A stretch of 64,000 bases of DNA, from contig CAUYUJ010009857.1 of NCBI GenBank assembly GCA_963575745.1, forward strand, positions 419,752-483,751. The letters run 5' to 3'. The notes under the pieces are model-generated. The model had not been told where the DNA came from. It saw nothing but the letters and a program-made list of their open reading frames with translations, and did no database searches. Positions 1 through 64,000 of the stretch are shown here, in pieces. The stretch comes from Prorocentrum cordatum (taxonomy: Eukaryota; Sar; Dinophyceae; Prorocentrales; Prorocentraceae). Position 1 is the stretch's first letter. Each line of letters starts with the position of its first letter. The position numbers and the translations under genes were made by a program.

Positions 1-259
1 CGCAAACATACCAGAAAACTCAGGACAGGAAGTGGTACATGAGAAGTGTTATGTCTATGTTACAACTCTTGAGAATCAAAGGGGTCATCACATTCAGGGC
101 ATACTTTCCTTTCCACGGCTTCAATGGGCAGTTCAAACTTCGATGCATCCAATCTGCACCTTCCCCGTACACGGCAGTATCCCGACAACGAAACGTATTC
201 GATCACGCGATACATTGATTAGTCATGGCCAGCTTCGATATTTTCGACGGAATGCCGTG

Positions 260-738
260 TTAGCCACCATTGGCTTTACGTTGACGAACGAGAAGCGCCC
301 AACGCGAACAAAACCGCGGATTATAATCAAGACCGTTCTCCGTGAGCAGGGTGCAGCAGAAGTCGCCTTCGGCAATTTCCCGAGGTTCTGGGGGGGCAAG
401 GTGAGAGGGACTATCATGTAGGAGCCACTCGGCCTTGAAATGCAGCACGTCAAACTTCTGGAACGCTTCGAAAGCGTTCGACTCTGTCTGGAAATGCTCA
501 TATAGTCTCTCTCCGTGAGCTGCTTCTCCTCCTCCTCCTCCTCCGGGCACCTCATGTACTCTACGTCCTGGAAGAACTGTCTGGCCCACGGGTTGGTCCT
601 GGACGTGTTGGGCCTGAAGGGGGCTCGAGGGGTACCACGGGAACGGGGCCGCCACGGGAGCCTCGAGGTCCAGATCCCCAAACACTGCCGTGAGCTGCTG
701 GATATGCCAGCCTGGTGAGCGGGCAATCCTTCTGCCAC
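260..738 (-). pseudogene. Coding-like fragment with one frame change, function unknown
   Basis: Two overlapping minus-strand frames each look protein-like in part. The upstream part (about 738 to 520) contains the segment FFQDVEYMRC followed by a Glu run and KQLTERDYMS. The downstream part (about 510 to 260) contains FEAFQKFDVLHFKAEWLL and later GDFCCTLLTENGLDY, ending at a stop near 260. The composition (many aromatic and acidic residues, few Arg/Ser runs) is unlike the shadow frames around it. A single frameshift or a very short intron near 500-520 would join them. I do not recognise the family. It could be the 3' end of a host gene or of a mobile element. There is no clear start. Confidence 0.3.
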
Positions 739-889
739 TCCTTCAACTTCTGAATTCTGAATTCGATACCGACTGGGACCATTTTTTTTTTGGGGGGGGG
801 GGCTTTCTTCCAGATTTGGATAATTCGGGGGGGAGGGTGCGTATGGCTACCGTCTCGCCGCCGTCATCGCCGACAGCCGTTATCTTGAC

Positions 890-1260
890 CGCAACTCTTC
901 CAAGCATCACTCTGAGATACTGAGTCGAGTCTAGCTTCTTGCGACCCCGTGAGCACAACAGCCGTCAAGCCCGAGATAGACGCACCGATCACGTTACCTC
1001 TGAACGCAATTGCTTTAGCTTTCCAGGAAGGACACAGACCAGAAGCGACGCATGTGTGCCCATCCCCGGACGACAGCGGCACACCGAGCATAGATTTCCA
1101 AAGCCCAGGACCCAGGCGGAGTGAAGAGCACGCCGAGAAACGGGATGACGGGCGACACGATCCCCAGGAGCCCATCGATTTTGATTGATTTGAACGCCTT
1201 GGAGAAACGGTGCGCCCCGTGTCCGACGAAATGAGGGAGTACTTGTTTTTTCCCAACCAT
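890..1260 (-). CDS. Possible exon of a membrane protein (weak)
   Basis: Minus-strand frames here encode hydrophobic stretches such as GLLGIVSPVIPFLGVLF and, in another frame, GNVIGASISGLTAVVL, which could be transmembrane helices. Two frames are needed, so this would be an exon pair or a decayed fragment. No family is recognised and no start or splice site is certain. Its upstream end runs into the CAT/CGT satellite and the leader repeat, so it may be fortuitous. Confidence 0.15.
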
Positions 1261-1308
1261 CCTGTGGTGTTGGGTCCTCGTTTTGAAGAGACAGCGCCCC
1301 GCGTCCCA
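1245..1308 (+). repeat. Leader repeat, copy 1 (matches 28737-28800)
   Basis: About 60 bp beginning TTTTTTCCCAACCA and ending GCCCCGCGT. It recurs at 28737-28800 with roughly seven differences. In both places it is followed by a pyrimidine-rich or trinucleotide tract and then by a tandem array built on the GTGGCCCCATAGGGAGCTCC core, so leader and array form one composite repeat. Confidence 0.7.
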
Positions 1309-1339
1309 CCTCCTCCTCTCCTCTTTCCCCTCCTCCCCT

Positions 1340-1370
1340 CCCATCACCATCATCATCGTCGTCATCGTCG

Positions 1371-1406
<36 letters not shown>

Positions 1407-1412
1407 GCTCCT
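1340..1412 (+). repeat. CAT/CGT trinucleotide microsatellite
   Basis: Runs of CAT with interspersed CGT units; looser CAT-rich sequence continues to about 1530. It reads as poly-His or poly-Ile in plus frames and poly-Met/Asp on the other strand, which explains the long shadow ORFs here. Confidence 0.85.
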
Positions 1413-1544
1413 CCCCTTCCCCACACCATCGTCACCATCATCACCATCACCCATCATCCGTCAGCATCATCATCTGCAGCATCATCCTCATCCACATCCT
1501 CATCATGATCGTCATCATCGTCGTCCCCACCGCCCATGTCGTCA

Positions 1545-2138
1545 CACCCCTCACACGGTTCGTGGCCCCATAGGGAGCTCCACCGAAGGCCCCAGTGGGG
1601 GTGTCCGCATGCGTCCTCCCCGTCCACCGCAGGCCCATTTCGGCACGCCCCTCACACGGTTCGTGGCCCCATAGGGAGCTCCACCGAAGGCCCCAGTGGC
1701 ACAGCTCGCATGCGTCCTCCCCGCCCACCGCAGGCCCATTTTGGCACACCCCTCACACGGCTCGTGGCCCCATAGGGAGCTCCACCGAAGGCCCCAGTGG
1801 GGGTGTCCGCATGCGTCCTCCCCGTCCACCGCAGGCCCATTTTGGCACGCCCCTCACACGGTTCGTGGCCCCATAGGGAGCTCCACCGAAGGCCCCAGTG
1901 GCACAGTTCGCATGCGTCCTTCCCGCCCACCGCATGCCAATTTCGGCGCACCCCTCACACGGTTCGTGGCCCCATAGGGAGCTCAACCGGAGGCCCCAGT
2001 GGCACAGTTCGCATGCGTCCTCCCCGCCCACCGTGCGCCCATTTCGGCGCACCCCTCACACGGTTCGTGGCCCCATAGGGAGCTCAACCGAAGGCCCCAG
2101 TGGCACAGTTCACATGCGTCCTCCCCGCCCACCGCATG
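1545..2138 (+). repeat. Tandem array, ~101-bp unit, six copies
   Basis: Six head-to-tail units, each with the core CGTGGCCCCATAGGGAGCTC, at about 1560, 1661, 1762, 1865, 1966 and 2067. Units differ at a few positions, mainly in GGGGGTGTCC versus GGCACAGTTC after the CCCAGT motif. The array stops at 2138, in mid-unit, where the retroelement begins. The ORFs over it in both strands come from the repeat, not from genes. Confidence 0.9.
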
Positions 2139-4655
2139 GGAGAGGATCGCCAACACCAACGACGTGGATTGCATGTGGCGCATCTTCATCGGCCAGGCGG
2201 AGACCAACATGATCGACGCATGCGGGCTCCTCCATGAGCACGACAGGTACGCAGGCCGAGGGCAGCGACCCTAGCTTGTGAGCACTTCGGCTACGGCACC
2301 GTCGCCACCGAGACTGCCAAGGGTCAAGCGGGCATCGACGTGGTGCAGGGCGATCGCCATCAGCCTCAGGGACGCTGCGCAGATCGAGCGCCCGCTCACA
2401 AGGCTGGGCGCGCTCCGTGCCTTGCGCAAGTTGGTCAGCAGGCCCCCGTCCGAGCTCAGCGAGTTGCAGCGCGCTATTCACGTGATAGCCACAGGAGCCA
2501 GCAGCTACTCCCTCCCGCAGCTGGACGTTCTCAGTGCCGCATGCTTCAGCTGGTCGGAGAAGATGGTCAAGACTGACATGGACCAGGCCTCCCAGAACTA
2601 CAACGAGTGGGTGCTGCACTCAGTGGCCACAGGCACAGGCGGCATCCACGCGGTCACCAAGATGGCGCAGAGCTGGAATGCGAAGCCCGCCAAGCCAGAC
2701 GGCGAGCCGCCGTCCACCATCCAGCAAAGCCTGCAGACGCTGGTGGACGAGTGGTCGGGTTACTGGGATGTGGCGGCACCGACTGCGCAGGAGCCTGCGA
2801 GGCACCACATCGCATGGCCACAAGATCTCGGAGAGCGCCCTGACAGACCTTCAGTTGCTGAGCTGAGGAAGGTAATCGCGTCTTTCAGGCCTCAGTCTGG
2901 GTCCAATTTCGACAGCTTGCGGCCCTGTGAGTTCAATCTCATGGATGACCAAGGCATCGAGGCGCTCATGGATCTCATCATGGCCATTGAGGCGAAGGCC
3001 GACTGGCCCAGCTCTTTCATCACGACAATGGCCTTCATCCCCAAGGCTGACGGGGGCCTTCGTCCCATTGCCCTTTTAGCTGCGGTGGTACGTGTGCACG
3101 GAAGGCTCAGAAGGCCCCTCATGCAAAAGTGGGAGAAAGACAATGACAGGCCTTATTGGTGGGCTTGTTCGGGTTGCGCTTGCGACAGAGCGGTGTGGCA
3201 GCAGCAGACGAGGTCAGAGTGGGTCGCGATGATGGCGGAGCTGCACCCTGACCAGGACTGGGCCTCTGCAAGCATCCTGCTCGACCTGTGGAAGGCGTTC
3301 GAGCAAGTCTCTCATCAAAGCCTGGTGCAAGCGGCTACCAAGTACGGGTTCCCGCTGTGGCTGGCCAAGTTGCAGATCTCGCTGTATCGTGCGCCGCGGG
3401 TCCTGCACTTAGACGGGTGCTGCTCGCAGGAGCTGCAGGTATACCAGACGGTGCTCGCAGGGGACGCGTTCGCCACGGGCTTCATGAAGCTCGTGCTGCT
3501 GCACCCAGTGGACGAGATGGTCGCAAAGTTCGGGGCTGTTACGCCAGCGATCGTGGTCGACGACCTGGTGCTGCAGCGCTGGGGCAGCACTGAGAGGGTG
3601 CAAGACGACCTGGTAGGAGCCACACGGCACCTCGTGCAGTATCTGAAGCAGGTGAAGCTCAAGATCGCCGTCAAGAAGTCCAGGGTCCTAGGCAACTCTA
3701 CTGGGGTCCGCTGCAATATCTCCAGGCGGCTGCTCAAGGTTGCTGGGGTGCTTGGCGCGCGCCACGCGCGGATTCTCGGCACCGACCATGCTGAAGGGCG
3801 ACGAGCAGCTAGGGCAATTCGACAGCAGCGGTTCGCCAATGTCGAGTTGCGCATGGGTAAGGTGCGCAGTTTTCTGGGGCTACGGAAAGGGCGCACCGCG
3901 GCTGCCATGGTGGCCTACACTGGCTTACACCCTTCGGCCCTCCACGGCGTCAACTGCGCAGGCCCCAACGAGAGCGAGCTGTCCAAGATGAGGTCCATCA
4001 CTGTCAGAGCCGTGGAAGCCAGACCAGCAGGCAAGGGCGCTACTGCTGTGCTGATGCTCTCAGGGGCCAGGAACCTGGACCACATTTTCGCCGCCGCGCT
4101 TGGGCCCGTGATGATGCTGGCTCGGGCGGTCTGGGAGCAGTGGGTCCCGACGTCGATGCTCAAGTCAACCTTCGAGTGGAACGTGAAGGTGGCCAAGAAC
4201 TGGTCCGGCGTGCGCGGACCGATCGGAGCCGCGGTCAAGTCGCTGCAGAGGATCGGCTTCGCGCTGCCCGCCTTCGCTGACTGGGTCTCCGAGGCTGGCG
4301 AGAAGCTCAATCTGGCAGTTCACTCGCCGTGGGCGGTGGGGCAGATCGCCGCCAAGTCCGTCGAGCACTGGCAGCTGGCGCAGCTGGCAAAGTCAACGCG
4401 CTACGGGATTTTCGAAGCTAGGGGGGTCTTCTTGCAGCAAGTCCGACGGTGGATCTTGTCGGGGAGGGGCTCGACCAAGGTGGCGCGGAGCTGGAGGACC
4501 TCGACCCCTAGCGAGGCTGGGTGCGCCAGATCATGCCTGGTTGACGGTCAGTGGCAAAATGAGAGACGCTTTGCTGCAGGCCTCAGCTCGTGCTCGGTAT
4601 GCTCGCTGTGCCCAGACGAGCTAGGCGCGCTGTGGCATCGGCATATCGGAGTGCC
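2139..4655 (+). pseudogene. Reverse transcriptase of the array-inserted retrotransposon
   Basis: Frame 1 is open from 2139 except for a TAG at 2272-2274, just before an artificial GTG start at 2278. RT motifs are clear: fingers IPKADGGLRPIAL (about 3040), motif A LLDLWKAFEQVSH (about 3280), motif B region LAGDAFATGFMKL (about 3450), motif C AIVVDDLVLQ (about 3545, with Val where Tyr is usual but both Asp kept), then the K-rich motif D region. A cysteine/histidine cluster (CSVCSLCPDELGALWHRH) near 4590-4645 ends this part. The reading frame then moves by one base near 4652 into the RNase H part. This family is, from memory, common in dinoflagellates. It is inactive as it stands. Confidence 0.85.
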
Positions 4656-5440
4656 AAGACGCATGGCCCAACCTCTCGCTGCTGATGGAGCTGGAGCGCT
4701 TCAAGGGCATGGGCGACTCCACCACGATCAGGACGCTGTTCGAGCGGCTGTGGTTACCCGAGCCACGCGCAGGGTGGGCGCCGCCTGGCGACGACCTCCT
4801 AGCACATGCGCAGTGGATCAAGGGCTACGAGGAGGGCATGCCGTTTGCTGTTCCCGACTTGTACGCCGACGGCGCCTTCATCGACGGGGGAACCCAGATC
4901 GCCTGTGCTGGTTGTGCAGTGGTGGCCCTTCCACCAAGTGGCGACTGCGTGGGCCCAGGGCCAGGGTCGGCCACGCGAGCCCTCGCCTCGCCTCTGGCGG
5001 GGCCGCTGCAGTCTATCGACGGGAGCGAGCTGCTGGCGCTCCTCCTGCTCCTCAAGTTCAGTCTACCACCAGTGGCGGCTTATTTTGACGCAGCATTTGT
5101 GGTGGACGGGATCAACGCCCGAGGGCCAAAGGCCACTACGAGCAGCAAGTCAGCATGGGCCGAGATTTGGGTCCGAGTATGGCACGCAATTCAGGACTTC
5201 GGAGGGCTCGGCGACGGCGGCCTGCGGGTTGTGAAGGTCAAGGCCCACGCCTCGGTGCAGCACGTGCAGGAAGGGCTGGTCGCAGCCAGGGCGAGGCGAG
5301 GCAACACTGAAGCTTATCGGTGTGCCAAGTTCATCGCCAGCAGCACGGGGGCCACCGACGAGATCAGGCAGGTGATTCGTGCGAGGCAGACCATGCTTGA
5401 TGCGGCGCTCTTCTGGTCGCGATTGCTGGGAGCCAGGCGG
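4652..5440 (+). pseudogene. RNase H domain of the same retrotransposon
   Basis: After the frameshift, frame 2 reads CQDAWPNLSLLMELERFK and then a type-I RNase H: LYADGAFIDGG (first Asp, about 4860), IDGSELLALLLLL (Glu, about 5020), AAFVVDGINARG (Asp, about 5090) and VKVKAHAS (about 5236). These four landmarks in this order and spacing define the fold. The frame must change again before 5440 to continue into the C-terminal region. It acts, in the intact element, to remove RNA from the cDNA hybrid. Confidence 0.75.
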
Positions 5441-6435
5441 CTGATGCCCGTGCAGATGTTGCTGATGAGGTAGCGGCCAAGCGGGATGGCAAGATCCTCC
5501 TCCACCTCACGGGCCACGAGGTCGTCGAGGTCCCCAACGGTGGCATGCGCTGCATGCGCTGCTTGAGGACCGCCTAGAGCGCCAACATCAAGGCCCACTT
5601 CTGGGCCAAGCCGTGTGCGGCTAAGCCGTACGCACCCTTTCACTCAGGCGGCTCTGTGAGGGAGAGGCCTGCTCGAGGGGCACTGGCGACAGCGGCCACA
5701 GCAGCCGCAGCTTTTGCAGCGCTGGCGGCCAGCGAGGCAGGCGTGCAGGAAGCGCTGCCGCCCCCAAGGGAGCGCCGTTCTCGGGCCCGCAGCCCTGTGG
5801 GGGGAGCCCGTGGCCCCAGTGCATGCAGCGGCGAGCCCAGGGCCAAGGTTCGCCTGGCGTTTCAGGAAAAGGTGGATTTCCTGCTAGCTGCTGCTACTGG
5901 CTCCTGCGCGAGCGGGACCGCGAGTGAGACCGACCGAGCTGACGGGGCACTCTCCGTTGGCGTCGGCGCTTGCCCATCGAGTGCCGCCTCGCCCACCTTT
6001 GAGCCTGTCCCCGCGCCGTCTGCAGCGCCTGCGGTCAGCGCGCGGCACGGCAGCGGCCCGACTGTGCCCACTGGCGGAGCTGGTGGTAGCTCGGGGGCGG
6101 ACCCGCTTGGCGCCGAGGCCGACCCAGAGACTTGTGCCACCGCTGGGCCGCCTGCGCCTTCGGGGCCCCTCGCTGCCTCGGCCGCTGCGACTGCTGGCAC
6201 AGGGGTACCAGGGGTAGACGTCGGCGAGCACGTGCTGTGCACTGTCAATGGGTATCGCGTGTGCACGCGCTGTCACTGCTATGCCCGCGTGATTGGCGGC
6301 AAGCATAGGGGCCTGTCTGCCGAGTGCAACTTGCCCGAGACCGCTCGAGGCCTGCAGCGCCGCCTCGCGAAGGTCGCGAATATCAGACAAGGGCTGCCTC
6401 CGAAGGGGGCGCGCCCGACGGCGAGGGCAGGCTGA
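5440..6435 (+). pseudogene. C-terminal cysteine-rich region of the retrotransposon
   Basis: Frame 1 continues with GHEVVEVPNGGMRCMRCL, an in-frame TAG at 5575, and a second CxxC-containing tail (VCTRCHCYARVIGG, about 6260-6300) with a downstream AECNLPETARG. Between them is an Ala/Pro/Ser/Gly-rich linker (about 5660-6215). Such C-terminal zinc-binding tails are usual in this element type and probably bind nucleic acid. The ORF ends at 6435 and 3' untranslated sequence runs to the A tract. Confidence 0.65.
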
Positions 6436-6591
6436 GGGGCCTGGCTTGGCAGCAGCGGGCTGGCCCTTTTGGCCAGCTCGTTTCCCTTGCTGCTCGGCTG
6501 CCCGAGGCTTTCGCCAGCCGCCGACAGCTGGCCTGGGCAGCTGATCGAACCTGAGCTCACGCCGCGCGAGCTTGGCCACACCTAAAAAAAA

Positions 6592-6990
6592 GGCCCCAGT
6601 GGCACAGTTCGCATGCGTCCACCCCGCCCACCGCATGCCCATTTAGGTACACCCCTCCCACGTTTCGTGGCCCCATAGGGAGCTCCACCGAAGGCCCCAG
6701 TGGCTGCGCCCGCATGCCGCCCCCGCACCCATTTCGGCACACCCCTCACACGTTTCGCGGCCCCATAGGGAGCTCCACCAACGGCCCCAGTGGCAGGGTC
6801 CGCATGCCGCCCCCGCACCCATTTCGGCACACACCTCCCACGTTTCGTGGCCCCATAGGGAGCACCACCGAAGGCGCCTGTGGCTGCGTCCGCATGCCTC
6901 CCTACCATCCATTTCGGCGCACCCCTCTTTCCTCACACGTTTCGTGGCCCCTGGCCCCACATCGAGCTCCACCGAAGGCCCCAGCGGAGA
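6592..6990 (+). repeat. Resumed tandem array, ~90-bp variant, about four units
   Basis: The same GTGGCCCCATAGGGAGC core recurs at about 6668, 6757 and 6848 with CATGCCGCCCCCGCACCC in place of the longer spacer, so units are shorter than before the insertion. A last unit near 6945 is diverged. An isolated half-unit lies at 7130-7165. Confidence 0.85.
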
Positions 6991-7164
6991 CTTTCGCCTC
7001 CCGTGGGTCTCTTGAACTGTCTGCGAACGTTCTGCCGGTGCGAGAGACCCGCCAGAGGCCCTCTGTTATGTATTTCACACAATATCAGACCGATCGTCTA
7101 TGTTCGCGTGGTGTACCCCGCCACGCATGTCGGCACGCCCCTCACACGGTTCGTGGCCCCATAA

Positions 7165-7304
7165 GGAGCGCGAACGAACGAACGAACGAACTGCTATGCG
7201 CCGGAGCGCGTGGGCAAAAGACAAATGCCAGCCTGAACTCGCCGCTTTGCGGGAGCGACTGCGCGTCGGCTGTCTCGTAATGCACAGCGTGCGCGATTGG
7301 AGGA

Positions 7305-7344
<40 letters not shown>

Positions 7345-7345
7345 G
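7165..7345 (+). repeat. CGAA and CAG microsatellites
   Basis: CGAA repeats at about 7170-7190 and a run of GCAGCA units (a CAG tract of about 11) at 7307-7341. The sequence between them is unique and no gene is recognised in it. Confidence 0.75.
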
Positions 7346-7422
7346 GGAGGGAGGAGGAGCGAGAAAGGAGGGACGGCATAGTATACATAAGCCCTTGGCT
7401 CGACGGTGCCAGAGCGCACGGA

Positions 7423-8285
7423 CTAGAAAGCCTGTTCTGGGTCCGGCCCCAAACTCTCAGTGAAACGTCGTACGAAGACTTCCCATTTGGGGGGGTCCCG
7501 CACGTACTCCATGACGTGCTCGTCTGATGCGAACGCACCCGAAATGCAGTTGCGCAGGCACGATGCCCATGCATTCATCGGTCTACCCCGCCTCTGATTG
7601 AGCGACGCTGTGGCCGAGCGGATCGAACCATCTTGAAAAGTAAGCTGTCTCAGGAAATCTTGGTTAGAAGCTCTGCCAATTTTCCCGAACAGTGTTAGCT
7701 GATGCCTCAATAACTGCGCTGTATATGGCTGTTGCCCTGCACGTTGTAGTGCATCCTTGTTTGACATGTGCGTAAGAAAGGCTGGGGGGATGTGCAGCAC
7801 CTTCCTCAAGCATTTGGCTTGAAATCCGTCGAGTCTCCTCCGTTCAGCTTTGTTCAATCACGCCGTATTCAGAGAATACATCAGCTTGGATGTTACCAGT
7901 GCTTGAGATAGTTCCGACTTCCGGGACGCAGTGATAGCGGCATGTTTCCATGCCCTCTCATGTTTGCAAAACTCGGCCCATGCGGCCCCGATTCGCCGAT
8001 TTAGCTCGGTACTCATTTGCCCCGTGTTGTATAAAGTAGCACCCAAATATGTCAAGGTGTGCTTTTCTGGAATGAGTTGCCCTGCCGGTGTGTGCAAGTG
8101 CACGTCGCTTCGTATCTTCATCATTTGGAACTTATCCCAATAGAGTTCCATTCCTACTTGGGCCCCTGCCAAAGCAATGTTATCCAGTAGTTGTTGAAGG
8201 CTGTCTTGGTCCCTCCCGATGAGCAGCGTGTCGTCTGCGTAGAGCAAGACTGATAGACTCCCCAATGATTCCTCTCGCTTCGCGG
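7423..8285 (-). pseudogene. LINE-A, 3' half: reverse transcriptase from motif C to C terminus
   Basis: On the minus strand, from about 8285 down, the frame reads SLSVLLYADDTLLIG (motif C, canonical YADD), a motif D region, HTLTYLGATLYNTG (motif E-like, about 8050) and a long thumb/C-terminal helix region ending near 7423. An in-frame TGA at 7858-7860 lies between SLNTA and LNKAERRRLDGF, probably a Trp codon changed to stop. The N-terminal palm is missing here, and the sequence above 8285 is CTTGG-element DNA. The missing part is present in the same orientation at 18.3-19.6 kb. Confidence 0.85.
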
Positions 8286-9280
8286 GGTGCACGTCCGGAA
8301 CACGTACAGTCACGTCGTCGCGGGGCCTTTTGGGAGCCTCCTGGGGGCCTCCTGGAGGCCTCTTGGGAGTTTCTTCAGGCCTCTTGGGGACTTCTTTGGG
8401 GCCTCTCCCCCCCTCCTTTTCATACTCCCTCCCCAAATCTTCCCTTCCGACGCCGGCTCTAATCGCGGGCGCTGCCGTGACCAACTTCCACCTGGCTAGC
8501 GTTGCGCCGCAGTTCGCCCAGGGGGAGAAAAATAACATTACACTCCAGTCGTTGTGTTGCCTTGTGGGGGCTTCTTTGAGGCCTCTTGGAGGCTTCTTGG
8601 GGATTTCTTGGAGGCCTCTTGGGTTTTTTTTTGAGCCCCTTGGGGGCCTCTAGGGGGCCTCTCGTGGCCTCTTGGGGGCATCTTGGGCCGTCTTGGGGCG
8701 CTTTTGCGCCGCTCCGCCCTTTCGGAGGCCGTCTTGGGGGCCTCTCGCGGCCGTCTTGGGGTTCTTTTGGGGTCCTCTTGGGCCGTCTCAGGGTTTTTTT
8801 TTGACCGCCTTGGGGGCCTCTTTGGGCTGTCTTGGGGCCCTCCTGGGCCGTTTGAGGGCCCTATTGGGGGCTTCTTGGGCCTCTTTGGGGCAATTTTGGT
8901 GGCTGCCTGGGCGGCCATGGGCTTTTGAGAGTCGAAAAAGGCGAGAACGCTAAAATCATCAAAAAAAGATAGGGACATTTATGATTTTGGCTTCTGGAGG
9001 CGCTCTTGGGGGTCGTCTTGGGGCCCTCTTGGGACGTCTTAGGAGTTTCTTGGGCCCTTTTTGGGGCCATCGTGGACCGTCTTGGAGCCGTCTTCGCCCG
9101 TCTTGAAGCCATATGGAGCCGTCTTGAGGCCCTCTTGGGCCTCCCAGAGGGCCCAAAGTCCCGAATCATCGATTTTACATAGGTTGTGGTACGTTTTTGA
9201 GCCCCAAATCGGGGTGGCCACTTTGGGTCGACGGATGTGGCGCAGCCCCTGGGGGGGGTTAGGGGGGGAGACATAATAAT
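8286..9280 (+). repeat. CTTGG element copies at the left edge of the 10-kb insert
   Basis: Irregular repetition of short words such as CTTGGGGCC, GCCGTCTTGG and GGGGGCCTC, with a conserved A-rich spacer near 8925-8990 (GAGAACGCTAAAATCATC) and a tail GGGGGGTTAGGGGGGGAGAC near 9245-9270. Both strands have spurious ORFs rich in Trp/Gly/Leu or Pro/Lys/Arg. No gene was found here. Confidence 0.75.
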
Positions 9281-9790
9281 GTAACACAATGCAATCTGTT
9301 GCAATTCTGCAATCTTGGGATGCACAGGATAGGTTGCATTAAGGCGGTCGCCGGAAAACGCTGCCGCTCAGCACGTCACCTCCGGACATGGATTTTGGCC
9401 TCCGGAGGCGCTCTCGGGAGTCTTCTTGGGGGCCTCTTGGACCTTCTTGGGGGCCTCATGGGCCCTCTTGGGGCCATCTTGGGCCGTCTTGAGGCCGTCT
9501 TGGGCTGTCTTGGGGCCATCTTGGGCCGTCTTGAAACCTTCTTGGGGCCCCAAAAGGCCCAAGAGGCCGAATTTGTTGATTTCTCATAGGTTTTTGTAGG
9601 TTTTTGGGCCCCAAAAGGGGTTCTTTGGTCGACGGATGTGGCGTGGCGCTGGGGGGGGTTAGGGGGGGAGACATAATAATGTAACACAATACAATACGTG
9701 GCAATTATGCAAGCATTGGACACATTGGATCCATTGTATTAGGGCTTCCGTTCCGCTGCGCGACCTGCCTCCGGCAACGCGTCACCTCCG
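8985..9790 (+). repeat. Two tandem ~402-bp CTTGG-element modules
   Basis: Module 1 (8985-9385) and module 2 (9388-9790) both begin GATTTTGGC.TC.GGAGGC, contain CTTGG words, then GTCGACGGATGTGGCG, then GGGGGGGTTAGGGGGGGAG followed by ACATAATAATGTAACAC, and end with a block containing CGTCACCTCCGGAC.TGGAT. They differ by scattered substitutions, so this is an old direct duplication. Confidence 0.75.
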
Positions 9791-12650
9791 GACGTGGATT
9801 CCCCAATGATTCTATAGGCTTACGCCACATCCGCCGACCCCTTGTATTTTTAGATTCCGCATCTGGTGCGTTCAGAGAGTACTGGGCTTCCGGTTTTCTG
9901 CGTCCGGAGCTCCTTTTGGAGGTCTGGGCGTCCGCCGGCTGTCGCCCAAAAGCGAACTGCAGCGCTCGCAGCGCCTTTGAGGCGGACTGGTCCCATGATG
10001 GCGCCCCGGACAGAACATCTAAATTTCGGTTTTTCCCATCAATGCCGGGGGTGACACGCACGCGGTCGCTGATATTCGCGTCCGCAATCTACTGTTGCAC
10101 CTGCAGGGTTCGATTTGCTCCTGCGCACGCGCGCTGGGTTCTTCGATTTGCTACGGATATCCAAGCGCCCGCTTGCAATGGAAGTTGGTTTTCGCCCTTT
10201 CTTTTTCCCTCGCAGGGCATTGTTGTTCTTACAAGCGGTTGTTCTTTTTGCACGCCGAGGTGCTCGCAGGCTACTGTTGTGTTCGTTTCTCCCGTTGCTT
10301 TGCACCACGCAGAGTCCACCACAATGCATAGCGCCATCTAGATTCATCTAGATCGTGTGTCACATGGGTGATGGTTCAGGTTGAAAGCAGCAGGTGTGAG
10401 TGGGCCCCATGCGGGGCCCTGCAAAAACGCGACCGCACGCAAGTTGACGCCGTTGCAATGGTGGCCGTTCGGTTCAAAGCTGTTGGCGCTGCATCGACTC
10501 CAGCACAGAAGGCTTGGACACTTGGAACCTGCAGGTGGTGAAACGGCGGTATAACCAGACATACGGCACGAAGTGCGTTGCAATGGCCTCCGCGAATTCA
10601 GCCCCATCTTCTGGTCTCGTCGGCTTCCGAATCTTGTTGCGGCAACGGCTCCCCGATGCAGTTAATCGAGCAGGTCGTCGAGCAGCCGCCGAAGCATTAC
10701 TGACCGCGGTGCCGCGGGAATTCTTCACGAAGGTTTTGTCTGAATGCGACGGGCGCGTGTTGACCGGTTTCGTTTCCAGTCTTCGACGGAATGAATCCCG
10801 CAATCGCCCCCAGTGTCGTGACATTGAGGCAGCGGTCGGGGATGGCGTCTTGGGGGTAGCAGGGGTGTGGCCGATATGCGTGCGCAGGCAGTTGTTCGGT
10901 TCGCCCACAGAGGCTGGCAAGGGAAATCGCTCTTGAGCGGCGGCCTCTGGCCTGGGATAAATTTGTGTTTCGGGCAAGGCGAGAGGCAGGCGGGTTTTAT
11001 TTCGCAGGGGCGATGTTCGAAATACACGTCGGCTATCCCTGTTAAAACGATGTGGTACCGCAGGGTCGAGGGGGTCGGCCGGCCTCATACGCTCCGCATG
11101 CCAGCATGATGCGGCGCGCGGATGTCTGCAAACACGTCTTTTGAAGTGTTCGCGCAGCGTGCGTCGAGCATCGGAGAGTGTCGGCGTTTCGCGCATGGCC
11201 AGGAGTGGGTGGATGCTCTTGCCGCTTCTCACCATGGCGACGCCGCGTCCGTCATTGTGCAAGAGTTACGCACGCTGCGCGGCACTGGCGGGGCGATTCT
11301 TCTCGCCAAGTGTTTGCTAATAGAACTCGCTTTGCGATTGCGCGCTGGCTGGACAAGTGGAAGGGGAACTCTTGGTTCTAGAAGCGTCTGGGTGAGTAGT
11401 GTGACATAGGGTTGGGGGGATATGGGTAGCTCTGAAGCCGCATGTGATTCTTTTGGGTAATGCCCGGCCGCGCGGGCGGTGGATAGAGCAATGCAGTTGC
11501 TGTCGCAGGCGAGCGGGGCTTCCAAGAAACGCCGCCGGAAGAAGTAGGTGCCAAGAACGTGTGCAGGAGCCAATCGTAGACGAGTCCGAGTGGCAGAGGA
11601 CTCACAGGCGAGAAGCGTGTAGTCACGCCCAAAACAAAATTCCACTCGCGACGAGGTCGCCAGCGTGTTGCCGCGCCAAAGAGGTTGCCATTGCCCTTCA
11701 GCCGGGGGGCGCAAGGGGCGCATGCCAAATAATGCATGTGCAGCGTAGTCGGATTGCACGCGTTGGTAGTTTGAAACCAACGGTGTTACAATTGGCGCCC
11801 AACATGGTTGCGCGCTGGCCTCGCTGCTCGCGACGCCGTCGCTGATAGCTTGAATTTATACCTCTGCATGGCGGACGTGTAAAAGACGAGAAGTTTGGGA
11901 TCAGAATAGGGTGTGGCATCGAACGAGTGAAAGAAGCATGGGCGTATAAAAGCGAGGGGCGGGCATCAGCTTGAACGCGGGAAGCGCCGACCAGTGTATT
12001 TCGAGACTCTCTGGGGTTGCCTGGCTGCGTCGTTCATCTTCTGGTCGGGAGCTCTAGCTCGTGCCTTTTGTCGCCGCTAGGCTGCGCTGGCACTTGCGCA
12101 TCTGTGTTTCAGCCATATTTCGTCATCGTGCGTTCGTGGCAACCTTGGGGGCCACGGCTTGAGCCACCTGATCGAAATGCGCTTGAAAGACGACATGGTT
12201 CGCCGCCATCACACATGTCATAATCTTACAGCGCGGAAGCACGTCATCTGCCTGCTCATTTTCACGTATGGAACATGCCAAAAGAGGGGCGCGACGAATG
12301 TAGGAAACATGCCGGTGTCAATGATGACGGTCATGACACTGATGGTTGTTGAGATGGCGCTCTGCTGATGAAAATGGCAGCGCTGGCAGTGACAGCGATG
12401 CCAAACAGAGGAAGAAGCCGCGTAGCTCCGCTCAGTCCAGTTGATAGCATTGCCCCCGTATGTCGCAGTTGTGGTCATTCATATACCGTTTTGATAAATT
12501 CCGAACATGCGCGCGATTTTTTTTGGGGGGGGCAGCGCGCGGGGGGAAGGTGAGCGAGGATGTGCGAACGTGGCTGCAGGAGTACCTGGGCGTCTGGGTG
12601 CAAAAAGGGGCAGGGGTTTCGACAGAGACACGTGCGCCAGTAGAGTAAGC
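9791..12650. other. No recognised gene; possible N-terminal part of the helicase gene
   Basis: No known domain is visible. One plus-strand ORF, 11122-11409, has a protein-like stretch (ECRRFAHGQEWVDALAA, then VQELRTLRGTGGAILLAK) and has the same orientation as the downstream helicase. It could belong to its N terminus. A TATAAAA sequence occurs at 11946. A reverse copy of the CTTGG tail motif (CACATCCGCCGACCCC) lies at 9825-9842. Confidence 0.3.
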
Positions 12651-12652
12651 GT

Positions 12653-15600
12653 TTGCAGCGCGTGGTACCGTTGGCTCATTGTCAGAGACAAGACGACATG
12701 ACGCAGCGCAAAAGCTTTTACCCGCGCGCGTCGTGGCTGATAGATCGCGCAGTGGTGATGTGCCGGGGCTTTCTAAAGAGCCGTGGCATGCCTCGTGCAG
12801 GGGGGGGGATCATGACAGGGTGCTTGCACGGGCCAATGAACGAGGGGAACCTGAACGGCGCGCTGCCAGCGATGCTAGGCGGCGCGGTAGGATTCAATGT
12901 CAACAGCGATTTGCAGATCCCGCGCAGGTTCCCCGTGACGGAATCCCCTCGCGATAGTTGTGTGTGCGAAGAGCGGTGCTGGGGGGCGGATCGGCCGATG
13001 GGCGTGGTTCTGGTAGCGCAGCGAGCGCAGAATGCAGCGGCGGGGTATGCGGCGGACTACCAGTGCAAACGGTGTGCCCCGTCGTTCAACGAGGTGAGGG
13101 GGATCGAAAAAGGCCGCCGCGCGCTGGCGGAGCAGACGAAGGACAGGGCCGCGGCGTGCCGTGCGAACAGGCACATGAAGAGGTTTCTCAGTGACATGTA
13201 CGGGATAGGCGAGGTACGGTCAGCGCAGGAAAGCGCGAATCTGCGAGCGTGCCGGGACCCGAGACGTGGCGTGTGCCGAGAGTTTCAAGACTGCGAAGAC
13301 AGCCGTGATCCCAGGAGCAGAAACCGTGCGCATGGCGGGGCGGCTCTGTCCTGATGGCGACGGCGTGGCCGTAGCAGCGTCGGGGATGTTGGAAGCGGAC
13401 CGAAGAGAAGGGTCGAAAAAAGGTTCGAATCGTGTCGAAGAGTCCGGTGAACTTGTATGGCATGCGCCCGGTGGGCGCTCCTGGTGCGCCCGACTTGGCG
13501 CATTTATCTTTGCGTGAGTTCTTGCGATGCTGGCGCGTAGAGTTGGCGGCATTTCCACGCAGCGGAGCAGAGATGGCATCTGCGGCCAGCAATGAGTACC
13601 AAGCGGGGCTGACGCTGTCCGGGATTCAGGAGGTCCGCGAAGCGGACCAAGAGAGAGCGGATGCTGTCGACGGCAGGGCGCTGGCGGGGGCCCAATTGAA
13701 AACCGGAGTGGATTATGTGATTGAAGAAGGATGCGGGCGTTATTCGTGGGTTCTTTTCCCGGATGTTCCAGAGATGGAAACTCTGAGGCACGCGTGGGTG
13801 TTGGTGCGGAACGAGCGCCCGAGGGGCCCGAGATTTCATGGAGCGCCGCAGCCGAAGCACGGAGCGGGGTGGGGGGGTGGGAACGGGCTCCTGTTGATGG
13901 TATATTTCGGGCGTTCACTCTGCGTGGCGACGTGGATTGTGGAGTGCCGCGCCTGCGGGGTTTCCGAGGGGCGCATGCATCGTGGGCAGAGGCCTCGTTG
14001 GAGTGGCTGCAGAAAGGCATGCCATGTGAGGAGACGAAGAGGTACGTGCAGAACTACATGGGCGTGGTGGACTTGCGGCCCGCCACGGACGAAGACCTCG
14101 TGAAGCACGAGGACGAGCTGTATAGCGACGAGGAGTTGGGCCCGAGGGTCGTGGGTGCGGCGACGCGGTGGCGGGCGCGCGTGGGGGGGGGGAGTCCATG
14201 GAGAAAGAGGGCAGGCGGACAAACGCAGTTGCGGAGTCCGAGAAAGCCAAAAGCTGGGAGGCAATGGCAAGGGGCGACGCCGTGTGGGGCGAGGACCTGA
14301 GTCGAAAAAAGCGGAAAGCGCAAGACGCGCGGAGATGACGGCAGTTTGAAGTGGGATGACGCGGCAGCGCAGAGAGCGCAGGCGGCGGCGGCGGCGTCGA
14401 GAGCCGCAGAAGTAAGCGGCGCGGGGGAAGCGGAGAGTGCCCCAGGGGTGGTGGCGGGAAGACAGGCCACGGCGTTGAGCGTGCGGAAGTGGAGAAGCGG
14501 TCTTGCGGATGGCGGCTTGAACGCGGGTCAGCGCGGCGTCGTTGAGAAGGTGGCAGATCGGGTTTTGGCGCGGGAGTTCGCGGGGCTCGCGAGGGGCAGG
14601 AGGACAGGCCATAGTCGTTCAGATATGCAGCCCCTCGTGTGGTTGTTGCATGGTGGTCCAGGGGCTGGGAAGAGTTTCGTCATGGACAATTTCCAGAAGG
14701 AACTCTTCGAGAAAGGGATGGGGTGGGCGCGTGGCATAGACTTCCATGTGGCCGCTTTGCAGGCGACGAACGCGTCGGCGCTCGACGGGAATACAACTCG
14801 CAGTGCACTCGGAATCGGTGTGAACAACGCGAAGGGGCCGCATGGGGGAGGCGATGCAAGCGCAGCGTCGAAGAAGACAACGAAGAAGGAATTGGCTGCG
14901 GGGCGTATGTCACAGTGGAAGTGGCTGATAGTGGGCGAGGTGAGCATGGTCAGCGCAAACTTCATTGCAGAGCTCGATTCGCATTCGCGGTCGTGCATGT
15001 CAGCTGGAAGTGACACAAAGGTGCGTGGAGACGGCGTGCCCAGGCCTTTCGGGGGCGTGCATGTGTGGTTCTGCGGGGATTTCTATCAACTGGAACCGCC
15101 GTCGGGGACGGCCATTAATGCGCTTCCCACGCCGTATTTGAAAAACGCCATGAAGTACGCGCCAGGTGCTGCGGAGGACGACGGGCAGTATATATTTTGG
15201 GGCGCTGGAGGCGCAGGGGCAGTACAGGGAATGACAGAGTTGACGGAGTGCAAGCGCGTGGGAGACCAAGACGATGGGTTTCTCGCAGTACAGGGCGAGT
15301 TTCGTCGAGGAGCGTTATCTGAACGCGCGCGCAGTTTTTGCATGGCAGGCCGACGGATGTGCCGGGGTCGCGGGTGAACGGTGCACCGTTGTGTGGGGGC
15401 GCGCGTTGTGTGGCAGACGCAGCGGCAATTGCGAGGTAGAACGGGCTAGAGTGTGAGAAATGCAGAGTTGAGCGAGAGAAGAGGAAGCTCGTCGCAACGT
15501 CGCCAGAAGATGCGCGATTTCGGGGGGGGAGATTTCTTGAAGCCGTCGCCATTTATGCGAGTCAGGGCAGGAAACAGAGGGCAGTGCAGTGGGCCAAGGA

Positions 15601-17020
15601 GCGAGGAGAACAGCTCCTGTGGGTCGCAGCCAGAGGCCGCCCTTGCCACGGGGGGGAGCAGAGGCGGCCGTGCACGGTGGCGGATAAGATACGGTGGCTG
15701 GGGTACCGCGACAAGGAGTGCGCAAGCTTGCCCGGGTGGCCACCGCTGGCCAAGGGAATGCCCGTGGCTTTGGGAGATCACTTGGATCGGTCGAAGAAGC
15801 AGCTTCTGCGGGGGCGCCGAGCGACGATCCATGGGTGGGTGTTGCGCGAGGACGAGGTCGTGGGAGATGAAGACGAGGAAGTATTCTTGCATCTGCCAAG
15901 GGTGATTGTGTTGGACTTCCGCACGAAGGAGTGGCACCTGCCAGGCTGGGAGCCAGCTCTGTGTCCGATCTTCCCATCGACAGGCCGGAATTGGTTCTTG
16001 GGCGGGTATCGGAAGCACCCAGTGTTGAGTGTGAAACGCACCCAGTTTATGATGGCCCCGGCTTTGGCAGTGACGGCGCACTCAGCGCAGGGCCGGGCTA
16101 TGGGGGCAGTGATAGCGGACCTTGGGCGAGGGCGCGGCGTGAGTTGGATGTCGAGTAACGTTGCCATCGCTCGCGTGCGCAGACGAGAGGACCTGCTGAT
16201 CTTCCGGCCTTTGTATGGGGCGCCGTGCAATTGCAGCGCAGGTGAGATGGCGGGGGCGAAACAACTCTTGCAGGTGCTACGAGGGGAGAGCGTGGGTTGG
16301 GATAAGCGGGAAGCGGAACTATGCCGCGAGACCAGTGCGAGCGCTGCCGCCGGGGGTTGCTGGTCGAGGCGTTCACGAAGTACGAGTTCCAGAGGGGGGA
16401 AAGGCCAGCGTTCTGCAAAGAATACGCGGAAGAGGTGAACAAAACCTTCAAAAAAGCGCCGACGACAAATGGTGCACAAAGTGCAAGGGGCGGGCGACGA
16501 GAGCGGGGGGGGGGGGAAGATGCGGCGCGGCATGGTAGCGGTCGGAGCGCGACGCAGCGGCCGGCGACGGGGAGGCGAAACAAGGATTCGAACAATGTAC
16601 TGCTCGAAGTGCAGGCATGTCAAAGCCAAGCAGAAGTCGCGGAGCGGCAACGCGAAGTGGAAGGGCAGCGCTGGCACTGTGCGATGTTCGAACGAGAAGT
16701 GCCTCTCGCTGTGCGACGAGAAGGCGGACATGTCGGATGCGCAGAAGAAGCGCCATGCAGCGGGGGACAGGCTGTGTCGGAAATGCGCGGAGGAACGAGA
16801 GAACGAGATGCGACGGGGGAGTGCGGAGGCAGCGGATCGCAAGCGGAAGGCCGAAGTGGACGCGACGCCACTGACGTGCGCGGCGTGCGGAGGAGCGTTC
16901 TCAGACACGAAACATTTGAAGCAGAAGCAAGTGAAACATCATCGAGCGGCGACAGGAGCCAAAGAGGTGTGCGAAGGCTGCAAAAAAGTCGGGTTCACAA
17001 CCCGCAGTTGCCAGGCGTAG
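12653..17020 (+). pseudogene. Pif1-like helicase gene with zinc-binding tail, broken by several frameshifts
   Basis: The coding track changes frame several times but keeps the order of a Pif1-type helicase fusion. About 12950-13330: YAADYQCKRCAPSFNEV to ANRHMKRFLSDMYGIGEV. About 13432-14300: SPVNLYGMRPV, FPDVPEMETLRHAWVLV and EETKRYVQNYMGVVDLRP. About 14346-15345: RecA-like domain with Walker A HGGPGAGKSFVMDNF and FCGDFYQLEPP. About 15353-16310: PVALGDHLDRSKKQLL, LAVTAHSAQGRAM and VAIARVRRREDLLIFRP. Frame changes lie near 13268, 13430, 13880 (in a G7 run), 15345 and after 16310; in-frame stops at about 14298 and 15437. The Walker B site reads LIVGEVSMVS, with Gly where Asp is expected, supporting loss of ATPase function. 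Frameshifts in homopolymers could also be sequencing errors. Pif1 helicases unwind DNA 5' to 3'; this repeated dinoflagellate form may be mobile-element cargo. Confidence 0.75.
16321..17020 (+). pseudogene. Zinc-binding C-terminal region of the helicase fusion
   Basis: Frame 1 at 16321 reads CERCRRGLLVEAFTKYEF with a later FCKEYAEEV. Frame 2 from about 16590 continues MYCSKCRHVKAKQKS, VRCSNEKCLSLCD, LCRKCAEERE, LTCAACGGAFSDTKHL and VCEGCKKVGFTTR before a stop at 17020. Five CxxC pairs in 140 codons indicate several zinc ribbons. It is downstream of and collinear with the helicase motifs, so I treat it as the same gene. The frame change falls near the G9 run at 16507. Confidence 0.65.
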
Positions 17021-17285
17021 CAATGCAGCGGCGCGTGCAAGAGAACGCTGCCGAAGTCGGCGTTCCCTGACCCGACCCATGTCGCGCGCGACGCGCAGCA
17101 GGGTGCCCTGAAATGCAAGACATGCAAGTGATGCCCAATCGGGCGCGCGTGCTGGGGAGGGAAAGGAGGGCGGGGAGAGAAGAATGGAAGGTGAGGCGGA
17201 GGATGGGGGGAGAAAAATCGAAGAGGATGATAATGAACCGGGGGAGGAATAGGAGGAGGGGAACGAGGAGGAGGTGGAGGAGGAC

Positions 17286-17597
17286 GACGAGGAGGAGGAG
17301 GAGGAGGAGGAGGAGGGGGGCACTGAGATGAGGCTCTGGGTGATGGGTTACGGGGTAGAGGCGTCTTGTATGTGTATCGGGATCTCGCGGTGCGCCTCTT
17401 CGGAACCGTCTGGAAAGCAGTTGTGAAGCCACTTGAGGGCCGACGTGGAGGAGGAGGGGGAGGAGGAGGAGGGGGACACAGAGAGAAGGCTCTGGGTCAT
17501 GGGTTATGGGTTAGAGGCTTCTCGTATGTGTGTCGGGATATCGCGGCACGCCTTTCGGGGGCGTTTGGAATGCAGTTTTGAAGCCATTTTGGGGGCC
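17286..17597 (+). repeat. Direct duplication of ~155 bp (GGA tract plus CTTGG-element head)
   Basis: 17286-17433 and 17449-17597 are two copies of GGA tract, then GGCTCTGGGT.ATGGGTTA, then a TATGTGT.TCGGGAT.TCGCGG head, then GCAGTT.TGAAGCCA. The second copy runs on into a full CTTGG element; the first does not. Confidence 0.75.
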
Positions 17598-18258
17598 GTT
17601 TCGGAGCTCTGGGGGGCCTCTTGGGGGCTTCTTCGGGGTTCTTTGGGGCGTCTTGGGGACCTCTTGGGAGCCTCTGGCGGCCTGTTGGGGCACTCTTGAG
17701 GCCCCCTGGGGCTCCTGGGGGCGGAGAGCTAGACATTTTGAAATTTTGGGTGCCCTCTTGGGCCCCTCTTGGTGCCGTCTTGGAGCCCTCTTGGGCCGTC
17801 TTGGGGAGCTCTTGGGCGGTCTTGGGGCCCTCTTGGGCTGTCTTGGGGCCGTCTTGAAGGCCTCTTGGGCTGTCTTGGGGCTGTCTTCGTGGCCTCTTGG
17901 GCCGTCTTGGGGCGTCGGGAAGCCGAAAAGGCGAAAAAGGAACAACAACACAGAAAAACACAATGGAACATCATCAATTTTCGCCTCTCGAAGCCCTGTT
18001 GGGAGGCTTCTTTGGGCGCTCTTGGGCCGTCTGGGAGACGTCTTGGCCCATGTTGGGGCTATCTTGGACGTCTTGGAGCGCTCGTTTGGCGTCTCGGCGC
18101 CCTGGTGGGCCGTCTTGGAGGCGTCTTGGGGCCCTTCTTGGCCCGTCTTTAGGCCCTCCTGGGCCCGGAAAAGCCCCGTGGCGCGCTCGTGGTCGGCCCG
18201 GGGGGGGGGGTCAAATCTCCGGTTTGGAGTCCCGGGGGGGGGGTTAGGGGGGGGGCTA
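17520..18258 (+). repeat. CTTGG element at the right edge of the 10-kb insert
   Basis: Head near 17520 (GTGTGTCGGGATATCGCGG), CTTGG words, an A-rich spacer at 17926-17990 (AGCCGAAAAGGCGAAAAAGG), more CTTGG words, and a tail GGGGGTTAGGGGGGGGGC ending at 18258. The next bases on the minus strand belong to LINE-A, so the tail appears to mark the insertion edge. Confidence 0.7.
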
Positions 18259-19610
18259 TCTCACACGCCTAGAGACCCACAAGGGGTCGGCGGATATCTC
18301 CATTTGCGCTTTGTCTCCCAGATTGCCCACGGCATCTCGCATCACAACTGTCATCAACAGAACACATAGAAATGGTGATAATGGGCATCCCTGGGAGATT
18401 CCAGACACTTGCTGTCTCTCCGAGGATTTGTTTGCACCGTCTGCCACGTAAAACCGCCGCGCATTGTAAATATTCCCAATCATGTTCAGCATGTGCGGGG
18501 GCACCCCGGACCGGCGCAGTGCTGCCAGCAAGGCGTCAACGTTTATGGAGTCAAATGTTTTTTTCCAGTCGAGGGCGACGAAGGTAGTGCCACCCTCTTT
18601 CCTGGCGTGCGCCAGGTCGATATGACGTCGCACTGCATGAATGGCATCAGTGGTGCCTCGCCCTCTGCGAAAGCCGCATTGTGTTTGCGACAGCCGGTCT
18701 TCTGCACCTGCTTGTTGAAATCGTTGAAGAAGGAGGCTGGCCAATAGCTTGTATGCCACGCGCAAGAGGCTGGTTGGACGGTAGTTTTCGCATAAGTATA
18801 TCGGCCCTTTGTTCTTGTATATCGTACTTATTTTGGCGTGCTTCCACGCGTCCGGTACTTTTTGTTCATCCCAAGTTGCATTGCGTAGTTCCGTTATCCA
18901 TTGTAGTCCACCTGGCGTTTGTGACACCGATTTCCAGTATTCCGCAGGTATGTCATCAGGTCCAGCCGCTTTTCCCCATTTTAATTTTCTTACTGCTTTT
19001 CCCATTTCCCGCACTGTGAAGGCGGACTCCTCGACAGGGAGGCGCGGCCCTAATGGGGCCCTTTCAACCAAGTTAGCTGGTCGTACTCTCCACTGCACTT
19101 GTTCCAAATAATCGGCCATAGTATTAGCACGTTCTGTGCTCTCCACTAACTTTCCATGCCCATTGTGCAGCCTGCCTTGCTTGCGCTGCCGTGGACGGCA
19201 GAATGCGCGTATATTGTCCCACCTGCCGGGAGCGATGTTCGAATACACCCATGTCGTTGTGTCATTTTTACACGATTTTCTTATTTCTTTAAGGAGACGG
19301 CGCTCTTATGGTCGATCGTTGTCGCTGCGGGCATTTTGTCTTTGTCGTGTTAGCTCCAGTGTGCGTTGAGATACCCAGGGTTGTTTCGTTTCTTCACATG
19401 CGGTTTTATATGCACAATGGCGGTATTCACAGCTGCATATGGTTGGGTCCTTCGCCAGGCTAATTGCCTTCACTCTGAAACACGCTGTGTGGTTTCAGCC
19501 TGTCATTCAGCGATCTGTCCGAGCTGGCAATGATCTGCCTGGCCTCGCCCGTGTCCGTGACAACGTTAGTCTTATTCAAATCGCCCGCAAATACACGACG
19601 AGATAAATCA
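18259..19610 (-). pseudogene. LINE-A, 5' half: endonuclease end and reverse transcriptase to motif B
   Basis: Reading down the minus strand: VFAGDLNKTNVVTDTG near 19590 (GDLN-type motif of the apurinic-like endonuclease), then CEETKQPWVSQRTLEL (about 19370) with an in-frame TAA near 19309, then RT: GPDDIPAEYWK (about 18960), ENYRPTSLLRVAYKLLA (about 18780), the QCGFRRGRGTTDAIHAVR block, motif A FVALDWKKTFDSINV (about 18570) and motif B GISQGCPLSPFLCVLL (about 18390). The frame ends near 18259, before any YxDD. The missing C-terminal half has the same orientation and family at 7423-8285. A change of frame lies between the endonuclease piece and the linker. Confidence 0.85.
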
Positions 19611-19612
19611 CA

Positions 19613-21800
19613 CTAGTCACTGGAGACACGGCACTTGCCCCACAAGACCCCAGGGTAGTACTTCTGGTGCGCCTTTTGCCATTCTGCAATGGGAGGCACA
19701 ACCAGATCCTGGAACACGATGGCGGCGTTGGTATCCCCTATGTAGCCCCCCTCCGAGTTTGAACACACGATGTTCCCCATCACCACATATTCTGAAGCAC
19801 GCGCGCCGATGCCGTAGGTTAAGGAAAGACGCGTCCCCAGGGGCATACATGCGATCAATAGCTCCATCGAGAGAACTATGTTGAACCGAACCGAACGCGT
19901 TTCCCATGTCATGTCTTGTACCCAAGGTTGAAGCTCTACCCTTCTGAGTTCTCCATGTTAGGGCAGCCGTGGTACGCACCACCCCCGTCCTAGACCTTCT
20001 GGGGAGGTACGCGCTGTCATGATACGGCATGTCCCGAGCCTTTCTGGCAGCTGTTCCAACCTATATCTTCCCAAACGAACAAAGCCCATTTGCTAATCCA
20101 GTACCCTGAGTTCTGGTCTTACCGTTCTTTCGGGGGCTGATACGTTACCGACATATCACAGTGCACCACGAGGCGCCAGTGTTGTCTAATTTCGGTACAG
20201 ATGCTAGCAATCCATCTCTCCATAAGTTCTCTTCGTCTTTTAGGCAGAGCAGCTCCTATACCCGCAACCCTGTCAGTGCCCTCAGGGCGAGTCGATAACA
20301 GCAACGACCACGCTTCACTCGGCACACTCCACGGCACAGCAGCACGTCGACCTTTAGCAGTACGAAACCCAGCCGCAATAAGTGCATGGTCCCCAGCACC
20401 CCACTCCTTGGGCTCTAAATTCGGCGCCTCATTTGAATTATACCTAACCGCACCATCTAGAAACTCATTTTCGTCAATCTCTTTGGCCGACATGCCTCCT
20501 TCACACGATGGCAAAGCGAGATCCTCCTTCCACTCCTCCATGCTTGGCGTGTACTCAGCAGTGTGTCCGTATCTACGTCGATGAGGTCCTACCCCAGCTC
20601 CCGCCATCAATCGACAAATCCTCTACTCCAACGCGATCCCCTCGTTCTGAGCCTCCGCTAACTCTGCCAGCTGCGACTCCCGTGTTTCTCGAAGCTCTCG
20701 CCGTAATGCCCTATTCTTTCCCGTGAGTCGCCCTAGGTGTAGCACAGACTCCAATGACTCCGTCATCTGCTCCCTGGCCTTGCTTCGAGCACGAAGGGCA
20801 GCAAGCCTCTCCTTGGCTAAGGCTTGATATGAGGCAGGCGCAGCAGTCTGGTTCGCTTCGAACATCATCATCCCACATGTCTGCAACAGCTGAATCATGC
20901 CATGCCACACTTTTCCCAAAGATGCTTCAGTCTGGACCAGTTCTCCAACAGAAGTCAAACTTCATACATTCAGAACTTCCGGAATGGCCTCGTCCATTCA
21001 TTCTTTGAATGTGTCAGCATGATATTTATTCCGTAGTGCTTGGCCACGGCTCACAAAGTCCCATCTTGGCGTCTGTTCTTTATTGGGGTAGCAAGGTCTG
21101 AGGTCAATCTCCAGGATGGACGGGATGTGGTCGCGAGGCCGGCTGTCTGGTATGCCCTGAAGGCGCCGACCAGCTCGATACCTCAAGGCGAAGCGCCGTA
21201 TTTTCGCCACTCGCCGACGGAATACACACGTGATAGATCCATGAGACATGTTGCGTATTCTGATTCGAGCAGGAACGTGGGGCGCTCATGTCCACAGCAC
21301 CCTCTATCGTAGACTTGCGATTGGCCTGGCACCGTAGTACGAAGGGCCACACGGGAAAAGGGTGTACACCATTGCCGTGCTATGCGTCTGGGCCAGCTCC
21401 CTCATCAGGGTGCCAGCTTTGTGTTCGAGGCTGCGTCCGTGCGGTCCTACAGCCATTGAATCAGCGTGTACCAAGCCGTGCCGGTCTAGAACAATCTTTA
21501 TGCCGTCGTTGACGGCTGATGCGAGAATTGGGTAAGATTTGCAAGGAAGAACTACCATCACGCTCTAAGCAAAATCGTGTACCTGATCAATCGTGTGTGC
21601 GAGCTTCATCTGTTTGCGAGGGTCACGGCTTCGGGGCAGAAAATAGAGACCAATGCAGGTTCCGTCCCCGTAGTAGTTCTTGACTCGCATCGCCGTCGCT
21701 CTTTCCTTGGTCGACTTGGGCGCACACCATATTCTCACAATATCTTAGCTTCTCATCGTATCGAAGACGCCTACGGCGAATCACCGCCGCCCCTTGCCTT
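19613..21800 (-). pseudogene. LINE-B: endonuclease C-terminal part, linker and partial RT
   Basis: From about 21780 down the minus strand: RRRRLRYDEKLRYCEN and, in another frame, MRVKNYYGDGTCIGLYF (endonuclease core strands), a stop at 21562, AVNDGIKIVLDRHGL and FPCGPSYYGARPIASL (endonuclease end), DFVSRGQALRNKYHAD, then a charged helical linker (KERLAALRARSKAREQ, 20623-20958), a second linker ORF (20119-20610), and RT motif A HDMGNAFGSVQHSSL (about 19890) followed after a frame change by GGYIGDTNAAIVFQDLVV (motif B-like). The RT ends at 19613, where LINE-A sequence begins; no motif C is left. The many stops and frameshifts indicate an old copy. Confidence 0.75.
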
Positions 21801-24044
21801 TTCGGAAGCGCCTGCGTGGCCGAAAGTTGGGTTTGAGCTTGGCCAAGCTATCGGGCCACGCGTTCCTCGAGTGGGTTTCGAAAGCCTTTAGGGAACACGG
21901 AGTCGGGCGAGCTCTCGGACCAGGTGGTTTCCGAGCTTTCGGGTCTCCTGGAGGACGTTTTGGAGGGGTCTTGGGCCGTCTTGGAGGCCTCTGGCGGGCC
22001 TTTTGGGCAGTCTAAGGCCATCTTCAGGCCATCTGGGGCCGTCTCGGGTGCATCTTGGGGCCATCTTCGCCGTCTTGGAGGCCTTCTTGGCCGTCTTGGA
22101 GGCATGTTGGAGGATACATATTTCTGCCGTCTTGGATGCCATCTTGGTCGTCTTGGAGGTCATCTTGGCAGTCTTGAGGTATCGTGAAGACCATCTTGGC
22201 CGTTTTTGAGACCTCTTGGGCCGTCTTAGGGCCCTGTTGGGGCTGGCTTGAAGGCCTCTTGGGCCATTCTGGAGCCATCTAGGAGGCCCCTGAGACTAGT
22301 TTGGGGACTCCTTGGGCCGTCTTAGGCGGTCGGAACACCAAAACCGAGGAAAAACAGTAATCCTTCAAACACCTGAGGAAATTTGCAGAGTTTGGCTCCC
22401 TCGGGCCTTCCTGGAGCACCTCTTGGACTCTCCTGGGGTAATCTTGGAACCTCTCGGGCCCATCTTGGGCCATCTTGGCCGTCTTAGCGGCCATCTTGGT
22501 CGTCTTGAAGCTCATCTTGGCCGTGTTGGAGACCGTCTTGGGCGTCTTGGGCACCATCTTGAGCCATCTTGGAGTCGTCTTGGTGCCGTCTTGGGGGCCT
22601 CTTGGGCCATTATGGAGCCATCTTGGAGGCGTCCTGAGCGATCTTGAGGCGATCTTTCTATCAACAACCTAAGGACAACCAATAATTTTGGCCTCTTCGG
22701 GCTCTCCTGGAGGACGTCTTGGAGATCTCTTAGGCCATCTTGGAGGCATCTTGGGTCCATCTTGGCCGTCTTGGAAGGCCGTCTTGAGGCATCTTGGAGC
22801 CATCTTACCTGTCTTGGAGGCCACCTTGGCCGTCTTGGACGCATCTTGGAGGCCATTTTGGGCAATCTTGGCCGTCTTGGAGGCGACAAGGGGAACCACC
22901 CCGGCATTTTGGGAACTTTCCGGGATTTCGGCGGGACGGGCCGAAGCCCCAGGGAGTTCTCTAAAAGAACCGAAATCGAAAGGGTCTAGCACGCCAGGCA
23001 CCCTTGTGGTAAGCCAATAGGGGGCGGCGGATCTGATGGCTTTCGGCCCATCCTGCCACCGTGCCTGGGTTGTGGATATGGATGTTCGTTGGGCTCGCGT
23101 GGGACGCCCCTCGGGGGCCTCTTGGAGGCAGTTTGGAGGCTTCTTGGGTGCTGTTCTGGGGCCTCACGGGCCTCTTTTGCGCTTCTTCTCTGTGTGCTAG
23201 GTTTTGTCGGCGAACGGTTTTTTTATGCAGGAATCATTGCGACAAGGTATTCGTTTTCCATGAACTGCTCTCGAGGAGGAGTCTTCTCAGTTTGTGACCA
23301 ACAGCCGCATGTAATTTTTGAACGCGTGGGAGGGGTGTGCTTGCTATGCATGTGCAACAGTCATTTTGTATGTCCGCCTCATTTATGGGGCGAGCCGCTC
23401 CCCGAGCTGCTCGGTCGGACGTTGCGTTGCGTTGCGGGGGCCTCTTGGGGCCTCCGGGGGGCCTCTTAGGGCGGAAGGCTCAGATTTTCGGTTCGTGTTC
23501 CCTCTCTTGGGCTCCTTTTGGGGCCGTCTTGGGCACCTCTTGGGCACCTCTTGGGCCGTCGTGGGGCCCTCTTGGGCCGTTTTGGGGCAGTCTTCGGGGC
23601 CTCTAGGGCCGTTAGCGTCGGGAAGCCGAAACGGCGAGAACGCCCAAATCTTTGAAAAACCAAGAGAACATCAATAACTTTGCCCTCTCAGAGGAGACCT
23701 TTTGGAGGCCTCTTGGGGCGTCTTGGTGGCCTCTTGTGCCGTCGGGGGGCCATCTTGAGCGTCTTGGAGCGGTCGTTCGGCGACTCGGGGCCCTCTTGGA
23801 CCGTCTTGGTGGGCCTCTCGAGGCTTTCTCGGCCCGTCTTGGGGCCCTCTTGGGCCCGAAAAAGTCACGCGACAAGATGCGGGGGCACCCAGGGGGCACG
23901 CGCTGAGCCCCAGGGGGCACGCAGGAAGCCCTGGGAGATTTGAGAGCGAGGGGTCTGGGCCCGATCAAGACTTCTCAGGAGAGAGGATTGAGGCTTAGAG
24001 GATTGGGCCCAGGACCTGAGGACACGCCCACTCCGTGCCCAGCG
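21801..24044 (+). repeat. CTTGG-element cluster that interrupts LINE-B
   Basis: Two or three CTTGG elements in tandem: 21930-22330 (GCCGTCTTGGAGG words), 22375-22640, 22690-22900, and a copy with head at 23085 (TTCGTTGGGCTCGCGTGGG) and A-rich spacer at 23617-23690. The fragments of the LINE-B endonuclease lie on both sides (below 21800 and above 24045) in the same orientation. The stretch 23180-23430 holds no recognised gene. Confidence 0.65.
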
Positions 24045-24290
24045 GCACGGTGGCGGATGCTTCTGGATCAAGAGACCGCATGCACAGTACGTGTACTCAC
24101 CCTTCCCATACCCGCAGTGGATGACCTTGAATCTCGGCGGTCCCCCACCACGTAGGAGGCAATCGCTGGGCACTTGTGCTGCGTGTCGATCATCACGATG
24201 AGACCAGTGTTTTTTTTCCATGCTGTTTTTTCCAGCTCTGTGTCACGATCAGCGAGCCATAGCGGATTCCAACACGCGATGCGCATGCTC
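24045..24290 (-). pseudogene. LINE-B endonuclease, N-terminal part
   Basis: The minus strand reads MRIACWNPLWLADRDTELE from about 24283, then NTGLIVMIDTQHKCPAI and, after a frame change near 24140, FKVIHCGYGKGEYTYCACG. These match the start of the exonuclease-endonuclease-phosphatase fold (the xWN motif, the strand with catalytic-site residues, and the next two strands). Sequence below 24045 diverges into CTTGG-element DNA, and the fold continues at 21790. The intact enzyme nicks target DNA to prime reverse transcription. Confidence 0.7.
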
Positions 24291-24519
24291 CCGACGCCCA
24301 CCGCGTGGTCATTACATTTCTCACGTACCAGTCTCAGACACGAGAAGCAAACACATTCATGCAGAGCATGCATGTAACGGAATGTGGGTAGTGAGGGAAA
24401 TGAAGCAGGTTCGGTCCGGGGCGGGTGGGGGCGCGGAGCTAGGGCGTCGGGGTGTCGGCCGACTCGCCACCCGCGGAGCAGCCGCGTCTGCATCGACGCC
24501 TGGGCCGCGCGGCTACCAA

Positions 24520-24625
24520 TACGAGGAGGAGGAGGAGGAGGAGGAGGAGGAGGAGGAGGAGGAGGAGGAGGAGGAGGAGGAGAGGAGAGAGGAGGAGGAG
24601 GAGGAGGAGGAGGGAGACCAGCTCT
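24520..24625 (+). repeat. GGA trinucleotide satellite
   Basis: Almost pure GGA units, giving poly-Glu, poly-Gly or poly-Arg frames. It is followed 120 bp later by a long satellite of the complementary CTC type. Confidence 0.9.
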
Positions 24626-24741
24626 CGCTGCAACGCGCCCCCGAGCGCGCTCCCCAGGAGGAGGCTGACCGGCGCGGCTTCGTAACGCCGCTCACGAAGC
24701 TTCAGGATGCGCGGCCTCTCGGGGCAGATCGACGACGACGC

Positions 24742-24995
24742 TTGTCTCCTCCTCCCTCTACTCCTCCTCCTCCTCCTCCTCCTCCTCCTCCTCCTCCTCC
24801 TCCTCCCTCTTCCTCCGCCTCCTCCTCCTCCTCCTCCTCGTCCTCGTCCTCCTCCTCGTCCTCCTCCTCGTCCTCCTCTTCTTCTCGCCCTTCTTTTTTT
24901 TGCCTCCTCCTCCTCTTCCTCCTGGGTCTTCCCCTCTCCTCCTCTTCTTCTTTTTCTTCCTCCTCCTCCTCCTCCTCTTCCTCCTCCTCCTCCTC

Positions 24996-25026
<31 letters not shown>

Positions 25027-25620
25027 TTCTCTTTCCTCCGCCTCCTCCTCCTCCTCCTCCTCTTCCTCCCCCTCCTCCTCGCCCTATTCCTCTTCCTCCT
25101 CCTCCCCCTCCTCCACCTCCTGCTCTTCCTCCTCCTCCTCCTCCTCCTCCTCTCGTCGTCGTCCTTCTCTCCTCCTCCTCCTCCTCCTCCTCCTCCTCCT
25201 CCTCCTCCTCCCTCCCCACTCTCCCTCTGGCGGCCGCGGCGGCGGCCGCGGCGGCGTCCACGGCGGCGTGCGGCTGGCGGGCGGGCGGGCGACGATCTCC
25301 TCGTCCTCGTCGTCGTCCTCGTCGTCGTTCTCATCGTCGTCGTCGTCCTCCTCCTCCTCCTGCTGCTTCTCCTCCTCCTCCTCTTCCTCCTCTCCTCCTT
25401 CCCCCCCTCCTCCCCTCCTCCTCTCTCCTCCCCCTCCTCCTCCTCCTCCTCTCCTCCCTCCTCCTTCTCCTTTCTTTTCCTTTTCGTCCTCCTCCTCCTC
25501 CTCGTCCTCTTCCTCTCAGTCCTTCCCCTTTCCTCCTCCTTTTCTTCTTCTTCTTCTTCCACCTTCCCTCCTCCTTCTCCTGTCCATGTTCTCCTTCTAT
25601 TCCTCCTCCTTGTTTACCTC
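24742..25620 (+). repeat. CTC-rich satellite, ~0.9 kb
   Basis: CTC/CCT units with interspersed CTT and GTC units; homopyrimidine on the plus strand for most of its length. It creates several long spurious ORFs (poly-Ser, poly-Leu, poly-Pro, poly-Glu) on both strands that should not be annotated as proteins. Confidence 0.9.
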
Positions 25621-25869
25621 GACGACGACGACGACCGCGACGACGGCGGCGTCAGCTTCTGCCTTGTCGGCGGTGGCGGCAACGACTTTCTTCGCTATCC
25701 CCCGCGCTGAGGACGAGGCCAGCCTTCCCCGCTCGGCCTTGCATCGCAGGTTCAACTTCCCGCACACCCTGAACTACAAGGCGGTGGCGGCTCCTCCTGT
25801 CTCCTCCCTCCTCCTCCTCTTCTTCCTTCTCCTCCTCCTCCTCCCTCCTCCCTCCTCCTCCTCCTCCTC

Positions 25870-25985
25870 CTCCCTCCTCATCCTCATCCTCATCCTCATC
25901 CTCATCCTCATCCTCATCCTCATCCTCATCCTCATCCTCATCCTCATCCTCATCCTCATCCTCATCCTCATCATCCTCTTCCTCT
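25870..25985 (+). repeat. CATCCT hexanucleotide tract
   Basis: About 18 uninterrupted units of the hexamer CATCCT (minus strand GATGAG, i.e. Asp-Glu repeats). It lies between CTC tracts and the start of LINE-C. Confidence 0.9.
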
Positions 25986-26044
25986 TCCTCCTCCTCCTCG
26001 TTCTTCATTCTCTCCCGCGTACCTCCAATGCTGCTCGTATTTGG

Positions 26045-28190
26045 AACATGGTGCAGGTCCCTTTTCAGCTAAATGCGCTGGGCCAAACCGGCTTGTGGGC
26101 GGAGATTGGAACAACACGCCTACTGAGGCCTTGTCTTATCCCTGGGTCGAAGCCGTTTCGGCTGTGGCTTTCGTGCCCACGACGTCGACCTGCCGCAAGG
26201 CGACGCCTGGCACCATCATCGATTTCCTCGTGGCCTCCAGCAACCTGGCGGCGCGTCTCAATGGGAGGTCGACGAGGGTGCCGACTTGTACCCGCACCTT
26301 CCTGTTATTCTCACGGTCCAGTCGCAGGACACCCTGGTGTGGAGGCTCTTGCCTGACCTGCCCAAGGCGCTGCCGCGTGAGACCCCCGTGTGTTGTGCAC
26401 GTTTTCCTTTCGACTGGAGCATCAGCCGTTTCGAAGCGGCGAGCACCTCGCATGACCTAGCTGGGGCTTGGGACCACATGATTTCGGGGGTCGAATGCGA
26501 GCTCGCGAACCGCTATGATGTGGTAGATCTCCGAGCCTTGGTCCACTGCGGCCGGGCGGGGCAGCCGCGGTTCTTCTGGCGGCAGGTGCGCTGGCAGCCG
26601 CCGGCCAAGCGTGCTATCGAGCGGCCTGAACTCTTGCTTGGAGCACGGTGCTCCGTTGACTGGGACATCTGAGGCGGCAACGAGGGCGCCTGCGGGACTC
26701 GGTCACGGAATCCCAGTTCTCGCACGTACTGTGCGACTTCTCTCTGGAGCAGTGCACGACCATCCTCGCGGCCCTGCACGAGGTCGCCTTTTTCTTGGCC
26801 AATGTGCTGCGCAGCCGTGCCGTTCTGGGTCGCCTCCCGCAGCAACTTTTGTCATTCTTTGAATCGGGTTTGCAGGTCTTGGTTGCGCGTGCGCGTACTT
26901 GTGTGTGGGGACCACGCGGCATCAAAATGATGCTCGCCAGGCCTGGACGACATGGGCCAAGCAGGCACTTCTGCGGGGGGCGCCTGTGGCTCACAAGGCC
27001 TCCAGGGTCGAGCCGTTGAACCAGGCGGTGCCTTGGTTGCACCTGCGCGACGGCATCCAGCCTGACACATCGATCAACCACGACCTCGAAGATAGGCGCA
27101 AGGTGTGGACCCTGCACGAGTGTTTGCCGGTGGCGTGCCCACGTGAAGCGGCGGACTGGCCTGAGTTTCCGTCGATCTTGGTGGCGCAGGTACGAGCGGC
27201 TATACTGCCATTCCAGCCGGCTACATCAGTATGCTAGGGCACCTCTTGGACGACGCTTTGGAGGCCATGGCTGTTTGTTTTAAGCGATGCGAGGGCCTTG
27301 GCCATCTGACTGGCTGTGGTCCATGATGTGTCGAATCCCCAAGCCAGAGTCGGGCGGTCGTCGCTTGATTTCTGCGAGCGACACATTTCTTCGGATTTGA
27401 GGGAGGTTGCAGAGGCCAGTTTTTCGCGAATGGTCAGCCGTTCATTGCGGCGAGCACGTCTACGACAACCGCGGCTGCTGCAATTCATCCGACAGCGCCT
27501 CCTCCCCCTGGCGGCGGGGTGCTGCGGGGCTTCTTGGTTGTGACGGCCCGCTTGGATTTGACCAAGGCCTTCGACTTGGTGCGGCCCTCGCAGCTTTTCA
27601 AGGAGGGCGTCCACTGGGGTTACCCGCTTCGCATGCTCTGGACGTTGATTCGGCAGTATCGCCTGCCGCGACGGCTGAAGGGCTACGGACCCCCGTCAGA
27701 CTCGATCTGCACAGAGCAGGGCCTGCTGGCGGGGTGCAAGCATGCTTGAGCTGCTCACTTTGAGGGCGCTTCTGCGCATCAGGCAGGCGCCAGTGACGCT
27801 CAACCCGAGGGCGTTGGTTGACGACGTCTCCATCCAGTTCGTGGGCCCCGACGCCGCGGGCGTGCGCTACCTGGACAAGGCGGTGAGGCTCTTCCAGCAG
27901 GATTTCTTCGCTCTCGGCTCGGGCCTTAACCTGAAGATGTCGGGCTGCGTGGCGGCCACCACGGCCACGAGGCGCGTCCTGAAGCGAGCAGAGGGCACGC
28001 TGCCGTTGCGCTCGTGGATGCGCAACTTGGGCCACGATGTCATGGGCGTACGTCCTGCGCAGTGCCAGGAACGTCGCGGGCAGGAAACCGTCGCCTATTT
28101 TCTTCGGGCTGTCCGTCAGACCGCTTTGCTGGAGTGTGTGCATAAGGGTGTTGGGGACAAACTTGCCCGGCGCTTTCTCCTAAATATCGT
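26045..28190 (+). pseudogene. LINE-C: decayed endonuclease plus reverse transcriptase
   Basis: Plus-strand pieces in changing frames keep the order of a LINE ORF2. 26095-26260: LVGGDWNNTPTEALSYPW and TPGTIIDFLVASSNLA (endonuclease GDxN motif and C-terminal strand). 26286-26670: DTLVWRLLPDLPKALPR and linker. 26795-27237: linker ending AAILPFQPATSVC. 27519-27747: RT motif A VVTARLDLTKAFDLVRPS and motif B-like EQGLLAGCKHA. 27742-28170: motif C ALVDDVSIQFVG and GLNLKMSGC (motif D). At least four frameshifts separate these. The left end abuts CTC/CATCCT satellite and the right end abuts a pyrimidine-rich tract near 28220, so both ends are truncated or replaced by satellite. Confidence 0.8.
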
Positions 28191-28454
28191 TTCATGCCCG
28201 TGTTGCCTCTTCTCTAGCCTATTGCTGTTCGGTCACACGAACGGCATGTCGTCGGCGCCACATCCTCCTCGTACCTTCTCTTCTCCTCCTCCGCCTACTC
28301 CGCCTACTCCGCCTCCTCTGCCTCCTCCTCCTCCTCCTATCCTATTTTGTCGTCGTCGTCCTCCTCCTTCTCGCCTCCCCTCTCCTCCCACGTCCTGAGG
28401 ATTAGGAGGAGGGGAGAGGATCATGACGTGGGAGATGGAAGAGGGTTCGAGAAG

Positions 28455-28545
28455 AGGAGGAGGAGGAGGAGGAGGAGGAGGAGGAGGAGGAGGAGGAGGA
28501 GGAGGAGGAGGAGGAGGAGGAGGAGGAGGAGGAGGAAGATCAAGA
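28455..28545 (+). repeat. GGA trinucleotide satellite
   Basis: About 28 GGA units in a row. The preceding 28260-28400 stretch is rich in CTC/CCT, so the two tracts are inverted relative to each other. No gene is seen from 28220 to 28735. Confidence 0.9.
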
Positions 28546-28736
28546 GGAGGGCGACGACCATGAGGGCGAAGATAGATGGACATAATGAGACGACGAGGAA
28601 TACGACCACGATGAGGACGGTCGGAGGGGAGGGCGCGCGCGCCGCCGCCCGGCGAGGTGTACTGGGGCCCCCCGTCCGTGATGGAGGAGCCCAACGAGTA
28701 CGAAGGCCGCGGTGGGCCACCGTGGCGCCGATACAT

Positions 28737-28800
28737 TCCTTTTTCCCAACCAACCTGCGGTGTTGGGTCTTCGTTCTGAAGAGACGGTGCCCCGCGTTCC
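28737..28800 (+). repeat. Leader repeat, copy 2 (matches 1245-1308)
   Basis: Second copy of the TTTTTCCCAACCA...GCCCCGCGT leader, again placed just upstream of a tandem array with the GTGGCCCC.TAGGGAGCTCC core. Confidence 0.7.
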
Positions 28801-28844
28801 TCTCCTCTCCTCCTTCCTCCCTGCGTTTCACCCACTCAGTGCAG

Positions 28845-29392
28845 CGTTTTGTGGCCCCGTAGGGAGCTCCGCCGAAGGCTCCAGTGGCAGGGTTCGCATG
28901 GCGGCCTCGGGCCATTTCGGCACACCCCTCACGAGGATCGTGGCCCCATAGGGAGCTCCAGCGAAGGTGCCAGCGGCAGGGTTCGCATGGCGGCCTCGGG
29001 CCATTTCGGCACACCCCTCACGAGGATCGTGGCCCCATAGGGAGCTCCACGAAGGTGCCAGCGGCAGTGTTCGCATGGCGGCCTCGGGCCATTTCGGCAC
29101 ACCCCTCACGAGAATCATGGCCACATAGGGAGCTCCAGCGAAGGCGCCAGTGGCAGGGTTCGCATGGCGGCCTCGGACCATTTCGGCACACCCCTCACGA
29201 GAATCATGGCCACATAGGGAGGTCCAGCGAAGGCGCCAGTGGCAGGGTTCGCATGGCGGCCTCGGGGCATTTCGGCACACCCCTCACGAGGACCGTGGCC
29301 CCACAGGAGCTCCACCGAAGGCGCCAGTGGCAGGGTTCGCATGGCGGCCCCGGGCCACTGCGACACACCCCTCACAAGGATCGTGACTCCAT
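28845..29392 (+). repeat. Tandem array, ~91-bp unit, six to seven copies
   Basis: Units start at GTGGCCCC.TAGGGAGCTCC and run through GGCAGGGTTCGCATGGCGG and CATTTCGGCACACCCCTCAC. Starts are near 28849, 28940, 29030, 29119, 29209 and 29298; a diverged half-unit is at 29385. This is the same family as the 1.5-kb and 6.6-kb arrays with a different middle. The long plus and minus ORFs across it are repeat artefacts. Confidence 0.85.
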
Positions 29393-29393
29393 A

Positions 29394-29690
29394 GTTGTGC
29401 TGCTTCAACAACCGCGCCTGGGCGTCGTAATCCGCCTTGTCGACGTGCAACGCCACCTCCTTCCTCATGGCTCTCAAAGCCCTCTCCTGCTTCTGCTCCT
29501 CGGTCAGAGGGACGCCGTCCTTGCCGTCGTCGGCGCCCGCGAAGACGGCCACGAACGTGTTCCTGAGCATGTCGGGCTCCGGCGGGAAGCCGTGGCCACA
29601 TGGGGAGCGCGGACGAAGATGGTATTCACAATTGTTGTATTCACAACTGCATATGGTTGGGTCCTTCGCCAGGCTAATTTGTTGTTGTTC
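29394..29690 (-). CDS. Possible coding segment within the array region, function unknown
   Basis: One minus-strand frame is open from about 29690 to the array and reads ISLAKDPTICSCEYNNCEY, then MLRNTFVAVFAGADDGKDG, LTEEQKQERALRAMRKEV and HVDKADYDAQARLLKQHN. The charged, helix-like composition of the second half looks like real protein. The first part is encoded by a 42-bp sequence shared with LINE-A (19424-19465). The middle contains a degenerate array core (CGTGGCCACATGGGGAGC), so the open frame may be a chimera. No family is recognised. Confidence 0.35.
29638..29679. repeat. 42-bp sequence shared with LINE-A (19424-19465)
   Basis: The two 42-bp copies differ at one position and include GCATATGGTTGGGTCCTTCG. 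Flanks are unrelated. In both places the minus strand encodes ISLAKDPTICSCEY. Confidence 0.85.
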
Positions 29691-30185
29691 TTCTTTCTTT
29701 CTATTTGTCTCTCCCTCTCTCTCTTTTCCTTCCCCTTTTCTCCGTCCCCTCCTGCCCCTGTCGTTCCCTACCCCCTCCCGAATCCCCTCCTCGCCTTCCC
29801 CAGTCCTGGTGTCGCCGTCTTCTCAGGAACAAAGTCCGCATCAACGAATCCCGGGCCTCTTAGGGCTACAGCCCTCCCACTGCTCTTCAGAGGGCAGCGA
29901 TTGGGTGCGTGTGGGGTGATCCGAGGAACAAGTGTTTCCAACGTGGGTCCCAAACAGTGCGTGGTTGCATTCTAGATGTGCGTAGTCTGCGATGCACGCT
30001 ACGTGGTACAATCTTTGAGGTGCATTGACCTTGTGAAGTTCTTGAAGTCGTCAACTTTCTGCTGGTGCAAGCAGCCTCATCCCACCCTTCCGCCCGCAAC
30101 TTGACAGCACATTTCATCTGGCCGTGATCTCAACGAGCACACGGGCGCGTGGAACTCAACCTTGCAGACAAATCTGTCCTGCAGG
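29691..30185. other. No recognised gene
   Basis: A pyrimidine-rich stretch (29690-29800), then unique sequence. Short ORFs on both strands show no protein-like pattern that I can support. Confidence 0.4.
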
Positions 30186-30209
30186 TCGCACGTGGTCGTG
30201 CAATTCTGG

Positions 30210-30618
30210 TGGCGATGGCGGCGATCGCGACGCCAATGACAATGGCGATGACAGTGGTGATGGCGCTGATGCCGATGGTGATGGCAGTGGTGATGAGGAC
30301 GATGCGATGTCGACGACGACGGTGATGCAGATGAAACTGATGGTGATGATAATGATGGTGACAACGTTGGCGCTGTCGATGAAGATGACGATGGTGCTGG
30401 TGATTATGACGAGGAGGCGCCCGCGCTCACAACGTTGACGCGGGCGACGACATGAACAATGATGGTGATGATGGCGGCGGCGATGATGACGACGATAGTA
30501 ATGCTGATGAGGATGAAGATGAGGAGGAGGAGAAATATATGATGATGCTGTTGATGATGATGATGGTGATGATGATTATGGTGGTGGTAGTGGTGGTCGT
30601 GGCGATGATGATGATGAC

Positions 30619-30654
<36 letters not shown>

Positions 30655-30692
30655 ATGATGGTGGTGATGATGATGGTGGTGGTGGTCGTGGC

Positions 30693-30762
<70 letters not shown>

Positions 30763-30982
30763 GTGATGATGGTGATGATGATGACGATGATGATGATGAT
30801 GATGATGCTGATGGTGGTGGTGATGATGATGGTGATGGTGGTCGTGGCGATGATGATGATGATGACGATGATGATGATGATGCTGATGATGATGATGATG
30901 ATGATGATGGTGGTGGTGATGATGATGATGATGATGCTGATGATGATGATGATGATGACGATGGTGGTGGTGGTGGTGGTGG

Positions 30983-31026
<44 letters not shown>

Positions 31027-31140
31027 GTGATGGTAGTGGTGGTGGTGGTGATGATGATATGATGCTGATGCTGCTGATGATAATGATGCTGATGATGCTG
31101 ATGCTGCTGCTGATGATGATGATGATGCTGACGATGATGT
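30210..31140 (+). repeat. GAT/GGT trinucleotide satellite, ~0.9 kb
   Basis: GAT units interrupted by GGT, GAC and GCT units, densest from 30600 to 31060. Every frame is open on both strands for long distances (poly-Met, poly-Asp, poly-Ile, poly-His), which is why long ORFs appear; none is a gene. Confidence 0.9.
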
Positions 31141-31344
31141 TTAATATTGTGCTGCTGAGGATCAGGAGGAAGTGTACGTTTACAGGAGGTCAAAGTTTTT
31201 TGTATTATTAGGCGTTGAATGCCGCTGAGTTGTCGTATCTTGTTGAACGCCTTCGTTTTGAAACGCTTGCAAAACCAAAAGTCTGGGAGCGATGTCGACG
31301 TGCGCGCGGAGACGTGGCCCGCAATATATTACTTGACAGAAGCG

Positions 31345-31555
31345 GCGGGTGTGCTTAGACATGCGCCCGCGCGGCCGCTGCCGTCCCCCCCCTCTGGCTG
31401 ATGCCAACGGCGCGGAGGACGACGAGGAGGCGGACCGCAGCGGCGCCCCTTCTGATTTGGTAACCCTGGAGGGTCTGGATTGGAGGGGCCTGGAGGGCCG
31501 GGAGGCCACCAGCGAGTTTTCAAGGAGGTCACCCAGCGAGTTTTCAGGCGCCTGA
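31345..31555 (+). CDS. Short coding-like island, function unknown
   Basis: The frame includes ADANGAEDDEEADRSGAPSD and LEGLDWRGLEGREATSEF before a stop at 31555; the composition is acidic and balanced, unlike the neighbouring frames. It opens a 4-kb very GC-rich stretch with further islands. No family or start is assigned. Confidence 0.25.
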
Positions 31556-31559
31556 ACTA

Positions 31560-32497
31560 TCGGAGGCCCAACCACGTTTCGCCATTGCATATCGAGGGCG
31601 AGAGGGCCCGCCTGGAAAGGGGCAGTGATAATCTTCTGGCGGCCCAGAGGGAGGGGCAGGCAGGCTCCGCCGTCGGCTGGAGGAGGCCCCTGACAAGACG
31701 GCCCACCCGTGCCAGCAGGAACAGTGCACCGCGCGCGGCAACTGGGCGGCAGCCGCCTCTACACGGCTGTGGGCGCGGTGGCCCTGACGGAAGCCCCGTC
31801 TGCACCTGCTGCGGGTGGCTCCGCGGAATCCTCTGCCTCCTCAGTGGGCTGGCCCAGAGGGGGTTGCTCGTCTGCTGCTGCTGCTGTTGCTGCTGCTGCT
31901 GGCTGACCCCGGGAGGGTGCCGCTGTGCGGGGAGGTGCCGTCGGAGGGCGTCGCCCGCTGCGGGGAAACACGAGGACTCGGACGACGAGGGGCCTATCCA
32001 AGACGCTTGTGGAGCGGAGCGCGCCGGCTACCTGACCCCACCCGGTAGGCTGTGAATCCTTGGTGCGTATGAGCACTGCAGGGGCCTAGTGGGCGTACGG
32101 CTGACCCCCCTCCTCCTGGGCGACAACCCTTGCGCGGATACCAATGGCTGGGAGGTGTGGGGTGGCGGGGTCGTCTTCGCACCCCTGTGTGGGGAGCGCC
32201 GCGCCTGCTGCAAGAGGGCGCGCTTGTCCTCGCGATGTGCCTGGGCGAGGGCTGCTGGTGGATGGGGGCCAAGTGGGTCCGATGCACCTGGCTCTGCCCC
32301 GCGCGCACGCGCGCTGCCCGATCGGGTTGTTCGGGAGCTGGCGGGGCGCCCTGCTCGGACTGGCTGGGCCTTTCCATGTATGGATTCGCCTCGTCGTGCA
32401 AGCCGTCGCTGGTGCACCTCCTAGCGTTCTCTCTCCCCCCAATGCCTCAACGCCTCTGCGGACGTTGCCAGTCGAACGATGCGGGTGCTGGCGCAGA

Positions 32498-32529
<32 letters not shown>

Positions 32530-35490
32530 TGCGTCCGCAAGGAGGCCGAGGACCGCGTCGTTTCCCAGGGGATTGGGCCCCCACCTGCCCCCCTTCAGGG
32601 GCACTACAGTGATCAGCGCGCCCGCCCTCGCATTGAAGTGGTCGGTCCCGATGGCAACCCTGGAAGGCGGAGGGTCGGCTGACGCAGAGTGGCGCGCCAG
32701 ACTGCGTCCAGCAGATCACTGCCCGCGACGGCGAGGACCTGGCGCGGGGGTGTGCCCCCGCAGGCGCGAAGCTCAGCGCGGGGCCCACTTTGCCAGGGCC
32801 AGACCAGTGGTTGCACCATTTCGCCTGCAGGATGGATGCCGATCCCAGACGGGCGGTGCGCCTCCGGGGGGGGCAGGAGATCCGGCCGCGAAGATCGAGG
32901 AGGGCAGCCGCGTCCCTCGTCGCCGCGTTCCGGGGCCGCTGCCTCGCGGGAACCATCGGGCGCTGCTGGCGTGGACCCCGGACTCCTGGAGGCCGTCTTG
33001 GACGAGGCCGCCCAGGGGTTGGGCCGCGACGGGGCAGTCGCCACCCCCTGCGAGTGCTACCTGGAGGACACGGAAAACCTCCGTCAGGTCTTCCTGGAGC
33101 AGGCTTGGGCATATCTGGCTCCCAGGCCCGGGGGCCCGCGCGGAGTCGGACGACCTCTGCCGATGCCGGGCGAACGAGTTCCTGAGTCGACGATGCCGAC
33201 GGCGAAAGCGCCCCCAGGGGGGGCGGGGCGCCCGCGGTGACGCCCCCCGCCAAACCTCGGGGCAGCACCCAAGCCAGAGTCGACGCCCGCGGCCGCGTCG
33301 CAGCCGTCCGCGGCAGACCCGCGCGAGACAGAGGTGGCTTCCCCGGCGCAGCCAGGCCCCCCTGGGCGGGCCAGGGGGCAGGGTGTCGGCCAGCCCGGAG
33401 CGGGCGAAGGGATGGGGGCGCAGCTTCCTTTGTACAAGACCCCCTCCCCTGAAGTTGAAGGCGGCGTCGGTCGCGTTCGCGCCCCCACCCCGATGTCGGA
33501 CCTGGCGTGTCGGAGGAACGGTGGCCCACTGGGTCAAGACCGACGCCTGCGTGGTGCTCTCCTCCGTGAAGCGGCAGCATTAGGGCGCTGGACTGCGAGG
33601 CGCGGGCCCGCTGGGGGTGCCACCCCTGCGGGGGGGAGGCGGGCCCGAATCGCCGCCGGTTGAAGCCAGACGGCGGCCTGCGTCGGGCCGAGCGAAGCAT
33701 CGCGGCGCTGCGTGGGGCGCCCTGGAGCGGATCGCCCCAGGCGCGGCGTGGGCGGGGTTCGCGCGGCGGCAGCGTCGTCGCGCCCTGCGGAGGGCGGCGG
33801 GTAATTGCCGGCCTTCTCCAAGGGAAGCGGGGGTGGGCCAGCCGGAGCTGGCGGCGTCGCCCTCGGGAAAGAGCGCCCGGGATTGGGCGGGGCCCTGCAG
33901 GGGATTGGGATTTTGGCGGACACCCCTTGCGCGGGGGAGGATTTGCGAGAGCAGCTGAAGGCTGCTCGGGCTCGGCTCAGAAGGGGGGTCAATCATCGCG
34001 TAGGCGCCGGCGGCTTCGTGGAACTTGGCCTGCGCGGAGGCGCTCCGGGACTGCAGCTGGGAGGGGGCCGGCCACGTCAGGGGGGCTGTCCATGGGTGCC
34101 TTCGGATCCCGCTACGCTGGCGCGCGCCCGCTGGAGGAGGTTGAGGCAGCGTCAGTGGGCCGCGTTAGCTCGGGCCGCCGCGGGGCGCCGAGCCCCCGCC
34201 GAACGCGGGCGCGCGCCCTGAAGCGCTCCCGGCAGTCCCAGAAGTGAGAGCCCTTCCCCCGCGCGCGCAGCGAAGGTCGGGGATGGTCGTGGCCCTGTGC
34301 GCCGAGAAGCGATCCAGATGTGCGTGGTCCGCAACCGCTCGGGAGGTTGGGGGCTGGGAAGTGGTCCGGCGACCTCGGGTGACCAGGACATGCTGGCGCC
34401 GGCCTTCGTGGGGAGTGCCGGCCTGGCACTCTTCCCGCGGGTGGGGCGCAACGCCCGCGGGCCCGCGCGCTGGGGGCGCCCCTCAGGCCCGGGGCGTTGG
34501 GGGGGGGGGCCGCGGAAGGAGGCGCCCGCGCGGGCGGTCGCCGTCGCGTCGCGGAGGACCCCCGTGGCGCCGTTTGGTTCCACTGCCGTGCGGGGCGAGG
34601 CTTGCCCCGCGAAGTGGGCGGCGCCGATGGTGGAAGGGCCCCGTTCGCCACCCCGAGGGGGGGGCGGGGTGTGGGGCTGGCTTTCGGGGAGGAGCGCTGC
34701 GTTGCCAGGGTGGCGCGCGGGCGCGCGGAGGAGCAGGCGCTCGGCGAATTTAATGGCGGCCCGATGGAGGGCAGGGCGAAGTTTGAGCTGCCCCCCCGCG
34801 GCCGCTGGAAGACGCCGCCACGGGGCAGACTCCCGCGGGGCGCAACGGCGAGCCGACGGAGGGCGGGCGGGGGGGGCGGAGGGCCCGCCGAGAAGCCCGC
34901 GGGCGCGAAAGCGACGAAGGACGAGGAGAGCGACGCGGGGTGCAACCTTATCTCAGAGCTGGCTAGGGCATCCACAGTGCTTAGCCCCGCGGGCGCGAGG
35001 GCCAGGGGGAATTGCCCGGGGCGGGGGAGGGGGAATGGGCCCGCCCCTCCGATCCTGTAAGGGGGCAGCCGTGCCGGTGGAAGCGGCGGGGGGGCCATTG
35101 GGGGGCGATCGTCGCCAGCGCGCGGGGGTCCTGCTGCCGAATGGGAGGGTGGACCTACTTGGGGCGAGGGCCGGGATGGGGGGCCGTGGGTCGACGCCGT
35201 CGGCGATTGTTTCCCGAGGGGCTTCGCTGCAACCTGGGTGCATGCCGCGCGCGGTGGCTGTGGTGGTCGTGGGCCGCCCCGATGAAACCCTTCCGGATTT
35301 CCGCTGCTTCGCGGGCGGGGGCCGGCAGAGGCTAGCTTGGGGGCCGCTGTTCGAGGGTTTTACGGAGGCGCTGAGGCGTTCCCCATGTCGGGCGAGTGGC
35401 GCGCGGGGATCGTGAGGGGCCAAGAACGCGACGGGCGCGTGGCCTTCGACGGCGTCGAGGCCTTTGTCCACTTGCGGAGCGCCTGAAGGG
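31560..35490 (+). other. Very GC-rich stretch with scattered coding-like islands
   Basis: Long ORFs exist on both strands, as expected by chance at this GC content. Three plus-strand islands look protein-like: 32955-33115 (VDPGLLEAVLDEAAQGLG then LEDTENLRQVFLEQAWAYL), 34905-34990 (KATKDEESDAGCNLISELA) and 35330-35486 (MSGEWRAGIVRGQERDGRV then EAFVHLRSA and a stop). They could be remains of one decayed gene or retroelement ORF. A CTG tract lies at 31871-31902. I cannot name a function. Confidence 0.3.
32499..32527 (+). repeat. Homopolymer run of 29 G
   Basis: Uninterrupted G29. It is a likely place for length error in sequencing or assembly and a strong candidate for four-stranded DNA. Confidence 0.9.
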
Positions 35491-35547
35491 TGGTGAGGGT
35501 GCGGGAGGTGATAGTAAGCGTCCAAGCCCTATCTACGAGCTTCGCGC

Positions 35548-35852
35548 GTTTCGCGACGCTGTGCCGACTTCTTGCGCCAGCGAAGAAGGGGCCCTGGCGT
35601 TTTCCCTTCTGCCTACTGCGTTGTGAAGTGGGGCGGAGGAGAATGTGGTTTTGTTTGTGCATAGGTTGTGAGGATTCCCGCGCGAAGCGGCAGGGCGCCC
35701 CTGTCCATTCCCAGTCGTTCTGCGGCCCATCGGGCTCGAGCCTATCTGACAGCCCCCCCGCCCTGCGCGCCCGCGCCGACTGGCAGTGGCGCGCGCTTCG
35801 CGACGCTGCGCGCATTATTTGCGCCGGTGCAGCAGGGGCCCTGGCGCCCCAC
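35548..35852 (+). repeat. Two ~56-bp direct repeats 246 bp apart
   Basis: 35548-35603 and 35794-35852 both read GCGCG.TTCGCGACGCTG, a variable middle, then AGGGGCCCTGGCG. The sequence between is unrelated. No gene is supported in 35490-37290 apart from this; the short ORFs there are not convincing. Confidence 0.65.
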
Positions 35853-37164
35853 CCCCCCGCCTGGAGCGGAAGAGAATCGTTGTGTCTTGAACTATATAGT
35901 TCGAACACGCATCGTCGTCGTTGAATAATTTGGACATGTGCGCACAGCGGCGCGCGCATCAGGCCGGCGTGGCGGGGGTCCTTAGATGGCGCCTCTTAGA
36001 TCAACGCATGTGCGCCGCATCGTATTCTGTGACAGGCAAGGGGAAGGTGCCGGGCCTGCCTGGCAGGCTGTTGCTTGATAGTTGGGATGACCGGTCATGC
36101 GTCATCGACGTGGCAAAGCAGTATCCCTAGGGGCATTGTTAACCCTGGCCTTGGTGGGGGGAGATGAATGCACGTTTGGTGAAATCTGTGGAGCAAGTGA
36201 TGTGGTGCAGCTAATTTCTGTTCGCGGTGAGTTGTCAGCTCCGCTGCTCGCGCGATCGCCCCGCCGGGCCGCCCGCGATTTGGTCTGCAAGCCCTATGCG
36301 GCGGCGACTGCGATGAGTGCTTGGCGTTGGCTGGTGCGTCTCTGCGGCCGCGCCAGCCCGCGCGTGCTCCCGGGCGAAGCGGCCGGCTTGTTTGGCGTTG
36401 CCGACGCGCCCGCGGTGGCGTCGATTGCCAGGCATTTCCCAGCGGGCACTTCAATGCGAGTCGGCAAGTTGGGCGGGCGCGGTATCATGGCAACGTCGAC
36501 AACGGTAGGCGCGATTATGGTAGTGGCGATGCTGGTGACGACGGCAATTGCGGCGCCGATGCTGATCACGCCGACGACAATGACGGCGTCCTCGCGTCGG
36601 TGATGATGATATTGGAAGGAGTTCGACGCGCGCGTGCGGCCGACGCGCGAGAATGGCCCGCGTGGAATTATTTGACGCGGATCGTGCTCCCCCCAGCACG
36701 CGCGCAGGGGCGTTCGAATGATGTCGACATGCGGCGCGAGAATCCCGTCTGGCTTAATGTAATGCCAATGTTGAAAAAAAGCGATGGTTTGCGTCAGGAT
36801 TCGCAGGAACGCGAACGCAGACATGCTGTTTAACTGATGATGCAAACGAGTTTTTCTTATAGTATAGTATAACATTTAGCGGGTTCAGAATAGCTTTTTT
36901 TGGGGGCATTCGATTTTACGACACCTCAGGCGTTTGAGAGATTTCCGCATGCGCGCGACGACGCGCGCACGTGCGTTTCGTCATATGTTTTGCAGAGAGT
37001 TCTTGCGACAGCGCGCGCTCGAGGGCGCTCGAGCGATTTCGACGTGCGCGCTCGAGAGGCACGCGTGGTAGAATTTGGAGAGCATGTTGAAAAGACAGGT
37101 GGTTTTCTCAAGAATCTGCACGAGCGCGAGGGCAGGCTTCCTTCGAACAGTTCTTGCTGCGAGC

Positions 37165-37291
37165 CCCTTCCATTTTCTTATACGTGTATATGTTTGTTTG
37201 TACGTATGTATGGAGGTGTGTATGTTTGCATTTATGTTTGTATATGTACGTTTTCACACACACACGCATATATATATATATATGTACATAC
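37165..37291 (+). repeat. TATG/CA/TA microsatellite at the left insertion edge
   Basis: GTATG words, then CACACACA, then a TA run at about 37268-37282, ending GTACATAC directly before repeat A1. The TA tract continues on the other side of the element at 43793. Confidence 0.85.
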
Positions 37292-37383
37292 ATTGGCGGT
37301 TTGTAATTAAACACGTTGTGCAGAAGTCAGCAAGCCGACAGGGGGCGGACGTGGGTCCGTCACCGTTTTTGCTCAAGCTTTTA
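37292..37383 (+). repeat. Terminal repeat A1 of the split-repeat element
   Basis: 92 bp starting ATTGGCGGTTTGTAATTAAA and ending GCTCAAGCTTTTA. One difference from A2 (G versus A in GGGGGCGG/GGGGACGG). Its last third holds the spliced-leader-like sequence. Confidence 0.9.
37357..37377 (+). promoter_or_regulatory. Spliced-leader-like sequence in A1
   Basis: The 21 bases from CCGTCACC to GCTCAAG match the last 21 bases of the conserved dinoflagellate spliced leader (CCGTAGCC...GGCTCAAG) at 17 of 21 positions, including both ends. It ends 22 nt before the first ATG of the element (37400). This fits a genomic copy made from a trans-spliced mRNA, or a site mimicking the leader. Confidence 0.6.
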
Positions 37384-37399
37384 ATTTGCGGCCTCGCCT

Positions 37400-39041
37400 A
37401 TGCAATCCCTCGGGCACATTCTCTCGGGGGCACGCCGCCTGGCCGCCATCGCCGGCGGGGTCGCATCGCAGTGGGCGAGCAAGGCCGGCATTTGTGTGGT
37501 GATCGCCAACAGCATCGGTGACCTGAGGGTCGCCTTCATCTTTCTCTTCGCCGCAGGGGTGTTCCTGGGCTGCATCGGAGGGTGTCTCTGCTGCAAAGGT
37601 CTGGCTCTGAGCCATGGCCTCCTGGCGAGCTGGTCACAGGATCGGAGTCTTGTGGAAGGGCGGAGAGGACTGGCAGACGCGCGCGCTCCTTTGTCCTGGT
37701 ACTACCGCCGACGCCGAGAGCGATCTCCAGATGACTGGCTTGAAAGCAGCGGGGAATAACGGCAACATATGGTACGCTCTCACACCAGACGGGGACGTGT
37801 ACATTCACGTGCTGGAACCCCCGGGAGTCCGGGGATCGGCGCTGTGCGATCAGATGGGCCTGCCCGAGCGGAGCGGGCCCTTGCAGTTCGGGAGGACGTG
37901 GCGAGCAGGCGGCAGGATCTACGGACAGGAGTGGACCCCGACGCCAGAGGAGTTCGTCGACGCGCTGCAGTTCGCTCTGGGCGGCTCCTTGTTCGAGGCA
38001 GCCCCGCAGGTGGCGGGCAAGACGGTCTCGGTGCTGCGACGGATGAGCAAGAAGGGGCCGCTCCCAGCTGGCGCGGCCTTGGCTGGGGGAGCTCCTCCGA
38101 GTGGCTTTGTGCGTGGCTCGGGTGCCCTACCGTCCGCGGTGGGGATGCGCTGGCAGGTTCAGGCCGCCAGTGGCCCAACACCCGAGCGCCGCCCGCTGCA
38201 GGACTACGACGTGGACGAGTACTGCACCGCGGGCGGCTTCGCGCTGGCATCTCAGGAGGAGGAGCTGCTCCTGGTGAGGGAGGTCGAGAAGTCCTCGCCA
38301 GAGGACGACACGGAGGTGGACGCCAGGCTCTTGCCGCTCGTGGAGGTCGAGGGCGTTCGCAAGCGGCACTTCAAGGACTCGCTCAAGGGGCTCACCGAGG
38401 CGGCCTGGCGAGAGTGGCCCGTGCGCGGGCCGCGTACGACTGTCTGGTGTGCCAACTTCGTGGGTGACCAGGACAGTCACCCACGCTCGAGACACACTAA
38501 GTGGAAGGCCGAGTGCGGTCTCACGACTGCCGACGTCGGTGTTTCGGAGCATGAGTTGTGTATGCGAGTGCTGGAGCTGGCCATCACCTACGACCAATTG
38601 AACATCGGGGAGTTGGCCAGCTTCGAGCTCATGCTCAGGCGCGCGCAGATGACGGAGTGGAGATACAGAGAGCGCGTGCTGGGACGTCCACTCCTGGACG
38701 ACACGGCGGAGGGCGAGTTCTTCTACATGGGGGCGGCGGAGACGAGGGGGCTGCTCATGGTGGCCCCGGAGCTGCAGGCCCACATCTCGGACGAGCTGCA
38801 CCGCGAGTCGGCGGTGCTCAAGGAGAGGCGCAAGCTCCGCGAGGAGCGCCTGGCGTCCCGCGGGCTACCACCAGCTGGCGGCGGCGGGGGCTCGGCGTCC
38901 GCGGCAGCGATGGAGACGAAGATCAAGCAGCAGGCGGCGGAGCTCTCGAGGCTCCAGGCGAAGCTCAACCACGGCGGCGGGGGCGACCCAGCCGCGGGGG
39001 AGAGGCAGGCTGCGGCCAAGGGCCGCGGCCGAGGCACCTAG
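37400..39041 (+). CDS. gag-like ORF1 with N-terminal membrane segment (one +1 frame step)
   Basis: Two overlapping ORFs, 37400-37759 and 37614-39041, appear to be one protein. The first has an N-terminal membrane helix (VAFIFLFAAGVFLGCIGG, residues ~45-62) and a WYYRRRRERSPDDW segment. The second continues with NNGNIWYALTPDGDVYIHVL, later VRGPRTTVWCANFVGDQ and ELCMRVLELAITYDQLNIGE, and ends in a coiled, Lys/Arg-rich tail. The likely join is in a G4 run at 37752-37755, where dropping one G makes the frames continuous. The ATG at 37614 is directly preceded by an in-frame TGA, so it may not be a real start. The GPRTxxWC and TYDQLN blocks are, from memory, typical of dinoflagellate retroelement ORF1. 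A capsid or nucleic-acid-binding role is inferred. The stop TAG lies 8 nt before the next ATG. Confidence 0.65.
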
Positions 39042-39049
39042 TCGCCCTG

Positions 39050-41515
39050 ATGATCGCGCCGCGGGAGCTCCTCCCTCTGAGGGGCCCTGCGGCTTCAGGC
39101 GCCTCGCCCTCCGTGGCGGGCGTCAGCCGGGCTGTGCGCTCGCGTGTTCGTCGTCGCGCAGCCTGCTCGTCCTGGGCCAATGAGATCATCGACACAGTCA
39201 ACAATTTGTACTTCCACGGCGAGGTACAGCAGCATCACTCCGTCTCAGCTGGGCAGCAGCTCGCCCTGGACCACATCCGTGACGTGGTGCAGCGAGCTGG
39301 ACCGCCCATGATCGAGCCCGCGGCAGCCTTTCGAGTGCTGTGCGGATCGGTGCCAGGGTGCACTGAGCCCTCGGCAGAACATTCACCCTATCGACGAGGC
39401 GCAGTCTCGTTGCCGGCTCCTGGAGCGGACCTTGCTCGTGGCGACGTCTGTCTTCGAGGGCCGGCATTGCAAATGTGGACAGGGTGGCGAGACTGTCTCT
39501 TGCACCCCAACCCGGACCTCTCCGGGGCAGTGCGGCCGTACTCTGACCCCAAGCTGATTCGGGACAGCGGCGCGTACGCCGAGTTTTTGGTGGACATGGC
39601 ACGTTCAGGGCTCGTCTCCTTCACGAGCGAGGGGCCATCCACCGTGGGAGTCTTCTTCGTTAAGAAAGGTCCAGATCGTCTTCGACTCATCCTGGACACT
39701 CGACGAGCAAACAAGCTGTTTTTGGATTCTTGCCACACCCAGCTCTCTACACCATCGAGCTGGTCCTTTCTGTACTTGCCACCCGAGGCGGAGCTGATGA
39801 TGTCTCAGACCGACGTCAACAACGCGTTCTATCGCATCCAGCTCCCCCCCGGCATGAACGACTATTTCATCCTGCCCAGCATCGACGCCAAGTGGATCTC
39901 CGAGGCCGCCCCCGAGCTGGCCCCTGGTCTCCCCGCGGGCATCCGCATCTCCCCTCGCGTGGAGGTGCTGCCCATGGGGTTCAACTGGGCGCTGTTCTTC
40001 TGCCAGGAGATGTTCCGCAACGCCGCAGAGGACGCTGGCTTCGCTGACGGGCGGATGTTCCTGGACCGCCACTCGGCCCCCGACATCACCACCCAGCCAG
40101 GCGCCGCCGTGTACGTCGACGGCGTGGCCGTGGTGGGGGCGGGCCTGGAGGCGGTCGAGGCCGGCGGAGTCGCCGTGGCCAAGCAGCTGGAGGAGCGCGG
40201 CCTCCAGGTCAAGGGGGTCGAAGGCACCTCGGACTCCCAGACCTTCACAGGGATGGAGTTCGATCGGACCTCCGGCCGCATCTCGCTCAGCCGCGAGAGG
40301 ATCTGGAGGCTGCGCGCGGCCCTGCTGTTTGCTGCGGACCAGCGCTACTTGACTGGACGCCAGATGCGGCGGCTGGTCGGCCACTACACGTGGAGCGCGA
40401 CTCTGCGGCGTGAGCTCCTCAGCGTCTTCAGCAGCGTCTACGCCTGGGCGGAGAAGGCGGGCGACAAGAGGTGGCGCCTGTGGCCTTCGGCCGAGCGGGA
40501 GCTCCGCCAGGCCGCCGCCCTCGTGGCCTTCGCCTTCGCGGACCCCAAGCGCCCGTTCCACGCCACGGTCGTGGCGACCGATTCCTCAGGCGCTGGGCTG
40601 GACGACGCCGGCGGCTACGGCGTGGTCACGCAGGAGTGGCCCGTGGAGAAGGTCCGGCGCTGCTGCGGGCATGCCGAGAAGTGGCGCTACGGGGTGCAGG
40701 GGCTCGTCGCGGCCAGGGCGGCCGCGCTGGGCAGCCCCGCCGACCCCAGCTCGCCTCGCCCGACGGCGCAGAGCGGCGAGAGGTGCACAGACTTCGAGAG
40801 CATGACGCGAGACGACATCGGGGCCTTCGAGAACTGGAAGCTGGTGTGCCAGGGCCGACGGGCCCGGGCCGAGGGCATCCTGAGGACCGAGGGCCGAGCA
40901 TGCATGATCGGCCTCCGTCACGAGCTGAGGTCCACGAGCACGCACGGAAAACGTATACTCTTTCTTGTGGACAACATGAGTGTGGTATTGAGTTTGGGTA
41001 AGGGTAGATCCAGCAGCCATCAGATGAACCGAACATGTCGTGAGCTTCTGTGTCTGTCAGTTGTTGCCAATCTCCAGGTCGTGGTGAGATGGGTCGCCTC
41101 TGAGTTGAATCCATCCGACCGCGCGTCCAGACTCCCGGGCTCAGCCATCTCGCTGGGCGGGGGTGGGCTTCGCGCGGCGGGGGGCGATGCTGCGCCGTCC
41201 GAGGCCGTGCTCGCCAGCCGCTTCGATGCCGAGCTGGAGAGCGCGGCCCGCAGCCTTGGGCCCGCCTTTGGCGGGGACGCCTGCGGCCGCCCCCTCGCCG
41301 GCCTGGGGGACCAGCTCGCTGCTGAGGAGGCCAGGCTCGGCACCGCCGCCGCGGAGGCCGGTGAGCTCAGCGACAGCTCCTCCAGCTCGGGGGAGAGCTG
41401 GCCAGCCGGCCCCAGCGGCAGCGACGGCCAGGCGCCGCCACGCACGGGGCGGGCCGACTGCGACACGGTCGACTCGAGCAGCATCTCACGATTTGCGAGC
41501 CCGCCGCGGACAGCA
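39050..41515 (+). CDS. Reverse transcriptase-RNase H of the split-repeat element
   Basis: Start ATG at 39050, 8 nt after the ORF1 stop. DIRS-type RT motifs: STVGVFFVKKGPDRLRLILD (residues ~198-217), motif A SQTDVNNAFYRIQL (~252), motif B VLPMGFNWALFFCQEM (~305), motif C AAVYVDGVAVVG (~352). Motif C is YVDG, so the second Asp of YxDD is Gly; the first is kept. RNase H follows: VVATDSSGAG (~508), EGRACMIGLRHELRS (~613), LFLVDNMSVV (~636), WVASELNPSDRASR (~680), giving D-E-D-D. The C-terminal ~120 residues are Ala/Gly/Ser-rich. Frame 2 stays open to 42232, but past about 41515 it is a shadow of the recombinase. The enzyme copies element RNA into DNA and removes the RNA strand. Confidence 0.85.
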
Positions 41516-42527
41516 GCGACGGCAGCACCAGGCGCGGGAGATCGCCGAGGCCCGCCTCCAGATGGCCAAGATAGGGCCTCGCTCCCGCGCTCAGTACCAG
41601 AAGTTTCACCAGGCCTTCCTGGAGTGGAGCAGCCAGGAGGGTCAGCCCCTGGACACCGACCTCCAGATCGACCGGGCCCTCAGCAGGTACATGGACTACC
41701 TGTACTACGAGGGCTTCAACGCGGACGCGGGCGAGAAGGTGCTGGCGGCTGTGGCCTTCCACGGCCCAGTGGAGGGCCTGGAGCTTCCAGGAGCTCGCCG
41801 GGCGCTGGCGGGGTTCCGGCGCCGGGCGAGCGCGAGGACCCGCAGCCCCCTGCCGCTGGCGGGCGTGATGGCCATCGTGGGTGCAGCAGCGGCCGACGGC
41901 CAGCTCCCCTTTGCCCTGGGGCTTGTGCTGGCGTGGGAAGCCTACCTCAGGCTGCCGTCCGACCTCGTGAGCATGGTGGGCGCCTCTCTGGTCAGGCCAG
42001 CCGCCCGGAGCCCCCAGGCGTGTTGGGGCCTGCTCCTGTTTCCTCAGGAGGGGGAGGCGCGCAGCAAGATGGGGCACTACGACGAGGGGGTCATGCTGGA
42101 CGGCCAGTTCGGATCCACGCTAGCGCCTTTCCTTCGCTGGCTGAAGGCCCAGACCGCCGACGCCAGCCCGCTGTGGTCCTTCTCGAGCGCCACCTTCAGG
42201 CGCCTGTTCAACGAGTACGCCGCGAAGGTTAGCCTCGGAGGCAAGAACCCTTACCAGGTCAGGCACGGGGGAGCCTCTCTGGACGCCCTAGAGTGCCGGC
42301 GCAGCCTGAAGGAGATCCAGGAGCGGCTCCGCCACCTGTGCGAGTCCAGCACCCGTCGGTACGAGAAGGGGACCAGGTACCTGGCCGAGGTCAACAGCCT
42401 CGACAGCCGGGCCCGGTCCTACGGCGAGCAGGTCCTCAGGCAGCTCGACGGGGTGCTCAGCGGGCGGGTCCGCCTCCCGCCGCCGCCGGCCCTCGCCGGC
42501 GCCGCGGGCTGCGGACGGGTGCCGTGA
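41490..42527 (+). CDS. Tyrosine recombinase of the split-repeat element
   Basis: Frame 3, +1 relative to the RT frame. The domain starts with QAREIAEARLQMAKIG (an internal ATG at 41562 is a possible start) and RSRAQYQKFHQAFLEW, an N-terminal core-binding helix bundle with SRYMDYLYYEGFNADAG. The catalytic half has WEAYLRLPSDLVSMVG (first Arg, about 41950), NPYQVRHGGASLDALE (second Arg region, about 42250), LRHLCESS (His) and TRRYEKGTRY with Tyr at 42358-42360 as likely nucleophile. This R-R-H-Y order matches tyrosine recombinases of DIRS-like elements. The frame overlaps the RT frame from 41163 to 41515, so expression needs a +1 shift or reinitiation. The stop TGA at 42525-42527 overlaps the next start. 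Confidence 0.8.
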   Translation, partial: DLRARRGQQRRQHQAREIAEARLQMAKIGPRSRAQYQKFHQAFLEWSSQEGQPLDTDLQIDRALSRYMDYLYYEGFNADAGEKVLAAVAFHGPVEGLELPGARRALAGFRRRASARTRSPLPLAGVMAIVGAAAADGQLPFALGLVLAWEAYLRLPSDLVSMVGASLVRPAARSPQACWGLLLFPQEGEARSKMGHYDEGVMLDGQFGSTLAPFLRWLKAQTADASPLWSFSSATFRRLFNEYAAKVSLGGKNPYQVRHGGASLDALECRRSLKEIQERLRHLCESSTRRYEKGTRYLAEVNSLDSRARSYGEQVLRQLDGVLSGRVRLPPPPALAGAAGCGRVP

Positions 42528-43354
42528 TGCGCCAAGGCGACGCCCTAGAGGCGGTGGAGCGAGCCTCGGACACCAAGGTGATCCGCCGCCTCCGTCAGGG
42601 GCTCGCTCGGGCCAGCAGGCGAGGCCGGCGCCGTGGGCAGGTGTTTCTTGACTTGTTCAGCGGTGCCGGCGGCGTCGCCAAGGCCCTCGAGCGCCACGGC
42701 GACAACGGTTGCCTCCAGATCGACATGGGGGCCGACGTAGCTTTCGATCTCACCCGCCGCTCGGCCCAGCAGCTCATCTTGGGCTGGATGGCCAGCAGGC
42801 GCGTGCGAGGGCTCTGGATCGCTTTTCCATGCACGACTTGGTCTGCAGCCTCACGGCGCACGTACCGTCGCCCCGTAGAGCTCCGTGGCCGAGCGAATTT
42901 GACAGTAGAGCAAGAGCACAAAGTGAGCCTTGGTAATAAGACCCTTGCCGCCACTGTCCGTTTCATTAGAGCTGCAATCATGAGACATATCCCAGTTGTG
43001 ATCGAGAATCCTCTCACAAGTATGGCCTGGCAAGTCCCCGAAATGAAGAGGCTAATGGCACACCGCAGTTGTAAGATAGCAGTTGTGGATCAGTGCATGT
43101 TTAACACCCCCTGGAAGAAGCCCACAACAATTGTAGGCTGGAGTGTTTCTGAACCGCCCGCCCCTCTCGTCCAAAGGTGTCGTGGGAAGTCTCTGTGCTG
43201 CAAGACCCTCCGGCCTCACCTCGTCCTCGAAGGTAGCCGGCGGACCGCCTTGGCTCAGGCCTATCCGCGGGGGCTGGCGGAAGCAGGAGCTCGATGGCTG
43301 GTCACTTCAGCCGATAGTATCGAGCGCGCACACGTAGGGAGGTTGTTGATTTAA
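42527..43354 (+). CDS. Cytosine-methyltransferase-like protein of the split-repeat element
   Basis: 275 codons from an ATG that shares bases with the recombinase stop (TGATG at 42525-42529). SAM-binding motif I is GQVFLDLFSGAGGVAKAL (residues ~36-53), an acidic strand QIDMGADVAFDL follows, then IAFPCTTWSAASR (Pro101-Cys102, position of the catalytic Cys in C5 methyltransferases) and HIPVVIENPLTSMAW (~155-169, like the ENV motif). No DPPY-type N6-adenine motif is seen and no clear C-terminal target-recognition domain. It is shorter than most C5 enzymes. Retrotransposon-borne cytosine methyltransferases have been reported from dinoflagellates; DIRS elements elsewhere carry a different, adenine-type domain. 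Substrate and activity are inferred. Confidence 0.7.
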   Translation: MRQGDALEAVERASDTKVIRRLRQGLARASRRGRRRGQVFLDLFSGAGGVAKALERHGDNGCLQIDMGADVAFDLTRRSAQQLILGWMASRRVRGLWIAFPCTTWSAASRRTYRRPVELRGRANLTVEQEHKVSLGNKTLAATVRFIRAAIMRHIPVVIENPLTSMAWQVPEMKRLMAHRSCKIAVVDQCMFNTPWKKPTTIVGWSVSEPPAPLVQRCRGKSLCCKTLRPHLVLEGSRRTALAQAYPRGLAEAGARWLVTSADSIERAHVGRLLI

Positions 43355-43449
43355 TTATCTCGTGCTCTGAGCTGCAGTTGCTAATTTAACCCTTGCTCTG
43401 TAAGAATGTGAGTGATTGCGGCACGGCCAGTAACATGAATGGGCTGTGG

Positions 43450-43552
43450 GGGGCTTTCCCCGAATAATCCTTCTGCCGACTCGGGCCCCAGAGACGGCTC
43501 GGTCGCAAGTCTCGTGGCAGCATAGGTTCTCCTGGTTGCAAAAACAGTGCAC
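43450..43552 (+). repeat. Internal repeat B1
   Basis: 103 bp from GGGGCTTTCCCC to AAAACAGTGCAC, directly abutting A2. The 95 bp between the methyltransferase stop and B1 contain no gene. Confidence 0.9.
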
Positions 43553-43644
43553 ATTGGCGGTTTGTAATTAAACACGTTGTGCAGAAGTCAGCAAGCCGAC
43601 AGGGGACGGACGTGGGTCCGTCACCGTTTTTGCTCAAGCTTTTA
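43553..43644 (+). repeat. Internal repeat A2
   Basis: 92 bp, one base different from A1. The B1-A2 junction (CAGTGCAC|ATTGGCGG) has the form expected of joined circle ends. A second spliced-leader-like copy is at 43618-43638. Confidence 0.9.
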
Positions 43645-43689
43645 CCACCTCCTCCTCTCCTCCTCCGCTTTCTTGCACTCTCACGGTGT

Positions 43690-43792
43690 GGGGCTTTCCC
43701 CGGATAATCCTTCTGCCGACTCGGGCCCCAGTGACGGCTCGGTCGCAAGTCTCGTGACAGCATAGGTTCTCCTGGTTGCAAAAACAGTGCAC
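43690..43792 (+). repeat. Terminal repeat B2
   Basis: 103 bp, about three substitutions from B1, ending CAGTGCAC right before GTATATATA. A 45-bp pyrimidine-rich spacer separates it from A2. Confidence 0.9.
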
Positions 43793-43793
43793 G

Positions 43794-43859
<66 letters not shown>

Positions 43860-43860
43860 T
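43793..43860 (+). repeat. TA microsatellite at the right insertion edge
   Basis: About 60 bp of TA units. Together with 37268-37291 it represents the split target. Confidence 0.9.
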
Positions 43861-44079
43861 TGTATGCATATATAGACATTCGGGGTATTCGATTTTGAAG
43901 CTTTTGGAACACATGTGGTTTTGACGGATTTCGGGATGACCGCGTGGCGCGCCTCGCGCGTGTGTACTTCGTCCTGTTTGCTTACAACGTTTTTTGACAC
44001 TTGATAAAGTTTGTCAAACGAGTGTGCGCGCGTAGTATTGTGTTGTAAAGGATGAGGGGGGATTGCTGGCCTGGCTGGG

Positions 44080-44304
44080 ATGGTCCGAACTCATGTTTGG
44101 GATGGGCGATGGGGCATCATATGTGTAAACTGCAATGCGGGAAGAGGGACCGTTAAGTTCCGGGGAAAGGGGGTATATCCTAATATTTTCGATAAACAAG
44201 AAGTTACGTTGTGCGACTCATGTGGTTCCATATGCGTCGTGCGTGCCATGTGGCGCATGTGGCGTGGTGCCACTGATGCGATTTATTCTATTGAACGCCC
44301 CTGA
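44080..44304 (+). CDS. Small ORF with two CxxC pairs (weak)
   Basis: The frame contains GIICVNCNAGRGTVKF and VTLCDSCGSICVVRAMW, two CxxC pairs 36 residues apart that could form a zinc ribbon. Length is 74 codons, no family recognised, and the surrounding frames are also open, so this may be chance. Confidence 0.2.
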   Translation: MVRTHVWDGRWGIICVNCNAGRGTVKFRGKGVYPNIFDKQEVTLCDSCGSICVVRAMWRMWRGATDAIYSIERP

Positions 44305-44412
44305 GGGGGCAGACGCCGCCGCCCCATTTTTTTTTGGGAACGCGGAGGTTGCGTGGGGGGCAAATCGGGATGTAGCGGGGGTGTTTACTCAGCTTTGGTT
44401 GGGCTTTTGTTA

Positions 44413-44572
44413 AGTGGGGTCTTACAGACTTTCAGAAAGCCCCAAGAGAGCCGGAAAATGACGTTAAAAAAACGCCAGGTTGGACAATAAGGTCTCAGAC
44501 GGCTGGGAAAAATACGAAAGTGGGGTCTTAAAGGCTCTTAGAAAGCCCCAAGAGAGCCGGGCAATGACCTAA
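44413..44572 (+). repeat. Two ~50-bp direct repeats 105 bp apart
   Basis: 44413-44466 and 44518-44572 both read AGTGGGGTCTTA, then AGAAAGCCCCAAGAGAGCCGG and AATGAC. The following 44690-44800 stretch has CTTGG words in reverse orientation (GGCCCAAGAAAGCCCC). Confidence 0.7.
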
Positions 44573-44919
44573 AAAGATGCCAGAAAGCCGTAAGAGAATT
44601 GGAATATGATTAAAAATGGACGCCTGAGGGCGCGCAAAAGTGCGGGCGAGGAGAGGCACACAAACGAGACGCCAGTTAGTTTGGGGGCCCCAAAAGGGAC
44701 TCCGGGGGCCCCCATGGGCGCGCCCAGGACGGCCCAAGAAAGCCCCAAAGATGCTGCCAGATGGCCCAGGCCGGGGTCGGGAGGCGTGAAAGGACAGCCC
44801 CAGAGAGCGCCCGCTGATTCCAACGTGCTTCCACGCAGATCGCTCGGCCTCCCCGAAGGGGCCCAAGGACGCACAAGGCGCCTTCGCGCAGGCGGCGAGC
44901 ACCCGGCCATGGGTCTGGA

Positions 44920-45900
44920 GCCTCAGCCGCAAAGCTTCTGAAACATGCCAGGCGCCAGCGCGGAATCGCACTCGAGCCGCGTCCCGGCGCGGCAAAGCAA
45001 CTGGGCGTGCTCAGCCCTTCGGTGGCATCTTGCTGCTGTGCCCGCGTCTCCTGGCTGCTCCTGCTGCCATAGCCGCGGGGCCTCTGCAACGTCCCAGGCG
45101 ACGGGAAAAGGAAAAGGAGGAGGGGGAGGAGGAGGAAGACGAGGGGCAAGAGGAAAAACACACCGAACAGACGCTGACCAGAAGGAGGGGGGGAGGCAGC
45201 AGAGGCAGCGCAGAGCAAGCAGGGGGCGGACGGAGGTGGTCGTCGTCGGGGACGTGCTTCCAAGAGCCCGCGAAGACGCACGTGAGCTCGAAACGAGGCA
45301 AGAATAGAGGCTCGACAAGGCCAGAATGAACATAATCACACGTGTTTTACGATGTTATTTTTTGCGTGTTGGTTTTTTTGCAGTCGAAGTGGGCCCAGGA
45401 GAGGTGGGCGGGCTGCCAGACTGGGCCAAAATGGTTTGGAGGACGGCCAGGATCGCCCCAGGAGAGCGTCTGGGGCCCCCCAAAATCGAGTCAGTGAGCT
45501 CCCGGAGAGAGGCCTCTAAGAGAGGCCGGCGGCGCCTTGAAGACGAACATGTCCAACGAGGTGTGTTCTGAAGCGAAAATGATGGCCAAAGAGCGCTCAT
45601 TCCGCAGCTGTGGCCCCCGGGCCGGCGGAACGAGCAGGCCGCGGGGAGGGCCCCAGAAGGGGTTGCAAGGGCTCTGAGGAATGGGTATTGGTGCGAGGAG
45701 TTCGTGTGCGCGCAGATTGAGGGGGCTGAGTTCGTGGAGACCATGCGGCGGGGATCTCGCGCGCCGTTCCCGGTGGGGCGGCGGATCGCTTTGCTCATTC
45801 TGCCGGCCCATATTGCCTCGCCGCTGTCGTTTGTCGGGGTGTTGTTGTCACTGCGGTGCCGTTGGGCGGCTGCCATTTTTCGGGGCAGTGGGTGGTGGGT
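44920..45900. other. No recognised gene; short GGA tracts
   Basis: GGA/GAGGA words at 45115-45145. ORFs on both strands have biased composition and no motif that I can support. Confidence 0.35.
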
Positions 45901-45904
45901 CAGG

Positions 45905-46290
45905 GGCCTCATGGATGTTGATTGGGTTCTCGTGGTTGGCCTCTCGGGGGCCTCTCGGAGGCAGTTTTGAGGCCTCCTGGGGGCAGTGTTGGGGCCTCAT
46001 GGGGCGTCTTGGTGGCCTCTTGGGGCTTCTTGGGGTGTTTGTTGGGGGCCTCCTGGGGGCTTCTTTGGGCCTCCTGGTGGCCTTGGGCCTGCAGGCTGAA
46101 CTTGTCGGTTCCTTGCGCCCTCCTTGGGCCCCTCTTGGTGCCGTGTTGGTGCCCTCTTAGGCTGTCTTGGGGCCTTCTTGGGTTCTTTTGGGCCCATCTT
46201 GGGGGCTTGTTGGGCCGTCTGGGTCCGATGTTGGAGGCCTCCGGGGCAGTTCTGGGCGCTGTGGGCCCCTGGGCGTCGCGCGTGCAGAGG
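45905..46290 (+). repeat. CTTGG element, head plus first module
   Basis: Head ATGGATGTTGATTGGG and CTCTCGGAGGCAGTTTTGAGG (compare 23085 and 17520), then CTTGG words to about 46260. The A-rich spacer is missing, so this is a truncated copy. Confidence 0.65.
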
Positions 46291-46358
46291 ATCCAGCGGA
46301 TCAGGGTCCGGGGAGTATGAATGTTGCATGGAGGTGAGGCCCCAAGTGTGATCCTCAT

Positions 46359-46378
46359 CCGTAAATTTTGGGCTCAAG
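46359..46378 (+). promoter_or_regulatory. Relict spliced-leader-like sequence
   Basis: CCGTAAATTTTGGGCTCAAG resembles the dinoflagellate leader with a 2-base gap after CCGTA and one extra G. It lies 69 nt before the ATG at 46448 of a gag-like ORF, in the same orientation, as expected for a retroposed mRNA copy. Confidence 0.5.
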
Positions 46379-46447
46379 CCTTGTGTGATCGGGCGCGCGC
46401 GCGCGCCTGCTCAGGAATTCCCCCGCCTCATTTCCCAAAACCTTTAC

Positions 46448-48456
46448 ATGCGTTGCAACGGCGTCAACGCGTTCGGTTTCAAGTTCAACTTCAATTACCT
46501 CTCGAGGTTGATTCCAGCCGCTGGAGGTGCCAGGGGGCCTCCTCGCAGCGAGATGGCGCGGCGCGGTGCCCAGGGGCCCTCGGCAGGGCCAGGGGTCGAC
46601 GCGGCATGCGCCGAGCAGGCCTCGTGGGCCCCCGGGGATATCCTCGAGGTCTGGCCCATGATGAGGGTGAAGCCGCCAGCGCGGGGGTTTTTGAACGTCG
46701 TCGAGCACGTCGAGGGCCGGATCTTCAAGGCCTCCATGATCGACTGCGAGGATGAGTGCTGCCGTTGGTGGCTATTCACGGACCAGGGCGGCGCCCGCAA
46801 CCCAGGCTTTGCAGGGTCTGCGTCGGGGCCAAAGACGACGACCAGCTGCGCTACGAGCGGGGGCTCGTCGCGCTTGTCGCCAGCTGGCGCGTCTTGAACG
46901 CCGACTGCCTTGCCCCCGACTTCGGCCTGGCGCCGTGGCTCGCGGGGGGTCGTCGGGGGAAGGCCCTCGCGGCAGCGACGGCGAAGGCCCCTTCGCCATC
47001 GCCGGCGCGCTCGCCCCCCGCCCGCGGCCGCGACGGGGGCCAGGCGCGGGCGCCGCGGCGCCGCGCGGCGGGCGGCGACGGAACCGACGCAGAGGGCGCG
47101 AGCGGAACCGAGGTTGGGGCCGCCGAAAAGACCCGGGGCCGCGAGGTTGGAGGAAGGCAGCCGCCAGAATTTGGACTTCGCGGCTCTGGCGGTGAGCCTG
47201 GCTGCGCGGACGGCCCGCGCGGCTGCGCGGCCCGGCCGCGCCCGGTCCCGAGGCGGCGCCGGGGCGTCGTCGAGCGCGACCTCCGCTCCCTCGATAGGAA
47301 AATCGAGCGCGGCGACGGCCGCCAGAGGCGGGGCGAGCGCGACCGGCAGCAGGGGGAGGGCGACGGCCGCAAGAACGAGCGGCGCGGCTTGGCCGCCCGC
47401 GGCCGCGCTTCGCCTGCCCCGCCTGCTGGCCGCCCAACTCCGCTGCCAGGGGGCGGCAGCCAGGAACGCGCTCGCGGCGCGAGGCGCTCTCCCACCCCGC
47501 GAAGCCGCGGGCGCTCCCGCGGCCGCGACGTGGGCCTGGAGGACCGCGGCCGGAGACGCTCCTGGCCAGGGCGCCGCGAGCTGCGGCGGCGAGCGCGTGC
47601 CCAGCCGCCTGCGCTCTCGGGGCCGCGGCAGCAGGGGCTCTGAAGACCGCGGCCGCAGGCGTTCCCGGGGCCGGGGTGCCGCCGGCAGCGGCGGCGGGCG
47701 CGGCCTTGCCCCCGACGGCGACGGCGTGGGCCCCCGCGAGGTGCGCCTCGCGTGCACGCGGGCGCGGGGGCCTCCTCAGGGTTTCCGCAGCGACCCGCAG
47801 GAGGGCGAGCGCGCCGAGAAGAGGGGCCGCGAGAGTAGGCGCTCGCGCTCCCGGGCGCGGAGGCGCCGGTCCTGCTTCCGGGGCAGGTCTGCGTCGTCCA
47901 CATCAGTTTTTTCTGGTGGCCTCGTCGTCCGGGCGGAGGGTCCCAGGCCCGCCTCATCGACTTGGCGCGCGTGCGCCCTGGTCGCCTGGCCGCGAAGTCC
48001 TTCCAAACTATGGGGGACAGGGCGGACAGGGATGGCGAGGCAGGCTCCTGGGAGCCGCTGGACACTCCAGCTTCAGGCAAGGCCTACTACCTGCGGGTCC
48101 TGAAGGTGGACGCTGCCTCGGGAGGTCTCCGCAACCTGCGCGAGATGAGCACCGTCTGCGCGGCGTTGGACAACCTGTCGCTGGGGCGGACCAAGCAGTG
48201 CGCCGACCTGCTCCTCCAGCGTGTCAAGGAGGTCGAGATGGCGGCGTTGGGCGGCCATTGGCCCCGCGCCCAATATCTCGAGCAACTCGAGAGGGACACA
48301 ACTTCGCTCCTCACCAAGGACGAGGAGCATGCGCTGATGGACAGGGCTCAGGGCCGCGAGAGGCCCACCTACTTCCAGGACGAGAAAGGGAGGCCGAAGG
48401 GCAAGCAGAAGGAGGGCAAGGGCGACGCGCAAAGGGCGAGAAGGGCCGGAAGTAGT
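46448..48456 (+). pseudogene. gag-like ORF of another retroelement, in several frames
   Basis: ATG at 46448. Frame 2 to about 46790 reads ASWAPGDILEVWPMMRV and FLNVVEHVEGRIFKASMIDC. Frame 1 from about 46790 continues LCRVCVGAKDDDQLRYERG (CxxC) and LVASWRVLNADCLAPDFG, then a long Arg/Ser/Gly-rich region (47000-47900). Frame 1 from about 47940 has LIDLARVRPGRLAAKSF, LRVLKVDAASGGLRNLREM, VCAALDNLSLGRTKQCADLL and LGGHWPRAQYLEQLERDTTS, ending in a Lys/Gly-rich tail. The last blocks match, from memory, a dinoflagellate retroelement ORF1 family. At least two frame changes are needed, one within the low-complexity region. A nucleic-acid-binding role is inferred. Confidence 0.55.
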
Positions 48457-49600
48457 CGAGGCCGGAGCCGAATGGTTGGATGCCGCAATCGCGGTCGAAG
48501 CGGCCGCAAGGCTGCGGGGGGCGAGCTCGGTCGATGAGCGGGCGGGCGTTGTGGCCGCGTTGTGCGGGCGCCTCTAGTCCGCGAGACAGGCCGTGTACGT
48601 TCTTGTTCTGGCTGGCAGGTGCAACCCAATTCGTCTGGGTGCGTCTCGTCCGCGCGGTGCCTGCTGATGAAGAGAGCCTCGGCACCTCCTTCGGCCCGTC
48701 GGCCGGCCGCGGCTCTCCTCCCGACCGATGCGCCGAGACGTCTGCGTCTTCGCCCATGGAGTTGGGCCCGTCGTGTCCGTCGTCCTCGCCCCCCGCCTCA
48801 TCAGGGCCTTTTGATCAACGCTGGGATCTTCTGCCGATTGACCTGGCTCTGGCGGAGGCGCAATTTCACCGATTCGCCGCTCGGTCCGCCCTTCCGCCTG
48901 GAGGCCAGGATGCGGCCGTGCAGGTGGCGGTCGGCGTCGTGCTCGGCTTGGACTTCTTCGCCTGCGTTGGCTGAGCCTCCTGCCCCCGTGTGCTTGGGGG
49001 CCCCGGCTGCCGTCTTTCCTGCCCAGGCCGCGTCGGCGCGGCATAAGTGAGCAGCGGTTTTGGATTTCGTGGATGCAGGGCCCAACGTATTCGATTGTTC
49101 GCAGACGTTGAAGGGGCTCCAGTCGAAAAGGGTGTCGTACTCGAGCAAGGCAGTTTGAAGGCGGAGGAGTCCGGTTGCTTCCCTCGCGTTGCCTGTGCGG
49201 CCAAAGCCCGGCCACGCGCGCGCGCTCCCTGTCGAGGCTTTCTTGCAGAAGAACTGAAGGGCAAGCGTGCTCGATCCGCGGAGGTGTTTGTTGCCTCGCT
49301 CGCAGTGGCCGCTTGCCGCGCCTCGGTCCGCGGCGCGCGCGTCGACCTCCGAGTGGCATTCGCTGGTGATGGTGAAGAGGAGGTGCAGGAGGGTTACATG
49401 TTAGGCATCAGTTTGGGGGGCTGGTCCTACAGAGTGCTCATTTCTAATTCGTGTGCTGCACGTGGCCTCCGCCGCCCCTTCGGCGCGCTTCATTTCTAAT
49501 TCGTGGCCGGAAGAAATGAACGCGCTTGTTAGGCCCCGGGCCCAGGGCAAATGCATTCGAGCGCGCGCCCGAGTCTGGATCTGGGGCGCGCCTTCCTCGA
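48457..49600 (+). other. No clear gene; possible remains of the same retroelement
   Basis: Plus-strand ORFs such as 48480-48974 and 49047-49499 include protein-like pieces (ALAEAQFHRFAARSALPPGG; RVAFAGDGEEEVQEGYMLG) but no RT, recombinase or endonuclease motif. They could be decayed coding sequence downstream of the gag-like ORF. Confidence 0.25.
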
Positions 49601-49609
49601 TTGGGCGCG

Positions 49610-50252
49610 CGTAGACGTGACGCGCAAATCCTGCGTGTCGCGCACACGTGACGCGCAAAATCTGCGTGTCACGCGGAGCGCGCCTGGGGCGGGACACGCA
49701 GAATCAGGGGGGCGGACACGCAAAATCTGCATGTCGCACGCTGGGTCCAGGGGCTGGGGTGGGGGCGCGCAGAATCTGCGTGTCACGCGGGCCCCGCCAG
49801 GGGGGCGGACGCGCAAAATCTGCGCGTCGCGCGCCGGGTGTCCCGGGGGCTGGGGTCGGGACATGCGGAATCTGCGTGTCACGCGAGCCCCGGCAGGAGG
49901 GGGCCAAGGGCCGGGGACCATGGCGCTCCCGGAGGTCCAGAGGCCGGGGGCCAGGGCCGGGACATGCAGAATCTGCGTCTCACATCGAGAACGCCGCGCA
50001 GGGACACGCAGAATTTGTGTGTCACGGAGGCGTTCGCGTCTGCGCGACACGCGAAGCCTGCGTGTCAGTCACTCGGCGGCCTTGAGGCTTCAGATTGACG
50101 TGACACGGACCGCGCTCGGTGCGGCGTCGCGTAAGTAAACGTGACACGCAAATCCTGCGTGTCACCCGGAACGCCCTCGGGGCGGCCGGGCGACGCGACG
50201 CGCAGGATTTGCGTGTCGCGTAGACGTGACACGCAAATCCTGCGTGTCACAC
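49610..50252 (+). repeat. Array of about a dozen short palindromes (TGACACGCA-N5-TGCGTGTCA type)
   Basis: Copies near 49617, 49648, 49690, 49716, 49768, 49808, 49860, 49960, 50002, 50042, 50140, 50192 and 50226. The best (50140 and 50226) are perfect 9-bp inverted repeats, TGACACGCA and TGCGTGTCA, around AATCC. Others vary by one or two bases, several with compensating RCGCGCA forms. Spacing is irregular (30-100 bp) and spacers are unrelated. Confidence 0.8.
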
Positions 50253-50905
50253 CGAAGGGCGACGACGTTGTTGTTGCCGTTACTCTCTGGATCTTTTACG
50301 AGCGTAAGCAGAAGCTGCGCCCTGACGCCTTGGAGACACGTTGGGCGTAGCGCCGAGACGTTTGCGTCCCCTACAGGGGGACATGTTAGGAAATACTCAA
50401 AAAATACTCCCGCCTCACCCTTGCCAACATACTCCCCAAGTGCTCTTTTTTTACTCGTTGCTCGGAAGCTTTCGATTGTAGTGCGTGCGATGCGTATTAT
50501 TTTTACGGCAGTGTGATAAGTTATGCTATGTTGTGCTGCGCTACGCCATCATTGGTACTGTTGCGTCGTGCCGTGTCTTTGAATTCACAGATATACTTCG
50601 CTATGAATTCCATTGCGTCGTTTCTATTGTGTTGCTATGGCGCGCTATTCTATGCTATGCCGTGACCCCCCAGCAAGGCCCCACGGGACGAATTACGGCA
50701 GCTCTTTCCCCAGAGTCTGGATGGGGCCCCAAAGAGGCCGTCTAAGGTCTAGGCGCCAAGAGCCCCCTCAAGGTCTCCAAGGGCAGCGTTGACGGGAAAC
50801 CAGGGTCACCAAGGGCGCCAGAGCCCCCCCTAAGGTCTCCAAGGGCGCCCTCCTGAGGTTCCCAGGGGCGCCAGAGCCATTTGTGCTGCAGCGGCGAGTG
50901 CGGCC
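50253..50905. other. No gene; reverse CTTGG words
   Basis: 50280-50680 is unique and AT-richer than its surroundings. 50690-50880 has CTTGG words in reverse (CCAAGGGCGCC, CCCCTCAAGGTCTCCAAGG). Confidence 0.4.
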
Positions 50906-53900
50906 ATGACCGTGTATGCAAGTTTGATTTTCTTCATATCATCCATATTTTGTGCGCGCGGCCTCGCGCGCCACTCCATATTAACACCATCAGTTGCTCC
51001 GTGGGAGCGCATGGATGGCGCGCCTCTCCACGGCCTGGCGGTTGTCCCTTTCCAGATCCCTGGCGCTGGAGTCCACGTGCCTGTCCATGCGAATAGTTCG
51101 TCCAGCCAGAATAAGAAACGGAGGTTGGACGAGACAAGCATCAGCCCGAGAATGCTTCAGGATATAGTTCAGATGTCGCCCGTGCCCTTCGTCCTTAGCC
51201 CGATCTACAAGCACGTGGACGCTTTCATCGGGGCAGTGCACACAAATGGCAAGTATGATGTTCCTCATGGCGATGCGGTGTATACGGTTGCCAAGCGCAT
51301 GTTCGACGATTCTGTGTCGTTTCAAATGATGACCAAAACGAGCGAGGCGGAGCTGGCAGGTTCATCTCGCATGAAGACGGTCAAGATCACCAGAAAGTTG
51401 GCGGAATTTGCAATTGTATATGACAGACTTCGCCGCCATAGCTTAGAGAAGTCTTTGGTATCCTGCGACAGGGTGAAGCCACTTTACTATATAGAGTGCG
51501 AGTTTTACGACGAGAGTCCGATGCCGTTCAAACTCAGAGATTGCAGTTTCAACAACCATATTGAGCTACTTCAGGACTTCGCTGCAGTGTTGAACCCCAA
51601 GTGCGTCAAGGATGGTGTCGTGATTCCTTCGGAGCTCCCAGCGTTCATCCAGCAAAGTCGCACTGAAGCGTCAATTGCCAAGATGCTCCAAGTTGATTCT
51701 CGATATGCATGCTTGTTGAAGGTAGAGAGCGGCGGTGCCAAGCGATACATCTTCGTGCATTCCTCTACCCTCAACCACTTGGTAGTAATTGATCGCAACA
51801 CGGGCGAGGCCACTCGCGGGGCCCTCAGATTGCTCTGGTCAGTGAGTTTGGCGCACAAGCTGCATGAACAACGGGTTCGTCTCGTCACGACCGACCAGGG
51901 TGGGGGTTGCATCAAGTGCGAACGTGTCATTGCAGAAAAAGACAGACAAGGCTGGCAGCACCTACACCTGCACTGCGAAGTTCACATCACCAGCTTGGTG
52001 CACAAGAACTCGTTCAAGCTTGTCACAGAGAATGTTACTGGGATGGTGAGGTGCGCGCTGTCACTCAAGCTGGCGGGACACATGGGTTCATTTCGACAAG
52101 TTCTTCGCGAGGTCATCGGGAGCATGATTCTGTTCAAAGTTGGAGCTCCTCCGCCAGAGGCAGTTTTCTACAGGAGGATGGCGCTCAGGCTGTTGAGCTC
52201 ATCGGGCTCGCTCGTCATCCAGAAGTTCGTTGCCTTGAACAAGTTTCCGAATGGCGATTGGAGGAATCGATCCAACGTGGAGGTGTATGTACCAGCGTTT
52301 CCTGACGGTGTCGACCTCGACGCGTACAAGGCGAAGTACAAGACATCAGTGACCGAAGGTTTGTTGTTCGTATTCGCGTCCTCTGCTTTTAAGCTGTACC
52401 CGCGGGACAAGTGGACGGGTGCAGACGCGTGCATCGATCAATTCTTGTCACAGGAGCTATGTCACGGGCTTCTGACTAAGGCGTGCCCCATCTGGGCGAA
52501 GAGCATGGGCGCGAAGGCTTCTAGCAATGCATCGGCGGCGATGCGCGCCGCCCCGCACGCCGAAGTACCGCTGCTCATGCTGCCCTCTGGCGATGGTGGA
52601 GACGGCGACGGCGAAGCTGGCGAGGGCGAAGGTGACCCTGCAACCGTCGGGGATGACAGTGGGGGTGCCGACGGAGATCGACGCGACGAGGACTTGCGCC
52701 AGCAGCCAGTGTGCCAGTTCAGGGCAGAGGAAAACGCGAAGGACAGGCAAGTCGGCATCAATTGGGTCTTGAGCAAGCCGATGACACCGCTTATCATCAT
52801 GAGGTTGACGATGGTTCCACTATCCGACATCATGGGCCGCCTTCTGGACCTGGGGAGTCCAAAATGGGAAAGGGAGCAGCGGGTTCGCGAGTTGGCCTCT
52901 GCATCGAATGCTGGACCTCTGGCTGGGAACATTACTACTGGCAGGGACTATCCAATTGTGGTCGCCGCCGAGGGGACGATAGAGGACAAGTTTTTCGAGA
53001 AGCTAGAAACGCTACTCACCCAACCTGCCATGTGGTCACTCGTTTTGGAGGAGGAGTGCACGGAGCAGACGAATGCGTTAGCGTTCAAGATGTTATCTCG
53101 CGCTGGGTGCTTGGTGGCAGAGCTCGTGCGGGAATTGCATCAGAAGTACCCCTACCGTTTGTTCTTGGTACTGCACCACCCGCACATGGCCGCGACGATC
53201 GAGTCGGAGAGCGAGTGCGTCCTCGGCAAGTTCACGAAGCAGTTCCTGCAAGACAACCCCGACCTCAGCGCAGACGACGCCAGGATGCGCCTGCTGTCGA
53301 TCGCTGCCATGGCGAAGCTGGATATCTCCCACATCGAAGCCCTCCACGCCAGCATTCGGCGCCTCGTGGTCGCTGCGAGCCACCAGACCCACACCATAGA
53401 GATCGCTGCCGCCTCGGCGGAGTGGGTTGCCTCCCGCTGCAGGTCGCGGGCGAAAAACTCTGCAGGCCTTACTCGGACGACCTTCGTGGACGCAGACAGC
53501 GCAGAGCCAGCGGAGGACGATGAGCCTCGCAAGCCTCGGGGGGGCGGCGGCGCCTGGAGAGCTTTCGTTGCCATGGGCGAGCCTGGGGTTTTCAAGGATT
53601 TCGCGCAGCTGGCGGTGCAATACCGACAACTCGACGCCGACCAGAAGGAGAAGTACATCACGGCTGGACGCGCTGCGACGGCCGCGCACCGAGAGCATCC
53701 AGATGTCAGCTCATTCGGGAACAACTCGAAGCAAGAGGCACGACTGATTGCCGCAGAGCGTCGGGCCCAACTCACACTTCAATTGGGCAGCCTTGCGAGT
53801 AGCGAGGGCCCGTCGATGGAGGTTGTTGCAGCGAACCAGATCGTCGCCACGCAGGTTGACAACGCATCTGCGCTGGCTGCTGCTAGATCCGCAACGTACA

Positions 53901-54580
53901 ACATTGGCAGGATGAAGGCCAAGGACTGCAGGGATAAGGTCTCCAAGTTGAAAACCTTCGCGGTGGACGAGGCAGCTCTTCGACTCGCTGTCGGCGACGT
54001 CCCTCCTCTCGCAGCTGTCGCTGAAGATCTTCAGCGCCTACCTGAGCGAGCGTGCTCCGACCTGGAGTTCGTCCCCGACATCGGCTCGACGGCTGCGAAG
54101 GCCACCTACGCGTCGCAGACGACGCGAAGTTCGGGAGGCACCTCGAATACGGCAGCTCTGACGGCGAGTTGGTACCGTCGTCACAACATCGTGTGCCATG
54201 ACGATTGCGAGAGGATTGCAGACCAGCCGAAGGACTTCAACAAGCAGATGCGTTGCTGGAAGTTCGGGCGGTGTATTTGCAACGGCGAGGGCAAGAAGCT
54301 CTACTCTATTCGCAATGCACTGCTACGCGTGATGAAGAAGGCTTTTCCGCGCAAGTCGACACAGTTTCCTTTACTGGTGAATGGGAGTATCTTCGCGGCG
54401 ATCTTTCCGCCTCTACCTGCCGATCTAGTCGAGCTCGGCGCGGAGCGAGATTGGTTGGAAACCGATGAGTTGCTCGTGGTCCACGTGGGCGTCCTGTACC
54501 TGAAGCCCTACAGGCCGACGTACCACAAGATGCGCCTGGAGCGGGTTCGCGATGACGGCATTTGGGACTTGCAGGCTTGA
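50906..54580 (+). CDS. Intact 1,224-codon ORF: transposase-like core with HMG-box-like segment
   Basis: An uninterrupted ORF, the longest credible one here. The first 25 residues are hydrophobic (SLIFFISSIF), but a nuclear-type NKKRRLDE follows at ~70, so Met36 (MDGAPLHG) is a plausible alternative start. Residues ~80-320 are alpha/beta. At 325-360 come VRLVTTDQGGG (Asp330) and HLHCEVHI (Cys357-x2-His360), then CALSLKLAGHMGSFRQVL. An Asp followed by CxxH is the hallmark spacing of several DDE transposase families (hAT, Mutator and relatives), so an RNase-H-fold transposase origin is possible; I cannot place the final acidic residue with certainty. An acidic linker lies at ~560-600. Residues ~878-926 (GGGAWRAFVAMGE to ADQKEKYITAGRAATAAH) resemble an HMG box. 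The C terminus has CHDDCERIADQPKDFNKQMRC and CWKFGRCIC. From memory this is an expanded dinoflagellate family without assigned function. Confidence 0.75.
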   Translation: MTVYASLIFFISSIFCARGLARHSILTPSVAPWERMDGAPLHGLAVVPFQIPGAGVHVPVHANSSSSQNKKRRLDETSISPRMLQDIVQMSPVPFVLSPIYKHVDAFIGAVHTNGKYDVPHGDAVYTVAKRMFDDSVSFQMMTKTSEAELAGSSRMKTVKITRKLAEFAIVYDRLRRHSLEKSLVSCDRVKPLYYIECEFYDESPMPFKLRDCSFNNHIELLQDFAAVLNPKCVKDGVVIPSELPAFIQQSRTEASIAKMLQVDSRYACLLKVESGGAKRYIFVHSSTLNHLVVIDRNTGEATRGALRLLWSVSLAHKLHEQRVRLVTTDQGGGCIKCERVIAEKDRQGWQHLHLHCEVHITSLVHKNSFKLVTENVTGMVRCALSLKLAGHMGSFRQVLREVIGSMILFKVGAPPPEAVFYRRMALRLLSSSGSLVIQKFVALNKFPNGDWRNRSNVEVYVPAFPDGVDLDAYKAKYKTSVTEGLLFVFASSAFKLYPRDKWTGADACIDQFLSQELCHGLLTKACPIWAKSMGAKASSNASAAMRAAPHAEVPLLMLPSGDGGDGDGEAGEGEGDPATVGDDSGGADGDRRDEDLRQQPVCQFRAEENAKDRQVGINWVLSKPMTPLIIMRLTMVPLSDIMGRLLDLGSPKWEREQRVRELASASNAGPLAGNITTGRDYPIVVAAEGTIEDKFFEKLETLLTQPAMWSLVLEEECTEQTNALAFKMLSRAGCLVAELVRELHQKYPYRLFLVLHHPHMAATIESESECVLGKFTKQFLQDNPDLSADDARMRLLSIAAMAKLDISHIEALHASIRRLVVAASHQTHTIEIAAASAEWVASRCRSRAKNSAGLTRTTFVDADSAEPAEDDEPRKPRGGGGAWRAFVAMGEPGVFKDFAQLAVQYRQLDADQKEKYITAGRAATAAHREHPDVSSFGNNSKQEARLIAAERRAQLTLQLGSLASSEGPSMEVVAANQIVATQVDNASALAAARSATYNIGRMKAKDCRDKVSKLKTFAVDEAALRLAVGDVPPLAAVAEDLQRLPERACSDLEFVPDIGSTAAKATYASQTTRSSGGTSNTAALTASWYRRHNIVCHDDCERIADQPKDFNKQMRCWKFGRCICNGEGKKLYSIRNALLRVMKKAFPRKSTQFPLLVNGSIFAAIFPPLPADLVELGAERDWLETDELLVVHVGVLYLKPYRPTYHKMRLERVRDDGIWDLQA

Positions 54581-55120
54581 GGGAAGGGTGCTTAAAGCGC
54601 AAGCTTGAGCCTCGGATGAGGTCGACGAGGGCAAGGAGGGGGATGAGGGGCGGGACAAGGGATGAACGGCGGGGGGAGATGGCGGAGGTCGTTGAGGTGG
54701 CGAGGGGAAATGGAGGAAGGGGGAGAAGGGGTGAGCGTGGAGGGGGCGGGGAGAATGGTTTGTGGAAGGGGAGGGCGAGATGGGACGAGGACACGGCGGG
54801 GGAGAATAGCTGGGGTGGGGAGGGGCGATGCCTTGCCAGTCCCTTTCGAGCTACCCCCTGCCCGTCCCCTTTGAGCTACCCCCGCTACCCCTGCCCATCC
54901 TGGGGGATGCCTTTACAGTTTCTGGGGTGCGCGGTACGTGGGCCATCCCATCCATTGTTGTTCAGGGTCTCTCTGTGCCCATGCGACGTCTTCGGTTTTG
55001 CGTGGGGGGGCATGCTGTTGTAACTAACTGTATGCATGTGTATATATATATATATATATGTATGCATGTATGCCTGTATGTATGTACGGCGGCCTACGGC
55101 CTATCCCGCCACAGTTAAAG
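54581..55120. other. No gene; G/A-rich then TA/TATG microsatellite
   Basis: GGGGAGGG-type words at 54640-54830, and a TATATA/TATG tract at 55038-55085. Confidence 0.5.
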
Positions 55121-55123
55121 GTT

Positions 55124-55720
55124 TCCTGAGTGTTCGTCGGGACATCGCGGGATGCCTCTCGGATGCATCTTGGAGGAAGTGTTGAGGCTCATCGGAAGCC
55201 ATCTGGGGGCTTCAATGGGGTTGCCCTTGCGCTTCTCGGGAGGGGGGTCTTAGACGCCTCTCGGGGCTCAGTGGGGGAAGGGGGCAGGGCCTTTCGGGCG
55301 AAGAGCTCGAGTTGTAGGTTTGCGAGTCCCTTCCTGATGTCTTCTTGGGGCTCTCCTGGGCCGCCCTGGGCGCCTCTCGGGCCGTTGCGGGGTCAGTTTG
55401 GGCCGTGTCGGCGCTTTCTGAGGGCCCCCTTTGCTGGGCCGTCTCGGGGCGGCCTCGGGGCCCCAGTGGGGTCGTCCTCAAGCATCGAAAACCCGAAGAG
55501 GCGGCAACGTGGAACTCCTTGGACGCATTAGGAACATCATTGGTTGTTGTGGTTTAGGCCCTCTGGGGGTCACTTGGAGCGCCCTTGGTGCTGCTTAGGA
55601 GCCTCCTGGCCGTATTGGGGCCATCTTGGGCGTCTTGGGGCGCATTTAAGGCATCGCGGGCGCTGCTTTGGCCCCTCAGGGCCCGCTTTGGGGGGGGGTG
55701 GGGGCTCCTCGCAAATGCAG
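55124..55720 (+). repeat. CTTGG element
   Basis: Head GTTCGTCGGGACATCGCGGG, then CTTGG words diverged towards CTCGGG, A-rich spacer at 55480-55510 (CGAAAACCCGAAGAGGCGGC), and a G-rich end at 55690. Confidence 0.65.
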
Positions 55721-55747
55721 ACTTACGCGGGGCAGCCCGAGACGCCA

Positions 55748-58317
55748 TGGCCCATTGCCCATTGCCCGTTGCCCATTGCGCATTGCGCATTGCCCATCGC
55801 CAATCGCCCATTGCCCATTGCCCATTGCCCATTGCCCATTGCCCACTGCCCACTGCCCACTGCCCATTGCCCATTGCCCATTGCCCATTGCCCATCTCCC
55901 ATTGCCCATTGCCCATTGCCCATTGCCGATTGCCCATTGCCCATTGCACATTGCCCATTGCCCATTGCCAATTGCCCGTTGCCCATTGCCCATTGCCCAT
56001 TGCCCATTGCCCATTGTCCATTGTCCATTGCTCATTGCCAATTGCCAATTGCCCATTGCCCAGTGCCCATTGCCCACTGCCAACTGCCCACTGCCCATTG
56101 CAAACTGCCCATTGCCCATTGCCCATTGCCCATTGCCCATTGCCATTGCACATTGCACATTGCCCATTGCCCATTGCCCATTGCCCATTGCCCATTGCCC
56201 ATTGCCCATTGCCCATTGCCCATTGCCCATTGCCATTGCCCATTGCCCATTGCCCATTGCCCATTGCCCATTGCCCAGTGCCCAGTGCCCAGTGCCCAGT
56301 GCCCAGTGCCCAGTGCCCAGTGCCCAGTGCCCAGTGCCCAGTGCCAAGTGTTCAGTGCCCAGTGCCCAGTGCCCAGCGCCCAGTGCCCATTGCCCAGTGC
56401 CCATTGCCCATTGCCCATTGCCCATTGCCCATTGCCCACTGCCCATTGCACACTCCCAATATTGCACACTCCCCATTGCCCATTCCCCATTGCCCATTGC
56501 CCATTGCCCATTGCCCATGGCCCCTTGTCCATTGCACACTCCCCATTGCCCATTGCCCATTGCCCATTCCCCACTGCCCATTGCCCATTGCCCACTGCCC
56601 GTTGCCCATGGCCCATGGCTCATGGCTCATTGCCCATTGCCCATTGCCCATGGCCCATTGCCCATTGCCCATTGCCCATGGCCCATGGCCCATGGCCCAT
56701 GGCCTATGGCCCATTGCCCATCGCCCATCGCACATCGCCCATCGCCCATTGCCCATTGCCCATTGCCCATTGCCCATTGCTCATTGCCCCATTGCCCCAT
56801 TGCCCATTGCCCATTGCCCATTGCCCATTGCCCATTGCCCATTGCCCATTGCCCATTGCCCATCGCCCATTGCCCATTGCCCATTGCATTGCACATTGCT
56901 CAGTGCCCATTGCCCATTGCACATTGCCCATTGCCCATTGCCCATTGCCCATTGCCCATTGCCCATTGCCCATTGCCCACTGCCCATTGCCCATTGCCCA
57001 TTGCCCATTGCCCATTACCCATTGCACATTGCACATTGCACATTGCACATTGCCCATTGCCCATTGCCCATTGCCCACTGCCCATTGCCCATTGCCCATT
57101 GCCCATTGCCCATTGCCCATTGCTCATTGCCCCTTGCCCATTGCCCATTGCCCATTGCTCATTGCCCATTGCCCATTGCCCATTGCCCATTGCCCACTGC
57201 CCACTGCCCACTGCCCACTGCCCACTGCCCACTGCCCACTGCCCACTGCCCACTGCCCATTGCCCATTGCCCATTGCACATTGCCCGTTGCCCATTGCAC
57301 ACTGCCCATTGCCCATTGCCCATTGCCCATTGCCATTGCCCATTGCCCATAGCCCATTGCCCATGGCCCATTGCCCATTGCCCATTGCCCATTGCCCATT
57401 GCCCATTGCCCATTGCCCAGTCCCCAGTCCCCAGGACCCAGTGCCCAGTGCCCAGTGCCCAGTGCCCAGTGTGCCCAGTGCCCCCAGTGCCCAGTGCCCA
57501 GTGCCCAGTGCCCAGTGCCCAGTGCCCCAGTGCCCAGTGCCCAGTGCCCAGTGCCCAGTGCCCAGCGCCCAGCGCCCAGTGCCCAGTGCCCAGTGCCCAT
57601 TGCCCATTGCCCATTGCCCATTGCCCATTGCCCATTGCCCATGGCCCATGGCCCCTTGCCCATTGCACACTCCCCATTGCCCATTGCCCATTGCCCATTC
57701 CCCATTGCCCATTGCCCATTGCCCATAGTCCATAGCCCATAGCCCATTGCCCATGGCCCATGGCCCATGGCCCATGGCCCATGGCCCATGGCCCATGGCC
57801 CATGGCCTATTGCCCATTGCCCATTGCCCATTGCACATCGCCCATCGCCCATCGCCCATTGCCCATTGCCAATTGCCCATTGCCTATTGCCCATTGCCCA
57901 TTGCCCATTGCCCATTGCCCATTGCTCAGTGCCCATTGCCCATTGCCCATTGCCCATTGCCCATTGCCCATTGCCTATTGCCTATTGCCCATTGCCCATT
58001 GCCCATTGCCCATTGCCCATTGCCCATTGCCCGTTGCCCATTGCCCGTTGCCCGTTGCACGTTGCCCGTTGCCCGTTGCCCATGGCCCATGGCCCATGGC
58101 CCATGGCCCATGGCCCATGGCACATTGCCCAGTGCCCAGTGCCCAGTGCCCAGTGCCCAGTGCCAAGTGCCCAGTGCCCAGTGCCAAGTGCCCAGTGCCC
58201 AGTGCCAAGTGCCCAGTGCCCAGTGCCCAGTGCCCATTGCCCATTGCCCATTGCCCATTGCCCATTGCCCATTGCCCATTGCCCATTGCGCATTGCCCAT
58301 TGCCCGTAGCGAGGAAG
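55748..58317 (+). repeat. Heptanucleotide satellite CCCATTG, 2.57 kb
   Basis: About 365 units of a 7-bp repeat, mostly CCCATTG, with homogeneous blocks of CCCAGTG (about 56274-56395, 57415-57600, 58127-58232), CCCACTG (57190-57258) and CCCATGG (56660-56705, 57745-57810, 58078-58125). Seven bases times three gives a 7-residue peptide period in every frame, so ORFs of up to 716 codons appear on both strands; none is evidence of a gene. Confidence 0.95.
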
Positions 58318-58607
58318 CTGTGCATTTTTCAGTGGGGCGCTTCAATTTCCGAGAGTACGCTCCTGCGGCATGCGGCGGCATTTCCCCCGATGTCGTGAGA
58401 TCTCGCCCGCAATTAGGAGAATTTGGGCACCGTGCCACCGCGCATTTAATGTAATCGCGTTATTCTGCGTCGACCACTATGCGACCTTTTAGGCAAGCCA
58501 GCAAATCAATGCTGCGCGCGCATTCCCCCCCCCCCGTCCCATCCCCCCTCCACGAATGCCTCGTCTGTGTGCGTACATGTAATTTTACATTCATATATGA
58601 GTACACC

Positions 58608-58639
<32 letters not shown>

Positions 58640-58914
58640 CATCTATATATATATAAATATGTATATATCGTATCCGATATAGCGGGGAGGCAGGGTGGAC
58701 GTCGTGCGAAGGGGTGATTGATGGGCCACGGGTTGGTTTAAACCGGTGCCGCGCGGCGGCTTTTCGCCGGGGGAATTCTTTTGTTTTGGTCGCCCACCAA
58801 GGGAAAAATTACGCTACCGAGGAACCCCACATACTTATATTATGGCTGGAGTGATGAGAGCTGAAGTGAAGCATGTGAGAATGAAATTGGTGGCCGTTGC
58901 CCCGCCGATACCGC
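58318..58914. other. No recognised gene; TA microsatellite at 58605-58665
   Basis: Unique sequence with a TATATA/TATACA tract. Nothing else is supported. Confidence 0.5.
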
Positions 58915-61085
58915 TGTGCCCTGGACGACCGTCACGGATAGCGGCCGCGGTGAGAGATCACCCCCTGCGCACCCCTTATGGTGTCGATCGAGAATATGCC
59001 ATGCCTGCTGCGCCCTGGACGACCGTCACGGATAGCGGCCGCGGTGAGAGACCACCCCCTGCGCAATCCCTGTGGTGTCGAGAATATGCCATGCCTGCTG
59101 TGCCCTGGACGACCGTCACCGATAGCGGCCGCGGTGAGAGACCACCCGCTGCGCACCCCCTAAGGTGTCGAGAATATGCCATGCTTGCTGTGCCCTGGAC
59201 AGCCGTCACGGATAGCGGCCGCGGTGAGAGACCACCCCCTGCGCACCCCCTATGGTGTCGAGAATATGCCATGCCTGCTGTGCCCTGGACGACCGTCACG
59301 GATAGCGGCCGCGGTGAGAGACCACCCCCTGCGCACCCCCTATGGTGTCGAGAATATGCCATGCCTGCTGTGCCCTGGACGACCGTCACGGATAGCGGCC
59401 GCGGTGAGAGACCACCCCCTGCGCACCCCCTATGGTGTCGAGAATCTGCCATGCCTGCTGTGCCCTGGACGACCGTCACGGATAGCGGCCGCGCTGAGAG
59501 ACCACCCCCTGCGCACCCCCTATGGTGTCGAGAATATGCCATGCCTGCTGTGCCCTGGACGACCGTCACGGATAGCGGCCGCGGTGAGAGACCACCCCTT
59601 GCGCACCCCCTATGTGTCGAGAATATGCCGTGCCTGCTGTGCCTGGACGACCGTCACGGATAGCGGCCGCGCTCAGGGACCACCCCCTGGCGCACCCCCT
59701 CTGGTGTCGAGAAAGTGCCACGCCTGCTGTGCCTGGACGACCGTCACGGATACGGCCGCGCTCAGGACCACCCCCTGCGCACCCCTTGGTGTCGAAAAGT
59801 GCCAACGCCTGCTGTGCTGGACGAACCGTCACGGAATAGCGGCCCAGCGCTAGGGACCACCCCTGCGCACCCCGTATGGTGTCGAGAAAGTGCCACGCCT
59901 GGACGACCGTCACGGATAGCGGCCGCGCTCAGGGACCACCCCCTGCGCACCCCCCATGGTGTCGAGAAAATGCCACGCCTGCTGTGCCTGGACGACCGTC
60001 ACGGATAGCGGCCGCGCTCAGGGACCACCCCCTGCGCATCCCCCATGATGTCGAAAAAGTGCCACGCCTGCTGTGCCTGGACGACCGTCACGGATAGCGG
60101 CCGCGCTCAGGGACCACCCCCTGCGCACCCCCATGGTGTCGAGAAAGTGCCACGCCTGCTGTGCCTGGACGACCGTCACGGATAGCGGCCGCGCTCAGGG
60201 ACCACCCCCTGCGCATCCCCCATGGTGTCGAGAAAGTGCCACGCCTGCTGTGCCTGGACGACCGTCACGGATAGCGGCCGCGCTCAGGGACCACCCCCTG
60301 CGCACCCCCTATGGTGTCGAGAAAATGCCACGCCTGCTGTGCCTGGACGACCGTCACGGATAGCGGCCGCGCTCAGTGACCACCCCCTGCGCACCCCCTA
60401 TGGTGTCGAGAAAGTGCCACGCCTGCTGTGCCTGGACGACCGTCACGGATAGCGGCCGCGCTCAGGGACCACCCCCTGCGCACCCCCGATGGTGTCGAGA
60501 AATTGCCACGCCTGCTGTGCCTGGACGACCGTCACGGATAGCGGCCGCGCTCAGGGACCACCCCCTGCGCATCCCCCATGGTGTCGAGAAAATGCCACGC
60601 CTGCTGTGCCTGGACGACCGTCACGGATAGCGGCCGCGCTCAGGGACCACCCCCTGCGCATCCCCCATGGTGTCGAGAAAGTGCCACGCCCCCCTTGTGG
60701 GGGGAGCCCCCTGTGACTTGGACGACCCGTCACGGAAATAGCGGCCGCGCTCAGGGACCACCCCCTGCGCACCCCCTATGGTGTCGAGAAAGTGCCACGC
60801 CTGCCTTGCCCTGGACGACCGTCTCGGATAGCGGCCGCGCTCAGGGACCACCCCTCTGCGCACCCCCTATGGTGTCGAGAAAGTGCCACGCCTGCTATGC
60901 CCTGGACGACCGTCTCGGATAGCGGCCGCGCTCAGGGACCACCCCCTGCGCACCCCCTATGGAATCGAGAAAGTGCCACGCCTACTTTGCCCTGGACGAC
61001 CGTCTCGGATAGCGGCCGCGCTCAGAAGACCACCCCCTCTGCCACACCCCGCACCCGCGCTCAAGGGACCACCCCCTGCGCACTT
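58915..61085 (+). repeat. Tandem array of ~90-bp units, about 24 copies
   Basis: Each unit has CTGGACGACCGTCACGGATA, then GCGGCCGC (a NotI site), then CACCCCCTGCGCA and GGTGTCGA. Units 1-8 (58915-59630) are 90 bp with GGTGAGAGACCAC and AATATGCCATGCC. Later units are mostly 89 bp with GCTCAGGGACCAC and AAGTGCCACGCC. The switch is sharp at about 59640. The 90-bp units keep frame and give spurious ORFs. Confidence 0.95.
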
Positions 61086-61118
61086 ACCCTGTAAGTTACG
61101 AGAAAGTGGCCACACACG

Positions 61119-61215
61119 GTGGTGTTTTGGTGTAGTGTGGTGGTGTGGTGTGGTGTGGTGTGGTGTGGCGTGGTGTGGTGTGGTGCGATGTGGTGTGGTT
61201 GGTGTGGTGTGTGTA
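61119..61215 (+). repeat. GTGTG pentanucleotide tract
   Basis: TGGTG/TGTGG words repeated about 18 times. Confidence 0.85.
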
Positions 61216-61291
61216 CGAGCGAGAAGGAGGAGGTGAGGTGGAAACGCGGGTGTGACGCGGGTGTAGAGAAAATCCGAACCCCACTTAGAAT

Positions 61292-61711
61292 GTGGGGAAA
61301 AACGCGTTTTCCTTTGCGTCGCCCCCCTCCCCGAAGGCTGAGAGCACGTACATGGTCGAGCGCCAGGTCGCGGAGTTTCTGGGGACCGAGAGGACGTATC
61401 ATTGCCAGTTTCTCCAGCTGCTGGAGCGGGAGCGGCGCGTGGGCGAGTTGGACCCGCAGTGCGTGTCGGCCAAGATGTTGCCAGATGGGCACGAGTTACT
61501 CCTGTGGAAGCCCACTCGACGTAGGCCTGCTCCGCCGTTGCTGGACGGCGACGGCGACGACGACCCCAATGAGTCCGAGCCGTCCGAGGGCGCTGGCGAG
61601 GATGAGCAGGGCGAGGGTGAAGAGGAGCTTGTCTTGACTTTATTCGGGCGCAAAGACTTCGGGCGGGGCACGCACGGCCACGATGCGACGCGATTTACGG
61701 GCAGACCGTAA
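61292..61711 (+). CDS. Small acidic protein, function unknown
   Basis: 139 codons, complete with ATG and stop. The sequence is balanced and protein-like: YMVERQVAEFLGTERTYHC, FLQLLERERRVGELDPQC and LPDGHELLLWKP, then an Asp/Glu-rich tail (DGDGDDDPNESEPSEG) and LVLTLFGRKDFGRG. No family is recognised. It is followed at 360 bp by another acidic ORF in the same direction, so both may come from one element or gene. An alternative start is the Met at 61352. Confidence 0.5.
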   Translation: MGKNAFSFASPPSPKAESTYMVERQVAEFLGTERTYHCQFLQLLERERRVGELDPQCVSAKMLPDGHELLLWKPTRRRPAPPLLDGDGDDDPNESEPSEGAGEDEQGEGEEELVLTLFGRKDFGRGTHGHDATRFTGRP

Positions 61712-62068
61712 CAACACACTACGAGTAGGCCGCACGAGCGAACCCAGCGACACAACACTAGGACCTAGGAGTCTGACGCGCACAAAGACAACTGAGCGAC
61801 ACACCGCACAGGGTACACGTTATTGGAGGGCGGGGAGAGGGGGCATATAAACGGGCATCGTTTATGGGGCGTGCCAGGGGGGCCCACTACACTACGGCGA
61901 ATGTCAGCTTCAACGTCTTACCCATCCCATGCCCCCTCCACGCAGCGCATTGCTGCATTGCCCCTGTCTGGTCCCCCCCCCGCTGCATCGCTAGATCGGC
62001 CCTCTTGTCGTCTCCGTGGCTGGCCGCGGCGATGACGGGGGAAGCTCTGACCTCGCGAGACGTTTGGG
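61712..62068. other. Spacer between two small ORFs; no gene seen
   Basis: Contains a CATATAAA sequence at 61845. No protein-like frame. Confidence 0.4.
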
Positions 62069-62629
62069 GTGGGGCGCTCGGGGGCCATGCAGCGATGCGC
62101 CGCCATGATTGTCGAGCTTGCGCCCCGTCCTGATGAGGAGGGCTCAGACGACAGCGGACACGGCGAAGGAGGTGATGACGATCAACACGATGAGGACAGC
62201 GATGCCCCTCCCCCGCCTCCACCTCCACCTCCCGGGGGGGGCGGCGGCGGCACGGCCCCCGACGGTCGGATCCATATGATTTGCGATGACGGTTCGCAGA
62301 TTAGGTACTACCCAGCAGAGAAACCCTTCTTCGAATTTGTATGCCATGCGCCTGGGCACGGCAAGTGCGTTCTCACTAGGACGGCGAAGCAGGCAGCAAG
62401 GGGGGGTCGCAGAGGTCAAGGGCGGCCTCTGGGGCTCGGTGCGGCGTGGCTCTCGAATAGCGGCCACCCAGATCACGCCTCGCACATGACGTATAGGCCA
62501 ACTGCAGAGCAGCGTTACATTGCGCGCCAGGGTTTCAGGGCTCGGCACGGCGCCCTTTTCACTGCGCTAGAGGAGAAGGAGCGAGATCGCAGGGACGGCG
62601 AAGCGTCCGAGCCTTCCGACATCAATTAG
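62069..62629 (+). CDS. Small protein with C/H-rich block, probable mobile-element ORF
   Basis: 186 codons, complete. An acidic, His-containing N terminus (DDSGHGEGGDDDQHDEDSD) and a Pro9-Gly6 stretch lead to a globular part: RIHMICDDGSQIRYY, FFEFVCHAPGHGKCVLTRTA (Cys-His-His-Cys), GRPLGLGAAWLSNSGHPDHA and TAEQRYIARQGFRARHG. The motif of a C/H cluster followed by GRPLGxxxAWL is, from memory, recurrent in dinoflagellate repeat-associated proteins. Function unknown; nucleic-acid binding is a guess from the C/H cluster. The true start may be the second or third Met. Confidence 0.5.
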   Translation: MGRSGAMQRCAAMIVELAPRPDEEGSDDSGHGEGGDDDQHDEDSDAPPPPPPPPPGGGGGGTAPDGRIHMICDDGSQIRYYPAEKPFFEFVCHAPGHGKCVLTRTAKQAARGGRRGQGRPLGLGAAWLSNSGHPDHASHMTYRPTAEQRYIARQGFRARHGALFTALEEKERDRRDGEASEPSDIN

Positions 62630-63199
62630 GCAGTGCAAGCCTTGCTTTTCAGGAACTGAACAGCTTGTGTAAGGATGTGTGCACGTTGGCTGGAAGAGAA
62701 AACGCAGCGTTTCGTTGAGCTGTGTCGTTCACCAGAAGTGCGCTACGCATCACCAGGGAGACGACGGTGATACTGCTGAGGGCTTGCGGGAGAGAGCGGA
62801 GGGGAACAACTTGATGGGAAAAAGGATGATGAGGATGGTGGCACGGATGAGGATAGGAATGATGAAAGGATGAGGGTAGCGATAAATACGAGGATTAGGG
62901 CTAGGAGAGAGCAAAGGATGATACGGCTGAGCATGAGGATGAGGACTAGGAGTCACAGGGGTCGTAGTTATGGCCTGAGGTACGCATGAACAGATGGTTT
63001 CTCGGTCCATCCCTCAAGATACATGTGATGATATCGACGCGGCCGTGTTTCATATTTCAGCGGTCGCCCAGGGAAGTCAAGCGAATTTGCCCTGCCAGAT
63101 CGAAACATGTTCGGTCCTGCTTTGGAACCCATGGGTTTAGATGTATTTATGTGTTTGGAACTTGTGCGCGTTGTCTTCGAAGCAACCCCAGCCTTCTGA

Positions 63200-63556
63200 T
63201 TAGGGTTCCCCGAGGTTGGCGGCTACGCTGATGGCCTCCGTGCTCTTGGGAACACCTGCCGCTTCGTGCGGGATTCCCGCGTTGACGTTATTGTCCGCGG
63301 ACGCCTTGACAGTAGGGATCAGGAACCCATGACACCCCCAATCGGCAGTCGATTGAACGTTGCGTTTATCGACGCCCCAACAGTAAACGCACCCGTGACT
63401 AAGTGACTAAGTGAGTTGCGCGCGATTGCGATCGAAGCCGAATGGGGTGTCTGCCAGGAGTTTGCTAGACGACTGGAGCCCAGGGCCTGGCATGGACAAT
63501 TCACGCAGTATTGGCTGCTCACCTTGGGGTTCTACACGCACCCGTGGATATATTGA
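63200..63556 (+). pseudogene. Coding-like segment with one in-frame stop, function unknown
   Basis: Frame 2 reads GFPEVGGYADGLRALGNTC, VRDSRVDVIVRGRLDSRDQ and RLNVAFIDAPTVNAP, meets TGA at 63404-63406, and goes on ELRAIAIEAEWGVCQEFARR and HGQFTQYWLLTLGFYTHPW to a stop at 63554. The stop lies in a short tandem duplication (GTGACTAA GTGACTAA, 63395-63410), which may have created it. No start or family is recognised. Confidence 0.4.
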
Positions 63557-63836
63557 GGACTTTTGGGGTGCGGCCAGAAGCCTGGGCATGCCCGCCACTG
63601 TGCCGTTCCTAATGCGCGCGCCCTTCACTGGGCCTCAGAGGAACCGCCCTCCAGCGGGCCCCAGGGGCGATGCCTTCAGGGTAGTTGGTTGCCACGCGCG
63701 GCGCGCCAGCGGGTTGCGCATGGACTGCCGTGAGGTCCCGAACCATGCAGTCATGGCCCTCTTGGGTGTCTTGGGAGTCAGGCCTTTCAAATGTGTTTCT
63801 GGGTTAGGCGTGGTCGGGTATGCGGAAGGGGGTTGA
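63557..63836 (+). CDS. Possible continuation ORF (weak)
   Basis: Frame 3 reads IEDFWGAARSLGMPATVPF, FRVVGCHARRASGLRMDC and VMALLGVLGVRPFKCVSG to a stop at 63836. It could follow the preceding segment after a frame change. Downstream to the window end nothing is recognised except a short GC inverted repeat (GCCTGGCCGCGCCGCC / GGCGCGGCCAGGC) at 63958-63995. Confidence 0.25.
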
Positions 63837-64000
63837 GCATTTCGGATCACCATGCCCTGACTCTTGCATTCGTTGCACAATTTGCGCTCCGCGCGCCTTT
63901 CGGGGAATCGGTGAGACGGCAGCGGCAGAGGGGCGAGATCCGACCTGGCTGCGTTGCCCGCCTGGCCGCGCCGCCAAGCGGCGCGGCCAGGCGGCAAGTC

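Follow-up and report, generated by a model that had tools for sequence, protein, structure and literature searches.

A probable DIRS-order retrotransposon with PAT-type split direct repeats and a divergent, C5-like methyltransferase in Prorocentrum cordatum

The question raised by this locus is what kind of mobile element, if it is one element at all, is bounded by the repeats of a 6.5-kb unit in Prorocentrum cordatum, and whether its combination of parts is new. The DNA analysed (the window, 64,000 nucleotides) carries the unit on the forward strand; all coordinates refer to the window, and all features except the flanks are on that strand. We believe that the unit is, very probably, a DIRS-order retrotransposon with PAT-type split direct repeats, moving by the cycle proposed below. 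Unusual in it are the divergent methyltransferase, the VDG motif in the reverse transcriptase (RT), the insertion into microsatellites and, in the A repeats, a stretch that matches the spliced leader of dinoflagellates, a match of unproved meaning.

The element extends from the outer end of A1 to the outer end of B2 (37290..43792), and the other complete copies have the same ends. A1 (37290..37383) is followed by the coding frames, B1 (43446..43552), A2 (43551..43644), a pyrimidine-rich spacer of 41 nt seen in the sequence (43645..43685) and B2 (43686..43792); B1 and A2 overlap by two bases (43551-43552) and form an internal B-A junction. The order A1-ORFs-B1-A2-spacer-B2 had been claimed in an earlier note on this DNA, with identities of 91/92 for A and about 100/103 for B; the repeat coordinates bear out the order, and the measured identities are 93/94 and 103/107. 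With A1 and B1 as BLAST queries within the window, no other match was better than E 0.18. The flanks are target sequence, a CA/TA simple repeat on the left (37255..37289) and a TA simple repeat on the right (43793..43859). Many simple and tandem repeats surround the element in the window; six Rfam matches to miRNA families, all under the gathering score, are located in the flanking simple repeats.

The search of the P. cordatum genome with the A repeat, a check named in the earlier note, yielded 26 matches at 14 loci, and the family comprises at least this number of loci. Alignment of the copies showed the whole order A1-B1-A2-B2 with identical ends at 12 of the 14, which upholds the claim of a full 6.5-kb unit; the remaining two (A1 only, or A1 with part of B) sit in stretches with runs of N. 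Considering the abundance of simple and tandem repeats in the window, the layout might be taken for a chance or composite assemblage in which old retroelement frames are surrounded by unrelated repeats; however, the identical unit with identical ends at 12 loci refutes this reading, to which we give practically no credence. The first two to four bases of A1 vary between copies; in L010, L013, L016, L018 and L021 the bases at the left end are unlike A2 and are therefore considered partly target-derived. Copy-specific changes are common to paired repeats: they occur in both B repeats of L015, in both A repeats of L017 and L022, and at both B ends of L010 and L013. The divergence of the A and B repeats is 2.5% in the window copy, which is within the spread of the 12 copies (1.0 to 6.5%), so that the suggestion of a young element holds in relative terms only.

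The four gene frames do not lie side by side, as had been supposed. The gag-like frame (37614..39041) has no family in the Pfam scan and is 35% identical (E 1e-52) to the N-terminal part of P0004, a protein of a related family. The pol frame (39050..42232) includes RT and RNase H up to about 41400 and then stays open across the tyrosine recombinase (YR), the frame of which is nested in it (41562..42527, open from 41109) and was assigned by sequence, profile and fold matches. The rest of the pol frame (42233..43354, first ATG at 42527) contains the C5-like methyltransferase, which can be recognised from about 42630 onwards. The stop that separates the two parts (42230-42232) is private to the window copy, being absent in all 11 readable copies among the 12 others. 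In the register of the window, 11 of the 12 other copies have no pol stop across the YR overlap; the total is one stop vs 19.6 expected, in counts that exclude insertions and deletions and under a null model that disregards shared descent. One stretch carries two coding frames, YR within pol, and pol ends with the methyltransferase at its C-terminus; P0005 and P0006 are found in one protein. In YR elements, the frame of RT/RNase H and that of YR often overlap extensively (PMC6681497, cited for Ngaro/VIPER).

The YR stop and the methyltransferase start could also be read as a coupled pair (TGATG, 42525-42529). We do not favour this, though re-initiation may occur: 7 of the 12 other copies preserve the pair (9 the ATG), and in the copies that lack it pol continues into the methyltransferase stop-free in the window register. 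The description of the element as near-intact is correct for the gag, RT/RNase H and YR frames, which are open, but not for pol, which is cut by its stop before the methyltransferase; none of the examined copies has all frames open. dN/dS is below 1 in all 48 comparisons, and all four element proteins are under selection.

RT and YR are only weakly recognisable by sequence. The RVT_1 match in Pfam (E 0.0033) is under the curated cut-off; the RT profile had no match in PDB at E 0.01, and its search of viral contigs confirmed no relatives. In all 13 loci the motif VDG replaces the usual YxDD; the second Asp is missing, and RT activity is therefore not to be presumed. The positions taken as the palm D, the VD and four acidic residues of RNase H are invariant in five diverse members. 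For YR, there is a XerC-like match in PDB (E 0.0069), and P0004 matches Phage_integrase (E 1.3e-4, under the curated cut-off); the Pfam scan of the window frame gave no match. The top 24 matches of the fold search are all tyrosine recombinases, at E 0.042 or worse and from a model with mean pLDDT of 54.7. The catalytic pattern of YR is present in most copies; at 4 of 13 loci Cys takes the place of the tyrosine. At E 0.1, Pfam detected no DDE integrase in any of the four frames. The repeat order together with the RT and YR matches confirms the earlier assignment to tyrosine-recombinase retrotransposons with split direct repeats.

The type of the methyltransferase is less easily settled. Two of five members match PF00145, under the cut-off and with E 0.026 at best, and one of the five matches N6_N4_Mtase (E 0.027). 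Families of phage DNA methyltransferases match better (E 3.3e-9 at best); Dnmt3 is absent among the 21 PDB matches of the profile, the lower rows of which include M.RsrI, not known to be a C5 enzyme. The protein carries an ENP motif; C5 methyltransferases usually have ENV. Judging by these comparisons, we consider the methyltransferase C5-like, divergent and not assignable to Dnmt3. None of the 7997 candidates scored from the protein database reached E 0.001, NCBIfam gave only dcm (E 0.27), and no relatives were confirmed by the profile in viral and genome contigs or found by the protein search of phage records. The fold search (mean pLDDT 61.8) had no match at E 0.001 among PDB or viral models; its top PDB rows are mostly other Rossmann-type enzymes, while phage DNA methylases occupy rows 2 and 3 of the viral list (E 0.011 and 0.017). 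These model-based results deserve little weight. There is no sign of CpG decay through self-methylation, the observed/expected ratio being 0.92 in the element vs 0.91 and 0.87 outside; changes to TpG/CpA affect 385 of 6742 at CpG sites (two cytosines each), and changes of other cytosines to T affect 377 of 14142.

The earlier note knew of no description of this combination of parts; it has, however, been published for SymbioDIRS-Dnmt3 of Symbiodinium, which has this layout with a C5-type methyltransferase, and the class is therefore not new (PMC5890265). Both elements have a dinoflagellate host, A-coding region-B-A-B repeats, a C5-type or C5-like methyltransferase in one pol ORF with RT, YR in an ORF of its own, and purifying selection on the methyltransferase (PMC5890265). 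It can be argued from these common features that our element is no more than SymbioDIRS-Dnmt3 as it occurs in Prorocentrum, the Dnmt3 domain in its pol having diverged strongly, and is nothing new in kind. We consider this rather unlikely: the Symbiodinium methyltransferase, according to its published description, groups with Dnmt3 and is detected by PF00145 (PMC5890265), whereas that of P. cordatum approaches PF00145 only under the cut-off, lacks Dnmt3 among its PDB matches and is better matched by phage families. The methyltransferase of DIRS-class elements elsewhere is reportedly of the Dam-like adenine type (PMC5890265); in contrast, the P. cordatum element has no Dam-like Pfam match. The PAT/Ngaro label stands in its first half, as the element shares with PAT (Pat1, Toc, Kangaroo) RT, MT, YR and split direct repeats A1-B1-A2-B2 (PMC4157794); it does contain a methyltransferase, as PAT elements do, though a C5-like one. 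Ngaro is ruled out because it lacks a methyltransferase, as does VIPER (PMC4157794).

Of 12 insertion sites, 10 are in microsatellites of alternating purines and pyrimidines; the exceptions are L019, outside any repeat, and L009, in a non-alternating ATG repeat. No target-site duplication is evident in the flanks, most clearly at L019, most sites being simple repeats. Simple repeats are common locally, such a run being present also in 22 of 111 control windows, and the bias could reflect survival or assembly instead of a choice by the recombinase. We find this improbable, considering that the excess is at the junction itself, that an alternating run crosses the joined flanks at 8 of 11 sites vs 1.8% of random window places, and that the junction sequence GTGCACAT alternates likewise.

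The cycle we consider most likely builds on what the copies show (the anatomy, shared ends, nested frames, selection, paired-repeat changes and target bias); we infer the RNA ends, the circle, the template role of B1-A2 and every enzyme activity. The RNA would begin inside A1 and end inside B2, and would be translated into a gag-like protein and a pol protein that contains RT, RNase H and, last, the methyltransferase, with the recombinase made from the frame nested inside pol. RT would copy the RNA, with the internal B1-A2 as the template that supplies the outer parts absent from A and B, and a circle with a B-A junction would therefore form. The recombinase would exchange the B-A junction with a short core resembling it, mostly within microsatellites of alternating purines and pyrimidines and without target duplication; the methyltransferase would probably methylate cytosines in the new DNA.

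It is tempting to place the RNA start at a stretch of A that resembles the dinoflagellate spliced leader (sequence as printed in PMC6616646) at 17 of 21 positions, both in A1 (37357..37377) and in A2 (43618..43638). In this proposal, which we regard as doubtful, a leader-derived stretch marks the start, new DNA anneals there to A2, and the outer A is then copied. The stretch ends 6 nt short of the end of A, and from its first base inwards A1 and A2 differ more densely (20 in 27 nt vs 26 in 65 nt, 12 pairs); against the proposal, the differences between B1 and B2 show no matching step of the kind expected at an RNA end. We lean somewhat towards a stretch unrelated to the spliced leader, either a coincidental likeness or an ordinary promoter or RNA-start element. 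The stretch was spotted by eye before testing, 4 of 300 shuffled leaders reached 17/21 somewhere in the window, and A1 and A2 of the window deviate identically from the leader, which is therefore not renewed from the host in each cycle, as fresh splicing would imply. Nonetheless, chance is opposed by the position so near the end of A and by the shuffles: none of 3000 shuffles of A1 exceeded 15/21, none of 3000 shuffled leaders exceeded 16/21 within A1, and in the two copies that have diverged most A2 matches at 18/21, where 20,000 shuffles of that A2 gave 16 at most. Dinoflagellate genes often carry leader relics (PMC12014239, PMC3229502).

With this element, the association of DIRS retrotransposons with C5-like methyltransferases extends from Symbiodinium to Prorocentrum. 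The standard Pfam scan misses this methyltransferase, and elements counted as lacking one may therefore have one. From the aligned copies one can directly read the junction, the core and the site choice of the recombinase, and the family offers an RT lineage lacking the usual second Asp for activity assays. Under the proposal of a leader-derived RNA start, A would consist of an outer end and a captured leader, and leader capture would be a part of the replication of a dinoflagellate YR retrotransposon. Should the resemblance to the leader be genuine, trans-splicing would be tied to retrotransposition in dinoflagellates.

The split direct repeats claimed in the earlier note are present: A1 (37290-37383) and A2 (43551-43644) are identical at 93 of 94 positions, B1 (43446-43552) and B2 (43686-43792) at 103 of 107, and two bases are common to B1 and A2. 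Elsewhere in the window neither A nor B has a match better than E 0.18. The recommended search for other genome copies, performed with A as the query in the P. cordatum assembly (4,128,499,153 bases; the window lies on its contig C9857), gave at least 26 matches at at least 14 loci. The order A1-B1-A2-B2 is found at 12 of these loci, the window among them, and the complete copies end alike. At one of the 12 (L011/L012, contig C20778), A1 and A2 are separated by 24.5 kb, as if other DNA had later been inserted into the copy. L014 (A1 and part of B) and L020 (A1 only) contain runs of N in the examined stretch.

Complete copies start on the left with TTGGCGG or near variants, preceded by 1-4 variable bases, and end on the right with CAGTGC(A/G)C or near variants; no target duplication is evident at their flanks. 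L010 and L013 carry a subfamily variant at the internal junction and at both B ends, yet their A1 start is unlike their A2 start; the first A1 bases of L016, L018 and L021 are likewise unlike A2. A few left-junction bases therefore either derive from the target or changed after insertion. Variable bases at this junction are as expected for strand exchange inside a short core.

When the flanks are joined, 8 of 11 copies (L011/L012 was left out) have an alternating purine-pyrimidine run of at least 10 across the junction, versus 1.8% of random window places. A run of at least 12 lies within 30 nt on either side of 10 of the 12 sites, versus 22 of 111 control windows from the same flanks at a distance of 100-400 nt. 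The more stringent criterion of a perfect short repeat no more than 60 nt away gives 8 of 12 versus 2.8% of random places. The L009 site is an ATG repeat, and the L019 site is non-repeat DNA.

All 48 comparisons with the window copy give a dN/dS ratio under 1 (gag, 0.13-0.32; RT, 0.23-0.62; YR, 0.17-0.53; methyltransferase, 0.09-0.81); for RT, YR and methyltransferase, the least diverged copies yield the highest values. Third-position GC tracks gag to about 39000, pol to about 41400, YR to about 42600 and pol again to about 42900, beyond which it is flat. Stops in the other copies were counted in the register of the window copy, disregarding insertions and deletions. The pol frame is stop-free over 41402-42229 in 11 of the 12 other copies (L020 has one stop) and over 42230-42598 in all of them, while the third forward frame of the same copies has 5-9 stops. 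A null model with pol free, which ignores shared descent, gives 19.6 stops on average and 9 at minimum over 200 runs; taken by itself, the window sequence has a pol frame that is open to an only mildly unusual extent (2.5% of synonymous shuffles). A stop at 42230-42232 is private to the window copy, 11 of the 12 others being readable there (L022 is not). Considering this stop, and that the RT region falls into at least two aligned pieces in 11 of the 12 other copies and contains a stop in the twelfth (L019), no copy among those examined has all frames open.

Similar database proteins are of two kinds. P0001, P0002 and P0003 are probably gene models over the copies L016, L011/L012 and L021 rather than independent relatives; in these public P. 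cordatum “unnamed protein products”, predicted introns skip out of pol and into the frame of YR. P0004, another P. cordatum protein (45% identity), is an independent relative, as are P0005-P0008 (24-31%).

The usual RT motif is YxDD. In the RT of this family (39050-41554 in the window), VDG is found instead in 13 of 13 loci (preceded by Tyr in 11), YVDG in P0004 and YVDN in P0005-P0008, with VDD in none; judging from these sequences, VDG or VDN replacing VDD in the family and its distant relatives is perhaps a lineage-wide change. The acidic positions of RNase H are invariant among five diverse members, and most copies retain them. In YR, all 13 loci preserve the Lys and RLRH stretches, and the nucleophile is Tyr in nine and Cys in four. 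The identity of YR is supported by a XerC-like PDB match (E 0.0069), a Phage_integrase match in P0004 (1.3e-4, below the cut-off) and the fold matches of a low-confidence model, of which the first 24 in PDB are all tyrosine recombinases, with E values of 0.042 at best. In the methyltransferase, F-G, PC and ENP are invariant in five members; phrog_363 is matched by four of the five and phrog_757 by three (best E 3.3e-9), PF00145 by two (best E 0.026) and N6_N4_Mtase by one (E 0.027), and the profile's PDB matches consist mainly of C5 enzymes (E 0.045 at best). Given these motifs and matches, the C5 type appears to be the best reading.

Scoring for a hidden YR in the relatives covers 7 of 24 rows. 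P0005 and P0006 each hold RT and methyltransferase in one protein, and the linker scores as YR in the +1 frame (336 versus a maximum of 220.5 in P0005; 277 versus 204 in P0006; 8 shuffles each). The +2 frame slightly exceeds its shuffles in P0005 (194.5 versus 176) and shows no excess in P0006. P0007 and P0008 have RT, RNase H and methyltransferase in succession with a short linker between. A YR-like score is also given by the C-terminal part of P0007 when read in +1 (304.5 versus a shuffle maximum of 252), so that YR may follow the methyltransferase there.

Positions 68-88 of A resemble the dinoflagellate spliced leader. Among 26 A copies the match is 17/21 in 19, 16/21 in five and 18/21 in two, the latter being A2 of L021 and L022, the two most diverged copies. 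The match reaches at most 15 in 3000 shuffles of A1 and 16 in 20,000 shuffles of L022 A2; 3000 shuffled leaders reach at most 16 in A1, and 4 of 300 attain 17 somewhere in the window. Between A1 and A2 there are 20 differences in the 27 nt that run inwards from position 68, versus 26 in the outer 65 nt, a modest excess. In the window, A1 and A2 differ from the leader in identical ways, which contradicts a renewal of the stretch from trans-spliced RNA in every cycle. Leader relics borne by genes are described in passages of PMC6616646, PMC12014239 and PMC3229502; among open-licence PubMed Central papers, we found none treating DIRS, dinoflagellates and the spliced leader together.

The window also contains a 936-aa open frame at 2278-5088 (+) with RVT_1 (E 4.9e-7), another retroelement, tied to the element's family by no test made; related tandem arrays with units of roughly 90-101 bases at 1532-2136, 6590-6987 and 28845-29394; and a 1224-aa open frame at 50906-54580 (+) with no Pfam match at E 0.05.

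PAT, Ngaro and VIPER are defined in a section of PMC4157794, and a passage of PMC6681497 states that YR frames frequently overlap those of RT/RNase H. SymbioDIRS-Dnmt3, as presented in PMC5890265, shares this repeat layout and likewise has its methyltransferase in pol. The class of the element is already known, and the element is a variant of that class.
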